In this document: positions 1 to 64,000 of the stretch, piece after piece
Numbering within the stretch: the first letter of the stretch is position 1
How the letters are laid out: the number at the start of each line of letters is the position of its first letter
NCBI RefSeq assembly: GCF_900115815.1
Contig: NZ_FOXV01000002.1
Location: 1-64,000, forward strand
Reading direction: 5' to 3'
Length of the DNA: 64,000 nucleotides
Source: Roseivivax halotolerans
Lineage (GTDB): Bacteria > Pseudomonadota > Alphaproteobacteria > Rhodobacterales > Rhodobacteraceae
Translations under genes and position numbers: made by a program
The notes under the pieces: model-generated
Databases searched by the model: none
Seen by the model: only the letters and a program-made list of their open reading frames with translations
What the model was told of the DNA's origin: nothing

Positions 1-99
1 AAGATCGCAGAGAACGACTACGGATCCCTCGGCGACACCTCCACCCTCGCCGAACCCGAAGTCGTCGACGACCTCATCGAGAACAGGATGAACCGCTAG
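1..99 (+). CDS. C-terminal end of an unidentified protein (partial)
   Basis: An open frame enters from the left edge and ends at TAG (97-99), giving the last 32 residues of a protein. The tail is acidic and polar (it includes [12 protein letters not shown]) and ends in MNR. I do not recognise the family from so short a piece. A strong hairpin terminator follows 8 nt downstream, which supports this as a real gene end and separates it from the acc genes. The frame is short, so confidence rests mainly on the terminator. Confidence 0.55.
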
Positions 100-107
100 C
101 GGCGGCA

Positions 108-140
108 GCGCGCCCGGTCTTCCGCCGGGCGCGCGTCTTT
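108..140 (+). terminator. Rho-independent terminator after the left-edge gene
   Basis: A perfect 10-bp GC stem (108-117 with 125-134) closes a 7-nt loop and is followed by GTCTTT. It lies just after the TAG at 97-99, as expected for an intrinsic terminator. Confidence 0.75.
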
Positions 141-236
141 ACCCGACCTTAACCAGGTCGACAGAATTCGGCCTGGACGCTGGATTATCAATGGTACTCT
201 TCGGCGCTTCTTAATGTTCTTGCCGGAGCGCTCACC

Positions 237-551
237 ATGCATCTGCCCGTCATGCCCTATCACCTCGCCCCGATCGCAACAGGCCATCCGCTGAGCCCGC
301 CGCCCGACCGCTGCCCGCCAATGATCGCCCCGCGCGCCCCCGACGAAAGCGGCGCATCCGGTCTTGGCGACCGCCGCGGACAGCCGCCCAGCCTTCCGAC
401 CGATCCCGAGGCCCTTCTCGACAATCCCGCAGACATCGTCGCGCCGCCTTCCCTGATGCAGCTGCGGATCATGTCGCTTCTGGATAGAGGCGCGGGATTG
501 CGTCCACGCGGCGACACACCAGAGGACACCGCGCAAAGACCCGCCGGCTGA
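237..551 (+). CDS. Hypothetical protein, 104 aa, doubtful
   Basis: ATG at 237 is preceded at about 10 nt by GGAG. The product is proline-rich and polar in its first 60 residues and ends with a more ordered stretch, [17 protein letters not shown], that could form a helix. No signal peptide, membrane segment or known domain is visible. It fills the gap between the left-edge terminator and accB. If it is not real, 141-733 is a gene-free stretch of almost 600 nt. The opposite strand is also open across most of it, which is common in GC-rich DNA, so coding is uncertain. Confidence 0.35.
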
Positions 552-733
552 CCCGCCGCCCGGACGCGACAAGACGGCTTGTTCCTCGGCGCGGCGCGCT
601 CTATCTGCCCTGTGCAATTCGCCCGGAACCCTCCGGGCCGCGTCGCTTTTCTCTTGAGTCCGCTTGGCCTATAAGCGACGCAGCGTTACAGGACATACTG
701 CCGCAGGCGGCAGGAGCATGCGTTGAGGACGGT

Positions 734-1231
734 ATGAGCAAGAACACCCACGATTCCGACGTCGCCTTCATTCAGGCGCTGGCAGAGCTTCTGCGCGAGA
801 ACGACCTGACCGAATTGCAGGTCAAACGGGAATACGCGGATAATGACAGCCTGAACGTGCGTGTGAGCCGCATGCAGCCACAGGCGCAACCTCAGCAAAT
901 GCACGTGCCCGCCGCTCCAGCCCCTGCCGCCGCATCCGCCCCGGCGCAAGGCTCCGCTCCTGCCGCGCAAGAAGCGCCGGAAGATCCCGCAGCGCATCCC
1001 GGCGCCGTGCTCTCGCCCATGGTCGGCACGGTCTACCTGCAGCCCGAGCCCGGCGCGGGCGCCTTCATCAAGGTGGGCGATGCGGTCTCCGAAGGCGACA
1101 CGCTCCTCATCGTCGAGGCGATGAAGACCATGAACCATATCCCCGCGCCCGCCTCGGGCACCGTCAAGCGCATCCTCGTCGAGGATGGCGCGCCCGTGGA
1201 ATACGGCGCTCCGCTCGTTATCGTCGAGTGA
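734..1231 (+). CDS. accB: Biotin carboxyl carrier protein of acetyl-CoA carboxylase
   Basis: This 165-aa protein carries the biotin that shuttles carboxyl groups in acetyl-CoA carboxylase, the first committed step of fatty-acid synthesis in the cytoplasm. Residues 1-55 form the usual N-terminal region. Residues 56-90 are an Ala/Pro-rich flexible linker. Residues 91-165 are the biotinyl domain, starting near [12 protein letters not shown] and containing the biotinylation motif EAMKTM with the acceptor lysine at position 131. Length and layout are typical of AccB. ATG 734 has GAGG about 8 nt upstream. accC starts 10 nt after the stop, so the two are co-transcribed. Confidence 0.97.
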
Positions 1232-1241
1232 GAGGCATCCC

Positions 1242-2594
1242 ATGTTCGACAAGATCCTGATCGCCAACAGAGGCGAGATCGCGCTTCGCGTCATCCGCGC
1301 CTGCCGCGAGATGGGCATCGCATCGGTCGCCGTGCACTCGACCGCCGATGCGGACGCGATGCATGTCCGCATGGCCGACGAGACCATCTGCATCGGCCCG
1401 GCCTCCTCGACCGACAGCTACCTGTCCTTCCCGGCGATCATCTCGGCCTGTGAGGTCACCGGCGCACAGGCGATCCATCCCGGCTACGGCTTCCTGTCGG
1501 AGAATGCGCGTTTCGTGCAGATCGTGGAGGATCACGGGCTGACCTTCATCGGCCCGAAGGCCGAGCATATCCGCGTCATGGGCGACAAGATCACCGCCAA
1601 GGAGACGATGAAGAACCTCGGCGTGCCTTGCGTTCCCGGCTCCGAAGGCGGCGTGCCCGATCTCGAAACCGCGCAGAAGCTCGGCGAGGAGATGGGATAC
1701 CCGGTCATCATCAAGGCCACCGCCGGCGGCGGCGGGCGCGGCATGAAGGTCGCCAATTCAGCCGCCGAGATGGAGCGCGCCTTCCAGACCGCGCGGTCCG
1801 AGGGCAAGGCCGCTTTCGGCAACGACGAAGTCTATATCGAGAAATATCTCACCACCCCGCGCCATATCGAGATCCAGGTCTTCGGTGACGGCAAGGGCAA
1901 CGCGGTGCATCTCGGAGAGCGGGATTGCTCGCTCCAGCGGCGCCATCAGAAGGTGCTCGAAGAGGCGCCCGGCCCCATCATCACCGAGGAAGAGCGCGCG
2001 CGGATCGGCAAGATCTGCGCCGATGCGGTGGCCGAGATCGGCTATGCCGGCGCGGGCACCATCGAGTTCCTTTACGAGAACGGCGAGTTCTACTTCATCG
2101 AGATGAACACCCGTTTGCAGGTGGAACACCCTGTGACCGAGGCGATCTTCGGCGTGGACCTCGTGCGCGAACAGATTCGCGTCGCCGCGGGCCAGCCCTT
2201 GTCCTTCTCTCAGGACGACCTGACCATCCAGGGTCACGCCATCGAAGCGCGGATCAACGCCGAGAAGCTGCCGAATTTCGCGCCCTCGCCCGGCAAGATC
2301 ACGCAGTATCACGCGCCGGGCGGCCTCGGGGTGCGGATGGATAGCGCACTCTATCAGGGCTACAAGATCCCGCCCTATTACGACAGCCTGATCGGCAAGC
2401 TCATCGTGCATGGCCGCGACCGTGAGGAAGCGCTCGCGCGTCTCGACCGGGCGCTCGGCGAGCTGATCGTGGACGGTGTCGATACGACGATCCCGCTCTT
2501 CCGGATGCTGCTCGAGAACGAGGACGTTCGGCGCGGCGATTACAACATTCACTGGCTCGAACACTGGCTCGAAGCCACGTTCGGGCAGGCGTGA
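1242..2594 (+). CDS. accC: Biotin carboxylase subunit of acetyl-CoA carboxylase
   Basis: AccC (450 aa) carboxylates the biotin on AccB using ATP and bicarbonate. The N-terminal biotin carboxylase domain begins at [13 protein letters not shown]. The ATP-grasp glycine-rich loop GGGGRGMK lies at residues 162-169, and the catalytic-region motif [14 protein letters not shown] follows near residue 290. The C-terminal biotin carboxylase domain ends the protein. The frame extends 19 codons further upstream, but ATG 1242 gives the family's standard [11 protein letters not shown] start and avoids overlap with accB. The stop overlaps the aat start by 4 nt (GTGA), indicating translational coupling. Confidence 0.97.
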
Positions 2595-3226
2595 GTGTCT
2601 CCCCTGAGCTGATTCTACAGGCGTACCGCGTCGGGGTATTCCCGATGGCGGAAAGCCGGGACGACCCTGATATCTTCTGGGTCGACCCGAAGCTGCGCGG
2701 CATCTTCCCGCTGGACGGTTTCCACATCTCGCGGAGCCTCCGCCGGGTCATCCGGCAGGACCGGTTCGACGTGACCCTTGACCGTGACTTTTCGGGGGTC
2801 ATGACCGGCTGTGCGGATCGCGACGAGACCTGGATCAACGAGGAGATCACGCGGGTCTACGAGGCGCTGCATGCTTCTGGCGATGCCCATTCCCTCGAGG
2901 TCTGGCGCGGTGACGCTCTTGTGGGCGGGGTCTACGGCGTCGTGATCGGGGGGGCATTCTGCGGCGAGAGCATGTTCTCGCGCGAGCGTGACGCGTCGAA
3001 AGTGGCGCTGGCCTGGCTGGTCGATCACTTGCGGCGGACGGGCTTCGTGCTCTTTGACACGCAATTTCTGACCCATCACCTCGCCTCGCTCGGCGCGGTG
3101 GAGATTCCCCGCGCCGAGTATCACAAGCGGCTGCGCGCGGCTTTGCAGCTAAATCCCGATTTCCTTTCCCTGCCGCTGGCAGGCTCGGGTCACGAGGTGG
3201 TGCAGCGCAGCACCCAGACGTCGTAG
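2591..3226 (+). CDS. aat: Leucyl/phenylalanyl-tRNA--protein transferase
   Basis: Aat transfers Leu or Phe from its tRNA to N-terminal Arg or Lys of proteins, marking them for ClpS/ClpAP degradation (N-end rule). The 211-aa product has the family start [16 protein letters not shown] and the diagnostic [34 protein letters not shown] and [16 protein letters not shown] blocks. It begins with GTG at 2591, overlapping the accC stop by 4 nt. Its 3' end overlaps the convergent DUF2155 gene by 37 nt. accC-aat linkage is familiar in Rhodobacterales, although the functions are not obviously related. Confidence 0.96.
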
Positions 3227-3552
3227 CGCGGGTGATCCATCGGGTTGAGCGCCGGGGCAGAGGCGATCATCCAGCCTGAAAACACCGGATCCGCCACACC
3301 GACCTCACGAACCGTCAGGTAGGCATAGGCATCGCGCGCCGGATCACCTGCAGGATAGCGGCAATCCTCTAGTACGACCTCGATCCGCCCGGACGCTTGG
3401 GTCGCTCCCGCGGATACCGTAATGTCCTCGGTTGTGCCGTTCAGCTTGTCGAGCGTCCGGAGCACCGCCCCGCTCCCGGATTCCGCCTCTTGCCCAAGCG
3501 CCGGTGCCGCGGCGAGGATGAGCGCGGCCGCGAGCCTCAATTGCCGCGTCAC
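3190..3552 (-). CDS. DUF2155 domain-containing exported protein
   Basis: A 120-aa protein with an N-terminal signal peptide ([15 protein letters not shown]). Its conserved half matches DUF2155, with [27 protein letters not shown] and a final YDVWVLRC block holding two cysteines that could pair. The function of DUF2155 is not known to me. The product is probably periplasmic. The GTG start at 3552 overlaps the NDUFA12 stop by 4 nt, which fixes the start, since longer in-frame readings would lie inside the upstream gene and lack a signal peptide. It is probably translated from the same mRNA as the complex I subunit. Confidence 0.88.
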
Positions 3553-3932
3553 TCCGGGCTCCACGCCTCGTAATCGGAGCGTTCGGCCGGTTGGGCCTGA
3601 CGGATCGAGCCTTTCGGGGCATAGGCCAGCGCCGTGCCCGTCAGGTTTTCGATATGCGGCTTTTCCCACGATTTATGCGGCAACGGATTGTCGGTGGGCG
3701 GCTCCTTGTACGTGTGGTGGAGCCAGCCGTGCCAGTTCGGGTCGATGCGGGTGGCTTCGGCCTCACCGTTGTAGATCACCCAACGCCGCTTGCCGTCGCG
3801 GGTCTGGTAGAACACGTTGCCCTGCGCGTCCTCGCCCACCTTCACGCCGTGACGCCAGGTCCAGAGCTGGGTGTTGAGCGTTTGGCCGTTCCACCAGGTC
3901 ACGGCGCGCAGAAGGGTATTCATGATCCCCAT
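3549..3932 (-). CDS. NDUFA12-family NADH:ubiquinone oxidoreductase accessory subunit
   Basis: This 127-aa protein belongs to the NDUFA12 (17.2 kDa) family, an accessory subunit of respiratory complex I shared by alphaproteobacteria and mitochondria. Diagnostic blocks are [33 protein letters not shown] and the C-terminal [15 protein letters not shown]. It lies far from any nuo cluster in this window, as accessory subunits often do. I chose ATG 3932, preceded by GAGG, over an extension of 18 codons; a second ATG three codons inside is also possible. It is coupled to the DUF2155 gene by a 4-nt overlap. Confidence 0.93.
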
Positions 3933-4123
3933 GGAAGGAACCTCATTGCATGGCTTCGGGGCCGGGTATGCACCATCCCCCGCCATGCGTCCAGTGATCG
4001 GCTGACGCAGGTCACGACAATGCGCGGCAAAAGGCCCGCAGGAGCCTGAAAAACGACAAGGGCTCGCCCTCGAATGACTATGGCGACAGCTTGCGCTCTG
4101 CTATCGTGGCGCGAAACGAGGCC

Positions 4124-4822
4124 ATGAGCAGAGCCATGAAAGATATCGCGATCGCCACAACCTGCCTCGGCGTGCAGGTGCCGCATTCCCCATTTCTGAA
4201 CGAAACCCGGATCGAGCGGATCGCCGCCGCGCGCTACGAGGGCGATGAGATCAAGGGAGCGCTGCACGTGGTGCGACCCGAGGATCGCATCGTCGAAATG
4301 GGTGCCGGGATCGGGGTCGTCGGCGCGGTCGCCGCGCATCAGGGCAAGCCGGAACGCGTGGTCTCTTTCGAGGCGAACCCTGCCCTCATCGAGCATATCG
4401 AGGCGCTCTATGCGCTGAACGGGCTCGAAGATCGGATCTGCGTGCGCAATTGCGTCGTGCTGTCCGATCCAGACGCACCCGAAACCGTCACCTTCCACGT
4501 TCACGCCTCCTATCTCGGCTCGTCGCTGATCGAACCCGAAGCGCGCCGCTCCACGGCGGTGGAGGTGCCTTCGACCAGGTGGGAGAGCGTCCGCGAAGAG
4601 ATCGCGCCGACGATCCTGATCTGCGACATCGAAGGCGGCGAGCTCGACTTCCTGCGCCACGCCGACCTGTCCGGCCTGCGCGCCGTCGTCATGGAATTCC
4701 ATCCCGGCGCCTATGGCCGCGAAGGCATGCGCGAATGCAAGCGCATCCTCGAGACGGCTGGCTTTGCCAAGGTCGAAGAGGTCTCGACCCGGCTTGTCTG
4801 GACCGCGACCCGCGAGGTCTGA
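4124..4822 (+). CDS. FkbM family SAM-dependent methyltransferase
   Basis: A 232-aa class I methyltransferase of the FkbM type, a family that usually O-methylates sugars or other small hydroxylated molecules. The SAM-binding motif I reads IVEMGAGIGVVGAVAA at residues 56-71, followed by an acidic residue in VSFEANPA. ILICDIEGGELDFL is the characteristic FkbM block. The frame opens upstream at TTG 4091, but ATG 4124 has GAGG close by. The next gene, a GT61 glycosyltransferase, starts 1 nt after the stop, so the pair is probably one operon acting on the same surface glycan. The substrate is unknown. Confidence 0.87.
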   Translation: MSRAMKDIAIATTCLGVQVPHSPFLNETRIERIAAARYEGDEIKGALHVVRPEDRIVEMGAGIGVVGAVAAHQGKPERVVSFEANPALIEHIEALYALNGLEDRICVRNCVVLSDPDAPETVTFHVHASYLGSSLIEPEARRSTAVEVPSTRWESVREEIAPTILICDIEGGELDFLRHADLSGLRAVVMEFHPGAYGREGMRECKRILETAGFAKVEEVSTRLVWTATREV

Positions 4823-4823
4823 G

Positions 4824-5909
4824 ATGGACGGAACGGGCATCACGCAGGACAAGCCGCGGCCCGATGGCGGCTGGTCGCACGAGATCGAGGACGTGCCGGG
4901 CGCATTGGTCGTGCCGCCCACCGAGAGCGCCTTCCGGCAGGCCGCGGGTGTTTTGCGCGCCGACGGATCCCATTGCGAGACAGGTGCGTTCTGGCGGAAC
5001 CACCGCCCGCTGACACTGACGCCCGACGCGCCCGCCGGCGAGGTGGAGACGCTTGAGGGACGCTGGCTCTGGGCCGGGGTGCTCTGGGTGCATTTCGGGC
5101 ATTTCCTCGTGGAAAGCACGGGGCGTCTCTGGGGCCTCGACGCGTCACAACAGGAATTCGACGGCATCCTCTACATCCCGAAGCGCCCCGCCCGCGGCGA
5201 AGAGATCGCCGGCTGGCAGCGCGCTTTCTGGGGGCTTGCGGGGATCGACCTGCCCGTCCATGTCGCCACCGCCCCGACGCGGGTCGAAACCCTCGTCGTG
5301 CCCGGCCAGGGCTTCGGGCTCGGCGAGATCATCAGCGGGACGCCAGCCTTCCGATCCTTCATGACGCGTTTTGCCGAGGATATCGCGCCCGACGGTCCGG
5401 AGCGGCTGTATATCTCGCGCTCGAAGCTGGGGCTCTCCAAGGGTGGTCTTATCGGCGAAGAGCGCCTCGAACACGAGCTTGCCGCGCAGGGCTACGAGAT
5501 TTTCCATCCGCAGGATCACGACCTGCCGACGCAGATCGCGCGTTACAAGGCCGCGAAGCAGATCCTGGCAGCGGAAGGCTCGGCCTTGCATCTTTTCGGC
5601 TTCGTGGGCCGCTCCGATCAGAAAGTTGCCATGGTCCTGCGCCGCCAATCGGGCGCGACGGACATGATCGCCGAGCATCTCCGCAGCTTCTGCGGGATCG
5701 AGACGGTTCAGATCGAGACATTGCAGCGCATCTTGAAGAAGAAGGGCGGCTACAAGAAGCGCCACGACCTTGGCGTGATTCACATGGAGCAGCTGCGCCA
5801 AGCGCTCGTCGCCAACGGTTTCATCGAGGACACAGCGCCATGGAAAACGCTCCGGTGGGGCGATGTGCGGCGCGTGATCGGCGACAAATACGAGCCGAGA
5901 AAGCGCTAG
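4824..5909 (+). CDS. Glycosyltransferase family 61 (DUF563) protein
   Basis: A 361-aa protein resembling GT61/DUF563 glycosyltransferases. It has the WVHFGHFLVESTGRLWGLD block near residues 88-107, then PERLYISRSKLGLSKGG, and finally ILAAEGSALHLFGF near residue 255, the family's usual core. A basic C-terminal extension with KKKGGYKKRH follows. No signal peptide or membrane segment is seen. ATG 4824 is fixed by its position 2 nt after the FkbM gene's stop. It probably adds a sugar to an exopolysaccharide or lipopolysaccharide that the FkbM enzyme methylates. The acceptor and donor cannot be read from the sequence. Confidence 0.85.
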   Translation: MDGTGITQDKPRPDGGWSHEIEDVPGALVVPPTESAFRQAAGVLRADGSHCETGAFWRNHRPLTLTPDAPAGEVETLEGRWLWAGVLWVHFGHFLVESTGRLWGLDASQQEFDGILYIPKRPARGEEIAGWQRAFWGLAGIDLPVHVATAPTRVETLVVPGQGFGLGEIISGTPAFRSFMTRFAEDIAPDGPERLYISRSKLGLSKGGLIGEERLEHELAAQGYEIFHPQDHDLPTQIARYKAAKQILAAEGSALHLFGFVGRSDQKVAMVLRRQSGATDMIAEHLRSFCGIETVQIETLQRILKKKGGYKKRHDLGVIHMEQLRQALVANGFIEDTAPWKTLRWGDVRRVIGDKYEPRKR

Positions 5910-5927
5910 AGCCGCTCAGGCGAACAA

Positions 5928-5955
5928 AAAAGGCGGCCCCATCGGGCCGCCTTTT
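5928..5955. terminator. Bidirectional terminator between GT61 gene and clpX
   Basis: A perfect 12-bp stem (5928-5939 with 5944-5955) closes a 4-nt loop, with an A-run on the left arm and a T-run on the right arm. It lies between two convergent genes and can serve both. Confidence 0.9.
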
Positions 5956-5977
5956 CCTTATCTGATCTCTGGCTTGC

Positions 5978-7243
<1,266 letters not shown>

Positions 7244-7403
7244 CACAAACCTTTCTCGGCCGTTTTGAGCTTGGGGCGGTGGCGCTTGTGCCTCTCGGCC
7301 ACCCCGTTTCGCCAAGTCCCGGAAGATTAGGATAGCCTTGCCGGGCCTACAATCGCAAATTCGTCGCGGGGGCCCAGGATAGCCCCCCGCCGTTAAGCGG
7401 AGA

Positions 7404-8036
7404 TTAAGACTTGGCGTCTTCCAGCGCCGCGCGGCTCTGAACGATCTCGTCGATCAGGCCCCATTCCTTCGCGGATCCGGGCGACATGAAGTTGTCGCGC
7501 TCGAGCGCCTTTTCCACCGTCTCGTAATCCTGGCCGGTATGGTGGACGTAGATCTCGTTCAGACGCTTTTTCAGCTTCAGCGTCTCTTCGGCGTGGATCA
7601 TGATATCCGTCGCCTGGCCCTGGTAGCCGCCTGACGGCTGGTGCACCATGACGCGGCTGTTGGGCAGCGAGAAGCGCATGTCCTTCTCACCTGCGGTCAG
7701 CAGGAGCGAGCCCATCGAGGCCGCCTGGCCGATCACCAGCGTGGACACCGCCGGCTTGATGTACTGCATCGTGTCGTAGATCGACAGCCCCGAGGTAACG
7801 ACCCCGCCCGGGCTGTTGATATACATGGAGATCTCCTTGTTCGGGTTCTCCGCCTCGAGGTGCAGAAGCTGCGCCACGATCAGGCTCGACATACCGTCAT
7901 GCACCGGCCCCGAGAGGAAGATGATCCGTTCCTTCAGAAGGCGAGAGAAGATGTCATAGGCCCGCTCCCCGCGGCTGGTCTGTTCGACCACCATGGGAAC
8001 GAGTGTGTTCATGTATGTCTCGAAAGGATCGGTCAT
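7404..8036 (-). CDS. clpP: ATP-dependent Clp protease proteolytic subunit ClpP
   Basis: ClpP (210 aa) is the serine peptidase of the ClpXP complex. The catalytic triad is Ser107 in GQAASMGS, His132 in MVHQPSGG and Asp181 in ERDNFMS, with the same spacing as in E. coli ClpP. A short N-terminal propeptide region precedes [17 protein letters not shown] 8036 is chosen because the in-frame extension of 95 codons upstream does not resemble ClpP. The 182-nt spacer to the divergent photolyase-like gene should hold the clpP promoter. It probably forms an operon with clpX. Confidence 0.97.
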
Positions 8037-8218
8037 CGCGCCTGCCTCGGTCGGTGTTGGGAAATCCGGTCGGAAAACCTTGGTCGCAAGAGTCTTAGTG
8101 GTCGCCTCGGGGGGCTGCAAGGGGACGGCTTTGTCGAATTGTCGATGTCGCAGCCTTGGCGCGTTGAAGCTTCCCGCCCCGCCCCTACCCTTCCCGGCAG
8201 ACAAGCCAGGAGCCAGAA

Positions 8219-9439
8219 ATGACGACGCAGACGGCACTCGCCGCCTTCCCGCCGAGCCGCGAGGATGGCCTCGCACGCCTGAAAGACTTCGTGCCGCAGG
8301 CAGGCCGCGACTATGCGACACGGCGGAACTTCGACCTCGGGCAAGGCGCGCATGACAACGTCTCCTGCCTCTCGCCCTACTTGCGACACCGGCTCGTGAC
8401 CGAGGAAGAAGTCCTGAACGCCGTCCTTTCGAAGCATTCGCGCAGCGAAGCCGAAAAGTTCATTCAGGAGGTTTTCTGGCGCACCTATTTCAAGGGCTGG
8501 CTCGAGATGCGACCGCCGGTCTGGGGTGGATACTGGTCGGAGCTGACCTTTGCCTGGGATCAGGTGCAGACGCAGTCGGGCCTGCGCCGCGCCTGGGAAG
8601 AGGCCTGCCGCGGCGAGACGGGCATCGAGTGTTTCGACGCCTGGGCGCATGAGCTTGTCGAGACCGGCTACCTGCACAATCACGCCCGGATGTGGTTCGC
8701 CTCGATCTGGATCTTCACGCTGAACCTGCCCTGGGCCCTCGGCGCGGATTTCTTCCTGCGTCATCTCTGCGACGGCGATCCGGCGTCCAATACGCTCGGC
8801 TGGCGCTGGGTCGCGGGGCTGCAGACGCCGGGCAAGACCTATCTTGCCCGTGCCTCCAACATTCGCAAATACACCGAAGACCGCTTTCATCCCAAATGGC
8901 AGCTGGCCGGTGAGGCCCCCGCGGTCAACGGATCGGAGAACCCGGCGCCGATGGCCGCGCCAGATGGTGACAGGCTCGATCCTGCAAGCCCTTGTGTCTT
9001 CCTTTTGCACGAGGACGACCTCTCGCCCGGCTGGCTGTTCGATCTCGGCCTTGAGCCGGAGGCCAGCGCGACGCTCGATACGACCGGGCGAATGAGCATG
9101 CTGACCCCCGCCGAACATGTGAGCGCCTTCAAGAGCCGCGCTATCGCTGATGCCGTCGCGCGACATGAAGATCGGCTCGGCCCGGTGACATCTGGCCTTT
9201 CGGACGCGAAAGCGATCGTCGACTGGGCCCGCGACCACGGCGCGTCGCGCATCGTGACGTCCTATGCGCCGGTCGGCCCGACAGCCGATCTCTTGCGCGA
9301 GATCGAAGGCATCGAGGTTGTCCGCCCGCTCCGCGCTTTCGATGCCCGCGCATGGCCTTACGCTACGAAGGGGTTCTTCAAGTTCAAGGACAAGATCCCG
9401 GAACTCTTGGGCGAGTTGCGGGGGCTTCGCGTCGCCTGA
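8219..9439 (+). CDS. Photolyase/cryptochrome-like flavoprotein with reversed domain order
   Basis: A 406-aa protein whose N-terminal 235 residues match the helical FAD-binding domain of DNA photolyases and cryptochromes: [45 protein letters not shown], then [19 protein letters not shown] and [15 protein letters not shown]. Normally an alpha/beta domain of about 130 residues precedes this. Here the protein starts almost directly with the FAD domain, and an alpha/beta-like segment follows instead (about 258-406: [36 protein letters not shown]). The order therefore looks permuted. ATG 8219 has GGAG upstream. It may repair UV damage or sense light; the activity is not proven by sequence. Confidence 0.8.
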
Positions 9440-9510
9440 GAGCGCCGTTCGGCAAGGGTTTCCGGATGGAACACCTCCAGCTTCCCGACTGCGCCCAAAA
9501 TAAGATGTCT

Positions 9511-9520
9511 TCTAATTAGA
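9511..9520. promoter_or_regulatory. AT-rich palindrome upstream of the ArsR-type repressor
   Basis: TCTAATTAGA is a perfect 10-nt palindrome inside an unusually AT-rich patch (about 9499-9527) in otherwise GC-rich DNA. Flanking AAGATGT and TTAGATGT elements repeat directly about 16 nt apart. It lies about 125 nt before the repressor start and is a plausible autoregulatory operator or promoter core. Confidence 0.4.
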
Positions 9521-9642
9521 TGTATTACCGATGCGGTCCGGCTTGAAATCGGTTAGACTCTTGGCGTGACGCACGGCGTACCTTAGGTCACCTTCGTGCG
9601 ATGCGCCCGAGGCAAGGCCGGCAGAGGCCAAGGATTGCGACG

Positions 9643-9981
9643 ATGGAACCCGAACAAGACGTGATGGACGCAAGCGATGGCGACATCGCCCAGATGCGCG
9701 AAAGCGCGGGCGAAGCGGCACGTTTTCTCAAGGCGATCGGCCATGAGGGGCGGCTCATGCTACTCTGTCATCTCGTCGAGGGCGAGAAAAGCGTGACCGA
9801 GCTCGAACATCTTCTCGGCTCGCGGCAGGCGGCGGTGAGCCAGCAGCTTGCGCGGCTGCGCGCGGAGAACCTCGTTGCGCCGCGCCGCGATGGGAAGACG
9901 ATCTATTACCGGCTCGCGGACCGCAAGGTGCAGACCATGCTGGACTGCGTGCACGGGCTGTTCTGCAAGACGCATACCTGA
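9643..9981 (+). CDS. ArsR-family repressor, BigR/SqrR-like
   Basis: A 112-aa winged-helix ArsR-family repressor. The helix-turn-helix covers SVTELEHLLGSRQAAVSQQLARLR, followed by the wing PRRDGKTIYYRL. With ATG 9643, which has AAGGA upstream, two cysteines fall at 42 (LLCHLVEG) and 108 (HGLFC). As I remember them, these are the positions of the persulfide-sensing pair of BigR (42/108) and SqrR (41/107), which supports both the start and a sulfide/persulfide-responsive role. A third cysteine, Cys102, is extra. The next gene is an MFS transporter 76 nt downstream. No sulfide-oxidation gene is adjacent, so the regulated target is uncertain. Confidence 0.87.
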   Translation: MEPEQDVMDASDGDIAQMRESAGEAARFLKAIGHEGRLMLLCHLVEGEKSVTELEHLLGSRQAAVSQQLARLRAENLVAPRRDGKTIYYRLADRKVQTMLDCVHGLFCKTHT

Positions 9982-9987
9982 CGCCCC

Positions 9988-10004
9988 GGCCGCTTCGGCC
10001 TTTT
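9988..10004 (+). terminator. Weak terminator hairpin between repressor and MFS gene
   Basis: GGCCG and CGGCC pair around a 3-nt loop, followed by TTTT (10001-10004). The stem is only 5 bp, so termination may be partial and leave some read-through into the transporter gene. Confidence 0.4.
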
Positions 10005-10057
10005 CATCCGAGCCGCCCTGAGGCAGAGCGGGCGCGCAGCCGATACGGATCCGTCCC

Positions 10058-11224
10058 ATGCGCGTCACTCTCGTCATCTTCACGATCTGGCTCGCCGGCC
10101 TCGGCGGCGCGGGGCAATATGCCAAGCTCGCGGCCGGGTTCGGTGCACTGAGCGAGGCTTATCCCGGCGCGGGTGCGGCACTCGGTTTCGCAGTGTCGCT
10201 GCTGAGTTTCCTCGGACTTCTCTTCGGCCTCTATGCCGGGCGGCTGGTGGCACGGTTCGGAGCCAAGCGCGCCCTGATCGGAGGTCTTGTCCTCGGCGCG
10301 GCCATGTCGGGGATCGAGGCGCTTTTGCCGGCTTTGCCGATCTTCCTTGCCGCACGCCTGATCGAAGGACTGTCGCACCTCGCGATCGTGGTCGCCGCGC
10401 CGACTCTGATCGCGGAGACCGCGCCCGAGCGGATGCGTCCGGCGGCGATGACGCTCTGGAGCACGTTTTTCAGCGTCGCTTTCGCGCTCGCGGCCTTCGC
10501 TGGACCTGCAGTCATCGAGGCATACGGGCTGAGCGGCCTTCTCTTCGGTCACGCCGCCTATCTTCTGGCGATGGCGGCTATCCTCGCGCCGGTTCTGCCC
10601 CGCCCCGAAAGATCCGAGCCCGCAGGCGAAAGCGATGGCATCCTCCGGCGTCACGTCCGGCTCTATGGCAATCCGTGGCTTTCGGCTCCGGGCTGGGGAT
10701 GGCTGTTCTACACGTTCACCTTCGTCGCGGTGCTGACGCTGCTGCCCGAGGTCGCGCCGGGCGCGCCGCTTTGGCTCGCGACCGCGCTGCCACTCGCCGC
10801 GATCATGACGTCGCTCACCCTGGGCGTCGTGCTGCTGTCGCGCTTCAGCGCGGTGCAGATCTCAGTCGCCGGGTTCGGATTATCGGCCATTCTGACGCTT
10901 GCCCTGCTCGCCACCGGCGGGGCGACCTGGGCGCTGCTGGGCCTGTTCCTCTGCCTCGGGCTGGTGCAGGCGGCAGGCTTTGCGGCGGTGCCGCAGCTGG
11001 CCCATACGGCAAGTGACAGGGCGATGGCCAACGGCGCGATCGCGCAGATGGGGAACCTTGGAAACCTGACCGGCACACCGGTCCTGCTGGCACTGCTGTC
11101 GGTCGCGGGGCGCGACGCGGCGCTCCTGACGCTGGTGGCCTGCTACGTTGCAGGGGCGGGCGCCCATGCTGTCCTCGGAGCGCGCCGCGCGGCTCAGGAC
11201 GCCTCGGCCAGCCGCGCCACGTAA
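10058..11224 (+). CDS. Major facilitator superfamily transporter
   Basis: A 388-aa integral membrane protein with about twelve hydrophobic segments, consistent with the MFS fold. The loop after the second segment reads GRLVARFGAKRALIGG, the usual MFS motif A region, and a soluble linker (PRPERSEPAGESDG) near residues 180-195 divides two six-helix halves. It resembles the CynX/NimT branch, but the substrate cannot be told. It follows the ArsR-type repressor and may be its target. Its 3' end overlaps the convergent ribE by 31 nt. Confidence 0.87.
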   Translation: MRVTLVIFTIWLAGLGGAGQYAKLAAGFGALSEAYPGAGAALGFAVSLLSFLGLLFGLYAGRLVARFGAKRALIGGLVLGAAMSGIEALLPALPIFLAARLIEGLSHLAIVVAAPTLIAETAPERMRPAAMTLWSTFFSVAFALAAFAGPAVIEAYGLSGLLFGHAAYLLAMAAILAPVLPRPERSEPAGESDGILRRHVRLYGNPWLSAPGWGWLFYTFTFVAVLTLLPEVAPGAPLWLATALPLAAIMTSLTLGVVLLSRFSAVQISVAGFGLSAILTLALLATGGATWALLGLFLCLGLVQAAGFAAVPQLAHTASDRAMANGAIAQMGNLGNLTGTPVLLALLSVAGRDAALLTLVACYVAGAGAHAVLGARRAAQDASASRAT

Positions 11225-11781
11225 CGCGCCAGCGTGTCGATCTCGAGATTGACGCGGTCGCCAAGCTCGGTCGCACCCCAGGTGGTCGCCTCTTTGGTAT
11301 GCGGAATGAAATTCACCCAGAAATCGCGCCCGTCGACATCGTTCACGGTCAGCGACGTGCCGTTGAGCGCAACCGATCCTTTCGGCGCGATGAAGCGCGC
11401 CAGATGTTCAGGTGCGCGGAAGGTGATGCGCGTGCTGTCGCCGTCGTTTTCCATCTTCACGACCTCGGCGACACCGTCGACATGGCCCGAGACGATATGC
11501 CCGCCAAGCTCATCGCCGACGCGGAGCGCGCGCTCGAGGTTCACGCGGTAGCCCACGGACCACGCGCCGATATTGGTCTTGGAGACGCTTTCGGCGCTGA
11601 TCTCCACGTCGAACCAATCGGCCCCGACCGCGATGGCCGTCAGGCACACCCCGTCGCAGGCGATGGAGGCGCCGATCTCGATTGTGCTGGTGTCGTAGCC
11701 GGTGGTGAGCCGCGCGCGCAGGTCGCCGCGCTGCTCGAGCTCGCGCACCTCTCCGACATCGGTGATCAATCCGGTGAACAT
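11194..11781 (-). CDS. ribE: Riboflavin synthase subunit alpha
   Basis: Riboflavin synthase (195 aa) dismutates two molecules of 6,7-dimethyl-8-ribityllumazine into riboflavin and a pyrimidinedione. It has the invariant N-terminus MFTGLITDVG and two tandem lumazine-binding (barrel) domains, residues 1-95 and 96-195, with the repeated motif VSGHVDGV in the second and VNFIPHT near the end. ATG 11781 gives this start; an upstream extension of 16 codons is not family-like. The ribD gene lies 4.7 kb away on the same strand, beyond a capsule cassette on the other strand. Confidence 0.96.
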   Translation of the reverse strand: MFTGLITDVGEVRELEQRGDLRARLTTGYDTSTIEIGASIACDGVCLTAIAVGADWFDVEISAESVSKTNIGAWSVGYRVNLERALRVGDELGGHIVSGHVDGVAEVVKMENDGDSTRITFRAPEHLARFIAPKGSVALNGTSLTVNDVDGRDFWVNFIPHTKEATTWGATELGDRVNLEIDTLARYVARLAEAS

Positions 11782-11898
11782 GGCTTTGCGTCCCTTCGCC
11801 TTGGCGGCCCAAGCGGACAGGTGCCGCAAGGGGCCATATTTTCGCCCATCTCAAGGGGTAGTAAGGTGCGTCGACACGGCTGGAGATAAACTGCCCCA

Positions 11899-13191
11899 AT
11901 GCCTTACGCAACCGGAGACAAGCGGGTCTTCCTCTTTCTGCAGGGCCCGCATGGACCGTTCTTTCATCGCCTCGGCGCGATGCTGCGAAAGACCGGCGCC
12001 GAGGTCTGGCGCGTGGGCTTCAATGCGGGCGACCGCGCTTTCTGGTTCCACCCCCGGAGCTACCTGCCCTATCGCGGAACCGCAGAGGACTGGCCGGCCG
12101 AGTTCATCGCTCTCGTCGAGGAAAAAGGCGTCACCGACATCGTGCTTTACGGCGATGTCCGCAGCATTCACGCCAATGCCGTCGAGGAGGCGCGGGCGCG
12201 CGGCCTGACCGTCCACGTCTTCGAGGAAGGCTACATGCGGCCCTATTGGGTCACTTACGAGCGCGGCGGCTCGAACGGACATTCGCGGCTGATGCAGATG
12301 TCGGTCGAGGACATGCAGGCGGCGCTCGCCCTGTCCGACATGGAAGCGCCGCTGCCGCCCGCCCATTGGGGCGACATGCGCCAGCACATTTTCTACGGCG
12401 CGCTCTACCATTGGTTCGTGATGTTCCGGAACGGCGATTACCGCAGCTTCCGCCCGCACCGGTCGCTTCCCGTGACCAAGGAATTCCAGCTCTACCTCAA
12501 GCGGCTTCTCCTGATGCCGTTCGGATGGGCCGAGCGTGTGCTCGAGACCGCGCGCATCCGCTATGGCGGCTTTCCCTATCACCTTGTCCTGCTGCAACTC
12601 GAACACGATTCCAGTTTCCAGCAGCACTCGCCATTCGACACGATGCCGGACTTCCTCAAACTGGTGATCGAAGGCTTCGCCAAGGGCGCGGCGGGACACC
12701 ACCACCTCGTCTTCAAAGCGCACCCCCTCGAGGATGGCCGCGTGCCGGTACGCCGCACGATCAGGGATCTGGCTCGCGCCCACGGCGTGTCTGACCGCGT
12801 GCATTACGTGCGCGGCGGCAAGCTCGCGCAGCTTCTGAACGATGCGCGCACGGCGGTGACGGTGAACTCGACCGCGGCGCAGCAGGTGCTATGGCGCGGC
12901 ATACCTCTCAAGGTCTTCGGCGAGGCAGTCTATGCCAAGCCGGAATTCGTCTCCACCCAGCCCTTGCCTGAATTCTTCGCGCAGCCGACCCGGCCCGACA
13001 ACCGCGCCTACAAGGATTACCGGCGATACCTGCTCGAGACGAGCCAGCTTCCGGGCGGCTTTTACTCGGCGCGCGGGCGCCGCCAGCTTCTGCGGCAGGT
13101 GGTCGACATGATGCTCTCGCCCGACGACCCCTATGAAGCGCTCTCGCGCGGCACCGCGGCCCCACGGCAACAGTTGCGCGCGGTGACCTGA
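11899..13191 (+). CDS. kpsS: Capsule glycolipid-anchor Kdo transferase KpsS
   Basis: A 430-aa protein of the KpsS family (capsule polysaccharide biosynthesis). In Gram-negative bacteria with ABC-exported capsules, KpsS and KpsC build the poly-Kdo linker on a phosphatidylglycerol lipid at the inner membrane. Visible family blocks are VFLFLQGPHGPFFHRLG at the start, FEEGYMRPYWVTYE, HHHLVFKAHPLEDG and VTVNSTAAQQVLWRGIPLKVFGEAVY. No signal peptide is present, consistent with a cytoplasmic peripheral enzyme. It heads a same-strand cassette with the Wza-like gene and kpsC. Confidence 0.92.
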   Translation: MPYATGDKRVFLFLQGPHGPFFHRLGAMLRKTGAEVWRVGFNAGDRAFWFHPRSYLPYRGTAEDWPAEFIALVEEKGVTDIVLYGDVRSIHANAVEEARARGLTVHVFEEGYMRPYWVTYERGGSNGHSRLMQMSVEDMQAALALSDMEAPLPPAHWGDMRQHIFYGALYHWFVMFRNGDYRSFRPHRSLPVTKEFQLYLKRLLLMPFGWAERVLETARIRYGGFPYHLVLLQLEHDSSFQQHSPFDTMPDFLKLVIEGFAKGAAGHHHLVFKAHPLEDGRVPVRRTIRDLARAHGVSDRVHYVRGGKLAQLLNDARTAVTVNSTAAQQVLWRGIPLKVFGEAVYAKPEFVSTQPLPEFFAQPTRPDNRAYKDYRRYLLETSQLPGGFYSARGRRQLLRQVVDMMLSPDDPYEALSRGTAAPRQQLRAVT

Positions 13192-13289
13192 GACCCCGGA
13201 CGCTCAACGCTTTCTTTTCCTGACCTTTCTGGCTACGGTTTTCCAAAAAAGCACCGAGGCAGAGAAAAACAGGTCGAGGAGACCGAGCA

Positions 13290-14450
13290 GTGGCAGCCGT
13301 AAAATCCCGGTGGGCGCGGGGCGTCGCCCTTTTAGTCGCGACGTCGATCCTGGCGTCCTGCGGCCTACCTCGCGTGGGCCCGAACAAACGTGAAATCTAT
13401 GCAGGCTCCGTTCAGCGCGAAGGCGACGCCTTCATCGTGTCGGTCAACGACCGCGTGACGCGGGCAACCGCCCTTGTCCCCTCCTTCGGCTTTACAGAAC
13501 AATTCCAGAATGCCGGCGTTCTTGGCTCCGACGTGATCTCACCGGGCGACATCCTTGGCCTGACGATCTGGGAGAACGTCGATGATGGCCTTCTCGCGGG
13601 GGAAGGCGTGAACGCCACCGCGCTCGAAGAGGTGCAGGTCGACGGCGCGGGCTTCATCTTCGTGCCGTATGCAGGACGGATCCGCGCGGCGGGCAACACG
13701 CCGGAGGCTGTCCGCCAAATCATCACCGACCGTCTCTCCGACCAGACCCCGGACCCGCAGGTGCAGGTACGCCGCGTGGCGGGCGACGGCTCCACGGTGA
13801 CGGTCATCAGCGAAGCGGGCACGTCCGGTGTCTTCGCCATCGAGCGCCCGACGCGGACCTTGTCGGCGATGCTGGCCCAGGCCGGCGGAATCGCCATTCC
13901 CCCAGAGATCGCGCAGATCACAGTGCAACGCGGCGGCCATACCGGGAAGATCTGGTTCCAGGATCTCTATGAGAACCCGCACATGGACATTGCGCTCCGC
14001 GGCGGCGACAAGATCCTGATTTCCGAAGATACCCGCGCCTTTACCGCGCTCGGCGCGACGGGCAGCCAGGCGCGCGTGCCCTTCGAGACGCAGACCCTGT
14101 CGGCAGTCGAGGCGCTGGCGACCGTGGGCGGCCTCGTTGCGACCGCGTCCGATCCGACCGGCGTCTTCATCTTCCGCAACGAGCCTGCCGAGATCGCAAA
14201 CCAGGTGCTCGGACGCACGGATCTGCAAGGCGCGCAGCGGATGGTTTACGTGCTCGACCTGACGCAGCCGAACGGAATGTTCACCGCGCGCGACTTCGTG
14301 GTGAGGGATGACGATACGCTCTATGTCACCGAAGCCCCGTTCGTACAGTGGGACAAGACGATCTCCGCCCTGACCGGCTCGCTGGGCTCGGTCACCGCGA
14401 TCGGCGATCTTGCGACATCGGTCGACGACCTCGCTACGGGCGGGCTCTGA
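13290..14450 (+). CDS. Polysaccharide export outer-membrane lipoprotein (Wza/KpsD-like)
   Basis: A 386-aa lipoprotein with a lipobox LASC (Cys24) after a hydrophobic signal. The polysaccharide export (Poly_export) domain spans about residues 70-160 (VISPGDILGLTIWEN, FVPYAGRIRAAGNTPE), followed by two SLBB-type segments (RTLSAMLAQAGGIAIPPE and ETQTLSAVEALATVGGLV). Such proteins form the outer-membrane channel for capsule or exopolysaccharide. GTG 13290 has AGGAGA upstream. It sits between kpsS and kpsC, so it is probably the channel for the same capsule. The ABC transporter pair (KpsM/T) is not in the window. Confidence 0.9.
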   Translation: MAAVKSRWARGVALLVATSILASCGLPRVGPNKREIYAGSVQREGDAFIVSVNDRVTRATALVPSFGFTEQFQNAGVLGSDVISPGDILGLTIWENVDDGLLAGEGVNATALEEVQVDGAGFIFVPYAGRIRAAGNTPEAVRQIITDRLSDQTPDPQVQVRRVAGDGSTVTVISEAGTSGVFAIERPTRTLSAMLAQAGGIAIPPEIAQITVQRGGHTGKIWFQDLYENPHMDIALRGGDKILISEDTRAFTALGATGSQARVPFETQTLSAVEALATVGGLVATASDPTGVFIFRNEPAEIANQVLGRTDLQGAQRMVYVLDLTQPNGMFTARDFVVRDDDTLYVTEAPFVQWDKTISALTGSLGSVTAIGDLATSVDDLATGGL

Positions 14451-14455
14451 CAGGC

Positions 14456-16489
14456 ATGCCCGGCACAGGGCCGGAACCGAACGCCGGGGGCGAAGGTCCC
14501 CGGCGTCTTTGCGTCTACACGCGGAAACTCCGCTTTGACGCCCGGCTGGTCCGCATCCTGACGCTCGCGGGCTGGCAGGTCTCGCTGGGCACACCCCGAG
14601 AGGGTGATGCCGTCGGGGTATGGGGCGCCTCGCCCCTTGCCCACCGAGGCGAACGCGTTGCCGAGGCGAAGGACGCGCCGCTCGTTCGGATCGAAGACGC
14701 CTTCCTCCGCTCGCTCTTTCCCGGCCGTGCGGGCGAGCCGCCGCTCGGCCTTCTGATCGATACCAGCGGCGCACATTTCGATCCTTCGACGCCATCCGAT
14801 CTGGAGCGATTGCTGGCGGAGCATCCGCTCGACGACGCGCAGCTTCTGGCGCGAGCCCGCGCCGCGATCGCCCGCATTCGCACGAGCCATCTGACGAAAT
14901 ACGCTGCGACGCGCACCGATCTCGCCCCGCCTGAGCCAGGCTACGTTCTTGTCATCGACCAGACCCGTGGCGATGCCTCGGTGACGGCCTCGGGCGGCGA
15001 CCGGATGCGGTTTCTCGAAATGCTCTTTCACGCGCGGGAGGCCCATCCCGGCGCCCGCATCCTCATCCGCACTCATCCCGAGACGACAGCAGGCCACAGG
15101 CCCGGCCATTTCGAGGAAAGCGACCTTGGGCAAGGACTCGCCTTTCACGACGGGAATATCTCGCCCTGGATGCTCCTAGATGGGGCGGTCGCGGTCTACA
15201 CCGTGTCGTCGCAGCTGGGCTTCGAGGCGATCCTCGCGGGGCACCGCCCGCATGTCTTCGGCCAGCCCTTCTATGCTGGCTGGGGCCTGACCGAGGACGC
15301 CTTTCCAATCGACCGCCGCCAGCGCAAGCTCACCCGCGCACAGCTCTTCGCGGCGGCGATGATCCTCTATCCAGTCTGGTACGACCCCTATCGCGACCGC
15401 CGCGCCGACCTCGAAGACGTGATCGCGACGCTCGAGGCCGAGGCGCGCGCCTGGCGCGAGGACCGCACAGGCTGGGTCGCTCGCGGCATGCGGCTCTGGA
15501 AGCGAAGCGCGCTGCAAGATTTCTTTGGCGGCACCAAGCGGCTGATCTTCGAGGACAACGCCTCCAAGGCGAGGCAGCGCGCCGAAGCGGAGGGACGCCG
15601 CCTCATGGCCTGGGCTGGCAAGACCGAGCCGGACGAAGACATCGTCCGCGTGGAGGACGGGTTCCTGCGTTCGCGCGGGCTTGGCGCGGAGCTGATCCCG
15701 CCGCTGTCGCTCGCCCTTGACGATTTGGGGATCTACTACGATCCGCAGCGCCCCTCGCGCCTCGAAACGCTGATTGCCGAGAGCCCGTCCCTGCCCGCCG
15801 ATGCGCTCGACCGCGCGCGGCGGCTGATCCGGTTTCTCACGCGCGAGGGGCTGTCGAAATACAATCTCGCGGGGGACTTGCCGAAATTGCCGCCGGGCTA
15901 TCGCATCCTCGTGCCCGGCCAGGTGGAAGACGACGCCTCGATCCTGAGGGGCGCGGACGAGGTCGGCACCAACGCGGAGCTCTTGCGGCGTGCGCGCGCG
16001 AGCAATCCGGGCGCAAAGATCCTTTGGAAGCCGCACCCGGACGTCCTGGCGGGCTTGCGGACCGGAGAGGTCAAGAACCCCGAAGCCTATGCGGACCTGA
16101 CGCTTGGCGGTGTCGATATCGGCGAGGCGCTGAACGCTGTGGACGAGGTCTGGACCATCACATCCCTCACCGGCTTCGAGGCACTTATTCGGGGCTGCCG
16201 CGTCGTGACGCTCGGCACGCCTTTCTATGCAGGATGGGGTCTGACGCGCGATCTCGGGCGCGTGCCGGCGCGGCGGCGGGGTGGGCCGGAGATCTCGCTC
16301 GAGGGGCTGGTGCACGCAACGCTCATTGCCTATCCGCGCTACCGCGATCCGGTCACGGGCCGCCCCTGCCCGGTCGAAGTCGTGGCGGAGCGGCTCGCGG
16401 CGGGCGATCTGCCCAAGATCGGGCCGTTTCATCGCGGGCTGTCGAAACTGCAAGGGTTGTTCGCGAGCCAATCGCGGCTCTGGCGCTAG
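14456..16489 (+). CDS. kpsC: Capsule glycolipid-anchor Kdo transferase KpsC
   Basis: A 677-aa protein made of two homologous halves, as in KpsC, whose two transferase modules extend the beta-Kdo linker of capsule glycolipids. The halves align visibly: RIEDAFLRS with RVEDGFLRS, SHLTKYA with EGLSKYN, GHRPHVFGQPFYAGWGLT with GCRVVTLGTPFYAGWGLT. No membrane segment is seen. ATG 14456 lies 6 nt after the upstream gene's stop; a longer frame would overlap that gene. The end is followed immediately by a hairpin and the convergent ribD. Confidence 0.93.
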   Translation: MPGTGPEPNAGGEGPRRLCVYTRKLRFDARLVRILTLAGWQVSLGTPREGDAVGVWGASPLAHRGERVAEAKDAPLVRIEDAFLRSLFPGRAGEPPLGLLIDTSGAHFDPSTPSDLERLLAEHPLDDAQLLARARAAIARIRTSHLTKYAATRTDLAPPEPGYVLVIDQTRGDASVTASGGDRMRFLEMLFHAREAHPGARILIRTHPETTAGHRPGHFEESDLGQGLAFHDGNISPWMLLDGAVAVYTVSSQLGFEAILAGHRPHVFGQPFYAGWGLTEDAFPIDRRQRKLTRAQLFAAAMILYPVWYDPYRDRRADLEDVIATLEAEARAWREDRTGWVARGMRLWKRSALQDFFGGTKRLIFEDNASKARQRAEAEGRRLMAWAGKTEPDEDIVRVEDGFLRSRGLGAELIPPLSLALDDLGIYYDPQRPSRLETLIAESPSLPADALDRARRLIRFLTREGLSKYNLAGDLPKLPPGYRILVPGQVEDDASILRGADEVGTNAELLRRARASNPGAKILWKPHPDVLAGLRTGEVKNPEAYADLTLGGVDIGEALNAVDEVWTITSLTGFEALIRGCRVVTLGTPFYAGWGLTRDLGRVPARRRGGPEISLEGLVHATLIAYPRYRDPVTGRPCPVEVVAERLAAGDLPKIGPFHRGLSKLQGLFASQSRLWR

Positions 16490-16515
16490 GAAAACGCGGA
16501 AACGCGCGGTTTTCC
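16489..16515. terminator. Hairpin after kpsC, possible bidirectional terminator
   Basis: GGAAAAC GCG pairs with CGC (G) GTTTTCC with one bulged G around a 6-nt loop. The T-run on the right arm follows kpsC and the A-run on the left arm faces ribD. There is no long U-tract outside the stem, so this is tentative. Confidence 0.4.
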
Positions 16516-16534
16516 CGGCGCGGAAACCACCCGG

Positions 16535-17629
16535 TCAGACCGGCCGCCAGACATGCAGGACATCCGCGCCCACCGCGCGGCTCTCGATCAGCTCGAAACG
16601 CGGCGCATCCGCGAGCCGTCCGACGCCAAGCGCGCCGAGCCCTGGACGCCCCTCTGCGCCAAGCACAACGCCTGCGGTGAAGCCGACCAATTCGTCGACG
16701 AGCCCCGCACCGAGGAGCGTCGCGGCAAGGGCCCCGCCGCCTTCGCAGAATACGCGGGTCAAGCCGCGCTCCCCGAGCGCCTCCAGCGCCGAAAGCGGAT
16801 CGATCTGGCGTCCCGCGAGCCGGCACGGCAAGAGCGTCGCACCCAGACCTTCCCATGCCTCGCGGATCTCGGGCCGGATGTCGGGCCCGTGGCAGATCCA
16901 GACCGGCGCCTCCTGCGCTGTGCGGGCGAGCTGACCCATCAGCGGCAGATCAAGGAGCCGCGAGACCACCACGCGCACCGGCTGACGACGCGCGCCGAAG
17001 CCGCGCACGGTCAGCGCCGGATCGTCCGCCCGCGCGGTGCCCGCACCCACCATGACTGCGTCCGAGCGCGCCCGCGCGCCGTGAACCCAGACCCGTGCCT
17101 CGGGGCCTGTGATCCATTGGCTCTCGCCGCTGGCAGTCGCGATGCGTCCATCGAACGAACTGGCAAGCTTCAATGTCACACGGGGCCGGCCGCGCTGAAT
17201 GCGGGCGAGGAAGCCCGCGTGATCCTCAGCCGCCTCCGCGGCCAGAACGCCGGTCGTCACCTCGATCCCCGCTGCACGAAGCGAAGCGAAGCCTCGACCG
17301 GAAACGCGCGGATCGCTGTCAGCGAAGGGAGAGACGACGCGGGCGACCCCGGCCGCGATCAGTGCCTCGGTACAAGGAGGCGTCAGACCGTGATGGGCAC
17401 AGGGCTCAAGCGTGACATAGGCTGTCGCGCCCCGCGCGGCCTCGCCGGCCCCGCGCAGCGCCTCGGTCTCGGCATGGGGTCGTCCGCCAGCTTGCGTCCA
17501 GCCGCGCCCGACGATGCGCCCGTCCCGCACGATCACGCAACCGACGGCCGGGTTGGGCCAGGTCTGCCCCATACACCGGCGGCCCAGGCTCAGGGCATGG
17601 GCCATATGGCGCTCGTCTTCCCCGGTCAC
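16535..17629 (-). CDS. ribD: Bifunctional diaminohydroxyphosphoribosylaminopyrimidine deaminase/reductase RibD
   Basis: RibD (364 aa) performs the deamination and the sugar reduction steps of riboflavin synthesis. The N-terminal zinc deaminase domain has [10 protein letters not shown], the catalytic HAE (His52-Glu54) and the zinc ligands Cys77 and Cys86 in [12 protein letters not shown]. The reductase domain starts near residue 147 ([16 protein letters not shown]) with [18 protein letters not shown] and the nucleotide-binding [13 protein letters not shown]. The GTG start at 17629 overlaps the nrdR stop by 4 nt, indicating translational coupling, a common nrdR-ribD arrangement. Confidence 0.96.
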
Positions 17630-18084
17630 TTGTCGGGCGGTCTGAGCTCGCTCACGAACTTGTCGAAATCGTCCGCGGCCTGGAAATTCTTGTAGACGCT
17701 GGCGAAGCGGACATAGGCCACGGTGTCGATCCGCGCGAGCGCCTCCATGACGATCTCGCCGATCTGCTTGGAGGGAATGTCCGTCTCGCCCATGCTTTCG
17801 AGCCGCCGCACGATACCCGATATCATCTGGTCGATGCGTTCGGGCTCCACGGGCCGCTTCTGCATTGCGATCCGGATCGAGCGTTCGAGCTTGTCACGGT
17901 CGAAATCCTCGCGCCGCCCGTTGGTCTTGATGACCACCAGATCGCGCAGCTGAACCCGCTCATAGGTCGTGAAACGCCCGCCACAGGCCGGACAGAACCG
18001 CCGACGCCTGATCGAGACATGATCCTCGGCAGGCCGCGAATCCTTCACCTGTGTGTCGATATTTCCGCAAAACGGGCAGCGCAT
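17626..18084 (-). CDS. nrdR: Transcriptional regulator NrdR
   Basis: NrdR (152 aa) represses ribonucleotide reductase genes in response to ATP/dATP balance. The N-terminal zinc ribbon has Cys3, Cys6, Cys31 and Cys34 (MRCPFCGN and [13 protein letters not shown]). The ATP-cone domain follows from about residue 49, with [17 protein letters not shown]. Length and sequence are typical. It is first in a coupled nrdR-ribD unit. A perfect DnaA box lies about 50 nt upstream of the start. Confidence 0.97.
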
Positions 18085-18134
18085 GCACCGTCCCCCTTGG
18101 TCTTTTCTGCCTCAAAAATGGGGTTGGCCCCCAC

Positions 18135-18143
18135 TTATCCACA
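18135..18143 (+). promoter_or_regulatory. Consensus DnaA box upstream of nrdR
   Basis: TTATCCACA matches the strict DnaA-box consensus and lies 51-59 nt upstream of the nrdR start. It may mark DnaA control of nrdR or be chance; no second strict copy was noticed nearby. Confidence 0.45.
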
Positions 18144-18192
18144 GTCACTATAGGAGCTTGGCCATAATTTGGGTAGAGGGGATTTTCACCCC

Positions 18193-18604
18193 CTATATGG
18201 AGGGTTGGTCATGCAACAGATGGGCCGCGACCTGCCGCATATGCGGCGCATCGCGATGCTCGAAGAGATAAATTCCTTGCCAGGTGCCACCCGGCCTTGA
18301 TGGGAACGGACAGCGAGACGGGCAGCATCGCGGCCTTGATATGCCCCGGCATGTCGTCGGGGCCCTCGTAGGTGTGCGTGAGGTAGGACATCGACGGATC
18401 GCTCGTCGGCGGCACGAGCCGCTGCATATAGGCCAGAAGATCGTGACGAACTTCGGGATCGGCATTTTCCTGGATCAGCAAGCTGGCCGATGTGTGGCGA
18501 ATAAAAAGGGTGAGCAGACCATCGCCTGTCACCCAAGAGGCCACCTCGTCGGTGAACTCGTAGAGGCCCTGCCCGCGCGTCGCGATCGTGAAGGTCGTTT
18601 GCAT
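18193..18604 (-). pseudogene. YjbQ-family (UPF0047) gene with a frameshift
   Basis: The first 105 codons from ATG 18604 match the YjbQ/UPF0047 family, annotated in some members as secondary thiamine-phosphate synthase: SWVTGDGLLTLFIRHTSASLLIQENADP and a MSYLTHTYEGPDDMPGHIKA block. After VPIKAG, near 18290, the frame runs into an unrelated tail and stops at 18209. The proper family ending (GTWQGIYLFEHRD) is found in another frame ending at 18193. Family members normally carry a few extra residues just before GTWQGI, so a short deletion of a length not divisible by three is likelier than one extra base. A sequencing error is also possible. Confidence 0.8.
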
Positions 18605-18639
18605 GAGGCGACGTTAGCGAAGCTTGAGCCGGCCCGCCA

Positions 18640-18897
18640 TCACACCTCTGAGACGACGCAGCGCACCTCTGGCAGGTCGCTTTGCCCCCAATTGAAGAGG
18701 ACGGGCGTGCCATTGTCATGTACTGCGGGCATGGAGGCGACCTGCGCCAATGTCTCGCGGCATTCAGCGAGCTCGTCGGCGGTTACGTCGATTTCGATCA
18801 CCTCGCGCGTGTCCCGGTCGAGGACATCTGTCGCGCCGAGCGCTGCTGCGGCGATGAAGGTGAAGCCGGCGGCAGCGGCGAGTACGATACGGTTCAT
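18640..18897 (-). CDS. Small exported hypothetical protein
   Basis: An 85-aa protein starting with a signal peptide (MNRIVLAAAAGFTFIAAAALG). The mature part is acidic and has two cysteines (LAECRETL and EVRCVVSE) that could form a disulfide in the periplasm. I do not recognise the family. ATG 18897 is chosen over an upstream frame extension because it places the signal peptide at the N-terminus. It stands alone between yjbQ and the divergent SDR gene. Confidence 0.65.
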   Translation of the reverse strand: MNRIVLAAAAGFTFIAAAALGATDVLDRDTREVIEIDVTADELAECRETLAQVASMPAVHDNGTPVLFNWGQSDLPEVRCVVSEV

Positions 18898-19073
18898 GGG
18901 ACTTTCCCCCGTCTTGCTTGGCGGAAAAACGCCTATCTGCGCCAAAGGTTTCACTTCGGCCGGTGAACGCTACGTCACGAAAACGTCGACAATCCCGCGT
19001 GCTCCTTCGAAACCCCCGAGGGTCACGGTGCGTTGTCGCGGGTAATTTCACTGATGAACACAGGAGTTGGATC

Positions 19074-19748
19074 ATGGCCGGAAAGACGATTTTCATCACC
19101 GGGGCGTCCTCCGGCATTGGTGCCGAGAGCGCCCGTGCCGCCGTTCAAGCCGGTTGGAACGTGGGGCTTTTCGCGCGTTCCGAGGACAAGATCGCGGAGC
19201 TTGCCTCCGAACTGGGCGACAAGGCGATGGCCCTGCCGGGCGATGTGACCGACATGTCCTCGCAGGTGGAGGCTCTGGACAAGCTGGCAGATCAGTTCGG
19301 CTCGGTTGATGCGGCCTTTGCCAATGCCGGCACCGGGCTCAGCGCAGCGGGCACCGAGGCGGGCGATCCAGAGGAATGGGAAAAGCTGGTGCAGATCAAC
19401 ATTCTCGGCCTGCTCTGGACGACGAAAGCCGCGATGCCGCACCTGAAGAAAAGCAAGGGCCAGCTGCTTCTGACCGGCTCGGCCGCCGGTCGGCGGCACA
19501 TCAAGGGGTCCGTCTACGGGGCCTCTAAATGGTTCGTGCATGGATACGGCGGCAACTTGGCCGAGGAGATGCGCGAATTCGGCGGTCGCTGCACGGTGAT
19601 CGCGCCGGGCATGGTCGACACGCCCTTCTTCGACAGCCCGAAGCCCGACAAGCTGCATCCCGAGGATATCGCTCGCTCCGTGGTTTTCGCGCTCGAGGCC
19701 GACCCGAGGGCGAACGTGCAGGAAGTCTTCGTGATGCCGGTCAATTGA
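19074..19748 (+). CDS. Short-chain dehydrogenase/reductase
   Basis: A 224-aa classical SDR with the nucleotide-binding motif TGASSGIG (residues 9-16), NANAG-type AFANAGTG near 81-88, catalytic Ser136 and the Y148-x3-K152 pair in VYGASKWF. The arginine at FARSEDK after beta-2 suggests a preference for NADP(H); this is an inference. The substrate is unknown. ATG 19074 follows CAGGAG; the frame is open 52 codons upstream without SDR features. A strong terminator follows the stop. Confidence 0.9.
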   Translation: MAGKTIFITGASSGIGAESARAAVQAGWNVGLFARSEDKIAELASELGDKAMALPGDVTDMSSQVEALDKLADQFGSVDAAFANAGTGLSAAGTEAGDPEEWEKLVQINILGLLWTTKAAMPHLKKSKGQLLLTGSAAGRRHIKGSVYGASKWFVHGYGGNLAEEMREFGGRCTVIAPGMVDTPFFDSPKPDKLHPEDIARSVVFALEADPRANVQEVFVMPVN

Positions 19749-19757
19749 TGCGGCTCT

Positions 19758-19782
19758 CGGGCGGGCAGACGATGCCCGCCCG
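19758..19782 (+). terminator. Strong hairpin after the SDR gene
   Basis: A perfect 10-bp stem CGGGCGGGCA/TGCCCGCCCG closes a 5-nt loop 10 nt after the SDR stop. The following sequence GTCATCTATT is only mildly T-rich. It may also serve the small gene converging from 19947. Confidence 0.6.
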
Positions 19783-19788
19783 TGTCAT

Positions 19789-19947
19789 CTATTGCTGAAC
19801 TCTCGGATCGGGTTCGGGCAGGTAGACGGTGCCGGGAGCCTTGAGATCGCTCGCTTGAACGAAGGCTGCAGGCAGCGATGCTGCCGCCAAGGGAAAGCTG
19901 ACAATCGCGAAAAGCGTGGTGGTCAGGATCAGGGAGGAAAGGCGCAT
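19789..19947 (-). CDS. Small exported peptide, 52 aa
   Basis: A 52-codon frame from ATG 19947 to TAG, with GGAGAC about 7 nt upstream. It begins MRLSSLILTTTLFAIVSFPL followed by AAASLPA, a good signal peptide, and leaves a short mature part (QASDLKAPGTVYLPEPDPRV). No family is recognised. The arrangement, a signal peptide plus short acidic proline-containing tail, is typical of small periplasmic proteins in this group. It is too short for statistical confidence; support comes from the ribosome-binding site and signal peptide. Confidence 0.55.
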   Translation of the reverse strand: MRLSSLILTTTLFAIVSFPLAAASLPAAFVQASDLKAPGTVYLPEPDPRVQQ

Positions 19948-20045
19948 GACGGGTCTCCTGTCTGGATCCCCTCCATATCGTCACCGACGATGCCGCCTGA
20001 CAGGCCAAGCCGCGCAGAGGCGCTGTGCGCCCAGCGCGGAACGGA

Positions 20046-20339
20046 TCAGCCGAAGAGGCGCGCGCCCTGCTCGTCGATCATCTGCTTGGCCTTGCGAACC
20101 GCCGCGTCCATCGCTTCGTCGCGATCGCGGAGCACATCCGCGCGAACGAGGCGATGACTCTTCGTCTCGCCGCCATTCTCCTTCTCGATCCGGGCGGCCA
20201 GCCGAAACTGGCCATCCTCGGGGATTGGCTCGGGAATGATGGTGAATCCCTGATAGTCCACCGCGGTCCCTGCAACGGGCGACGCACTGCCCTCGCTCTT
20301 GCTGCCACCGCCACCAAAGAGACGTTTCAGGATCGACAT
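20046..20339 (-). CDS. HlyU-family protein
   Basis: A 97-aa protein matching the HlyU family: N-terminal [11 protein letters not shown], then [27 protein letters not shown] and a C-terminal helix [16 protein letters not shown]. Proteins of this name are annotated as transcriptional activators, but this version lacks an obvious helix-turn-helix, so the regulatory role should be treated with caution. It lies 10 nt downstream of rpoD on the same strand and may be read from the rpoD mRNA. Confidence 0.8.
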
Positions 20340-20349
20340 TTGCGCATCC

Positions 20350-22377
<2,028 letters not shown>

Positions 22378-22406
22378 CAATTGCTCCTTCGAAGCGGGAG
22401 AATCCG

Positions 22407-22471
22407 TGGGCAGGTGATTCGTTGGTCCGAATCAATAGCGCGATCACCTGATTCGCACACCCGTCTGCCCA
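22407..22471 (-). promoter_or_regulatory. Overlapping inverted repeats in the dnaG-rpoD spacer (rpoD leader)
   Basis: Three inverted repeats are nested here: TGGGCAG/CTGCCCA (22407-22413, 22465-22471), CAGGTGAT/ATCACCTG (22411-22418, 22443-22450) and GATTCG/CGAATC (22416-22421, 22428-22433). Their left arms overlap, so they cannot all form at once. They lie 30-94 nt before the rpoD start and could be a folded 5' leader or stacked protein sites. Confidence 0.4.
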
Positions 22472-22496
22472 TGATTCTTTGTCACTTTCTTGCGTC

Positions 22497-24449
22497 TCAG
22501 CCGCGGTTTCGGCCCTTCTCGAACGAGATCGTGTCGAGAAGCGCGGCAAAGGATTGTCGTTCTGCCTTGTCCACCAGGGCACCATTCGCCCCCGTATCGT
22601 ATTCCGTATCGTCCTCCCGTTGCGCGCGTGCGGCGCGCGTGCGGGCCTCTGCAGCCTGGCCGAGACGCCATGTCAGCGCCTCGTCTGCGCCCTCGCCCAT
22701 GTCCTCGACCGCCTCGGCGATCTCGGCCTCGAGTCCGTGGACTGCGCCCAGCTTGGCAAGTTCCTCGGCAATCGTCAGCCGCGCCAATTCCGTATCGTCG
22801 GGATGGCGCAAACACGGCGTGATGGCGAGATGGCGCGCTCCAAGGAAAGATTCAAGAGGCTCCGCACCGATCGCCGACCGGGCGAGCTCCATCGCGGCCT
22901 CTCGGGTCTGGGGCGCGCCGCGCAGAAGGGCATCGCGCACGGCCCGGTGATCCGGCGTCTCGCATCGCATCTCCTCGAGCGCCGCATCGAACTCATCGAC
23001 AAGGCCGGGCGCGTTCAGGAGCGTCGCGAGGATCACTTGCTCACGCAGATGCCGCTCGCCGGCCGCGCCACCCGAAACCAGAAGCGACGCCTTCGCCGCC
23101 TCGGTGGGCTGCGGCGGCGCATCGCGCCCCCGCCAGGTCGTCCGGCCTGCCGAAGGCGTCCGCTTCGGTCGGAAGAGCTGCCAGCGCAGCTCCTTGATCT
23201 CCTGACCGTAGTGATGGCGCAGGGACGGATCGCGGATCATCTGCACCTTCTCGCGCAGCGCCCGGTCGAGCGCTGCCTTGCGCTCGGGGCTGTCGAAGAC
23301 GCGGCCTTCGGTCTCGCGCTGCCACAAGAGCTGAACCATCGGCAACGCGTTCGCCAGGACCTTCGAGACACCGTCTGCGCCTTCGCTGCGAATGAGATCG
23401 TCGGGATCGAGCCCTTCGGGCATCAGCGCGAACCGCAAGGACTTGCCCGCCTCGAGGAGCGGCAGTGCGAGGTCGATCACCCGGTAGGCCGCGCGCACGC
23501 CCGCCGCGTCGCCGTCGAGCGCGATGATCGGCTCGTCCGCGACGCGCCAGAGGAGATGCAGCTGGTTTTCCGTGACCGCCGTGCCGAGCGGCGCGACGGA
23601 CGCCTCGAACCCCGCCCGGGAAAGCGCGATCACGTCCATGTAGCCTTCAGCCACGATGAGCTGCTGTCCCTTGCCCGCAGCTTCCCGCGCGGGACCGAGA
23701 TTGTAGAGATTGCGCCCCTTGTCGAAGAGCTCGGTCTCGGAGGAATTGAGGTACTTCGCCTTGTCCGCCGGGTCCATCGCCCGGCCGCCGAAGGCGATGG
23801 CGCGCCCGCGCCCGTCGCGGATCGGGAAGAGGATGCGGTTGCGGAAGACATCGTATGGCTTGCCGCCCTTCGACGATGGCCGCGCAAGGCCCGCCTGAAG
23901 GATCAGGTCCGCCGCGATCCCCTTGCCGGTCAGATGATCCCAAAGCGTCTGCCAGCCTTCGGGCGCAAAGCCGATCTCGAACCGTTCGAGGGCCGCCGCA
24001 TCGAGGCCGCGGCGCTTGAGATAGTCGCGCGCCTCCCCCGCAGCCGAGGTATTGAGCTGCATCCGGTAGAAGCGGACCGCATCTTCCATGACGCGGGCAA
24101 GCTCGGTGCGGTGGTCCGCCTTTTCCTGTGCCTTGGGATCTCGCGCGGGCATCGTCAGCCCGGCTTCGCCTGCAAGGATCTCGACGGCTTCCATGAAGCC
24201 GACATTCTCCGTGTCCTTCACGAAAGAGATCGCGTCGCCCTTCGCATGGCAGCCGAAGCAGTAGTAAAAGCCCTTCTTGTCGTCGACATGGAAGGAGGCG
24301 GTCTTTTCGTGGTGGAAAGGACAAGGTGCCCAGAGGTCGCCCTTGGCCTGGTTCGACTTGTGCTTGTCCCACATGACTTTCCGTCCGACGACCTGGCTCA
24401 GGCTCGTGCGGCTGCGGAGTTCATCCAGGAAACCGGGGGGCAGACTCAT
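22497..24449 (-). CDS. dnaG: DNA primase
   Basis: DnaG (650 aa) makes RNA primers at the replication fork. The N-terminal CHC2 zinc domain shows CPFHHEK and YYCFGCHAKGD. The TOPRIM catalytic core includes LIVAEGYMDVIAL and IIALDGDAAGVRAAY (acidic metal-binding residues), and the C-terminal helicase-interaction region begins near residue 450. It starts MSLPPGFLDELRSRTSLSQVVGRKV, family-typical. rpoD follows on the same strand. rpsU, the third member of the classical macromolecular synthesis operon, is 25 kb away. Confidence 0.97.
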   Translation of the reverse strand: MSLPPGFLDELRSRTSLSQVVGRKVMWDKHKSNQAKGDLWAPCPFHHEKTASFHVDDKKGFYYCFGCHAKGDAISFVKDTENVGFMEAVEILAGEAGLTMPARDPKAQEKADHRTELARVMEDAVRFYRMQLNTSAAGEARDYLKRRGLDAAALERFEIGFAPEGWQTLWDHLTGKGIAADLILQAGLARPSSKGGKPYDVFRNRILFPIRDGRGRAIAFGGRAMDPADKAKYLNSSETELFDKGRNLYNLGPAREAAGKGQQLIVAEGYMDVIALSRAGFEASVAPLGTAVTENQLHLLWRVADEPIIALDGDAAGVRAAYRVIDLALPLLEAGKSLRFALMPEGLDPDDLIRSEGADGVSKVLANALPMVQLLWQRETEGRVFDSPERKAALDRALREKVQMIRDPSLRHHYGQEIKELRWQLFRPKRTPSAGRTTWRGRDAPPQPTEAAKASLLVSGGAAGERHLREQVILATLLNAPGLVDEFDAALEEMRCETPDHRAVRDALLRGAPQTREAAMELARSAIGAEPLESFLGARHLAITPCLRHPDDTELARLTIAEELAKLGAVHGLEAEIAEAVEDMGEGADEALTWRLGQAAEARTRAARAQREDDTEYDTGANGALVDKAERQSFAALLDTISFEKGRNRG

Positions 24450-24527
24450 GGGTAGAATATCGGGCCTCGCGCGGGCCGAGTCCAGAAGGCGCGCGCGAGG
24501 CGGATCATGCGGCGGGTCCGTGGCCGG

Positions 24528-24824
24528 TCACATGTTCTCACATTGTGCGGCCCAGCTCTCTCCGACTTCGGGGCCGAGCTGGTCCTCGGGCAGCGAGTAG
24601 ATCCATTCGGAAATCTGCGGCACGACGGATACGTACTTCTCGGCCGAGCCGGTCAGCTCGCCCGACACCTTGGCTTGCGCGGCCTGCCGGCTGTCGCCGG
24701 ATTGGCGTGCTTCCACCACCTGCATGACGATATCCGACTGGACCCCACATTCCGATCCGGCGTCCTGCGCGAGGATCGGAGTTGCGAGTGAGGAGAGCGC
24801 GATGGCTGCAATTGCTGTTCTCAT
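24528..24824 (-). CDS. Small exported hypothetical protein
   Basis: A 98-aa product with a signal peptide (MRTAIAAIALSSLATPILAQ). The mature 78 residues hold two cysteines (SECGVQ and AAQCENM) near the two ends that could pair, a Gln/Ala-rich helix QSGDSRQAAQAKVSGEL and a Trp-containing segment. It resembles many small periplasmic proteins of Rhodobacterales, but I cannot name a family. It is 78 nt upstream of dnaG on the same strand and might be co-transcribed with it. Confidence 0.7.
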   Translation of the reverse strand: MRTAIAAIALSSLATPILAQDAGSECGVQSDIVMQVVEARQSGDSRQAAQAKVSGELTGSAEKYVSVVPQISEWIYSLPEDQLGPEVGESWAAQCENM

Positions 24825-24946
24825 TGGGTCGTCCTCTCGAAAGGTGCGAATTGCCGTATAAACGCCTCGCGTCAGAAAGAGTTGCGGACGCGATGGCGCG
24901 TCGGCTCCGCTGACGGCGGAAAAAAGCCGAAAGGCTCACGGCCGTG

Positions 24947-26389
24947 TCAGAGTCCCTTGGCACGATAGCTCTGCGCCACGCGGTCGATCGCGACCATGTA
25001 GGCTGACGTGCGGAGATCGGTCACGTCCTCCCGCTCGATCCACGGCTCGCGCATGGACTGGTAGGCCACGCGCATCGTGTCATCGAGCCCCGAGCGGACG
25101 AGTTCCAGCTCGTCGGCGCCATGCAGGTAGCGCTGCTTAAAATCGTCCGACAGGCTCCACGTCCCGCCAAGCGCGGAGGACAGCCGGTCGAGCTCGTTCA
25201 CGATCAGCTCCTGCCGCCCCTCATCGAGACGCCGCTGCATCCGGCCGAAGCGGATATGGCTGAGGTTCTTGACCCATTCGAAATAGGACACGGTCACACC
25301 GCCAGCATTGGCGTAGAGGTCGGGAATGACCACGGTGCCCCGCATCCGCAGACGCTCGTCGGCCCCGGCGGTGATCGGTCCGTTCGCCGCCTCGATGATG
25401 AGGGGGGCCTTGATCCGGTCGACATTACCGAGATGAACCACGCCTTCGAGCGCCGCCGGGATCAGGATGTCGCATTCGGCTTCGATCAGCGACGCACCGT
25501 CGGTGATGTATTCCGCCTCGGGAAATCCTTTCAATCCGCCGGTCTCGTTCATGTATTCGCGGACGTGATCCACCGCGATCCCGGCCTCGTTCCACAGCCC
25601 GCCATCGCGCTCGGCGATGCCGACGATCCGGGCGCCATCCTCCTGCGCGAGGAACTTCGCCGCGTGGTAGCCCACGTTCCCGAGGCCCTGAACCACGACC
25701 CGTTTTCCGTCGAGCTTGCCCTCGAATCCGGCACGGCGGACGTCCTCGGGATGCCTGAAATACTCCCGCAGGGCGTATTGCACGCCGCGCCCCGTCGCCT
25801 CGACGCGGCCGTGAATGCCGCCCGCGTTGAGCGGCTTGCCGGTCACGCAGGCACGCGCGTTGATGTCGGTGGTGGCCATGCGCGCATATTGGTCCGCCAT
25901 CCACGCCATCTCACGCTCGGACGTGCCCATGTCGGGCGCGGGCACGTTCTGGGACGGATTGATCAGGTCGCGCTTGATCAGCTCATAGGCGAAGCGGCGG
26001 GTGATCAGTTCCATCTCGTGCTCGTCGTATTCGCGCGGATCGACGCAAAGCCCGCCCTTCGAGCCGCCGAACGGCGCCTCGACAAGCGCGCACTTGAAGG
26101 TCATCAGCGCCGCCAGCGCCTCGACCTCGTCCTGGCTGACCGACATGTCGAAGCGGATACCGCCCTTTACCGGCTCCATATGCTCCGAATGGACGGAGCG
26201 GTAACCGACGAATGTCTGGATCTCGCCGCGCAGCCGCACCCCGAACCGCACCGTGTAGGTGGAATTGCAGACCTGGATCTTCTTTCGAAGGCCGGGGCTG
26301 ATCTCCATCAGGTCTGCCGCGCGGTTATACATGATGTTCACGCTGTCGCGGAACGACGGCTCGGTCGGTCTGGTGCCTTGGATCGTCAC
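24947..26389 (-). CDS. Glu/Leu/Phe/Val dehydrogenase (glutamate dehydrogenase type)
   Basis: A 480-aa amino-acid dehydrogenase of the Glu/Leu/Phe/Val family, probably glutamate dehydrogenase linking glutamate and 2-oxoglutarate plus ammonia. The substrate-binding domain has EPVKGGIRF (Lys75) and APFGGSKGG with the catalytic-type Lys111. The nucleotide-binding domain starts near residue 200 with VVVQGLGNVGYHAAKFL, and the C-terminal part has YANAGGVTVSYFEWVKN. Length fits the long alphaproteobacterial form. GTG 26389 is preceded by GGGAG and gives MTIQGTRPTEPSF; in-frame sequence further upstream is low-complexity Arg-rich and not coding-like. Confidence 0.93.
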   Translation of the reverse strand: MTIQGTRPTEPSFRDSVNIMYNRAADLMEISPGLRKKIQVCNSTYTVRFGVRLRGEIQTFVGYRSVHSEHMEPVKGGIRFDMSVSQDEVEALAALMTFKCALVEAPFGGSKGGLCVDPREYDEHEMELITRRFAYELIKRDLINPSQNVPAPDMGTSEREMAWMADQYARMATTDINARACVTGKPLNAGGIHGRVEATGRGVQYALREYFRHPEDVRRAGFEGKLDGKRVVVQGLGNVGYHAAKFLAQEDGARIVGIAERDGGLWNEAGIAVDHVREYMNETGGLKGFPEAEYITDGASLIEAECDILIPAALEGVVHLGNVDRIKAPLIIEAANGPITAGADERLRMRGTVVIPDLYANAGGVTVSYFEWVKNLSHIRFGRMQRRLDEGRQELIVNELDRLSSALGGTWSLSDDFKQRYLHGADELELVRSGLDDTMRVAYQSMREPWIEREDVTDLRTSAYMVAIDRVAQSYRAKGL

Positions 26390-26731
26390 TGTCGCACTCC
26401 CTGCCCCGCGCCGCGGGAAGATCAGGCGTCGCCGCCGGCGCGGGCGCGCGGCGACACGCCCCGAGCTTCGCGCACCTGAGCCGCGGCGTCCATGCGAAAG
26501 CCTCAAGGTTAACAATTGCGGCGAAATCGTGGCGATCAGTTTCGGGCCCGGAGACAGATCGAAACGCCGCACATGATTGTCAGCCCGGCGTCACCAAATG
26601 CCCAAATCCATTGGGAAAACGGTCTTATTTTAGCCCATTTGCCAGTGCAAGAACCTCCGGTGCGGGACCGATCCGGTCTCAAAAAAGACGGTTAATGCCG
26701 CAGGCCCCATCAGGGGCGGGAAAGGTACGGA
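26390..26731. other. Divergent spacer between the dehydrogenase and tadG-like genes
   Basis: No gene is visible in these 342 nt. The half near 26570-26700 is more AT-rich than its surroundings and should contain both divergent promoters. A small hairpin CCCAA/TTGGG (26601-26615) and the AT-rich run GGTCTTATTTTAGCCC (26621-26636) are the only structures noted. Confidence 0.5.
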
Positions 26732-28186
26732 ATGTGCAAGACCAGTGAAAAGGGACGAGCCCTTCGTCACCAGGGCATCGCGAAGCTCTCTCACAGAGCG
26801 TCGACTGCGGTCGCGCGGTTCTTCCACTCCGAAGATGGCAACATGTCGATCTTCGCTGTGTTCGGATCGCTCAGCCTGATCGCAATCGGCGGTGTGGGCA
26901 TCGACATGATGCACGCGGAGATGAAGCGCACAAAATTGCAGAACACGCTCGACCGCGCGGTGCTCGCAGCGGCCGACCTCGACCAGACACTCGATGCCGA
27001 GAGCGTGGTGCGCGATTACTTCGACAAGTCGCGTATGCCCGACGCGCTCACCTTCGTCGATCCCGACGAGGGGCTGAACTATCGCCGCGTGACGGCCAAG
27101 GCCGAGGAATCGCTCGACGCGAACTTCACCAAGATCCTCGGGATCGACCGGTTCAACGCCAAGGCGACGGCGGTCGCGCAGGAACATATCCAAAACGTCG
27201 AGATCTCGCTTGTGCTCGACATCTCGGGCTCGATGGCCGACCCGGCAAGCGGAACCACAGACGACAAGATCGACCTGCTGCAGGACGCGGCGGACACATT
27301 CATCGAAACCGTGCTCGGCGAGGACAACGAAGGCCTCGTATCCGTGTCTCTGGTTCCCTATTCCGAGCACGTGAATGCTGGCCCCGACATCGCCAACCAG
27401 CTGAACGTGGACTGGCGGCACGGATATTCCCACTGCCTCGAGTTCCCCGACTCTGCATTCACGTCCGCTGCGCTGAACACGCATACGACGTACGAGCAGA
27501 TGCAGCATTTCCAGTGGAACTACTTCGGATCGAACGAGGTCGTCGACACGATCTGCCCGCAATACAGCTACGAGCGGATCCAGGCGTTCTCCAACAACGA
27601 GACATCGCTGAAGAACCAGATCGACAAGCTCGAGCCGCGCGCCGGCACGTCGATCTTCCTCGGCATGAAATGGGGCACGGCGCTGCTCGATCCCTCGACG
27701 CGCGGCATCGCGACCAACATCAACTCCAGCGCGGCCGACGACTCGCCGCTCAAGGGGCGCCCGTTCGATTACGGACGCGAGGACGTGCTCAAGACAATCG
27801 TTCTGATGACGGATGGTCAGCACGACAAGTCATACCGGCTGTCCAACTGGGTGTATGACCACCGTGACGAGGTCGCGCACTGGGCGCGCTACAACCTCTG
27901 GTATTACCTGAACCGGAACGTCCATTCATACAACCGCTCGTCCTTCTACTACCAGAAGTACAACGCCGAACTCGGTGACAGGCTTCTCGACGACATCTGC
28001 GATGCCGCCAAGGCGAAGGACATCGTGATCTGGGCCGTCGGCTTCGAAGTGGAGGATCACGGCCGGTCCGTGATGCAGAACTGCGCCTCGTCGCCCTCCC
28101 ATTACTTCGACGTGGACGGCGTGGAAATCGAAGACGCGTTCCGCTCCATCGCTCGCTCGATCAACCAGCTGAGGCTCACCCAATGA
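26732..28186 (+). CDS. TadG-like pilus assembly protein with von Willebrand A domain
   Basis: A 484-aa protein with the TadG architecture: a basic N-terminus, one membrane segment (MSIFAVFGSLSLIAIGGVGIDM, about 38-60) of the Flp/TadE type, then an extracytoplasmic region with a VWA domain. The MIDAS motif is D163-x-S165-x-S167 in DISGSM, with MTDGQHD near residue 370. An insert rich in Tyr and Trp (YDHRDEVAHWARYNLWYYLN) precedes the C-terminus. It is the first gene of a three-gene pseudopilin operon, linked to the next by a 4-nt ATGA overlap. No tad secretion ATPase gene is in the window. Confidence 0.88.
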   Translation: MCKTSEKGRALRHQGIAKLSHRASTAVARFFHSEDGNMSIFAVFGSLSLIAIGGVGIDMMHAEMKRTKLQNTLDRAVLAAADLDQTLDAESVVRDYFDKSRMPDALTFVDPDEGLNYRRVTAKAEESLDANFTKILGIDRFNAKATAVAQEHIQNVEISLVLDISGSMADPASGTTDDKIDLLQDAADTFIETVLGEDNEGLVSVSLVPYSEHVNAGPDIANQLNVDWRHGYSHCLEFPDSAFTSAALNTHTTYEQMQHFQWNYFGSNEVVDTICPQYSYERIQAFSNNETSLKNQIDKLEPRAGTSIFLGMKWGTALLDPSTRGIATNINSSAADDSPLKGRPFDYGREDVLKTIVLMTDGQHDKSYRLSNWVYDHRDEVAHWARYNLWYYLNRNVHSYNRSSFYYQKYNAELGDRLLDDICDAAKAKDIVIWAVGFEVEDHGRSVMQNCASSPSHYFDVDGVEIEDAFRSIARSINQLRLTQ

Positions 28187-28740
28187 TGCGCTCACTTCTC
28201 AACCCTACCCGCGGCTTCTGGCGCGACGAAGACGGATCGTCCGTCGTGCCATTCGCCCTCTGGGCACCGGTCTTCGTGGCCGTGATCCTCTCGGGCGTCG
28301 AGCTTGCGACCCTGACCGCACGCCACACCTCGCTGGAGCAGGCGCTCGACCTGACCGTGCGCGACGTGCGCCTCGGCACCGGGACGACCTACACCCGCGC
28401 CAGCCTGAAGGAAGCGATCTGCGACCGGGCCAGCATCCTGCCCGATTGCATCGAGAACCTTCAGCTCGAGATGGTCAGCCTCGACCTGCGCGACTGGACG
28501 GACCCGCCGAGCCAGGCCGCCTGCGCCGACACGAGCGGCGGCGGTGGCAGCAACGTGGGCGAAGCGACCCCGGTCGTGAAATTCGAATACGGGCGTGACA
28601 ACGAAATGATGTTCCTGCGCGCCTGCTACATGTTCGATCCGATCGCGCCGACGTCCGATTTCAGTCAGGCGCTCGTCAAGGACGCCAATGGCTACTCGGC
28701 CATCGTCTCCAGCGCTGCCTTCGTGCACGAACCGAGCTGA
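28183..28740 (+). CDS. TadE-like pseudopilin
   Basis: A 185-aa protein with a TadE-type N-terminus: a charged leader ending in DEDGSSVVPFALWAPVF, then a single membrane segment (about 21-44). The conserved glutamate of TadE is replaced in position by a region with a later Glu in VELATL. The extracytoplasmic part contains four cysteines and a glycine stretch (SGGGGS). The ATG overlaps the tadG-like stop by 4 nt. It is likely processed and inserted with the other two members as a minor pilin set. The exact cleavage site is not certain. Confidence 0.8.
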   Translation: MMRSLLNPTRGFWRDEDGSSVVPFALWAPVFVAVILSGVELATLTARHTSLEQALDLTVRDVRLGTGTTYTRASLKEAICDRASILPDCIENLQLEMVSLDLRDWTDPPSQAACADTSGGGGSNVGEATPVVKFEYGRDNEMMFLRACYMFDPIAPTSDFSQALVKDANGYSAIVSSAAFVHEPS

Positions 28741-28749
28741 GGTGAGACC

Positions 28750-29484
28750 ATGCTGACACGTTTCAAATCCGCACTGGCCCGGTTCCGCGAGGACACCGCT
28801 GGCACGGTAACCGTCGAGGCGGTGATCGTCTTCCCGCTCCTGCTGTGGCTTTTCGGAGCGACATGGGTCTGGTTCGACGTCTCGCGCCAGCAGGCCGTGA
28901 ACCAGAAGGCCAACTTCACCATCGCCGATGCGATCTCTCGCGAGACCGATCCGCTGACGCAAGACTACATCGACAACGCCTACAAGCTCATGAAGCACAT
29001 GTCGAAGGCCGGCAACGACGACCTCGACATGCGTATCAGCGTCGTTCGGTATACCAGTAACAACGACAGGTACGATGTGCTCTGGTCGGAGGCGCGTGGC
29101 GAATATTCCGCGCTGCAAACGAACGACGCGAACACGTTTCGCAGCCGACTGCCGGTCATGGCGAACAACGACCAGCTGATCCTCGTCGAGACCTGGGACG
29201 ACTACGCCCCCGTTCTGGAAGCTGGATTGTCGCCCTTCGAGATCGAGACCTTCTCCTTCACCCGTCCGCGTTTCGCGCCGCAAGTACTGTTCGAAGGCAA
29301 GACCTACAACGCGAATAACGGTCACGGGAACGGCGACCAGAATGCGCCCGGCGGGTCACTCTGCAACAACAATGCAGAGAATGCCGACGAAGGCGATGCC
29401 GCCAACGAATGCAACGAGAATATCGACGGCTCGGAGAACCAGGGCACCGGCGAATCGAAGAAAAAGAAATGGTGGTGGTGGTAA
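28750..29484 (+). CDS. TadE-like pseudopilin with a KKKKWWWW C-terminus
   Basis: A 244-aa TadE-like protein. The N-terminus has DTAGTVTVEAVIVFPLLLWLFGATW, with the conserved Glu of class-III prepilin-like leaders followed by one membrane segment. The middle (50-190) is a soluble extracytoplasmic domain. From about residue 190 the sequence becomes Asn/Gly/Asp/Glu-rich with two cysteines (SLCNNN, NECNEN), and it ends in four lysines (237-240) and four tryptophans (241-244). The tail is coded by AAGAAAAAGAAA and four TGG codons right before the stop. It is the last gene of the operon, 9 nt after the previous one. Confidence 0.85.
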   Translation: MLTRFKSALARFREDTAGTVTVEAVIVFPLLLWLFGATWVWFDVSRQQAVNQKANFTIADAISRETDPLTQDYIDNAYKLMKHMSKAGNDDLDMRISVVRYTSNNDRYDVLWSEARGEYSALQTNDANTFRSRLPVMANNDQLILVETWDDYAPVLEAGLSPFEIETFSFTRPRFAPQVLFEGKTYNANNGHGNGDQNAPGGSLCNNNAENADEGDAANECNENIDGSENQGTGESKKKKWWWW

Positions 29485-29487
29485 TCG

Positions 29488-29964
29488 TCACCCCATCTCA
29501 CGCTCCGCGAGCATGATGGAGATCGCATCGGCCATCGGCCGGGTCTGGGACGCGGGCGTCACGCCCCCCACGGCCACCCGCCGCCCCAGCGACCAATAAA
29601 GACCGGGCCGCCAGCTTCGCGCTTGGCGGCCCGTCATCTTCAGAACGAAGCCGTTCGACGGCTTCATCGCGAACATTCCCCGGTCCACTGCCACAACGTC
29701 GTCGAGCCGTGCCAGCACACGGCCCGTGCTGTCTCTGAGCTCATGCCGCGTCAGCTCCAGCCGCAACGCCGTGGCCTTGTGCATCGCCTGCGCCATCCAG
29801 AGCGCGCCGAGCCCGATCACGACCAGAACGATCATCCAGCCCAGCGGCGGTGGCGAGGCTGCGGCAACGTAGAGCGAAAACGCGCCCACGATCGCGAGGC
29901 TCAGGATCCCGAACCAGCGGCGGCCCTGCGAGGCACGGATTTCGGCGAGGATTTCGTCGGACAT
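29488..29964 (-). CDS. Hypothetical membrane protein with PH-like tail
   Basis: A 158-aa protein with two adjacent hydrophobic segments (about 19-37 and 41-60: WFGILSLAIVGAFSLYVA, LGWMIVLVVIGLGALWMA) and a C-terminal soluble domain of about 95 residues rich in beta-strand-like alternation (LRLELTRHELRDSTGRVLARL, GFVLKMTGRQARSW). The layout recalls small two-helix membrane proteins with a bacterial PH-like domain, but that is an inference. It converges on the tad operon with only a 3-nt gap and is transcribed away from the dehalogenase gene. Confidence 0.72.
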   Translation of the reverse strand: MSDEILAEIRASQGRRWFGILSLAIVGAFSLYVAAASPPPLGWMIVLVVIGLGALWMAQAMHKATALRLELTRHELRDSTGRVLARLDDVVAVDRGMFAMKPSNGFVLKMTGRQARSWRPGLYWSLGRRVAVGGVTPASQTRPMADAISIMLAEREMG

Positions 29965-30087
29965 GGGGTGGCCTTCGATCTTGATCTCGTCCCGCCTTTA
30001 GGCGCTCGGCCCGGTGAAGGGAAGCCGGGGCCTTTCCCTTGCCCGCGCCCCATGCCACCTTCCCTTTCGAAACGGAGGCACACCCGC

Positions 30088-30771
30088 ATGGCCATCACCA
30101 CCTGCATCTTCGACGCCTATGGCACGCTCTTCGACGTCGCTGCCGCTGCCCGCACCGCCGCCGAAGAGCCTGGCCGCGACGCGCTCAAAGCCGTCTGGAC
30201 GGAGATCGCGGAGGATTGGCGGCTGAAGCAACTGCAATACACCTGGCTTCGGACCATCACCGGAGAGCACGTGCCCTTCTGGGACGTCACGAAGGACGGG
30301 CTCGACTGGGCGCTGGAGCGGCAAGGGCTGAGCGAGGATCTGGAGCTGCGCGAGCGCCTTCTCGCGCTCTACTGGGAGCTCGCGCCGTTCCCCGAAGTCC
30401 CGAAGATGCTGGCGCAGCTGAAGGCCGCCGGCAAGACCTGCGCGACCCTCTCGAACGGCAGCCCGGACATGCTGGAAGGTGCTGTCGACAGCGCCGGGAT
30501 CGAGGAATATCTCGACGCGGTTCTTTCGGTCGAAGAGGTGGGCATCTTCAAGCCGGCCCGCGCCGTCTACGACATGGTCGGCGCGCGGTTCGGCACGACG
30601 CCGGACGAGGTGCTGTTCGTGTCCTCCAATGGCTGGGATGCCGCCGGAGCGGCGGGATACGGGTTCCAGACGGTCTGGGTGAACCGCAAAGGCGAGCCCA
30701 CTGACCGCTTGCCCGGCCGTCCCCATCACAACCTGCCCGACCTTTCGGGCCTGCCGGAGCTTGTGTCCTGA
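30088..30771 (+). CDS. Haloacid dehalogenase type II (HAD superfamily)
   Basis: A 227-aa HAD hydrolase. The nucleophile is Asp9 in FDAYGTLFD, typical of L-2-haloacid dehalogenases. Motif II is CATLSNGSPDML (Ser/Asn), and the lysine of motif III lies in GIFKPARAVYDMV, followed by VLFVSSNGWDAAGA. Family members cleave halogen from 2-haloacids. The start ATG 30088 has GGAG upstream and begins MAITTCIFDAYG; the frame continues upstream without HAD sequence. The next gene overlaps the stop by 1 nt (TGATG), forming an operon of three genes. Confidence 0.9.
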   Translation: MAITTCIFDAYGTLFDVAAAARTAAEEPGRDALKAVWTEIAEDWRLKQLQYTWLRTITGEHVPFWDVTKDGLDWALERQGLSEDLELRERLLALYWELAPFPEVPKMLAQLKAAGKTCATLSNGSPDMLEGAVDSAGIEEYLDAVLSVEEVGIFKPARAVYDMVGARFGTTPDEVLFVSSNGWDAAGAAGYGFQTVWVNRKGEPTDRLPGRPHHNLPDLSGLPELVS

Positions 30772-31592
30772 TGCCCCGTTTCACCACCTCTGACGGTCTG
30801 TCGCTGCATTATACCGACGATGGCGCGGGCCTGCCGCTGCTGTGTCTTGCCGGGCTTACCCGCGACGGGCACGATTTCGACTACGTCGCTCCGCATCTCG
30901 AAGCCGTGCGGCTGATCCGGCTCGATTATCGCGGGCGCGGGCAATCCGATTGGGGCGATCCCGAGACCTACACGATCCCGGTCGAAGCGCGTGACGCGGT
31001 GGAGCTGCTGGATCATCTCGAGATCGACAAGACGGCGATCCTCGGCACGTCGCGCGGCGGGCTCATCGCGATGATGCTGGCTGCGACCGCGAAGGACCGC
31101 CTCTCGGCTGTCGCGCTCAACGATATCGGGCCGGAAATCGCGCCCGAGGGCCTCGAGGTCATCAAGGATTACCTCGGCCGCAACCCGGTCTGGAAGAGCT
31201 ACGAGGAAGCCGCCGACGTGATCGGTGCCCGGATGGCGGGATTCGACAACGTGCCGCCGGAACGCTGGGCGCAGGAGGTGCGGACGCTGTTCCGCGAAGG
31301 GCCGGACGGGCTCGTCATCCCCTACGATCCGAAACTGCGCGAGGCGGTTCTTGGCAGCGGCGCGCAGCCCGCGCCCGACCTCTGGCCGCTCTTCGAAGCG
31401 CTCTCGGGCCTGCCGCTTTGTACGATCCGGGGCGCGAACTCGAACCTCTTGTCGCCCGAGACCTTCGCCGAGATGCGCAAGCGCCGTCCCGACATGGTCG
31501 CGACCGAAGTGCCAGACCGGGGGCATATTCCCTTCCTCGACGAGCCGGAAGCGCTCGACGCGCTGTCGCGCTGGCTGAAGATGGTGCGCTGA
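30771..31592 (+). CDS. Alpha/beta hydrolase
   Basis: A 273-aa alpha/beta-hydrolase-fold enzyme. The nucleophile Ser94 lies in the elbow LGTSRGG, the acid is probably in the region after GLPLCTIRGANSNLLS, and the catalytic histidine is in PDRGHIPFLDEP near the C-terminus. The oxyanion-region motif is LCLAGLTRDG. The substrate is unknown. It overlaps the dehalogenase stop by 1 nt and the dehydratase start by 1 nt, so the three genes are tightly coupled and may serve one catabolic route. Confidence 0.9.
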   Translation: MPRFTTSDGLSLHYTDDGAGLPLLCLAGLTRDGHDFDYVAPHLEAVRLIRLDYRGRGQSDWGDPETYTIPVEARDAVELLDHLEIDKTAILGTSRGGLIAMMLAATAKDRLSAVALNDIGPEIAPEGLEVIKDYLGRNPVWKSYEEAADVIGARMAGFDNVPPERWAQEVRTLFREGPDGLVIPYDPKLREAVLGSGAQPAPDLWPLFEALSGLPLCTIRGANSNLLSPETFAEMRKRRPDMVATEVPDRGHIPFLDEPEALDALSRWLKMVR

Positions 31593-32572
31593 TGGACATC
31601 GATCGCATCCGGGCCGCGAAAGCCCGCCTCGACGGACATGCGCGCGTCACGCCGCTTCTGTCGTCGCCCTTCCTAGACGAGATCGCGGGACGGCGCGTCC
31701 TGGTCAAACCGGAGTGCCTGCAAGTCACCGGCAGCTTCAAGTTTCGCGGTGCGTGGTCGGCGCTTTCGGCGCTCGAGCCCGCCGCGCGCTCGAAGGGCGT
31801 GATCGCCTTCTCCTCGGGAAACCACGCGCAGGGCGTGGCTCATGCGGCGCGCCTCCACGAGGTGCCGTCCGTCATCGTGATGCCGGCGGATGCGCCGAAG
31901 CTGAAGATCGACAACACGCGCGCGCTTGGGGCCGAGGTGGTGCTATACGACCGCGCGACCGAAGACCGGGACGCCATCGGTGCAGAGCTTGCCGAGGAGC
32001 GCGGTCTGACTCTGGTCAAACCCTTCGACGAGCCGGAAGTGATCGCCGGACAAGGCGCCTGCGGGCTCGAAATCGCGGAGCAGGCGCGTGCGCTCGGCAT
32101 CGAGGAGGCAGACCTCCTTGTCTGCTGCGGTGGCGGCGGCTTCACGTCCGGCATCGCGCTGGCCTGCGAGGCCGATGCGCCGGGCCTCCGGGTGCGCCCG
32201 GTCGAGCCCGAGGGGTTCGACGATGTCACCCGCTCCCTTGAAGCCGGCACGCCGCAGCGCAACGCGGCTCTCTCCGGCGGCCTGTGCGATGCGATCGTGA
32301 CGCCTGAGCCCGGCAAGCTGACCTTCCCGATCATGCAGCGGCTCTGCGGGCCCGGCGTCGTGGTCAGCGAGGCGGAGGCGCTTGCCGCGATGCGCGAGGC
32401 GTTCCTGCGCCTGAAGCTCGTGGCGGAACCTGGCGGCGCGGTGGCGTTGGCCGCGGCGCTCTACCATTCAGACCAGATCGCGGGGGATGCAGTGATCGTT
32501 ACGATCTCCGGCGGCAATGTCGATCCGGAAATCTTCGCTCAAGCGCTCGCCGCGCGCTCGAGTGCCGGATAA
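31592..32572 (+). CDS. Threonine/serine dehydratase (PLP-dependent)
   Basis: A 326-aa fold-type II PLP enzyme related to threonine/serine dehydratases and serine racemases. The PLP lysine is Lys50 in VTGSFKFRGA, the asparagine loop is SSGNHAQGVA, and the phosphate-binding glycine loop is CGGGGFTSGIA. There is no C-terminal regulatory ACT domain, so it would be a catabolic rather than isoleucine-biosynthetic enzyme. ATG 31592 overlaps the hydrolase stop by 1 nt. Its 3' end overlaps the convergent MATE gene by 34 nt. Confidence 0.9.
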   Translation: MDIDRIRAAKARLDGHARVTPLLSSPFLDEIAGRRVLVKPECLQVTGSFKFRGAWSALSALEPAARSKGVIAFSSGNHAQGVAHAARLHEVPSVIVMPADAPKLKIDNTRALGAEVVLYDRATEDRDAIGAELAEERGLTLVKPFDEPEVIAGQGACGLEIAEQARALGIEEADLLVCCGGGGFTSGIALACEADAPGLRVRPVEPEGFDDVTRSLEAGTPQRNAALSGGLCDAIVTPEPGKLTFPIMQRLCGPGVVVSEAEALAAMREAFLRLKLVAEPGGAVALAAALYHSDQIAGDAVIVTISGGNVDPEIFAQALAARSSAG

Positions 32573-33876
32573 CGCCAGGCCATCGTCAGCCCGCGGAAAA
32601 CGAAGGACAGGATCAGCGCCGCCCAGAGCCCGTGGTTGCCGTAGGCCGGGATCAAAAGCGCCGCGACCACGAAATAGCCCGCCGCGGAAATGACCATCAG
32701 GTTCCGCATGTCCGCCGTCCGCGTCGCGCCGATATAGATGCCGTCGAGCATCCAGGCGGCGAGCCCGAGCACTGGCGCCGCAACCATCCACGGCAGGTAG
32801 CGACGGGCCTCGTCGACGACCTCGGGCGCATCGGCCATGATCTCGATGATCGCACTGCCGAAGAGCGCGAAGGCGAGCGCCAGAAGGACGGTCGAGACCA
32901 GCCCCCAGAAGGAAGCGATAAGGCTGCCGCGCCGCACGGTGGCGACGGCGCGCGCTCCGAAAGCCTGTCCGACGATGGCTTCCGCCGCGAAGGCAAACCC
33001 GTCGAGGGCATAGGCCGTGATATGCAGGAATTGCAAAAGCACCTGGTTGGCCGCGAGCGTGACATCGCCAAGGCCCGAGCCCATGAACATGAAGGAGGTG
33101 AAGATCGCCGTCAGCAGGGCGGAGCGGATCAGGATATCGCCGTTCACCCGCGCCATGTTCGCAAGTTTCATCCGGTCGAAGACCCGCGCCCAGTCGCGCC
33201 AATCGGGCACGCGGAACGCCGCGCGGCAGAGCCAGAGCCCGAGCGCCAGGCCCGCCCATTCGGCGATGAACGTGCCCCATGCCGCGCCTTCGACGCCGAA
33301 ACCGAGGCCCAGGACGAGCCAGATCGACAGCGCGGCATTGAGAAGGTTCATGCCCACTTGCAGAACGAGAACGGCGCGGGTGCGCTCCGCCGCGATCAGC
33401 CAGCCGACGATGCCGTAGATCGCAATCGCCGCCGGGGCGGACCAGACGCGGATTCCCATGTAGTCGCGCGCGAGGTCTTCGACTTCGGCGCTGGCGGGGG
33501 CAAGCTGGAACGCGCCCCAGAACAGAAGGCTCTGCGCGGCGATGAAGACCGTGCCCGCCGCAAGGCCGATCATCAGAACCCGCGTCAGGAGCGCGGCGAC
33601 CTCGGCACGGTTGCCCTGCCCCGCTGCCTGGGCGGCAAGTCCCGTCGTGCCCATCCGCAGAAAACCGAAGATCCAGTAGATCGATTGCAGGATGATCGCG
33701 CCGAGCCCCACGGCGCCGATGGGCGCGGCAGCTCCAAGCTGGCCGACGACGCCCGTGTCGACCGCGCCGAGGATCGGGATCGTGGCGTTCGACAGAACGA
33801 TCGGCAGCGCGATCTTCAGAACGCGCCCATGGGTGACATCCTCGGGACGGGTGAGTCCCTCGGCCGTCTCAGACAT
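32539..33876 (-). CDS. MATE family efflux transporter (DinF-like)
   Basis: A 445-aa membrane protein with about twelve hydrophobic segments, resembling the DinF branch of MATE exporters, which use ion gradients to expel organic cations. Features include the N-terminal IALPIVLSNATIPILGAVDTGVVG (helix 1-2) and VWSAPAAIAIYGIVGWLIAAERT. The second half repeats the pattern from about residue 235. Substrate unknown. Its start overlaps the end of the upstream thioesterase gene by 8 nt, so it is probably third in a thioesterase-thioesterase-exporter operon. Confidence 0.9.
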   Translation of the reverse strand: MSETAEGLTRPEDVTHGRVLKIALPIVLSNATIPILGAVDTGVVGQLGAAAPIGAVGLGAIILQSIYWIFGFLRMGTTGLAAQAAGQGNRAEVAALLTRVLMIGLAAGTVFIAAQSLLFWGAFQLAPASAEVEDLARDYMGIRVWSAPAAIAIYGIVGWLIAAERTRAVLVLQVGMNLLNAALSIWLVLGLGFGVEGAAWGTFIAEWAGLALGLWLCRAAFRVPDWRDWARVFDRMKLANMARVNGDILIRSALLTAIFTSFMFMGSGLGDVTLAANQVLLQFLHITAYALDGFAFAAEAIVGQAFGARAVATVRRGSLIASFWGLVSTVLLALAFALFGSAIIEIMADAPEVVDEARRYLPWMVAAPVLGLAAWMLDGIYIGATRTADMRNLMVISAAGYFVVAALLIPAYGNHGLWAALILSFVFRGLTMAWRYPALERAASA

Positions 33877-34384
33877 CGCCGCGCGGCATCAGGAAATGCG
33901 CCGTGCCCATCGCGAAGGGCCGGTCGCGGTTGTCCTGCCAGGCCTCGGCCATCACGCTGGCGTAACGGCGGCCCGAACGGGTGACGCGGGCGCGCGCATA
34001 GGCGTCGCGCGGCAGGCCCGAGCGCAGGTAATCGACCGTGAAATCGATGGTCTTCGGCAGCCGCGGCAGTTCTCCGGCCTCGAGCTCGTCGACGCGAATC
34101 TCTCCGGATTCGACGTCCTCCCAGAGCCATTGGTAGCTGAGCGTGATGATCGCGGTCATCTCCAGGAAGGCCGCCGTCACCCCCCCGTGGATCGCCGGCA
34201 GGAACGGGTTGCCGATCAGATCGTCCTTGAACGGCAGGATCGCGGTCAGTTCGTCCCCCCGCCGGTCGAAGACAATACCGAGCGTCTGGATATACGGAAC
34301 GCCCCCTGCCAGCGCATGAAGCGCGGCATCGCGGCGCTGCTTGACGACCTGCACGGGTTCGGGGCGGCGTCTGTCGGCCATCAT
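33869..34384 (-). CDS. PaaI-family hotdog thioesterase
   Basis: A 171-aa hotdog-fold protein related to PaaI thioesterases, which hydrolyse acyl-CoA or aryl-CoA thioesters. The conserved loop is PAIHGGVTAAFLEMTAI, followed by KTIDFTVDYLRSGLPRDAYARARVTRSGRRYASV. The aspartate found after HGG in many members is not in the usual spot, so activity is inferred. The ATG at 34384 overlaps the previous thioesterase's stop by 4 nt (ATGA). Two hotdog genes in tandem suggest a heteromer or separate substrate ranges. Confidence 0.86.
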   Translation of the reverse strand: MMADRRRPEPVQVVKQRRDAALHALAGGVPYIQTLGIVFDRRGDELTAILPFKDDLIGNPFLPAIHGGVTAAFLEMTAIITLSYQWLWEDVESGEIRVDELEAGELPRLPKTIDFTVDYLRSGLPRDAYARARVTRSGRRYASVMAEAWQDNRDRPFAMGTAHFLMPRGDV

Positions 34385-34803
34385 TTGCCCTCCACGGTGA
34401 AGGCGCCGGTCGCGGTGGCGACCGGGTTGTCGCTGTCCGCGTCGGTCGCGGTGGCGCGCACGAAGGCGACGTTGCGCGTGATATGGGTGCAGCGTGCCTC
34501 GGCGGTGATCGTATCGCCGGGCTTGGCCGCGCGCATGTAGTCGATCCTGAGATCGATCGTGGCGGTGCCGCCGGGCGCGGTCGGATGGCTCATCACCGCC
34601 GCTCCGCCGCAGGTATCCATCAGTGCTGAAACCGCCCCGCCATGAATGACGCCGGTTTTCGGATCGCCGACGATCCGCTCGCTATAGGGCATGGTAATGC
34701 GGGCATAGCCATCGCCGATCTCCTCGATCTGCATTCCGAGCATCTTGGAATGCGGAATTGCGGCGATGAATTCCCGTGCGATCCGCGCCTTGTCTGCTGC
34801 CAC
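34381..34803 (-). CDS. PaaI-family hotdog thioesterase
   Basis: A 140-aa hotdog-fold thioesterase with the PaaI signature VIHGGAVSALMDTCGGAAV (catalytic-type Asp after HGG) and GTATIDLRIDYMRAAKPGDTI. Members hydrolyse acyl-CoA esters and often serve as clean-up enzymes in CoA-ester catabolism. GTG 34803 is the most likely start. It is the first gene of the minus-strand operon and is divergent from a MerR regulator next to the beta-oxidation genes, which fits a CoA-thioester role. Confidence 0.88.
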   Translation of the reverse strand: MAADKARIAREFIAAIPHSKMLGMQIEEIGDGYARITMPYSERIVGDPKTGVIHGGAVSALMDTCGGAAVMSHPTAPGGTATIDLRIDYMRAAKPGDTITAEARCTHITRNVAFVRATATDADSDNPVATATGAFTVEGK

Positions 34804-34969
34804 CTCGAAACCCCTCTTTGACCGTCTTCGGTCCGTTCGGTTCGGGTTATCGACCCTTGGACCGGCGGGAACAAGCCCCGAGCCTGCCGGGTTGCTCCTC
34901 TTGCTGTGGCATCGTGATTGGCATTACGTGTCGGGGCACGGTGCGGCGGAGAAGCGTGAGGAGAGACGC

Positions 34970-35344
34970 ATGACAGACGAGACCCGCCTGAGCTTCAAGG
35001 AAATGTGCGCGAAGTTCGAGGTCACGCCGCGCACCCTGCGATATTACGAATATATCGAGCTTCTTCAGCCCGAACGGGAGGGCCGTTCGCGATTCTACGG
35101 GCCGAGGGAAATCGCGCGGATGACGCTGATCCTGCGGGGCCGCCGGTTCGGCTTCCAGCTCGAGGACATCCGCCAGTGGCTCCTGATCTATGAGAAGGAA
35201 GGCACCGAGGCGCAGATGCGGGCCTGGATCGAGATGGCCGACCGGCAGATGGAAGAGCTGGCCGAACAGCGCGCGCAGCTCGACGAGGCAATGGCCGAGC
35301 TTGGCGCCTTGCGGGACGAAACCGCGCGCTCGCTCAAGGGCTGA
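34970..35344 (+). CDS. MerR-family transcriptional regulator
   Basis: A 124-aa MerR-type regulator. The winged helix-turn-helix is LSFKEMCAKFEVTPRTLRYYEYIEL, with the wing RSRFYGPREIARM, and a C-terminal coiled coil (about 80-118) for dimerisation. Like the LiuR group, it lacks the cysteines of metal sensors. It is a paralogue of the next gene: RGRRFGFQLEDIRQWL aligns with [19 protein letters not shown] 34970 follows GGAGAG. It is likely involved in controlling the fatty-acid oxidation genes downstream, an inference from context. Confidence 0.9.
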   Translation: MTDETRLSFKEMCAKFEVTPRTLRYYEYIELLQPEREGRSRFYGPREIARMTLILRGRRFGFQLEDIRQWLLIYEKEGTEAQMRAWIEMADRQMEELAEQRAQLDEAMAELGALRDETARSLKG

Positions 35345-35406
35345 AACGCGCCAGCGCGATCACCGCCGCCGCCCCTGCGCGGATCTTTACCTTACGAAAA
35401 TTACGC

Positions 35407-35419
35407 TGACCCAGGGTCA
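35407..35419. promoter_or_regulatory. Perfect 13-nt palindrome between the MerR genes
   Basis: TGACCC-A-GGGTCA is a perfect palindrome, preceded by TTACG elements at 35391-35404. It lies 121-133 nt upstream of the second MerR start and may be a regulator site. Confidence 0.5.
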
Positions 35420-35434
35420 ATATTTTCTGATCTT

Positions 35435-35455
35435 ACGTCACCGGCAAAGTGACGT
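35435..35455. promoter_or_regulatory. ACGTCAC/GTGACGT inverted repeat between the MerR genes
   Basis: ACGTCAC and GTGACGT (7 bp each) flank a 7-nt spacer, and GTGACG extends the run. The half-site is close to the TTACGT-type half-sites of LiuR-like MerR regulators, so this is a probable operator. Confidence 0.55.
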
Positions 35456-35465
35456 GACGTTGAGA

Positions 35466-35479
35466 TTACGTAAACGTCA
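35466..35479. promoter_or_regulatory. LiuR-like operator TTACGTAAACGTCA
   Basis: TTACGT and ACGTCA form an imperfect palindrome (one mismatch) with an AA centre, matching the general shape of LiuR-type MerR operators as I recall them. It lies 61-74 nt upstream of the second MerR gene. Confidence 0.55.
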
Positions 35480-35539
35480 CCCTTCATTGTATGAGACCAC
35501 CGAAGCGCATTAATCCATCGCGATCGGACCACGGCTCAA

Positions 35540-35956
35540 ATGAAAGACATCATGACCGACGACCGCACAATGAGCATCCGCGAGATGTGTGACGCCTTTC
35601 ACGTCACTCCGCGAACGCTGCGCTTTTACGAATCGAAAGAACTTCTGTTTCCCCATCGGGAAGGCCAGAAACGTCTCTTCACCCGGCGCGATCGCGCCCG
35701 TCTGAAGCTGATCCTGCGCGGCAAGCGCTTCGGCTTCAGCCTCGAGGAAATCCGCCAGCTTCTGGACCTCTACGACATGGGCGACCAGCAGCGCACCCAG
35801 CTCGCGCGCACCTACGAAATCGCGCAGGAGCGGCTGGATGCGATGATCGCCCAGCGGGACGAGCTGAACGAGGCCATAGCGGATCTCGAAGAACAGATGC
35901 GTTGGGGCGAGAGGATCCTCGCCTCGATGGAGCACAACCACAAAGCCGCAGAGTAA
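35540..35956 (+). CDS. MerR-family transcriptional regulator
   Basis: A 138-aa MerR-type regulator with the helix-turn-helix [26 protein letters not shown], wing [13 protein letters not shown] and a long C-terminal coiled coil (about 85-130). It is a paralogue of the gene at 34970. It lies 26 nt upstream of the acyl-CoA dehydrogenase gene, so it is probably the first gene of the fatty-acid oxidation operon and controls it, by analogy with LiuR/PsrA-type control. ATG 35540 and ATG 35552 are both possible starts. Confidence 0.9.
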
Positions 35957-35982
35957 CAATCCGCACGATCTGGGAGGATTCC

Positions 35983-37761
35983 ATGCCCGTCTATCACGCC
36001 CCTACCAAGGACATGCTCTTCGTTCTGGACGAAGTGCTGAAGATTTCCGAAGCCGATATTCCGGGCTACGACGATCTCGACCGGGAAACCGTTCAGGCCA
36101 TTCTCGACGAGGCCGGCAAACTGTCCGAGAACGTCCTCGCGCCGCTGAACCCGGTGGGCGACAGCCAGGGCTGCACGCTCGAGAACGGCGTCGTTCGCAC
36201 GCCCGAGGGCTTCAAGGATGCCTATGAGCAGATGCGCGCCGGTGGCTGGATGGGCCTTGATGCCGATCCCGAATATGGCGGCCAGGGCATGCCTTACGTG
36301 CTGAACTGCGCTGTGGGCGAGATGTTCGTCTCCTCCAACATGGCGTTCAACATGTACCAGGGCCTGACGCATGGCGCCTACTCGGCGATCCACGCGCACG
36401 GCTCGGACGAGCAGAAGGCCACGTACCTTCCGAAGATGATCGACGGCGAATGGTCGGGCACAATGAACCTGACCGAGCCTCATTGCGGCACCGATCTCGG
36501 CCTCATCCGCACCAAGGCGGAACCGCAGGACGATGGCAGCTATGCGATCTCGGGCCAGAAGATCTGGATCTCCGCGGGCGAGCATGACCTCTCGGAGAAC
36601 ATCATCCACCTCGTTCTTGCCAAGATCCCCGGCGGCCCGGATGGCATCAAGGGCATCTCGCTCTTCATCGTGCCGAAGTTCCTGGTGAACGAGGATGGCA
36701 GCCTCGGCGAGCGCAACAGCCTTTCCTGCGGTGGCCTCGAAGAGAAGATGGGCATCCACGGAAACGCCACCTGCGTGATGAACTACGATGGCGCGAAGGG
36801 CTTCCTGATCGGCGAGATGCACAAGGGCATGCGCGCGATGTTCACCATGATGAACGAAGCGCGGCTCGGCGTCGGCCTTCAGGGCTACGCGCAAGGCGTT
36901 GTCGCCTACCAGAACGCGCTGGCCTTCGCGCAGGACCGTCTGCAGGGCCGTGACGTGACCGGCGTGAAGAACCCCGATGGTCCGGCAGATCCGATCATCG
37001 TGCACCCCGACGTGCGCCGGAACCTGATGCACCAGAAGAGCTTCGTCGAGGGCGCGCGCGCCTTCACCTTCTGGGGGGCGCAGATGATCGACCGGGCGCA
37101 TCGCAACGAGGATGCGGCGGCCGAGGGCATGATCTCGCTCCTGACGCCGGTCATCAAAGGCTTCCTGACCGACAAGGGCTTCGATACGACCGTTCTGGCG
37201 CAGCAGACGCTTGGCGGGTCGGGCTTCACCAAGGAATGGGGCCTCGAGCAGTTTGTCCGCGATGCCCGGATCACGATGATCTACGAAGGCACGAACGGCA
37301 TCCAGTCGCTCGACCTCGTGGGCCGCAAACTGGGCGTCGATGGCGGCAAGCACGTCATGGCCTTCTTCGACATGGTCAAGGACTTCATCAAGGAGAACAA
37401 AGGCCAGGACGAGGCGTTCGACCGCGACTTCCTCGAGCCGCTCAAGGCCGCTTCGAAGGATCTTCAGACCGCCGGCATGTACTTCATGCAGAACGGCATG
37501 AAGAACCCCAACAACGCGCTCTCGGGCAGTTACGACTTCATGCACCTCTTCGGGCATGTCTGCCTCGGCCTGATGTGGGCGAAGATGGGCCTTGCCGCGA
37601 AAGCCGCGATGGATGCGGGCGCGAGCGATGACTTCTATGCAACCAAGCTGGCGACGGGGCGCTACTACATGGCCCGCCAGCTTCCCGCGACGGGGATGCA
37701 CCTCAAGCGCATCGAAAGCGGCGCCGAGACGGTCATGGAACTGGACGCCGCGAACTTCTGA
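35983..37761 (+). CDS. Acyl-CoA dehydrogenase (FadE/DmdC-type, 592 aa)
   Basis: A 592-aa FAD enzyme that introduces the trans-2 double bond into acyl-CoA. Residues 1-160 are the N-terminal helices, with [17 protein letters not shown]. The substrate/FAD-contact block is [23 protein letters not shown], and [14 protein letters not shown] follows. The catalytic region has [19 protein letters not shown] (Glu near 445). The last 130 residues are the extra C-terminal domain of long acyl-CoA dehydrogenases. DmdC (methylmercaptopropionyl-CoA dehydrogenase) has similar length, so that role is possible; the thiolase and FadB neighbours favour beta-oxidation. GGAGG precedes ATG 35983. Confidence 0.92.
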
Positions 37762-37808
37762 GGTGACGGTGGGCGGGTGACCGCCCACCTCATCCGCCAG
37801 GAGGCCTC

Positions 37809-38021
37809 ATGCCGAAACGCTTTCGCCTGACCAGACGTTTTCCCGTCGCAATGACCGAAGACGGATATCGCAGGCTCAAACGCTTCGCGGCGGAGGCCGG
37901 CCTCGACGAGGGGGAGGCTCTGAGTTTCCTCTTCGAGAATTTCGACAGCGTCACGGATGACGAGGCGCTGCCCGCCCGGCTCAGGCTCTTCAATGCCGAG
38001 CTCGAGGCGCGGAAACGCTGA
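37809..38021 (+). CDS. Small conserved-looking hypothetical protein, 70 aa
   Basis: A 70-aa protein, basic at its N-terminus (MPKRFRLTRRFPVAMTEDGY) with a helical acidic middle (RFAAEAGLDEGEALSFLFENF) and a basic end. The pattern MTEDGYRRLKRFAAEAGLDEGEALSFL resembles a short ribbon-helix-helix-like DNA-binding peptide, but this is speculation. AGGAGG precedes the ATG. It sits between the acyl-CoA dehydrogenase and GST genes on the same strand with short gaps, so it is probably in the operon. Confidence 0.75.
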   Translation: MPKRFRLTRRFPVAMTEDGYRRLKRFAAEAGLDEGEALSFLFENFDSVTDDEALPARLRLFNAELEARKR

Positions 38022-38055
38022 ACGTCAAAGCGACCCTTTGGGAGGAGGGCAGAGA

Positions 38056-38691
38056 ATGATCCAGCTTCACTGCTTCGGCGAGAGCGGCAATGCCTACAAG
38101 GCCGCGCTGGCGCTCCAGCTCTCCGGCCTCGAATGGGAGCCCGTCTTCGTCGATTTCTTCGGCGGCGCGACCCGCAGCGAGGAGTACCGCCGCGATCTCA
38201 ATCCTATGGGCGAAGCGCCCGTGATGGTCGACGGCGAGGTCAAGCTTACGCAGTCCGGCGTCATCCAGATGTATGTCACCGAGAAGAGCGGGAAGTTCGG
38301 CGGCACGAGCCCCGAAGACGCGCGCGAAGTCATGCGCTGGGTGTTCTGGGACAATCACAAGCTGTCGTCCCAGGCAGGCATGACGCGGTTCCTCATGAAC
38401 TTCCTGCCCGAGGAAAAACGCCCCGCAGAGGTGATCGGCTTCATGCAGGGCCGCCTCAAATCCGCCTACCAGGTGCTCGATGCCCATCTTTCGGGCCGCG
38501 ACTGGATCGTCGGAGACGGCGTCACCAATGCCGATCTCTCCTGCTGCGGCTACCTCTATTACCCCGAACCTTTCGGTTTTGACCGCAAGGACTGGCCCAA
38601 TATCGATGCCTGGCTGACGCGCCTGTCGCAGCAACCCGGCTGGAAACACCCCTACGAGCTGATGCCCGGCAATCCTTCCGACCGGGCATGA
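38056..38691 (+). CDS. Glutathione S-transferase
   Basis: A 211-aa cytosolic GST. The N-terminal thioredoxin-like domain starts IQLHCFGESGNAYKAAL, where Ser10 could be the activating residue, with the glutathione-contacting cis-Pro block GEAPVMVDGEVKLTQSGVI. The C-terminal helical domain has VLDAHLSGRDWIVGDGVTNADLSCCGYLYYPE, the usual GST N-capping segment. ATG 38056 is preceded by GGAGGAGG. Within the beta-oxidation operon it may detoxify reactive acyl intermediates; that role is an inference. Confidence 0.9.
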   Translation: MIQLHCFGESGNAYKAALALQLSGLEWEPVFVDFFGGATRSEEYRRDLNPMGEAPVMVDGEVKLTQSGVIQMYVTEKSGKFGGTSPEDAREVMRWVFWDNHKLSSQAGMTRFLMNFLPEEKRPAEVIGFMQGRLKSAYQVLDAHLSGRDWIVGDGVTNADLSCCGYLYYPEPFGFDRKDWPNIDAWLTRLSQQPGWKHPYELMPGNPSDRA

Positions 38692-38705
38692 AAGGAGATC
38701 ACAGG

Positions 38706-39917
38706 ATGACCGAAGCTTATATCTACGACGCGATCCGCACGCCGCGCGGCAAGGGCCGCAAGGACGGCGCGCTGCACGAGGTCACGAGCGTGCGCCTGTC
38801 TTCGCATGTGCTGAACAGCCTCAAGGAGCGCAACAACCTCGAAGGTCACGCGGTCGAGGACGTGATCTGGGGCAACGTGACCCAGGTCGGCGAACAGGGC
38901 GGCTGCCTTGCGCGGACCTCGGTTCTGGCCTCCGATCTCGACGAGTCGATCCCCGGCCTCTCGATCAACCGATTCTGCGCCTCCGGCATGGAGGCCGTGA
39001 ACCTTGCGGCCAACCAGGTCCGCGGCGGCGCGGGCGAAGCCTATATTGCCGGCGGGGTGGAGATGATGGGCCGCGTCGCGATGGGCTCGGACGGTGCCGC
39101 GATCGCGGTCGACCCGTCCGTCGCGATGGACAGCTATTTCGTGCCGCAGGGCATCTCGGCGGACATCATCGCCACCGAATACGGGTTCTCGCGCGATGAC
39201 GCGGATGCCTTCGCGGTCGAAAGCCAGCGGCGCGCAGCGGCGGCTTGGGAAGACAAGCGCTTCGAGAAATCCATCGTCGCCGTCCGCGACCAGAACGGTC
39301 TGCCGATCCTCGATCATGACGAATACATGCGTCCCGGCACCGACATGCAATCGCTGGGCGGGCTCAACCCCTCCTTCAAGGAGATGGGCGAGACGATGCC
39401 CGGCTTCGACAAGGTGGCGCTTCTGAAATACCCCCATCTCGAGCGGATCAACCACATCCACCACGCGGGCAATTCCTCGGGCATCGTCGATGGTGCGGCG
39501 GGCGTTCTGATCGCGTCGAAGGAATGGGGCGAGAAGCACGGGCTGAAGCCCCGCGCGCGCATCAAGGCGACCGCGAAGATCGGCACCGACCCGACGATCA
39601 TGCTCACGGGCCCCGTGCCGGTGACCGAGAAGATCCTCGCCGACAACGGTATGAACATCTCCGACATCGACCTCTTCGAGGTGAACGAGGCGTTCTCGTC
39701 GGTCGTGCTGCGCTTCATGCAGGCATTCGACGTCGACCACGGTAAGCTCAACGTCAATGGCGGCGCGATCGCGATGGGCCACCCCCTTGGTGCGACCGGC
39801 GCGATCATCATCGGCACGCTGCTCGACGAGATGGAGCGGTCCGACAAGCAGACCGGCCTCGCCACGCTTTGTATCGCCTCGGGTATGGGGGCGGCCACGA
39901 TCATCGAGCGGGTGTGA
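38706..39917 (+). CDS. Acetyl-CoA C-acyltransferase (thiolase)
   Basis: A 403-aa thiolase, cleaving 3-oxoacyl-CoA to acetyl-CoA plus a shortened acyl-CoA. The acyl-accepting Cys91 is in INRFCASGMEAVN, the substrate-loop NHIHHAGNSSGIVDGAAGVL follows, then VNGGAIAMGHPLGATGA and the general-base Cys in LCIASGMGAATIIERV. This is the usual FadA-type layout. ATG 38706 has AGGA upstream; a start six codons earlier is unlikely. It is in an operon with acyl-CoA dehydrogenase upstream and fadB downstream. Confidence 0.93.
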   Translation: MTEAYIYDAIRTPRGKGRKDGALHEVTSVRLSSHVLNSLKERNNLEGHAVEDVIWGNVTQVGEQGGCLARTSVLASDLDESIPGLSINRFCASGMEAVNLAANQVRGGAGEAYIAGGVEMMGRVAMGSDGAAIAVDPSVAMDSYFVPQGISADIIATEYGFSRDDADAFAVESQRRAAAAWEDKRFEKSIVAVRDQNGLPILDHDEYMRPGTDMQSLGGLNPSFKEMGETMPGFDKVALLKYPHLERINHIHHAGNSSGIVDGAAGVLIASKEWGEKHGLKPRARIKATAKIGTDPTIMLTGPVPVTEKILADNGMNISDIDLFEVNEAFSSVVLRFMQAFDVDHGKLNVNGGAIAMGHPLGATGAIIIGTLLDEMERSDKQTGLATLCIASGMGAATIIERV

Positions 39918-39921
39918 CGTC

Positions 39922-40401
39922 ATGAGCGGCGTTCAGGACGATGACCCACTTGCATGGGAGATCGCGAAAGAACTGCTTCAGCGCACGGGGCGGGCTCTCG
40001 AAAGCCGGGATTTCCCGCTCATGCTGAGTGCGTTCCATCTGCCCTACACGCATGTGACAACCGAAGGGGTCGTGGTCCTGAACAGCGAAGACGACTTTCG
40101 CACATTGTTCGCGAATGTCCGGGCGCATTTCGAAGGGCTCGGAATGACCCATCTCGATCGCGAGGTCGTCAGCGCGAGTTTCGTCAGCACGTATTGCATC
40201 CGCACCACAAATCGTTCGCGGATCATGAAAGGCGAGACCTTGCTGAACGAGCCTTACGAGACGATGGCCGAGATCGTGCGGCGCAATCATCGCTGGGGCA
40301 TCGCGTGCAGCAATTACGGCGTCCAGAACGACAAGGCGCACCAGGACGCGCTTCTTTCCGTCCGGTTTCCCGACGAGAAGCCGTTTCGCCTGATGAACTA
40401 G
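39922..40401 (+). CDS. NTF2-like (SnoaL-type) hypothetical protein
   Basis: A 159-aa protein starting MSGVQDDDPLAWEIAKELL. The predicted pattern (N-terminal helices, then LALESRDFPLMLSAFHLPYTHVTTEGVVVLNS-like segments and late beta strands such as FVSTYCIRTTNRSRIMKG) resembles NTF2-like or SnoaL-type proteins, a broad fold used for ligand binding. I cannot assign a function. ATG 39922 is 4 nt after the thiolase stop, so it is co-transcribed. The stop is followed by a GGCCGG hairpin (40402-40418) without a T-run. Confidence 0.75.
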   Translation: MSGVQDDDPLAWEIAKELLQRTGRALESRDFPLMLSAFHLPYTHVTTEGVVVLNSEDDFRTLFANVRAHFEGLGMTHLDREVVSASFVSTYCIRTTNRSRIMKGETLLNEPYETMAEIVRRNHRWGIACSNYGVQNDKAHQDALLSVRFPDEKPFRLMN

Positions 40402-40552
40402 GCCGGCCACGGGCCGGCTCCGCTCCGGCGGGCAGGCGCACAATTGAGACACGAGCGACCGGGCTGCGGCCCTGTCGCGCACCGAAATTCGAGGCGGCAC
40501 GCGTGAGGGTCATTCCCCGCACGATCCAACCGCAAACCAGAGGAACGACACC

Positions 40553-42754
40553 ATGACCGATTTCACGATGGAGAAAGGCGCCGACGGCGTCGCGATCATC
40601 ACCTGGGATTGCCCGGGCAAGTCCATGAACGTCTTGTCCATCGACGCGGCCCTGCATCTTGAGAGCCTCGTCGACGACGCGCTCGCCGATGATACTGTGA
40701 AAGGCATCGTCATCACCTCCGGCAAGGACAGCTTTGCCGCGGGCATGGATCTCAACGTCATCGCCGGCATGAAGGCCGAGGCGGGCGAGAACGCCGCCGA
40801 AGGTCTCTTCGAGGGAATCATGTCGCTCCACAAGGCGCTTCGGAAAATCGAACTTGCCGGCATGGACCCCAAGACCCAGAAGGGCGGCAAGCCGATCGCC
40901 GCGGCGCTGCCCGGTACCGCGCTCGGCATCGGGCTCGAATTGCCCCTCGCCTGCCACCGCATCTTCGTGACCCCGAACCCCAAGGCCAAGATCGGCCTGC
41001 CCGAGATCATGGTCGGCATCTTCCCGGGCGGCGGCGGCACGACGCGGCTTGTCCGCAAGCTCGGCGCGATGACCGCCTCGCCTTTCCTGCTCGAAGGGAA
41101 ACTGTCCGATCCGATGAAGGCGAAATCGGCGGGGCTCGTCGATGAGGTCGTCGCCGATCCGGTCGAGGCGGCTAAGGAATGGGTGCTGCAGGCAAGCGAC
41201 AAGGACATCGTGAAGCCTTGGGATGCCAAGGGCTACAAGATGCCCGGCGGCGCACCCTATCACCCGGCAGGCTTCATGACTTTCGTCGGTGCCTCGGCAA
41301 TGGTGCACGGCAAGACCAAGGGCGTCTATCCTGCGGCAAAGGCGCTTCTCTCGGCGGTCTATGAGGGCGCGCTCGTGCCCTTCGACACCGCGCTCAAGAT
41401 CGAGGCGCGCTGGTTCACCAACGTTCTGATGAACCCGTCCTCGTCCGCGATGATCCGCTCGCTCTTCATCAACAAGGGCGCGCTCGAGAAAGGCGCGGTC
41501 CGCCCCGAAGGCATCGACGACCAGTCGGTCAAGAAGGTCGGCGTTCTTGGTGCGGGCATGATGGGCGCGGGCATCAGTCTCGTCTCGGCAATGGCCGGGA
41601 TCGAGGTCGTCCTGATCGACCAGAAGCAGGAAGCCGCGGACAAGGGCAAGTCCTATACCGAGTCCTATCTCGACCAAGGCATCAAGAAGAAGAAGGTCGA
41701 CGAGGCCAAGAAAGAGAAGGTGCTCGGCCTCATCACCGCGACCACGGATTACGCGGCGCTCGAAGGCTGCGACCTCATCATCGAGGCGGTCTTCGAAGAT
41801 CCCAAGATCAAGGCCGAGGTGACCGCCAAGGTTGAAGAGGTCATCGGTGACGACTGCATCTTCGCGACCAACACCTCCACCCTGCCGATTTCGGACCTTG
41901 CCAAGGCCTCGAAGCGCCCCGATCAGTTCATCGGCATCCACTTCTTCTCACCCGTGGAGAAGATGAACCTCGTGGAGATCATCCGCGGCAAGGAAACCGG
42001 CGACCGCGCCGTTGCGAAGGCGCTCGATTACGTCCGCCAGATCCGCAAGACGCCGATCGTGGTGAACGATGCACGCTTCTTCTACGCCAATCGCTGCATC
42101 ATCCCCTTCATCAACGAAGGCATCCGCATGGTGGCCGAGGGTGTGAACCCCGCGCTCATCGAGAATGCCGCGAAGATGGTGGGCATGCCGCTCGGGCCGC
42201 TGCAGCTCGTGGACGAGACATCCATCGATCTCGGTGCCAAGATCGCTCGCGCGACCAAGGCCGCGATGGGCGACGACTATCCCGACGAAGCCGTGGATGA
42301 GGTGATCTTCTGGATGGAAGGCGAAGGCCGCCTTGGCCGGAAGTCCAACGCGGGCTTCTATGCCTATGACGAGAAGGGCAAGCGCCAGGGTATCTGGGAC
42401 GGACTCGCCGCGCGTTATTCCGAGGCCGAGACGCAGCCCGAGCTGACCGACGTGCAGCACCGTCTCCTCTTCGCGCAGGCCCTCGAAGCGGTGCGCGCGC
42501 TCGAGGAAGGCGTGCTCATGGACATCCGCGAAGGCGATGTCGGCGCGATCCTCGGCTGGGGCTTTGCCCCCTGGTCGGGCGGCCCGCTCTCCTGGCTCGA
42601 CATTCTCGGCGCACCCTATGCGGCAGAGCGCTGCGATGCGCTTGAAGCCAAGTTCGGGGAGCGGTTCTCCTGCCCGGCGCTTCTGCGCGAGATGGCCGAG
42701 AAGAACCAGAGCTTCTACGGGCGCTTCGGCCCCTCCGAGGCGGAAGCGGCGTAA
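40553..42754 (+). CDS. fadB: Fatty-acid oxidation complex subunit alpha (enoyl-CoA hydratase/3-hydroxyacyl-CoA dehydrogenase)
   Basis: A 733-aa bifunctional enzyme for two beta-oxidation steps: hydration of enoyl-CoA and NAD-dependent oxidation of the 3-hydroxyacyl-CoA. Residues 1-300 are the crotonase-type hydratase, with SGKDSFAAGMDLN and LPEIMVGIFPGGGGTTRLVRKLG. Residues 325-510 are the 3-hydroxyacyl-CoA dehydrogenase NAD domain (KKVGVLGAGMMGAGISLVSAM). Catalytic His and Glu contexts are FIGIHFFSPVEKMNLVEII. The rest is the C-terminal dehydrogenase domain. It could equally be called fadJ. The last gene of the cluster, 151 nt after the NTF2-like gene. Confidence 0.95.
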   Translation: MTDFTMEKGADGVAIITWDCPGKSMNVLSIDAALHLESLVDDALADDTVKGIVITSGKDSFAAGMDLNVIAGMKAEAGENAAEGLFEGIMSLHKALRKIELAGMDPKTQKGGKPIAAALPGTALGIGLELPLACHRIFVTPNPKAKIGLPEIMVGIFPGGGGTTRLVRKLGAMTASPFLLEGKLSDPMKAKSAGLVDEVVADPVEAAKEWVLQASDKDIVKPWDAKGYKMPGGAPYHPAGFMTFVGASAMVHGKTKGVYPAAKALLSAVYEGALVPFDTALKIEARWFTNVLMNPSSSAMIRSLFINKGALEKGAVRPEGIDDQSVKKVGVLGAGMMGAGISLVSAMAGIEVVLIDQKQEAADKGKSYTESYLDQGIKKKKVDEAKKEKVLGLITATTDYAALEGCDLIIEAVFEDPKIKAEVTAKVEEVIGDDCIFATNTSTLPISDLAKASKRPDQFIGIHFFSPVEKMNLVEIIRGKETGDRAVAKALDYVRQIRKTPIVVNDARFFYANRCIIPFINEGIRMVAEGVNPALIENAAKMVGMPLGPLQLVDETSIDLGAKIARATKAAMGDDYPDEAVDEVIFWMEGEGRLGRKSNAGFYAYDEKGKRQGIWDGLAARYSEAETQPELTDVQHRLLFAQALEAVRALEEGVLMDIREGDVGAILGWGFAPWSGGPLSWLDILGAPYAAERCDALEAKFGERFSCPALLREMAEKNQSFYGRFGPSEAEAA

Positions 42755-42775
42755 GGCCTCCGCAGATTGCGGAAA

Positions 42776-44329
42776 CTAGAAGAGAGAGCCCTGTTCGGGG
42801 CTCTCTTTTTTCTTGGCGGAGGAGGATTTCGCGCTGCCACCGATCTTGAGGCGGCCGTCCTTGAACTCGATCTCGAGCCCCCCCGCCGCTTCGGCAGCGG
42901 CCTTCGTCGTCACGACGCCGCTTTCTGCGCGCACCACCGCGTAGCCGCGCTCCAGCGTCGCCTTGTAGCCCAGTGTCTCGTGCAATCGGCCGAGCGCGTC
43001 GAGCTTGCGGCGGCTTGCCTCTGCCGTATCCCCGAACGCCCGGTCGAGCCGGCGAGAGAGGTCGGCGACACGCTCGCCGCCCTGCATGATGCGCGTCGTG
43101 ATGGGGCGGATGTCGAGACGGTCGGCCTGTCGCCCAAGGCTCTGGCCCCGCGCCTCTGTTAGCCGCAGCAGCGCGGGCGCAAGGCGTGCACCCCATTGCG
43201 CGACACCGCGCTGCCCTTCGGAGAGACGCCCGCGCAGCATCGACGGGCGCAGGCTCCCCGCGCTTTCAGACAGGCTCACGCGGCGGCTTTGAACGCCCCG
43301 GATCAGGGCCGCGGGCAGACGCTCACCGCTGGTGTCGAGCCGCTGGCGCGCAGTGTCGAGCAGCGTCTCGGGCCGGGGAAGCGCGCGCGACAGATCGCCA
43401 AGCCGCTGGCCGCGATACTCGATCCGCTGCGACACCGCCCGGCCCAGCCGCGCCTGCATCTCGCCGGTCCAGGCCAGAAGGTCGCGCCTGACCGGCACGG
43501 CAAGCTCCGCCGCCGCCGTCGGTGTCGGCGCGCGCAGATCGGCGGCGAAGTCGATCAGGGTCGTGTCCGTCTCGTGGCCCACGGCGGAAATCAGCGGAAT
43601 CTCGGACGCCGCGGCCGCGCGCACGACGATCTCCTCGTTGAAGCCCCAAAGATCCTCGATCGATCCGCCGCCCCGCGCGACGATCAGAAGGTCGGGCCGG
43701 GGCAGCGCGCCGCCCGGCGTCAGCGCGTTGAATCCTTCGATCGCGCGGGCGACCTCGGGGGCGCATTTCTGCCCTTGCACCGCGACCGGCCAGATCAACA
43801 CCTTGCGTGGAAAGCGTTCGCGCAGACGGTGCAGGATATCGCGGATCACCGCGCCCGAGGGCGAGGTCACGACGCCGATGATCTCGGGCAGGAAAGGCGG
43901 CTTGCGCTTGCGCCCTGCATCGAAGAGCCCCTCGGCGGCGAGCGCCGCGCGGCGCTTTTCCAGCATCGCCATGAGGGCGCCCTGCCCGGCTGGGCGGATA
44001 TCCTCAATCACCACCTGGTACTTGGACTGGCCGGGGAAAGTGGTGATGCGCCCGGTGGCGATCACCTCCATTCCCTCTTCGGGCTGCGTCTCGATGCGTG
44101 CGGCGACGCCTTTCCACATCACGCCCGAGATGACCGAGCGGTCATCCTTCAGGTCGAGATAGACATGCCCCGAACGCGGCCGCGAGACGCGTCCCACTTC
44201 GCCGCGAATGCGGACATGGCCGAACGCCCCCTCGATCGTGCGCTTCACCGCGCCCGAGATTTCGGAGACCGTGAATTCGGGGGTATTGCCGCTTTCCGCG
44301 CCCTCGCCGTCGTCGTCGATGAGATCCAT
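42776..44329 (-). CDS. xseA: Exodeoxyribonuclease VII large subunit
   Basis: XseA (517 aa) is the catalytic subunit of exonuclease VII, which degrades single-stranded DNA in both directions. Residues 1-125 form an OB-fold DNA-binding domain (TVSEISGAVKRTIEGAFGHVRIRGEVG). The catalytic region includes FLPEIIGVVTSPSGAVIRDI, ARGGGSIEDLWGFNEE and ISAVGHETDTTLIDFAADLRAPTPTAAAE. The long C-terminal part is helical coiled-coil-like. The acidic N-terminal extension MDLIDDDGEGAESGN is not unusual. No xseB is near it. Confidence 0.96.
   Translation of the reverse strand: MDLIDDDGEGAESGNTPEFTVSEISGAVKRTIEGAFGHVRIRGEVGRVSRPRSGHVYLDLKDDRSVISGVMWKGVAARIETQPEEGMEVIATGRITTFPGQSKYQVVIEDIRPAGQGALMAMLEKRRAALAAEGLFDAGRKRKPPFLPEIIGVVTSPSGAVIRDILHRLRERFPRKVLIWPVAVQGQKCAPEVARAIEGFNALTPGGALPRPDLLIVARGGGSIEDLWGFNEEIVVRAAAASEIPLISAVGHETDTTLIDFAADLRAPTPTAAAELAVPVRRDLLAWTGEMQARLGRAVSQRIEYRGQRLGDLSRALPRPETLLDTARQRLDTSGERLPAALIRGVQSRRVSLSESAGSLRPSMLRGRLSEGQRGVAQWGARLAPALLRLTEARGQSLGRQADRLDIRPITTRIMQGGERVADLSRRLDRAFGDTAEASRRKLDALGRLHETLGYKATLERGYAVVRAESGVVTTKAAAEAAGGLEIEFKDGRLKIGGSAKSSSAKKKESPEQGSLF
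42783..42811 (+). terminator. Terminator of the fad cluster, inside the 3' end of xseA
   Basis: AGAGAGCCC and GGGCTCTCT (9 bp) close a 6-nt loop and are followed by a T-run (42806-42811). It lies 28 nt after the fadB stop, within the last codons of the convergent xseA. Confidence 0.85.
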
Positions 44330-44408
44330 CAGCCTGCCGCTTGTCCTTTGCGTGACCGCACCCTAGAACGCCGGCCCGAGAGGGACAACGCGAGAGGACG
44401 CCCGCGCC

Positions 44409-45671
44409 ATGAACATTCTCATCCTCGGAGGCGGCGGACGCGAGCACGCGCTCGCTTGGGCGGCGATGCAGAACCCCAAATGCGACAAGCTGATCGTCGC
44501 GCCGGGCAATGCCGGGATCGCAGAGATCGCGACCTGCGCGCGCCTCGACATCGAGGATGGTTCCGCCGTGGCGGAGTTTGCAGGCGACAACGCCATCGAT
44601 CTCGTGATCATCGGACCCGAAGCGCCGCTTGTCGCGGGCGTTGCCGATACGCTGCGCGCGGCGGGCATCCTCGTCTTCGGACCCTCGCAGGAGGCCGCGC
44701 GGCTCGAAGCGTCCAAAGCCTTCACGAAAGAGATCTGCGACGCTGCCGGCGCGCCGACCGCAGGCTACGCCCATTTCACCGATCTCGACGCCGCGCGCGA
44801 CCATGTTCGGCAAGGCCCCTTCCCGGTCGTCATCAAGGCCGATGGGTTGGCCGCCGGAAAGGGCGTCATCATCGCCGAGACGCTGGAAGAGGCCGAGGCC
44901 GCGCTTGAAGACATGTTCGGAGGCACGTTCGGCGCGGCAGGCGCTGAAGTCGTCATCGAGGAGTTCATGACCGGCGAGGAAGCGTCCTTCTTCGTCCTCT
45001 GCGATGGCGAGACGGTTTTGCCCATCGGCACCGCGCAGGACCACAAGCGCGTCGGCGAGGGCGATACCGGCCCCAATACCGGCGGCATGGGAGCCTATTC
45101 GCCTGCGCCCATCATGGACGACGCGGTGACCGAGGCCGCGCTCGAACAAATCGTGAAGCCGACAATGGCGGAGATGGCGCGGCGCGGGCATCCCTATCAA
45201 GGTGTCCTCTACGCAGGGCTGATGATCGAGGACGGCGCGCCCCGGCTCGTGGAATACAACGTCCGTTTCGGCGATCCCGAATGCCAGGTGTTGATGATGC
45301 GGCTCGGCGGACAGGCGCTCGACCTCATCCATGCCTGCGCCGAAGGCCGGCTGGCGGAGGCGCAGGTGAACTGGGCGGACGATCATGCCATGACGGTGGT
45401 TCTGGCCGCCAAGGGCTATCCCGGTAGCTACGAGAAAGGCAGCGTCATCGGCGGATTGGACAATCTGCCCGAGGACAGCTTCCACATGACCTTTCACGCT
45501 GGCACGGCCGAGGCGGATGGCCGGATCGTCGCGACAGGCGGGCGCGTCCTCAATGCGACGGGCCGCGGTTCAAGCCTTACCGAGGCGAAAGCCCGCGCCT
45601 ACGCGCAAGTCGACGCGATCGACTGGCCCGAGGGGTTCTGTCGCCGGGACATCGGCTGGCGCGCGCTCTGA
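44409..45671 (+). CDS. purD: Phosphoribosylamine--glycine ligase
   Basis: PurD (420 aa) joins glycine to phosphoribosylamine in purine biosynthesis. It starts MNILILGGGGREHALAWA, the usual nucleotide-binding motif. The ATP-grasp domain has FPVVIKADGLAAGKGVIIAE and the metal-binding VEYNVRFGDPECQ. The B-domain motif GTAQDHKRVGEGDTGPNTGGMGAYSPAP is intact. Divergent from xseA across an 79-nt spacer that must hold both promoters. It stands alone; no other pur gene is adjacent. Confidence 0.97.
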   Translation: MNILILGGGGREHALAWAAMQNPKCDKLIVAPGNAGIAEIATCARLDIEDGSAVAEFAGDNAIDLVIIGPEAPLVAGVADTLRAAGILVFGPSQEAARLEASKAFTKEICDAAGAPTAGYAHFTDLDAARDHVRQGPFPVVIKADGLAAGKGVIIAETLEEAEAALEDMFGGTFGAAGAEVVIEEFMTGEEASFFVLCDGETVLPIGTAQDHKRVGEGDTGPNTGGMGAYSPAPIMDDAVTEAALEQIVKPTMAEMARRGHPYQGVLYAGLMIEDGAPRLVEYNVRFGDPECQVLMMRLGGQALDLIHACAEGRLAEAQVNWADDHAMTVVLAAKGYPGSYEKGSVIGGLDNLPEDSFHMTFHAGTAEADGRIVATGGRVLNATGRGSSLTEAKARAYAQVDAIDWPEGFCRRDIGWRAL

Positions 45672-45688
45672 GGCGCGCGCCGCGCGGG

Positions 45689-46663
45689 TCACATCGTCAG
45701 AACGGTCGAACCCGTCGTCTTGCGCGCCTCGAGCGTGCGATGGGCCTCCGCCACATCCGTCAACGGGAAGCGCTGATCTATGCGGATCTTCACCGCGCCG
45801 CTTTCCACCTTGGACATCAGCATCCCCGCCATCTCCTGGCAGGTCGCGTGATCGGCGATATGCGTGAACAGCGTCGGCCGCGTGATCTTGAGCGAGCCCT
45901 TTCCGCCTAACTCCGCGATGTTGAACGGCGGCACCGGACCCGAGGCATTGCCGAAGGAGATCATCATGCCAAGCGGGCGCAGCGAATTGAGCGAGCCTTC
46001 GAACGTATCCTTGCCCACCGCGTCCATCACCACGTGCACGCCCTTGCCATCCGTCAATTCCCGGACGCGGGCCGGCCAGTCCTCGTCGCGGTAATTGATA
46101 CAGGTCTCCGCACCATGCTCTTCGGCGAGACGGCATTTCTCGTCCGTCCCGGCCGTGCCGATAAGGCGGATGCCTTCGTCCCGCGCCCATTGGCAGGCGA
46201 TGAGCCCCACGCCCCCGGCGGCGGCATGAAACAGCACCGTGTCGCCTTTCGAGATCGGCGTCGTGCGGTGGAAAAGATACTGCACGGTCAGTCCCTTGAG
46301 CATCATTGCCGCGCCTTCCTCGAAGGAGATCGCATCCGGCAGCTTGCAGACTTGCGCCGCGGGCATCACCCGCGCTTCGCAATAGGCGCCCGGCGGTGCG
46401 CTGGCATAAGCGGCGCGGTCGCCTTCCTTCAGATGCGTGACGCCCTCGCCCACGGCTTCCACGACCCCCGCAGCCTCCATGCCGAGCGCATGGGGCAGTT
46501 CCATCGGGTAGAGCCCCGTGCGTTGGTAGACGTCGATGAAGTTGAGCCCCGCCGCCTCGTGGCGGATACGGATCTCGCCCGCGCCGGGATCGCCGATCTC
46601 GCGGTCCTCCGGCTTGAACATCTCGGGTCCGCCATGTTCGGCGATAATCATCGTTGTGGCCAT
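45689..46663 (-). CDS. Quinone oxidoreductase (zinc-free MDR)
   Basis: A 324-aa medium-chain reductase of the quinone oxidoreductase (QOR) branch. It has an NAD(P)H-binding segment FHAAAGGVGLIACQWARDEGIRLIGTAGTDEK, and lacks the zinc ligands of alcohol dehydrogenases. The signature NFIDVYQRTGLYPMELPHALGMEAAG is typical of QorA-type enzymes, which reduce quinones in one electron steps. ATG 46663 gives the family start MATTMIIAEHGGPEMF. Its promoter would be in the 11-nt gap to the methyltransferase or further upstream. Confidence 0.92.
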   Translation of the reverse strand: MATTMIIAEHGGPEMFKPEDREIGDPGAGEIRIRHEAAGLNFIDVYQRTGLYPMELPHALGMEAAGVVEAVGEGVTHLKEGDRAAYASAPPGAYCEARVMPAAQVCKLPDAISFEEGAAMMLKGLTVQYLFHRTTPISKGDTVLFHAAAGGVGLIACQWARDEGIRLIGTAGTDEKCRLAEEHGAETCINYRDEDWPARVRELTDGKGVHVVMDAVGKDTFEGSLNSLRPLGMMISFGNASGPVPPFNIAELGGKGSLKITRPTLFTHIADHATCQEMAGMLMSKVESGAVKIRIDQRFPLTDVAEAHRTLEARKTTGSTVLTM

Positions 46664-46674
46664 GTCCCTCTCCC

Positions 46675-47328
46675 TCAGAGAATTTCGATCCCCACCGCCT
46701 GCTCCGAGAAGGCGATGAAGCGGTATTGATCGGCAGTTAGCACCTCCGACAGCGCCTTCCACTCGTGATGACGCCAGCCGGGATAGCCGTAAAGCTCGTC
46801 GAACAGCAGCACGCTGCCCCGGGCGAGGCGCGCGGCGATGGCGTCGAGGACGAAGCGCGTCGGCGTGTAGGTATCGAGATCGAGATGCGCGAAGTGGATC
46901 GGCATGCCCTCGTGATCCGAAAGCCAGCCCGGCACGGTGTCTTGCACCCAGCCTTTGACGAGCCGGACGTTCGGCGCGACCTCGGGCAGCGTCCCGTTCA
47001 GCGAAAAGCGGCCCGCCTGTCCGCCCTTGGCATGGCCGGTCCAGTCTTCTTCGAGGCCCTCGAAACTGTCGAAGCCCCAGATCGTCACACCCGGGAGCTG
47101 CTTGGCGAAAAGGTTCACCCCATGACCGCGCCAGACACCGAACTCAGCGAATAGCCCGCCCTGGCCGCAACTTTCGACAGCGCGCGACAGGCAGTATTTG
47201 CGGATCTGGCGCTTCTCGGGAAACAGCATCGCGCCGGACATCTCGACGCGGAACGCCTCGAAACTGTCCTTGACCGCCCAATCGTAGAGGTGGTCGAGCG
47301 GGCTTTTGCGCGGGCTCTCCTCGCCCAT
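46675..47328 (-). CDS. TylF-like class I SAM-dependent methyltransferase
   Basis: A 217-aa class I methyltransferase of the TylF (macrocin O-methyltransferase-like) group. Motif I is LFAEFGVWRGHGVNLFAKQ, then IWGFDSFEGLEEDW carrying the acidic SAM-ribose residue, and a metal-type acidic stretch AHLDLDTYTPTRFVLDAI. It may O-methylate a sugar or natural-product-like hydroxyl; the true substrate is unknown. ATG 47328 lies a single nucleotide upstream of the preceding gene's stop region (47330), so it is coupled to the quinone oxidoreductase on its other side. Confidence 0.85.
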   Translation of the reverse strand: MGEESPRKSPLDHLYDWAVKDSFEAFRVEMSGAMLFPEKRQIRKYCLSRAVESCGQGGLFAEFGVWRGHGVNLFAKQLPGVTIWGFDSFEGLEEDWTGHAKGGQAGRFSLNGTLPEVAPNVRLVKGWVQDTVPGWLSDHEGMPIHFAHLDLDTYTPTRFVLDAIAARLARGSVLLFDELYGYPGWRHHEWKALSEVLTADQYRFIAFSEQAVGIEIL

Positions 47329-47329
47329 G

Positions 47330-48316
47330 TCACCCGGCGACCTTGAGAACGATCTTGCCGATATGGGTCGAGCCTTCCATCCTCCGATGCGCCTCTGCCG
47401 CCTCTTCGAGCGGGAATTCGGAATCCATGATCGGTCCGATCCGCCCGGCATCGAGAAGCGGCCAGACATGCTCTTTCAGCGCCTCGGCGATGCGCGCCTT
47501 CGCGAGATCCGATTGCGGACGCAAGGTCGAGCCGGTGATCGTCAGGCGGCGCACCATAAGCGGCGCGAAATTGACCTCGGCCTTTGGCCCGCCCAGGAAC
47601 GCGATCTGCACGAGCCGGCCGTCATCGGCGAGCGCCTTGAGGTTGCGCGGGATGTAATCGCCCCCCACCATGTCGAGGATGAGGTTCGCGCCGCCCTCGG
47701 CCTTCAGGATCTCGACGAAATCCTCCTCTCGGTAATTGATCGCGCGCTCCGCGCCGAGTTTCTCGCACGCCGCGCACTTGTCTGCGGAGCCGGCTGTCGC
47801 GAAGACGCGCGCGCCGAAATGATGCGCGAGCTGGATCGCGGTCGTGCCGATCCCGGAGGAGCCGCCATGCACGAGAAAAACTTCGCCGCCTTCAAGCCCG
47901 CCTCGCTGGAACACGTTCGACCAGACGGTGAAATAGGTCTCGGGCAGGCAGGCCGCTTCCTTCATGCCCATGCCAGCGGGCACGGGCAGGCAATGATCGG
48001 CTGGCGTGACCGCATATTCCGCGTATCCCCCGCCCGGCAGCAGCGCACAGACGGTGTCGCCGATGGACAGCCCGGTCGCGCCGGGGCCAAGCGCGACGAC
48101 CTCGCCGGAGGCTTCGAGCCCCGGCAGATCGGACGCTTCGGGGGGCGGTGCGTAATTGCCCGCACGCTGGAGCGCATCGGGGCGGTTCACACCCGCATAG
48201 GCGATCTTGAGAAGAACCTGTCCGTGGCCGGGTTCGGGCCTCTCGCGCGTGACGGGGACCAGAACCTCGGGCCCGCCGCTTTCAGAAATCTCCACCGCGC
48301 GCATCGTCTCAGACAT
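47330..48316 (-). CDS. NAD(P)H quinone oxidoreductase (PIG3 family)
   Basis: A 328-aa zinc-free medium-chain reductase of the PIG3 group. The start MSETMRAVEISESGGPEVL is typical, followed by the quinone/substrate-pocket GVNRPDALQRAGNYAPPPEASDLPGLEASGEV and the nucleotide-binding VHGGSSGIGTTAIQLAHHFGARVFATAGSADK. A paralogue of the gene at 45689, with the methyltransferase between them. It may run as a three-gene operon with both neighbours. Confidence 0.93.
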   Translation of the reverse strand: MSETMRAVEISESGGPEVLVPVTRERPEPGHGQVLLKIAYAGVNRPDALQRAGNYAPPPEASDLPGLEASGEVVALGPGATGLSIGDTVCALLPGGGYAEYAVTPADHCLPVPAGMGMKEAACLPETYFTVWSNVFQRGGLEGGEVFLVHGGSSGIGTTAIQLAHHFGARVFATAGSADKCAACEKLGAERAINYREEDFVEILKAEGGANLILDMVGGDYIPRNLKALADDGRLVQIAFLGGPKAEVNFAPLMVRRLTITGSTLRPQSDLAKARIAEALKEHVWPLLDAGRIGPIMDSEFPLEEAAEAHRRMEGSTHIGKIVLKVAG

Positions 48317-48413
48317 CGTCTCGCTCCTCTATCGCTTGGCGCGGAGACTGGCCAATCGCCGCAGCGGGGGCAACCGGATTGCGCGCGCCCGAACCAGCGC
48401 TAGAGTGGCGCGC

Positions 48414-48746
48414 ATGATCTGGGTGTCTTTCCTCGTGAATATCGCCGTGCTGGTGCCGGTCCTCGTCGGGCTCGTGCGCGGCATCAAGGGCATGGACGGC
48501 GCTTTCGGCCCCGACACGCCGTCGCGGCGCATCCTTGCCTGCGTCTACGCTACGATCCTTCTGGCCTCGCTCGCCGCTTTGGTCTTTCCCGACAAGGCCG
48601 CAGAGATCGCGCATACGCTGTTTCCGCTGCAGATCCTCTACAAGATCCTGACCCTGCCCGCGCTCGGCCTCCGCCATCCCGTGGCCCGTGCGAATGCCGC
48701 CATCGCGGTGCTTCACACGGTCACGATGGTCACGCTTTACACCTGA
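48414..48746 (+). CDS. Hypothetical membrane protein, 110 aa
   Basis: A 110-aa protein with about three hydrophobic segments (VSFLVNIAVLVPVLVGLV, ACVYATILLASLAALVF, IAVLHTVTMVTLYT) and a short loop rich in Arg/Asp. No domain is recognised. A start further upstream is possible but would run antisense through the oxidoreductase promoter region; ATG 48414 follows GGCGCGC without an obvious ribosome site. It converges with the COQ9 gene, overlapping by 10 nt. Confidence 0.6.
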   Translation: MIWVSFLVNIAVLVPVLVGLVRGIKGMDGAFGPDTPSRRILACVYATILLASLAALVFPDKAAEIAHTLFPLQILYKILTLPALGLRHPVARANAAIAVLHTVTMVTLYT

Positions 48747-49420
48747 TCGGAGCGCATCTGGCCGGGCAGATCATCCCGCTTTCGCGGCGGCTTGATCGCA
48801 GCGCCGAGCCGGTTCGGCACGGCCATGAGGCGCGACAGGACGGGGTTCTTGTTGATCCGCGCCTTGGCATCTTCGATCTTCATCACATCGTCGATGCGGC
48901 GGTCCAGGAAATCCCAGGTCGCCTGACTGTCAATCGAATCGTCACCTAGCCAATAGAGCACGGTCGAGGAATACACGCCCGAAAGCGTCGCGCGCTTGGT
49001 GTACCAGTTCACATCGTCAGACGTGTCGCCGAGCGTGGTCCAGATCGCGTCCGCCGTGCCCCAAATCGCCTTCGCGCCATCGGGCGCATAGGGCGGCAGC
49101 GAAAAGAGCGTCGTGCCCCGCCGCACCGCCTCGCGATCCTCCGCGGCCTTGATCCGCGTCCGCACGGCGAAAGCAACCTTGTCGCGAAAGCGCATGCCCG
49201 AGAGGTCAGCCTCCTTGAGCTTGGCGATCATCGCCTCGTCGCCCCGCTTGTGAAAGGCAAGCGCGAGGTCGACGGCGCCGCGCGGGAACAGCGCCTTCGC
49301 GACGGTCGGATCGACCTCGGAATCCTCGATGGCGGCGCGGAAGCTCGTCTCTGTCCAGCCATCGAACGGGACATGCATCAGGGCGGCATCGATGAGCTTG
49401 TCGCGGGTATCGTCGGTCAT
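48737..49420 (-). CDS. COQ9 family ubiquinone biosynthesis protein
   Basis: A 227-aa helical protein of the COQ9 family, which binds lipid and helps COQ7/UbiF hydroxylate the ubiquinone ring. The N-terminal region resembles a TetR-like fold (FDGWTETSFRAAIEDSEVDPTVAKALFPRGAVDLALAFHKRGDE). The family signature continues with NWYTKRATLSGVYSSTVLYWLGDDS and DFLDRRIDDVMKIEDAK. ATG 49420 is chosen over an upstream extension of 13 codons. It is divergent from rpsU across 115 nt. Confidence 0.93.
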   Translation of the reverse strand: MTDDTRDKLIDAALMHVPFDGWTETSFRAAIEDSEVDPTVAKALFPRGAVDLALAFHKRGDEAMIAKLKEADLSGMRFRDKVAFAVRTRIKAAEDREAVRRGTTLFSLPPYAPDGAKAIWGTADAIWTTLGDTSDDVNWYTKRATLSGVYSSTVLYWLGDDSIDSQATWDFLDRRIDDVMKIEDAKARINKNPVLSRLMAVPNRLGAAIKPPRKRDDLPGQMRSDQV

Positions 49421-49535
49421 GGCGCCTCTCTGGCTGGTTGTCTGCGGTACCCTAGACAAGCTAGCGAGCCTTTGCTATACGGCCACCTCCTGCAAATTTC
49501 ATTGCAACTCAACTTAGGAAGGTGGTGACAACCAC

Positions 49536-49742
49536 ATGCAGGTAAGTGTTCGCGACAACAACGTCGATCAGGCACTTCGTGCGCTGAAGAAGAAACTCCA
49601 GCGTGAGGGCGTGTTTCGGGAAATGAAGCTTCGGCAACATTTCGAGAAACCCTCCGAGAAGAAAGCCCGAGAGAAGGCCGAAGCGATCCGCCGTGCGCGC
49701 AAGCTGGCGCGCAAGAAGGCACAGCGCGAAGGCATGCTCTGA
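49536..49742 (+). CDS. rpsU: 30S ribosomal protein S21
   Basis: S21 (68 aa) is a small basic protein of the 30S platform that aids initiation. It starts [25 protein letters not shown] and ends in a run of basic residues ([14 protein letters not shown]), as in the family. The upstream sequence AGGAAGGTGGTG (49516-49527) is an extended ribosome-binding region with a close match to the anti-SD, separated by 8 nt from the ATG. A terminator follows. In this window it is not linked to dnaG-rpoD. Confidence 0.97.
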
Positions 49743-49785
49743 GCTGCCAGATTGAACACTGAGGGCGCTTAGCCCGAGTGAGACG

Positions 49786-49815
49786 ACCCCCGCCGGTGGA
49801 AACCGCGGGGGTTTG
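49786..49815 (+). terminator. Terminator after rpsU
   Basis: ACCCCCGC and GCGGGGGT (8 bp) pair around an 11-nt loop, followed by a T-rich run (TTTGTCGCTTTT). It lies 44 nt after the rpsU stop. Confidence 0.75.
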
Positions 49816-49861
49816 TCGCTTTTGGGGGGCTTCTCCGGTTTCGGCCCGACGTTTTCTCCGC

Positions 49862-51457
49862 TCACCCGCCCCGCGCAGCTTGCAAGATCATGTCGCTCGC
49901 CTTTTCGGCAATCATCACCGTCGGCGCGTTCGTGTTGCCCGATGTGATGGTGGGCATCACGCTCGCATCGACAACCCGCAGACCCTCCGTGCCCCGTAGC
50001 CGCAACGCCCCGTCGAGCGGCGCGGCCTCGTCCGTACCCATCCGCACCGTTCCCACCGGATGGAAGATCGTCGTGCCTATATCACCTGCCGCGCGCGCGA
50101 GGTCGGCGTCGCTCTCGATCTGCGCGCCCGGTTTCATCTCTTCCGGCGCATAGCTGGCCATCGGGCCCTCCGTCATGATCCGCCGCGTCAGCCGGATCGC
50201 GTCGATCGCAACCCGGCGGTCGCCTTCGGTCGACAGGTAATTCGGCGCGATCTCCGGCGCGTCCCGGAAATCGTTGGACGTCAGCCGCACATGCCCCCGG
50301 CTCTCTGGGCGCAGGTTGCACACGCTTGCGGTGATCGCCGGGAACGGATCGAGCGGCTCGCCGAACGCCGGCAGCGATAGCGGTTGCACATGGTATTCGA
50401 GGTCCGGCGTTTCGAGCCCGGCGCGCGATTTGGCGAACGCGCCGAGTTGCGACGGCGCCATGGACATCGGCCCGGATCGGCTCACAAGGTATTCCAGCCC
50501 GATCCGGGCCTTACCCCAGAGCGAATTGGCGAGCGTGTTCAGCGTCTTCGCACCTGTCAGCCGCCAGGAACAGCGCAGTTGCAGATGGTCCTGAAGATTG
50601 CCGCCGATCGCGGAAATGTCGCGCCGCACCTCGATTCCGTGCGCTGCCAGATGATCGGCGGGCCCGAGCCCCGAGAGCATCAGGATCTGCGGCGAGCCGA
50701 TCGCGCCTGCCGAAAGGATCACCTCGGCCCGCGCGCGCGCCTCGCGCCGCACGCCGCCTTGCTCGAAGCCGAGGCCCGTGACGCGGGCGCCGTCGAAGGT
50801 CAGCCCCGTCACCTGGGCCCCTGTCTCTATCCTGAGCCGAGCCTTGTCCGCGCCCTTGAGGAAGGCCGAGGCCATCGAGACCCGCCATCCGCGCTTCTGG
50901 CTGACACGGAAATAGCCGACGCCCTCGTTGTTGCCGGTGTTGAAATCCCGCGTCTTCGGCAGGCCGGCCGCGTGGGCCGCTTCCATCCAGTCGTCGAGCA
51001 CCTTCCAGCTCAGCCGCTGGTCCTCGATCCTCCAAGGCCCGCCCGCGCCGTGCATGTCGCTGGACCCGTCGACGTAATCCTCGCTCTTGAGAAAATAGGG
51101 CAGCACGTCGTCCCAGCCCCAACCGGACAGGCCGCTCTGCCGCCAGCCGTCATAATCCGCCGCCTGCCCGCGCAGGTAGAGCATCCCGTTGATCGCCGAG
51201 CAGCCCCCGAGGATGCGCCCCCTCGGATACAGGAGCGAGCGCCCGTTGAGGCCCGGCTCCGCCCGCGTGCGAAACATCCAGTCGGTGCGCGGATTGCCGA
51301 TGCAGTAAAGATACCCCATCGGGATATGCACCCAATGGTAATTGTCGCGCCCGCCCGCCTCCAGGAGCAGGACGGAATGGCCCGCATCGGACAAGCGGCG
51401 CGCCAGAACGCAGCCTGCGCTGCCCGCGCCCACGACGATGTAGTCGGTTTCGATCAC
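49862..51457 (-). CDS. GMC family oxidoreductase (choline dehydrogenase-like)
   Basis: A 531-aa flavoprotein of the glucose-methanol-choline family. The FAD-binding motif is DYIVVGAGSAGCVLARRLSD near the N-terminus, and GRILGGCSAINGMLYLRG is the first GMC signature. The second signature region near the C-terminus, IGTTIFHPVGTVRMG, carries the catalytic histidine, and the final block is NTNAPTVMIAEKASDMI. It may oxidise an alcohol such as choline, but no betB or transporter is next to it, so the substrate is open. GTG 51457 is used, with GGAGGAG upstream. Confidence 0.9.
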   Translation of the reverse strand: MIETDYIVVGAGSAGCVLARRLSDAGHSVLLLEAGGRDNYHWVHIPMGYLYCIGNPRTDWMFRTRAEPGLNGRSLLYPRGRILGGCSAINGMLYLRGQAADYDGWRQSGLSGWGWDDVLPYFLKSEDYVDGSSDMHGAGGPWRIEDQRLSWKVLDDWMEAAHAAGLPKTRDFNTGNNEGVGYFRVSQKRGWRVSMASAFLKGADKARLRIETGAQVTGLTFDGARVTGLGFEQGGVRREARARAEVILSAGAIGSPQILMLSGLGPADHLAAHGIEVRRDISAIGGNLQDHLQLRCSWRLTGAKTLNTLANSLWGKARIGLEYLVSRSGPMSMAPSQLGAFAKSRAGLETPDLEYHVQPLSLPAFGEPLDPFPAITASVCNLRPESRGHVRLTSNDFRDAPEIAPNYLSTEGDRRVAIDAIRLTRRIMTEGPMASYAPEEMKPGAQIESDADLARAAGDIGTTIFHPVGTVRMGTDEAAPLDGALRLRGTEGLRVVDASVMPTITSGNTNAPTVMIAEKASDMILQAARGG

Positions 51458-51512
51458 GGCTCTCCTCCCCCGAGCTGCAGGCTCGCCCATGCCGCGGCCG
51501 GGCGCAAGACGC

Positions 51513-51971
51513 TCAGAGCGGCAGCGCGGTCGTCTGCGAGACCCCTCGCAGCGAAAACGACGAATGCATCTGCGCGACGCCCGGCAAGCGCGTCAGGTAT
51601 TGCCGGTGAATGCGCGCGAAATCCTCCGTATCCTCGGCCACGATCTTCACGAGGTAATCCGCCGTCCCCGCCATCAGGTGACACTCGAGCACGTTCGGGA
51701 TGCGCCGGATCGCGGTCTCGAACGCATCGAGCGTCTCGTCCGATTGGTGGGTCAGCGTGATCTCGACGAAGATCGTCGCCGAGAGGCGCACCTTGCGCGG
51801 ATCGACCAGCGCGACATAGCCCGCCACGTAGCCTTCGGCCTCGAGCCGCGCGACACGGCGATGACAGGCCGAGGGCGACAGGCCCGCCGCCTCCGCAAGA
51901 TCGGCATTCGAGATCCGCCCGCGCTTCTGCAGAAGCCGCAACAGCCGACTGTCCATCGTATCGAGTGACAT
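51513..51971 (-). CDS. Lrp/AsnC-family transcriptional regulator
   Basis: A 152-aa regulator of the Lrp/AsnC family. The N-terminal helix-turn-helix is ISNADLAEAAGLSPSACHRRVARLEAEG, and the ligand-sensing RAM domain starts near residue 65 (ATIFVEITLTHQ) with a tail that includes GTADYLVKIVAEDTEDF. It is divergent from the alanine dehydrogenase gene, so it probably acts as an AldR-type activator/repressor responding to alanine, an inference from position. ATG 51971 is preferred to an upstream frame extension. Confidence 0.91.
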   Translation of the reverse strand: MSLDTMDSRLLRLLQKRGRISNADLAEAAGLSPSACHRRVARLEAEGYVAGYVALVDPRKVRLSATIFVEITLTHQSDETLDAFETAIRRIPNVLECHLMAGTADYLVKIVAEDTEDFARIHRQYLTRLPGVAQMHSSFSLRGVSQTTALPL

Positions 51972-51972
51972 G

Positions 51973-52012
51973 ATGCGCGAAGATCCTTCGACCAAACCAG
52001 GTTTTCGCGCAT
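51973..52012. promoter_or_regulatory. Inverted repeat between lrp-type and ald genes
   Basis: ATGCGCGAA (51973-51981) and TTCGCGCAT (52004-52012) are exact inverted copies 22 nt apart, starting just upstream of the regulator's ATG and 97 nt before ald. A likely Lrp-type binding site for divergent control. Confidence 0.5.
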
Positions 52013-52108
52013 GAATATTGCCCGTTCTACCCCCGAAGACCAGAGGATTGCCGAGGACATTGCGCGTGCCCTCTGCGAGCCTCTTGGCAAATCAGAGGAG
52101 GAGTTGCC

Positions 52109-53233
52109 ATGAAGATCGGATGTCCCAAGGAAATCAAGGCGCAGGAATTCCGCGTCGGCCTCACGCCGGAAGCGGCAGGCGAGGCCATCGCGCATGGCCA
52201 CGAGGTGCTGATCGAGACCGGAGCCGGCGCAGGCGCGGGCTTCGAGGACGACGCCTATACGAGCCTTGGCGCGCGGATCGTACAAACCGCCGAGGAGATC
52301 TTCGCCGAAGCCGAGATGGTGGTGAAGGTGAAAGAGCCCCAGCCCGCAGAGCGACGCATGCTGCGCGAAGGCCAGGTGCTCTTTACCTATCTCCACCTTG
52401 CGCCCGACCCCGAACAGACGCGCGAGCTGATGGAAAGCGGCGCGACCTGCATCGCCTACGAGACCGTGACTGACGGCAAGGGCGGCCTGCCGCTTCTCGC
52501 GCCGATGTCCGAGGTCGCGGGCAAGCTCGCACCGCAAATGGGCGCCTGGACCTTGCAGAAGGCCAATGGCGGACGCGGCGTGCTGATGGGCGGCGTGCCG
52601 GGCGTGATGCCTGCCAACGTCGTGGTGATCGGCGGCGGCATCGTCGGCACCAATGCGGCGCGGGTTGCCGCGGGCATGGGCGCGGACGTGACGGTGCTCG
52701 ACCGCTCCCTGCCCCGTCTGCGCCATCTCGACGAAGCCTTCCGCGGGGTGTTCAAGACCGCCTATGCCAGCCGCGCCGCCACGGCCGAGCTGGTGGCCGA
52801 GGCCGACATGGTCATCGGCGCGGTGCTCATCCCCGGCGCCGCCGCGCCGAAGCTCGTCACCCGCGATCAGCTCTCCGAGATGAAGCCAGGCGCGGCGCTC
52901 GTCGATGTTGCGATCGACCAGGGCGGGTGCTTCGAGACCTCGAAGGCCACGACGCACCAGGATCCGGTCTACGAGGTGGACGGGATCATGCATTACTGCG
53001 TCGCCAACATGCCGGGCGCAGTCGCGCGCTCCTCCACGATGGCGCTCGGCAACGCGACCATGCCGCATATGCTGGCGCTGGCCGACAAGGGCTGGCAGCA
53101 AGCGATGATCGACGATCCCAACCTCATGGAAGGGCTCAATGTCCATGCGGGCAAGCTGACCTATTACGCGGTCGGCCGGGCGCTCGGCCTCGACGTCACC
53201 TCGCCGCAGCTCATCCTCAAGGGTGGCGACTGA
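52109..53233 (+). CDS. ald: Alanine dehydrogenase
   Basis: Alanine dehydrogenase (374 aa) interconverts L-alanine and pyruvate plus ammonia with NAD. It starts [22 protein letters not shown] with the substrate Arg, has [23 protein letters not shown], the NAD-binding [30 protein letters not shown], and the catalytic-type [16 protein letters not shown] block. Length is typical. It probably lets the cell use alanine or store nitrogen, and is likely controlled by the divergent Lrp-type protein. GGAGG precedes ATG 52109. Confidence 0.96.
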
Positions 53234-53296
53234 GCCCTTCTTCGGGTTGGTCCAAATACCCGGGGAGCGCGAGGGGCTGGCCCCTCGCATCTGCCA

Positions 53297-53695
53297 TCAG
53301 GGGTCGAGAGCCACCTGCTGGTAGAGGCATCCCTCCTCGGCATCGAAACTCTGCGCGCGGCCCGTCAGACGCTCGGGCCGCTCGAAATCGGCGCAGATCC
53401 GGTATTCTTCCTTGTCCACGATCTCGTAGCGATAGGGCGCATCCGTATAGGGATCGTTGAGGCGCACATCGTAGCGGCATGACGCGCTTTCGGTCAGATC
53501 CTGCGGCAGGACATTGCCCTCCGTCGTCGCCTTGCAGGTGACGAGCGATGTCAGCGACAGAAGATCGGAGAAGCGGGTTTCGTCGCGCGCTTCCATCCGC
53601 CCGGCCTGCGGACCGCCGACTTGCCAGAGCGCGGCCACGACCAGGAGCACGGCCAACCCGGTGACGCCCGCCACGGCGATACGATCGGGCGTCAT
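53297..53695 (-). CDS. Hypothetical membrane-anchored protein, 132 aa
   Basis: A 132-aa protein with one N-terminal membrane segment (VAGVTGLAVLLVVAALW, about 8-26) and a soluble remainder containing four cysteines (VTCKATT, SCRYD, ICADF, GCLYQ) and an acidic middle. The four cysteines suggest two disulfides in the periplasm. No family is recognised. Its ATG overlaps the stop of the upstream DUF5671 gene by 4 nt, so they are translationally coupled. Confidence 0.65.
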   Translation of the reverse strand: MTPDRIAVAGVTGLAVLLVVAALWQVGGPQAGRMEARDETRFSDLLSLTSLVTCKATTEGNVLPQDLTESASCRYDVRLNDPYTDAPYRYEIVDKEEYRICADFERPERLTGRAQSFDAEEGCLYQQVALDP

Positions 53696-54327
53696 GCGCG
53701 CGCTCCTTCGGCCATGAGGCCCCTGAGATAGAGGAAGACCAGCCCGGCCGCGGCAGCGACCAGCGCCGCCTTGGCTACGAAGCGGATCGTCAGATCCCCC
53801 GACAGGAACGCGTAAAGGACCGCCACGGCATCGCAGATAAGCGCCGCCGCCGCGAGAAACAGCAGGACATGGCCGAGCCAGGCCCGCGTCGAGGACCGTC
53901 CTCCCGCCGGATCGCTCTGCCGGTTCACGACCATTCTGCGGTCAAGCAGCAGGAACAGCGGCACGAAGATCACGAGGTTCGCGATCGACCATCGCATCGT
54001 CCACGAGAAGCCGGACCGCCAGGGACGATCGGCGGCATCGGGAAACCACACGTTTATGAGCGAGAAGCCGAGCGAGATGATATAGCCGATACTGGCCCCG
54101 AGCGCGAGGAACAGGACGCCGTAGAGAAAGGCGTCGCGCGCGCCGAGCGCAGGCTGCGGACGCGGCACCGGCATTCCGCCCGGACCGTCAGCCCATTGAC
54201 CGAGCGCGCGAGCGATCTCGGCCTCGGACCATCCGACATCCGCAAGGGCGGCGCTGATTTCCGCGCGCGCCGTGCCGCGCGCCAGGGCCTCGCGCACGAA
54301 GGCGTCCCGGCGTTCCTCCGGCCGCAC
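53692..54327 (-). CDS. DUF5671-like membrane protein
   Basis: A 211-aa protein with four hydrophobic segments (about 65-90, 107-127, 148-172, 180-203) and an N-terminal soluble helical domain of about 48 residues (RDAFVREALARGTARAEISAALADVGWSEAEIARAL), as in DUF5671 proteins. The role is unknown; it is likely an inner-membrane protein. The GTG start at 54327 lies 6 nt after the DUF1244 stop, and the downstream small protein overlaps its stop by 4 nt. Confidence 0.7.
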   Translation of the reverse strand: MRPEERRDAFVREALARGTARAEISAALADVGWSEAEIARALGQWADGPGGMPVPRPQPALGARDAFLYGVLFLALGASIGYIISLGFSLINVWFPDAADRPWRSGFSWTMRWSIANLVIFVPLFLLLDRRMVVNRQSDPAGGRSSTRAWLGHVLLFLAAAALICDAVAVLYAFLSGDLTIRFVAKAALVAAAAGLVFLYLRGLMAEGARA

Positions 54328-54333
54328 CGGGCG

Positions 54334-54648
54334 CTACTCCTTCGAACCCACGTTCTGCGCGAAGGCGGTCTCGAAGGCGGTCTGTTTGTCGGCCCCGGCT
54401 TCGGTCTGGTACTTCGCCTTCCACTCGGACATCGGCATTCCGTAGAAGATCTCGCGCGCCTCTTCCTTGTCCATCTCGATGCCGCGCGCGTTTGCGGCCT
54501 CCTGGTACCAGCGCGACAGGCAGTTCCGGCAGAAGCCCGCAAGGTTCATCATGTCGATGTTCTGCACATCCGTGCGCTCCTCCATCAGGTGCTGTCGCAG
54601 GCCGCGGAAGGCGGCGGCTTCGAGCTCGAGGCGGGTCTGATCGTCCAT
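54334..54648 (-). CDS. DUF1244 domain-containing protein
   Basis: A 104-aa acidic protein of the DUF1244 family. Diagnostic blocks are AFRGLRQHLMEERTDVQNIDMMNLAGFCRNCLSRWYQEAA, with a CRNC pair that could bind metal, and REIFYGMPMSEWKAKYQTEA. The function is not known to me. It is the first gene of a three-gene minus-strand operon (DUF1244, DUF5671-like, small membrane protein) and is divergent from pyk, whose spacer of 222 nt must hold both promoters. Confidence 0.82.
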   Translation of the reverse strand: MDDQTRLELEAAAFRGLRQHLMEERTDVQNIDMMNLAGFCRNCLSRWYQEAANARGIEMDKEEAREIFYGMPMSEWKAKYQTEAGADKQTAFETAFAQNVGSKE

Positions 54649-54870
54649 CTGAGGTCTCCTGATGATCGCTTAAGTCAAAAAATCGTCTCTCTCTGCGGCA
54701 TGTGCAAGGCCCCGCTTGCGCGATGCGTCCCAAGACTTGCGCCGCGCGTCCCTGTTCGGTTGAAGTTGAGCCGGGCGCGACCTTGCGTCATAAGGCGGTC
54801 AACCGATAGCGGTAACAGCTGCAAGAGACCCCAAGCGGACGCCCCAAGGCGCGTCGAGGAGCAGAACGAT

Positions 54871-56316
54871 ATGAGACGGATGCGAAACGTGAAGATCGTG
54901 GCCACGCTGGGCCCGGCCTCCTCGGATTACGAGATGATCCGCAAGCTGCACGAGGCGGGCGCGGATGTGTTCCGGCTCAACATGAGCCACGGCACCCATG
55001 ACGAGATCCGCGAGCGTCACAGGATCATCCGCCAGGTCGAGACCGATCTCGATTCGACGATCGGCATTCTCGCCGACCTTCAGGGGCCGAAACTGCGCGT
55101 CGGAGCTTTCGCCAACGGCGAGGAGGAACTCGAGGAAGGCCAGGACTTCCGGCTCGACCTCACGGATGCGCCCGGCGACAAGTCCCGCGTGACGCTGCCG
55201 CACCCGGAGATTTTCCAGGTGCTCGAACCCGGCGCGTCGCTTCTCGTCAATGACGGCAAGATCCGGCTGCAAGTGAAGGAATGCGGAGAAGATTTCGCCA
55301 ATTGCACGGTCACGGTCGGCGGCACGATCTCCAACCGCAAGGGCGTGAACGTCCCGGACGTGGTGTTGCCGCTGGCGGCGCTCTCCGAGAAGGATCGCGA
55401 GGATCTCGAATTCGTGGCCGATCTTGGCGTCGATTGGCTGGCCCTGTCCTTCGTGCAGCGCGCCGCCGACGTCGAGGAGGCGCGCCGCCTTGCCAAGGGA
55501 CGCGCCGCGATCCTTTCGAAGATCGAGAAACCGGCGGCGGTCAAAGCGTTCGACGAGATTCTCTACGCCTCCGATGGCATCATGGTCGCGCGCGGCGATC
55601 TCGGCGTCGAGTTGCCGGTCCAGAACGTGCCGCCGATCCAGAAGCGGCTCATCCGCAAATGTCGCGCCGCCGCCAAGCCGGTGATCGTGGCGACGCAGAT
55701 GCTCGAATCGATGATCGAGAGCCCGATGCCGACCCGCGCCGAAGTCTCGGACGTGGCAACGGCGATCTACGAAGGCTCGGACGCGATCATGCTGTCGGCG
55801 GAATCGGCGGCGGGCGACTACCCGATCGAGGCCGTGACGACGATGAACAACGTCGCCGAAGAGGTCGAGAACGACCCCACTTATACCGAGATCATCGAAG
55901 CCTCGCGCATCACCGACAAGAAGAGCGTCGCCGACGGTATCGTCGCCGCCGCGCGCGAGATCGCCGAGAGCGCCAAGGTCAAGGCGATCTGCTGCTATAC
56001 GCAATCGGGCACGACCGCGCTTCTGGTGGCCCGCGAGCGTCCGCGCGTGCCGATCCTCGCGCTGTCCTCCTCGATCTCGACGGCGCGGCGCCTCGCGCTC
56101 ACCTGGGGGACGCAATGCGTGACGACCGGAGATCTCGACCGTTTCAAATCGGCGGTGGTCGATGCGGCCAAGGCCGCCCGCAAGCTCGATTATGCAACGT
56201 CCGAAGATCTGATCGTCGTGACCGCGGGTGTGCCCTTCAACACGACCGGCACGACGAACATTCTGCGCGTCGCGCCCTGCGATGAGCGTTTGATCTACGC
56301 CACCGACCCGGAATAA
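54871..56316 (+). CDS. pyk: Pyruvate kinase
   Basis: Pyruvate kinase (481 aa) converts phosphoenolpyruvate and ADP to pyruvate and ATP, the last step of glycolysis. The family start MRRMRNVKIVATLGPASS, the substrate-binding RLNMSHG, and the catalytic lysine/magnesium region ILSKIEKPAAVKAFDEIL with MVARGDLGVELP are all present. The potassium/allosteric domain is at the C-terminus (VTAGVPFNTTGTTNILRV). ATG 54871 is chosen because the in-frame extension upstream is not kinase-like. No other glycolytic gene is adjacent. Confidence 0.97.
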   Translation: MRRMRNVKIVATLGPASSDYEMIRKLHEAGADVFRLNMSHGTHDEIRERHRIIRQVETDLDSTIGILADLQGPKLRVGAFANGEEELEEGQDFRLDLTDAPGDKSRVTLPHPEIFQVLEPGASLLVNDGKIRLQVKECGEDFANCTVTVGGTISNRKGVNVPDVVLPLAALSEKDREDLEFVADLGVDWLALSFVQRAADVEEARRLAKGRAAILSKIEKPAAVKAFDEILYASDGIMVARGDLGVELPVQNVPPIQKRLIRKCRAAAKPVIVATQMLESMIESPMPTRAEVSDVATAIYEGSDAIMLSAESAAGDYPIEAVTTMNNVAEEVENDPTYTEIIEASRITDKKSVADGIVAAAREIAESAKVKAICCYTQSGTTALLVARERPRVPILALSSSISTARRLALTWGTQCVTTGDLDRFKSAVVDAAKAARKLDYATSEDLIVVTAGVPFNTTGTTNILRVAPCDERLIYATDPE

Positions 56317-56348
56317 CCTTTCCGAGGTGATTTGGGTTTGGGGGTGGC

Positions 56349-56570
56349 ATGTCGCCCGACATCGCTTTGGCGTTCGGTGTTCTTCTTGTCGCGCTGGCGA
56401 TCACGTCGATCCTGGCGGCTCTTGCCGAAGGTCGCCGCCCCCTGGTGGGCGGCCTCCTCGTCCTAGGGGGCGCCGCGTCGATATGGCTCGCCTGGCAGCA
56501 AAGCGGCGGCTCCCTGACATTCGAGGATATCCCGATGTCTTTCGTGCGCCTGATCGCCGAATTCCGCTGA
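56349..56570 (+). CDS. Small membrane protein, 73 aa
   Basis: A 73-aa protein with two hydrophobic segments (about 5-25 and 32-50: [20 protein letters not shown] and [17 protein letters not shown]) and a short C-terminal amphipathic tail. It starts 33 nt after pyk on the same strand and could be co-transcribed. No family is recognised. Its gap to the ribosomal protein genes is large, so it probably belongs to the pyk unit. Confidence 0.6.
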
Positions 56571-56691
56571 GGAACGCGGCGCTTGCAATTGGACGCGGCA
56601 GCCCTTAGAGGGACCGCTCACGCCTCGTGCGGCCGGCCAAGTGGCATTGCCGAGTCGCATGGAACGACACTCAAAGTCTGAGGAGATGGAA

Positions 56692-56892
56692 ATGCCCAAG
56701 ATGAAGACGAAGTCGAGCGCGAAGAAGCGCTTCAAGATCTCGGCAAGCGGCAAGGTGATCGCGGGCCAGGCCGGCAAACGCCACGGCATGATCAAACGCA
56801 CGAAGAAGTTTATCCGCGACGCGCGCGGCACGACCACGCTGTCGGAGCCCGATGCGAAGATCATCAAGGGCTATATGCCCTACGATCGCTGA
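56692..56892 (+). CDS. rpmI: 50S ribosomal protein L35
   Basis: L35 (66 aa), basic, starting [22 protein letters not shown] with the family block [24 protein letters not shown] 56692 is chosen; a longer frame exists but is not L35-like. AGGAG lies about 10 nt upstream. It is followed 28 nt later by rplT; infC is not present here, so the classical infC-rpmI-rplT order is incomplete in the window. Confidence 0.97.
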
Positions 56893-56920
56893 TCCCACGG
56901 ATACGAGAAGGAGCTAGATC

Positions 56921-57286
56921 ATGTCTCGAGTCAAAGGTGGGACCACGACCCACGCCCGTCACAAGAAAATCACCAAGGCCGCAAAAGGCTATTACGGCCG
57001 TCGCAAGAACACCTTCAAGGTGGCGACGCAGGCCGTCGACAAGGCCAACCAGTACGCGACCCGCGACCGGAAGAACCGCAAGCGCAATTTCCGCGCGCTC
57101 TGGATCCAGCGGATCAACGCCGCCGTCCGCGCGCATGACGAAGCGCTGACCTATTCGCGGTTCGTCAACGGCCTGACGCTGGCCGGTATCGAGGTGGACC
57201 GCAAGGTTCTCGCCGATCTCGCCGTGCACGAGCCCGAAGCCTTCGGTGCGATCGTCGAGAAGGCGAAAGGCGCGCTGGCCGCCTGA
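56921..57286 (+). CDS. rplT: 50S ribosomal protein L20
   Basis: L20 (121 aa), an early-binding rRNA protein also known as an autoregulator of its operon in other bacteria. It starts [30 protein letters not shown] and contains [23 protein letters not shown], as expected. AAGGAG precedes the ATG. A strong terminator follows, so rpmI-rplT form a short unit separate from pheST, which follows beyond two antisense genes. Confidence 0.97.
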
Positions 57287-57309
57287 GCCGGACGCCCGTC
57301 ACCAAAAGA

Positions 57310-57346
57310 AAGCCCCGGCGCACCAGATGCGGCCGGGGCTTTTTAT
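57310..57346. terminator. Bidirectional terminator after rplT
   Basis: AAGCCCCGGC and GCCGGGGCTT (10 bp) close a 12-nt loop; a T-run follows on the + strand and an A-run precedes it. It lies between rplT and the convergent SGNH gene. Confidence 0.85.
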
Positions 57347-57357
57347 TTGTCCGCGTG

Positions 57358-58032
57358 TCATCGCGTCAGGGCCGGATCCGCAGCCCTCAGCGCCTCCGCG
57401 ATCTGCCGGGCGATCCGCGCGGAGCCCTCGACCGAAGGGTGGATCTGATCGCGCGCGAAAAGCGCTCCGTTCGAGAAGGGCACCACGTCTCCCATATCGA
57501 CGAAGACGATACCGGGATCGGCGGCGGCCATGCGTTCGGTGCGCGCCGCCATCTCGTCGTAGATGCGCCCGCATGTGGTGCCGGCGAATCTTGGCGACGT
57601 ATAGTAATCGGCCCAAAGGACGTTACTGCCCCGTACCCGCAATCCCGAGACCATGCGAGGTATAGCGCCGGAGCGTCCATCCTCCGAGATAAGCGTGTCG
57701 AGCGTGCCGCGCGTATCGGGCCCCGAGCAGCCGACCCGCAGATCGTTCGCGCCGCCATTCATCACGACCCAGCGGGGGCTCAGATCCGAAACCTGCTCGG
57801 TGATGTTGAGCGCGCCGCGCCCCGTCGAGCCGGTGACGCTGGCGAAGGGCAAGGATACATCGCCCACAGGCTGCCCGAGAAGGCGCGAGAGGTTCCGCGC
57901 GACGGACGCGTCCTGCGTCCGGTTCCAGGCCATGACGGAATCGCCCGCCACGACGAGACGCGCGCCCTCCGGCACGCCGCGCCCGCAGGCCGCGACGAGG
58001 CCGATGAGGAGAAATGCGAATGCGAGGCGCAT
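57358..58032 (-). CDS. SGNH/GDSL-type hydrolase lipoprotein
   Basis: A 224-aa protein with a lipoprotein signal (lipobox LVAAC, Cys16). The SGNH hydrolase blocks follow: the nucleophile Ser32 in [10 protein letters not shown], Gly in block II, the Asn of block III in [11 protein letters not shown], and the catalytic Asp/His in [11 protein letters not shown]. It would be an outer- or inner-membrane-anchored esterase or deacetylase of unknown substrate. ATG 58032 is favoured because it places the lipobox correctly; an extension of 19 codons upstream lacks a signal. Confidence 0.85.
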
Positions 58033-58111
58033 GTGTCGTCCTTTCCGTGCAGTCCGGGAACAGCCTAGCGGCGCTTGCGCGACAGGCAACGCGGCGCCCG
58101 GTGTGTTGTGC

Positions 58112-58143
58112 GAAAAAGAAAGGGCGGCCGAACCCGGCCGCCC
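58112..58143 (-). terminator. Terminator after the DUF4394 gene
   Basis: GGGCGGCCG and CGGCCGCCC (9 bp) close a 4-nt loop. Reading the minus strand, the stem is followed by a T-rich run (TTTCTTTTTCG), as expected after the DUF4394 gene that ends at 58172. Confidence 0.85.
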
Positions 58144-58171
58144 CTGTCGCGTATCATACCAAAGCCGTGAC

Positions 58172-59011
58172 TTACATGCTGTTGGACGCGGCGAAGCCCG
58201 TGAAGCCGCCCATGCCGAGATCGGCTTGCATGGTCGCTTCGCCGGTCTCGAGGTCGATCATGTAGAGGCCGGCGCTTTCTGCGCCTTCAATCTGAAGGAT
58301 CGCGTAAGCTTCGTTCTCGCCTTCGGATGCGGAGAGGATCTCGAAGCCGCCCATCGGGGCAAGGTCGACCGCCTCGCCGTCGACCATGATCGGCGCGACG
58401 GTTTCGAGCGTGCCTTCGTTGTTCGCCACGCTCACCAGCGCGTCGGTTTCAGCGTCAAGACCGTACTGGAACGTCTCGGACGCGGTCTCACCATCGATGG
58501 CGTTGGTGTAGGCGTTCGCAAAGACCATCGGCGTCGCGTCCGCGTTGTCGTCGCCTTCGGCATAGGCGAGATCCGTCATGCGCACGACGGTGTTGGCGCG
58601 GTCGTCATTGTCGCCAAAACCTTCGGGGAAGTAGACGAGATTGTCGCCCGTGGTCGTTACGGCGCGCACGGCGTCGATGGCGTTGTTGAAGTCAAAGGCC
58701 ACCATTGCGCCGTCGCCGATGGTTGCATCGTCGCCGAAGCTCGCTTCGAGATCGGTCATCTCTCCCGAAGCCGGATCGACAGTGTAGATCGCATCTGCGG
58801 AGAACCCGACGAGATCGCCGGTGACCGGGCGATAGGCGATGGCCGAGAGCGGCATGTTCAGCTCATAGGTTTCAATTTCGCCCGGCGCCGAGATATCGGC
58901 CATCACGACGAGCGTGCTGCCGTCTTCCGCGAGGGCATAGCCGGAGGCGGCATGTGCTGCGCCAGCGGCGGAAAGAGCGAGAATGGACGTGGCTGCAATA
59001 GTGCGGATCAT
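58172..59011 (-). CDS. DUF4394 domain-containing exported protein
   Basis: A 279-aa acidic protein with an N-terminal signal peptide ([21 protein letters not shown]). The rest has the repeating pattern of DUF4394 proteins, which probably form a beta-propeller-like set of blades: [37 protein letters not shown], then [13 protein letters not shown], and a C-terminal [30 protein letters not shown]. Function unknown. ATG 59011 is chosen because it begins the signal peptide; a start at 59035 would add 8 residues. Antisense to pheST's upstream gap. Confidence 0.85.
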
Positions 59012-59200
59012 CTTACATACTTCCGTTCTGTTCATCTGTTCGCGGCAGGGCTCACCCCTGACGCTCGGCCTCATCCACGAAAGCCGCCGGGAATAAGTTT
59101 CGCGCGATCTGCACAGGAAGCCGCGCGGTCCAGTTGCGCGCCTCGCAACCCGCATGTAGCAAGGCGCGCAAGAGCGAAGGGCCGAGCCTGCGAGGACGAG

Positions 59201-60274
59201 ATGGACGATCTGCGCGACAAGTATATTCAGGCGATTGCCGGGGCCGAGGACGAGGCCGCGCTAGAGGCGTTGCGCCTCGAGGCGGTCGGCAAGAAGGGCG
59301 AGATCAGCCTGAAGATGCGCGAACTCGGCAAGATGAGCGCCGAGGAGCGGCAGGTCGCGGGCCCGAAGCTCAACGCGCTCAAGGACGAGATCAACGCCGC
59401 GCTCGCCGCCAAGAAAGCCGCGCTCGGCGATGCGGCGCTCGATGCGCGGCTTCGCGAGGAATGGCTCGATGTGACGCTGCCGGGCCGGCCGATGCGGACG
59501 GGCTCGATCCACCCGATCAGCCAGGTCACCGAAGAACTGACGGCGATCTTCGCCGATATGGGGTTCTCGGTCGCCGAAGGGCCGCAGATCGACACCGACT
59601 GGTACAATTTCGACGCGCTGAACATTCCCGGCCATCACCCCGCCCGCGCGGAGATGGACACGTTCTACATGCACCGCGACGAAGGCGATAATCGCCCGCC
59701 TCACGTCCTTCGGACTCATACCTCGCCGGTGCAGATCCGGCACATGGAGAAATACGGCGCGCCCTGCCGGATCATCGCTCCGGGCCGGGTCTACCGGGCT
59801 GATTACGACCAGACGCACACGCCGATGTTCCACCAGGTCGAGGGGCTCGCGATCGACCGCGACATCTCGATGGCGAACCTCAAATGGGTGCTGGAGGAGT
59901 TTTTCGCGGCCTTCTTCGAGGTGGACGGGATCAAGACGCGGTTCCGCGCCTCGCATTTCCCCTTCACCGAACCCTCCGCCGAGGTGGATATCCAGTGTTC
60001 TTGGGAAGACGGGCAGCTCAAGATCGGCGAAGGGGATGGCTGGCTTGAGGTTCTAGGCTCCGGCATGGTGCATCCCAAGGTGTTGCAGGCGGCCGGGGTA
60101 GATCCGTCCGAATGGCAGGGCTTTGCCTTCGGCATGGGGATCGACCGGATCGCGATGCTGAAATACGGTATCCCGGATCTCAGGGCGTTTTTCGACAGCG
60201 ATCTGCGCTGGCTAAAGCATTACGGCTTTTCGAGCCTCGGCGTTCCGACGCTGCATGGGGGTCTTTCGGCCTGA
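59201..60274 (+). CDS. pheS: Phenylalanine--tRNA ligase subunit alpha
   Basis: PheS (357 aa) is the catalytic alpha subunit that charges tRNA-Phe. It has an N-terminal coiled-coil tRNA-binding region (residues 1-75, rich in Glu, Ala and Lys). The class II motifs are present: motif 2 near [27 protein letters not shown] and motif 3 in [20 protein letters not shown]. The substrate pocket [16 protein letters not shown] is clear. The start [13 protein letters not shown] follows GAGGACGAG. pheT begins about 530 nt later, unusually separated by a hairpin array and a small gene. Confidence 0.97.
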
Positions 60275-60428
60275 CGCACTCCGCACGCGGAGTGCGAGCC
60301 GGTTTTCGACGCGAAAACCGGAGCCGTGCGGAGCGCGTGACCGCTTCTCGCGGCGAAAATCGGAACCCTAACCGGACGGGCACGCTTTTCGCGTCGAAAA
60401 GCGCGCGCTCTTTGCGACAAAGAGCGCG
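60275..60428. repeat. Array of palindromic hairpins between pheS and the YrhK-like gene
   Basis: Directly after the pheS stop are four exact hairpins: CGCACTCCG/CGGAGTGCG (60275-60296), CCGGTTTTCG/CGAAAACCGG (60299-60321), CGCTTTTCG/CGAAAAGCG (60383-60403) and CGCGCTCTTT/AAAGAGCGCG (60404-60428). A degenerate fifth lies near 60341-60362. The sequence GAGCGCGTGACC occurs twice (about 60331 and 60422), so part of the array looks duplicated. There is no U-tract after any stem, so they are not ordinary terminators. Confidence 0.8.
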
Positions 60429-60452
60429 TGACCACTGCCGAAAGGAAACCCC

Positions 60453-60737
60453 ATGCGTCTCTTCCGCCATGAAAACCGCCAGCAGACCGATCAGACCCGC
60501 CGTCTCTATGCCCGCTACGAGCTTGCCCATACCGCCGTCGATTTCGCCGCCGCGTTTCTCTTTCTCGTGGGCTCGGTCCTGTTCTTCTGGCAGTCGCTCG
60601 AAACCGCAGCGATCTGGTGCTTCGTCCTCGGCTCGGTGTTCTTTTGCGTGAAGCCGACACTGCGCCTGATCCGCGAAATCCACCTTTACCGCATCGGCGA
60701 GACCGACGCGCTCGCCAAGGCCGACCAGATCGGCTGA
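60453..60737 (+). CDS. YrhK-like small membrane protein
   Basis: A 94-aa protein with two hydrophobic segments (about 28-46 and 50-66: AVDFAAAFLFLVGSVLFFW and IWCFVLGSVFFCVKPTLRL) and a charged N-terminus with RRLYARYELAHT. The pattern matches the YrhK domain, a small membrane domain of unknown role. AAAGGAAA precedes ATG 60453. It sits between pheS and pheT on the same strand, so it may be transcribed with both. Confidence 0.75.
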   Translation: MRLFRHENRQQTDQTRRLYARYELAHTAVDFAAAFLFLVGSVLFFWQSLETAAIWCFVLGSVFFCVKPTLRLIREIHLYRIGETDALAKADQIG

Positions 60738-60806
60738 GCCCTTTCCGTCCCGTCTGCGATCCGCTAGGAGATCCCCGACCCGATCCAAGACCCCGAGGCG
60801 CATGCG

Positions 60807-63203
60807 ATGAAGTTCACCCTCTCCTGGCTCAAGCACCATCTCGACACCACGGCCTCCGTCTCGGAGATCGCCGAGACGCTGACCGATCTCGGCCTCGAGG
60901 TGGAAGCTGTGGAAGATCCCGCGGAGCGCCTCGGCGACTTCACCCTCGGCCGCGTCATCGCCGCCGAGAAGCATCCCGATGCGGACAAGCTGAAGGTCTG
61001 CCGGGTCGAGACCGACGAGGGCGAGCGCCAGATCATTTGCGGCGCACCGAATGCCCGCGAGGGTATCACCGTCGTCCTCGCCAAGCCCGGCACCTATGTG
61101 CCCGGCATCGACACGACGATCCAGGTCGGCAAGATCCGTGGCGTGGAGAGCTTCGGCATGATGTGTTCCGAACGCGAAATGGAGCTGTCGGACGAGCATT
61201 CGGGCATCATCGAGCTGCCCTCGGGCGAGGTCGGCCAGCGCTTCGTCGACTGGCTCACCGCGAACGACCCTGCCAAGATCGACCCCGTGATCGAGATCGC
61301 GATCACCCCCAACCGGCCCGATGCGCTCGGTGTCAGGGGCGTGGCGCGCGACCTTGCGGCACGTGGCCTCGGCACGCTGATCGCGCGGGACACGGACCCG
61401 GTCCCGGGCACGTTCGAAAGCCCGATCAAGGTCACGATCAACGACGAGGCCCGCGAGGCCTGCCCGGTTTTCTATGGCCGTCTCATTCGCGGCGTGAAGA
61501 ACGGCCCCTCCCCCGATTGGCTGCAACAGAGCCTCAAGGCGATCGGTCTTCGCCCGATTTCCTTCCTCGTGGATGTGACGAACTTCTTCACCTATGACCG
61601 CAACCGCCCGCTGCATGTCTTCGACGCGGCCAAGGTCAAAGGCGATCTGCGCGTGCATCTGTCGAAAGGCGGAGAAGAGCTTCTCGCGCTCGATGAGAAA
61701 ACCTACCGCCTCGCGCCCGGCATGACGGTGATCTCGGACGACACCGGCGTCGAGAGCCTGGGCGGCATCATGGGCGGCGAGGCGTCGGGCGTGACCGAGG
61801 AGACGACGGATGTCTTTCTCGAGGCAGCCTTCTTCGACCCGATCCGCACCGCCTATACGGGCCGCTCGCTCAAGATCAATTCCGATGCGCGCTACCGCTT
61901 CGAGCGCGGTATCGACCCCGAGTGGACGCCGCACGGCATCGAGCACGCGACGCGGATGATCCTCGATCACGCAGGCGGCGAGGCGTCCGAAGTGGTGGTT
62001 GCGGGCGAGATCCCGGACCATGCGCGCGCCTACCGGCTCGACACGGAGCGTTGCTCCCGGCTCGTCGGAATGGACATTCCGGCCGAGACGCAGCGCGCGA
62101 CGCTGGAGGCGCTCGGCTTCGTCATGGACGGCGACATGGCGCATGTGCCGTCCTGGCGGCCCGACGTGATGGGCGAGGCGGATCTCGTGGAAGAGGTCGC
62201 GCGGATCGCGTCGCTCACCAAGCTCGAGGGCAAGCCCCTGCCCCGGATGCATTCGGGCGTCCCGCGCCCGATCCTGTCGGCGCTGCAGAAGCGCGAGCAG
62301 GCAGGACGGCGCACGGCCGCGAGCCTTGGCTACAATGAATGCGTCACCTACAGCTTCATCGACCGAACCGCGGCAGAGCTTTTCGGCGGTGGACAGGACG
62401 CGAGCATGCTCGCCAACCCGATCTCCTCGGAGATGAGCCACATGCGCCCGGCGCTGCTGCCGGGTCTGCTGCAGGCGGCGGCGCGCAACCAGGCACGCGG
62501 CATGTCCGACCTGGCATTGTTCGAGATGGGTCATGTTTTCGAAGGCGGCGAGCCAGGCGAGCAGAACCTGTGCCTCGCGGGCATTCTCGTCGGCCGCACC
62601 GGGCCGAAGGATGTGCATGGCGCCTCGCGTGCGGTCGATCTTTACGATGCCAAGACCGACGCGGAGGCGCTTTTGTCCGCTATGGGCGCGCCCGCGAAGA
62701 TGCAGATCCTGCGGAGCGGCGATGCATGGTGGCACCCGGGCCGCCACGGCGTGCTGTGCCTCGGGCCCAAGAAGGTGCTCGGAATCTTCGGCGAGATTCA
62801 TCCGCGCATTCTGCAAGCGCTCGACGTGAAAGGCCCCGTCGTCGGCTTCACGATCTGGCCCGAGGCGATCCCGATGCCGAAAAAGGCGGTGTCGACCCGC
62901 CCCGCTCTGGCGCAGAGCGACCTGCAACCCGTGGAGCGCGATTTCGCCTTCGTGGTGGACCGGGATGTCGCCGCGCTCGATCTCGTGAATGCCGCCGCAG
63001 GCGCCGATAAGGCTCTGATAGAAGAGGTGCGCGTCTTCGACGAATTCGTCGGCGGCAGCCTTGGCGAAGGCAAGAAATCCCTCGCGATCACCGTCCGAAT
63101 GCAGCCGAAAGAGGCGACGCTGAAGGAAAAGGACATCGAGGCCGTGGGCGTGAAAATCGTCGAGAAGGTCGGCAAGGCGACGGGCGGCACGCTCCGGGGC
63201 TGA
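60807..63203 (+). CDS. pheT: Phenylalanine--tRNA ligase subunit beta
   Basis: PheT (798 aa) is the large non-catalytic subunit of the alpha2beta2 synthetase. Domains in order: MKFTLSWLKHHLD start; an OB-fold tRNA-binding domain (about 39-150: VIAAEKHPDADKLKVCRVE, GIDTTIQVGKIRGVESFGMMCSERE); the B3/B4 editing domain (residues 210-390); the B5 domain; the core catalytic-like domain with GYNECVTYSFIDRT; and the C-terminal ferredoxin-like anticodon-binding domain (PVERDFAFVVDRDV, VRMQPKEATLKEKDIEAV). The length is typical. Confidence 0.97.
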   Translation: MKFTLSWLKHHLDTTASVSEIAETLTDLGLEVEAVEDPAERLGDFTLGRVIAAEKHPDADKLKVCRVETDEGERQIICGAPNAREGITVVLAKPGTYVPGIDTTIQVGKIRGVESFGMMCSEREMELSDEHSGIIELPSGEVGQRFVDWLTANDPAKIDPVIEIAITPNRPDALGVRGVARDLAARGLGTLIARDTDPVPGTFESPIKVTINDEAREACPVFYGRLIRGVKNGPSPDWLQQSLKAIGLRPISFLVDVTNFFTYDRNRPLHVFDAAKVKGDLRVHLSKGGEELLALDEKTYRLAPGMTVISDDTGVESLGGIMGGEASGVTEETTDVFLEAAFFDPIRTAYTGRSLKINSDARYRFERGIDPEWTPHGIEHATRMILDHAGGEASEVVVAGEIPDHARAYRLDTERCSRLVGMDIPAETQRATLEALGFVMDGDMAHVPSWRPDVMGEADLVEEVARIASLTKLEGKPLPRMHSGVPRPILSALQKREQAGRRTAASLGYNECVTYSFIDRTAAELFGGGQDASMLANPISSEMSHMRPALLPGLLQAAARNQARGMSDLALFEMGHVFEGGEPGEQNLCLAGILVGRTGPKDVHGASRAVDLYDAKTDAEALLSAMGAPAKMQILRSGDAWWHPGRHGVLCLGPKKVLGIFGEIHPRILQALDVKGPVVGFTIWPEAIPMPKKAVSTRPALAQSDLQPVERDFAFVVDRDVAALDLVNAAAGADKALIEEVRVFDEFVGGSLGEGKKSLAITVRMQPKEATLKEKDIEAVGVKIVEKVGKATGGTLRG

Positions 63204-63268
63204 CCCCCTCACCTTGTCCGGCCTCTGCGGCGGGATAGCTGAAGACGGGTGCAACAAGGGAGAGCGAC

Positions 63269-63718
63269 ATGGGCCTCAACGTCTACCTCGCGGGCGAGAT
63301 TCACACCGACTGGCGCGACCAGATCATCGACGGGGCGCAAGGGCTCGACGTCACCTTCTCGGGACCCGTCACCGACCATGCGGCCTCGGACGATTGCGGC
63401 GTGGCGATCCTCGGCGCGGAAGAGAACAAGTTCTGGCATGACCGCAAAGGCGCGCTTCTGAACGGCATACGCACGCGCAAGGCGCTGGACGATGCCGACA
63501 TCGTGGTGGTGCGCTTCGGCGACAAGTACAAGCAGTGGAACGCCGCGTTCGATGCGGGCTATGCGGCCGCCCTCGGTAAGAGCCTCGTCATCCTGCAGCC
63601 CGAGGATCACGACCATGCGCTGAAGGAAGTCGACGCCGCCGCGTCCGCGGTTGCCCGTGATCCTTCCGAGGTGGTGGAGATCCTGCGCTACGTACTGACG
63701 GGCCAACTTCCCGGCTGA
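63269..63718 (+). CDS. YtoQ family protein (2-deoxyribosyltransferase-like)
   Basis: A 149-aa protein of the YtoQ family, a Rossmann-like fold related to nucleoside 2-deoxyribosyltransferases. The start MGLNVYLAGEIHTDWRDQIIDGA is diagnostic, as is VVVRFGDKYKQWNAAFDAGYAAALGKSLVILQPED. The catalytic role is unclear. It is 65 nt after pheT and may be co-transcribed. A TTTTCG/CGAAA near-palindrome (63721-63733) directly follows the stop. The remaining 280 nt to the window end show no clear gene. Confidence 0.85.
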   Translation: MGLNVYLAGEIHTDWRDQIIDGAQGLDVTFSGPVTDHAASDDCGVAILGAEENKFWHDRKGALLNGIRTRKALDDADIVVVRFGDKYKQWNAAFDAGYAAALGKSLVILQPEDHDHALKEVDAAASAVARDPSEVVEILRYVLTGQLPG

Positions 63719-63764
63719 CGGTTTTCGCGAAACGCTTGTAGATTGACACCGTAGACTGCAGTGA

Positions 63765-63804
63765 GCCGGAAGAGCCCGGATGACATCGGAAGATGCCGGA
63801 AGCG
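63765..63804. repeat. Four-copy 10-bp phased repeat (CCGGAAG-like)
   Basis: The heptamer CCGGAAG or a one-mismatch variant occurs at 63766, 63776 (CCGGATG), 63786 (TCGGAAG) and 63796, exactly one every 10 bp, close to one helical turn. This could be a cooperative binding array, or simply a simple-sequence coincidence. Confidence 0.6.
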
Positions 63805-63871
63805 CCATGTAAATAAGGGCTTTGCGAACGGTTGCGGCGCAGAAGTGCGATTATGTTCAATGTTTGCAGTG

Positions 63872-63891
63872 AGCCCCGAAACCGGGCTTTT
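63872..63891 (+). terminator. Terminator-like hairpin near the window end
   Basis: AGCCC and GGGCT pair around a 7-nt loop and are followed by TTTT (63888-63891). No coding gene ends near it on this strand, so it may terminate an untranslated RNA or be chance. Confidence 0.4.
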
Positions 63892-64000
63892 CAGGGGTTT
63901 CGAAGAGGATCCTGTCCTCAGACCATGGCGCGATGCGTTACTGCCACGAAAGCCTTTTAATATTGAGTTTAAAGGCCCGTTAGAGGCAGCTGGAAGGGCT

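What the first reader, a model, noticed from the sequence alone, without database searches (positions are those of the whole stretch)
8219..9439. Photolyase-like protein with FAD domain first and alpha/beta domain last
Standard photolyases and cryptochromes have an N-terminal alpha/beta antenna-type domain and a C-terminal helical FAD domain. Here the FAD domain, with [15 protein letters not shown] and WRWVAGLQT, begins within 30 residues of the start, and the alpha/beta-like half, with [20 protein letters not shown] resembling the junction region of ordinary photolyases, follows. If real, this is a natural circular permutation in a protein that should still bind FAD. It could define a distinct subgroup with altered function.
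Basis: partly seen in the sequence, partly recalled or inferred. Interest (0 to 1): 0.7.

Follow-up and report, generated by a model that had tools for sequence, protein, structure and literature searches.

The report
Inverted-order photolyase of known class
This bacterial gene encodes a probable light-driven DNA-repair enzyme whose two halves stand in the opposite order to ordinary photolyases; the order is real and conserved, but the class is already described in print, so this is a further member of a known kind.

Summary
The 406-aa ORF (8219-9439, +) has the photolyase FAD domain first (residues ~8-226) and an alpha/beta domain last (~255-406). All 80 relatives fetched have this order. The AlphaFold2 model is confident (pLDDT 97.0).

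The isolated C-terminal domain, searched against the PDB, ranks a photolyase-family protein first (CryB, TM 0.62), but no hit reaches E 0.001. Direct sequence searches for it fail. A profile bridge through the inverted Phr5/Phr6-type proteins of Deinococcus plasmids links it, weakly on its own side, to the canonical antenna domain. It is best read as a relocated, shortened antenna-type domain.

This matches the published NewPHL / short photolyase-like class with "inverted domain topology", whose named members include a Rhodobacterales protein; I could not compare directly with a characterised member. Residues of the CPD active site are invariant in 78 of 78 sequences; the outer Trp of the electron chain is missing. 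Most likely function: light-dependent repair of CPDs in single-stranded DNA (inferred). Novelty: new member of a known kind.

The parts
8219..9439 (+). Whole gene: NewPHL/SPL-type inverted photolyase, 406 aa plus stop
8208..8212 (+). AGGAG, likely ribosome-binding site
   Evidence: sequence
8240..8896 (+). FAD-binding catalytic domain, residues 8-226 (FAD_binding_7 match 81-217 at 8459-8869)
8465..8479 (+). QEVFW, residues 83-87: E84 and W87 align with E. coli E274 and W277
   Evidence: alignment; 78 of 78; roles recalled
8675..8692 (+). HNHARM, residues 153-158: N154=N341, H155 in place of R342, M158=M345 (E. coli numbering)
8789..8809 (+). NTLGWRW, residues 191-197: N191=N378, W195=W382, W197=W384
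8897..8980 (+). Linker, residues 227-254, no regular secondary structure
8981..9436 (+). C-terminal alpha/beta domain (Z-domain), residues 255-406
9350..9385 (+). [12 protein letters not shown], residues 378-389, the best conserved stretch of the C-terminal domain
7404..8036 (-). clpP, divergent neighbour (context, not part of the enzyme)
   Evidence: Clp protease, E 3.6e-81; conserved neighbour

Best explanation
The gene encodes a photolyase of the NewPHL/SPL class. Shown here: FAD-type domain first, alpha/beta domain last, conserved order, conserved residues of the CPD active site. Inferred: the N-terminal domain binds FAD; blue or UV-A light excites the reduced flavin, an electron passes to a cyclobutane pyrimidine dimer held in the pocket lined by E84, W87 and M158, the dimer splits and the electron returns. 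Photoreduction of the flavin would start through W195 and W172. The C-terminal Z-domain is a shortened relative of the canonical antenna domain; it follows the FAD domain, stands where the canonical FAD domain would go on, and probably closes the flavin pocket without carrying an antenna pigment. Single-stranded DNA as preferred substrate is inferred from the class members characterised in print.
For: FAD domain at residues 8-226. Confident model with two domains. Same order in 80 of 80 fetched relatives and in full-length copies on plasmids of other alphaproteobacteria (7 records with 80% or more of the query covered). E84, W87, N154, M158, N191, W195, W197 in 78 of 78 sequences and W172 in 77 of 78 (E. 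coli equivalents from the alignment). Isolated C-domain: Foldseek rank 1 is CryB of R. sphaeroides; the 14 photolyase-family hits among the 50 listed have TM 0.46-0.67 on the query, every other listed hit 0.45 or less. Profile bridge: Phr5/6-type C-domains against 31 canonical N-domains, probability 96, E 4.9e-9, 132 columns; Z-domain against Phr5/6-type, probability 50, E 1.6e-4, 100 columns, score 32.5 against at most 19.7 in 100 column shuffles. [quoted passage not shown] Phr7 = N-terminal FAD domain + C-terminal Z-domain, without the Fe-S cysteines (PMC9426592 passage). D. shibae, a named member, is in Rhodobacterales.
Against: No characterised NewPHL sequence could be fetched, so membership rests on architecture, residues and the printed description. 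The C-domain finds no convincing homologue by direct sequence search, and no Foldseek hit reaches E 0.001; ranks 2-7 are not photolyases, and the output does not show which part of each photolyase was aligned. The direct Z-canonical profile match is weak (probability 6). The Z-domain also beats its column shuffles against universal stress proteins, so shuffles alone do not single out photolyases. The position of W306 of the Trp triad is T118, and R342 is H155. No activity was measured.
Confidence: 0.93

Rival explanations
1. The C-terminal half is an alpha/beta domain of the wider HUP/universal-stress-like superfamily, recruited independently as a lid; there was then no domain inversion in the evolutionary sense.
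For: No direct sequence homology with canonical antenna domains; weak direct profile match (probability 6); universal stress proteins are among the Foldseek hits, one at rank 2; the Z profile beats its shuffles against them too.
Against: The 14 photolyase-family hits among the 50 listed have the highest TM-scores. Phr5/6-type C-domains, which follow a related FAD domain, match canonical N-domains, and the Z-domain matches them best among the four profiles tried.
Confidence: 0.15
2. It is a cryptochrome-like photoreceptor that has lost DNA repair and signals to a partner.
For: One Trp-triad position and R342 are replaced; the C-terminal domain is more variable than the FAD domain (mean identity 43.9% against 68.9%), as sensor outputs can be.
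Against: Residues of the CPD site are invariant in 78 of 78; members of the class repair CPDs according to print.
Confidence: 0.05
3. It is a Phr6-type inverted photolyase, the other inverted form, which carries an Fe-S cluster.
For: Same domain order; a joint clade of the FAD domains is not rejected (p-AU 0.678).
Against: The Cys-rich stretch after the FAD core of the Deinococcus proteins is absent here; the NewPHL rows form their own group, 97/99.
Confidence: 0.02

Closest known systems
[quoted passage not shown]
   Same: N-terminal FAD domain, short C-terminal Z-domain, no Fe-S cysteines, alphaproteobacterial hosts among them (passages)
   Different: No difference found; no member sequence was available for direct alignment, and activity was not measured here
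Phr4/Phr5/Phr6 inverted photolyases (marine Synechococcus, Cyanobium in print; Deinococcus plasmids found here)
   Same: FAD domain before alpha/beta domain
   Different: Cys-rich stretch after the FAD core; C-domain closer to PF00875 (3 of 5 reach E 0.001 or better, below the cut-off); sometimes two genes
Class I CPD photolyases (1owl, 1tez, 1dnp)
   Same: FAD domain and CPD-site residues
   Different: Alpha/beta antenna domain first; complete FAD domain; W306 and R342 present
PF04244-type proteins / FeS-BCP (R. sphaeroides CryB, 3zxs)
   Same: Top Foldseek match of the isolated C-domain
   Different: Canonical order; PF04244 N-domain; Fe-S cluster (passage); profiles of the two alpha/beta domains do not match (probability 0.9)

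Membership tests
NewPHL / SPL | FAD catalytic domain at the N-terminus with no antenna domain before it | tested here: met
NewPHL / SPL | Short C-terminal alpha/beta (Z) domain after the FAD domain | tested here: met
NewPHL / SPL | No Fe-S cysteines (contrast with Phr4/Phr6, per PMC9426592 passage) | tested here: met
   By reading
NewPHL / SPL | Clade membership with a characterised member | not tested
   A8LJA9 and M7YZC8 could not be fetched; the single genome-contig scan returned only the best 80, and they are not among its titles
NewPHL / SPL | Light-dependent CPD repair, single-stranded DNA only; FAD bound | not testable with these tools
   Needs purified protein
CPD photolyase active site | E274, W277, N341, M345, N378, W382 equivalents | tested here: met
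   Alignment; 78 of 78; roles recalled
CPD photolyase active site | Full Trp triad W382-W359-W306 and R342 | tested here: not met
   W306 is T118 (T 57, S 10, A 4, V 3 of 78) and R342 is H155 (78 of 78)
Canonical photolyase/cryptochrome (class I, DASH) | N-terminal DNA_photolyase domain PF00875; NCBIfam cut-offs | tested here: not met
   No PF00875 match; best NCBIfam scores 82.1 of 506 and, for DASH, 67.1 of 317 bits
Photolyase alpha/beta domain (as a fold) | Photolyase family as nearest structures of residues 255-406 | tested here: inconclusive
   Rank 1 and the highest TM-scores, but no hit at E 0.001 and aligned target ranges not shown
Phr6-type inverted photolyase | Fe-S cysteines after the FAD core | tested here: not met
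   By reading

The most novel reading that the evidence does not exclude
NewPHL and Phr4/5/6 proteins descend from one ancient change of domain order, with the still-split Phr4+Phr5 gene pairs as a living intermediate: the order changed by gene splitting and re-fusion, not by circular permutation through duplication, and the Z-domain is a former antenna domain turned into a lid that replaces the lost end of the FAD domain.
Probability: 0.35. Interest if true: 0.45.

Novelty: new member of a known kind. Interest (0 to 1): 0.22.

Why it matters
Inverted photolyases bear on how the photolyase/cryptochrome superfamily arose, since SPL proteins are proposed in print as its possible origin (passages). 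The gene adds one more member.

Tried and rejected
Direct searches for the C-terminal domain gave nothing convincing: Pfam (0 families for the window domain at E 10; 1 of 78 relatives touched PF00875 at E 0.036 among 22 scattered families), PDB profile search (4 chance-level hits) and hhalign against canonical N-domains (probability 4.8; 6.1). Only the fold and the Phr5/6 bridge spoke.

Controls against the reading: canonical N-domains match universal stress proteins at probability 60 and Phr5/6-type at 37, so these are superfamily relatives and not a clean negative control; the Z-domain beats its column shuffles against them as well (0 of 100 as high). Against PF04244 domains it does not stand out (1 of 100 shuffles as high). 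Column shuffles also destroy the strand-helix pattern, so they are a lenient control.

The eight tree rows that I called 'DASH' are mislabelled or unproven: the five checked pass no NCBIfam cut-off. They serve only as a second set in canonical order (the two checked against Pfam have PF00875 before FAD_binding_7). Rows dropped before the tree: 6 of 18 first-set NewPHL rows, 13 of 31 canonical, 15 of 25 PF04244-locus rows (4 of the 25 were neighbouring canonical photolyases). The tree program warned of an unsettled bootstrap, five rows of odd composition, one very long row (L241) and long branches meeting. Whether NewPHL and Phr4/6 are one clade stays open: free tree 91/62 for NewPHL with the canonical sets, held tree better by 7.67 log units, p-AU 0.678.

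Nothing came of: viral contigs with the C-domain profile (68 stretches, no relative); phage records (10, covering 50% or less of the query); the order of G028 for more Phr5 proteins (1 of 61, G028 itself). A frameshifted or truncated canonical photolyase was rejected because of the conserved full length in 80 of 80 relatives.

Full report
The ORF. Window 8219-9439 (+) encodes 406 aa, with AGGAG six bases before the ATG. Pfam finds one family, FAD_binding_7, at residues 81-217 (E 2.9e-22), profile positions 1-134 of 203. phmmer aligns residues 12-244 with 207-452 of 1tez and 8-209 with 198-396 of 1dnp. So the FAD domain starts near residue 8 with no antenna domain before it, and the last ~70 positions of the FAD-domain profile find no match; between residues 219 and 259 the model has no regular secondary structure.

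Relatives. In 80 of 80, one ORF aligns from query residue 1-17 to 393-406 in the same order. By their record titles most are Rhodobacterales; I did not look each one up. Of 164 plasmid records with a match, 7 cover 80% or more of the query (Niveispirillum, Ruegeria, Peteryoungia, Novosphingobium, three Asticcacaulis); 6 of these 7 are annotated 'FAD-binding domain-containing protein'. Of 299 Pseudomonadota genomes, 141 match at E 0.001 or better, but only 12 (the own one included) have a full-length match below 1e-100: 7 of the same family and 5 others of the same class. Of 196 genomes of the same order, 90 have the C-terminal domain at E 1e-4. The FAD part is the better conserved: mean identity to the window protein 68.9% against 43.9% for the C-domain, 77 sequences.

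Structure. AlphaFold2 with a 78-row alignment gave pLDDT 97.0, pTM 0.93. Foldseek of the full model against the PDB: 35 matches at E 0.001 or better; the 50 listed are all photolyases or cryptochromes. The C-domain (residues 255-406) was folded alone from 78 rows (pLDDT 94.1) and searched: rank 1 is cryptochrome B of R. sphaeroides, E 1.7e-3, TM 0.62 on the query. Of the 50 hits listed, 14 are photolyases or cryptochromes with TM 0.46-0.67; the other 36 have 0.45 or less. Against this: no hit reaches E 0.001, ranks 2-7 are other proteins (universal stress proteins, prenyltransferase, methyltransferase), and the table does not show which part of each photolyase was aligned; that it is the antenna domain is inferred.

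Sequence link between the two alpha/beta domains. Direct searches fail. Of these five C-domains three reach PF00875 at E 0.00023 to 0.001, below its cut-off (P0003, P0004, P0007); P0005 and the L126 copy do not. Their five-row profile aligns with the N-domains of 31 canonical proteins over 132 columns (probability 96, E 4.9e-9). In 398 Pseudomonadota genomes it hits 10: G028 itself and 10 matches in 9 others. Five of those 10 I confirmed from positions as lying before a FAD domain in the same frame or as PF00875 matches (G219, G399, G263, one of G422, G012); the other five were not checked. The NewPHL C-domain profile (89 rows) aligns with the five-row profile over 100 columns, probability 50, E 1.6e-4, score 32.5 against at most 19.7 in 100 column shuffles. 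It scores less against canonical domains (22.9, shuffles at most 19.9), universal stress proteins (21.7, at most 16.6) and PF04244 domains (18.0, 1 of 100 shuffles as high). Common descent of Z-domain and canonical antenna domain is the better reading, not a proof.

Active site. From the alignment with E. coli photolyase (roles of residues recalled): E84=E274, W87=W277, N154=N341, M158=M345, N191=N378, W195=W382, W197=W384, each 78 of 78; W172=W359, 77 of 78. A 2025 paper says that the flavin-facing Asn is conserved in NewPHL too (PMC12083526, passage). Departures: H155 for R342 in 78 of 78, and T118 for W306 (T 57, S 10, A 4, V 3 of 78). Invariant W142, W159 and W164 are candidates for another outer electron donor; this was not tested.

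What is in print. [quoted passage not shown] members named from D. shibae, M. mesophilicum, E. litoralis, R. centenum. [quoted passage not shown] 2020 to be a CPD photolyase for single-stranded DNA in D. shibae and M. mesophilicum; Phr4/5/6 are another inverted form, in some strains split into two ORFs. PMC9649867 and PMC9498864 (passages) cite Xu et al. 2021 for SPL as possible ancestor; PMC9178010 (passages) lists an SPL in S. elongatus. The two primary papers are not held and were not read. A search for 'circular permutation' with photolyase and cryptochrome listed five papers on optogenetic and related tools (listing only), which does not show that the idea is unpublished.

Tree. On a 68-row tree of FAD domains the 27 NewPHL rows are one group (97/99); the two canonical-order sets with PF00875 share a branch (100/99); the five Phr4/6 rows are weakly grouped (69/21) and their place is open (warnings and dropped rows in Tried and rejected).

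Context. A clpP match lies in 72 of 80 loci, upstream and divergent in 70, within 600 bases of the ORF start in 58; clpX in 71 of 80. The ArsR-type gene downstream recurs in 1 of 80 and is no part of the unit. The genome also holds a canonical photolyase and a PF04244 protein. No genome of 196 in the order has a DASH protein over the model's cut-off, which 1 of 14 control genomes passes; this fits the suggestion, recalled from the Emmerich abstract, that NewPHL can stand in for DASH.

Verdict. New member of a known kind.

Noticed in passing
window 5978-8219: clpX and clpP stand divergent to the NewPHL gene, and a clpP match lies upstream and divergent in 70 of 80 relatives; a shared promoter region or co-regulation is possible.
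   Followed up: partly
L144 1604-2977, L145 1604-2974, L146 1616-3034, L147 1722-3013: Deinococcus plasmids carry Cys-containing inverted photolyases, three fused and one split into two ORFs overlapping by four bases; the second ORF is annotated only as hypothetical protein.
   Followed up: partly
L126 971-2763 (-): An alphaproteobacterial genome (G028) holds the split inverted form, with the FAD part and the alpha/beta part in different frames; none of 60 other genomes of its order has it.
   Followed up: partly
L234-L241: A second canonical-order photolyase/cryptochrome type occurs in several alphaproteobacteria; the five checked pass no NCBIfam cut-off, so its class is open.
   Followed up: no
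L230, L231, L232: Plasmid-borne copies in Ruegeria and Asticcacaulis lie near an AarF/UbiB kinase gene, those in Novosphingobium and Asticcacaulis near a DUF3429 gene.
   Followed up: no
L233; G525, G621, G542: One Novosphingobium plasmid copy matches only over the FAD half, and three genomes have a stop codon inside the C-domain match: short variants, pseudogenes or sequencing errors.
   Followed up: no
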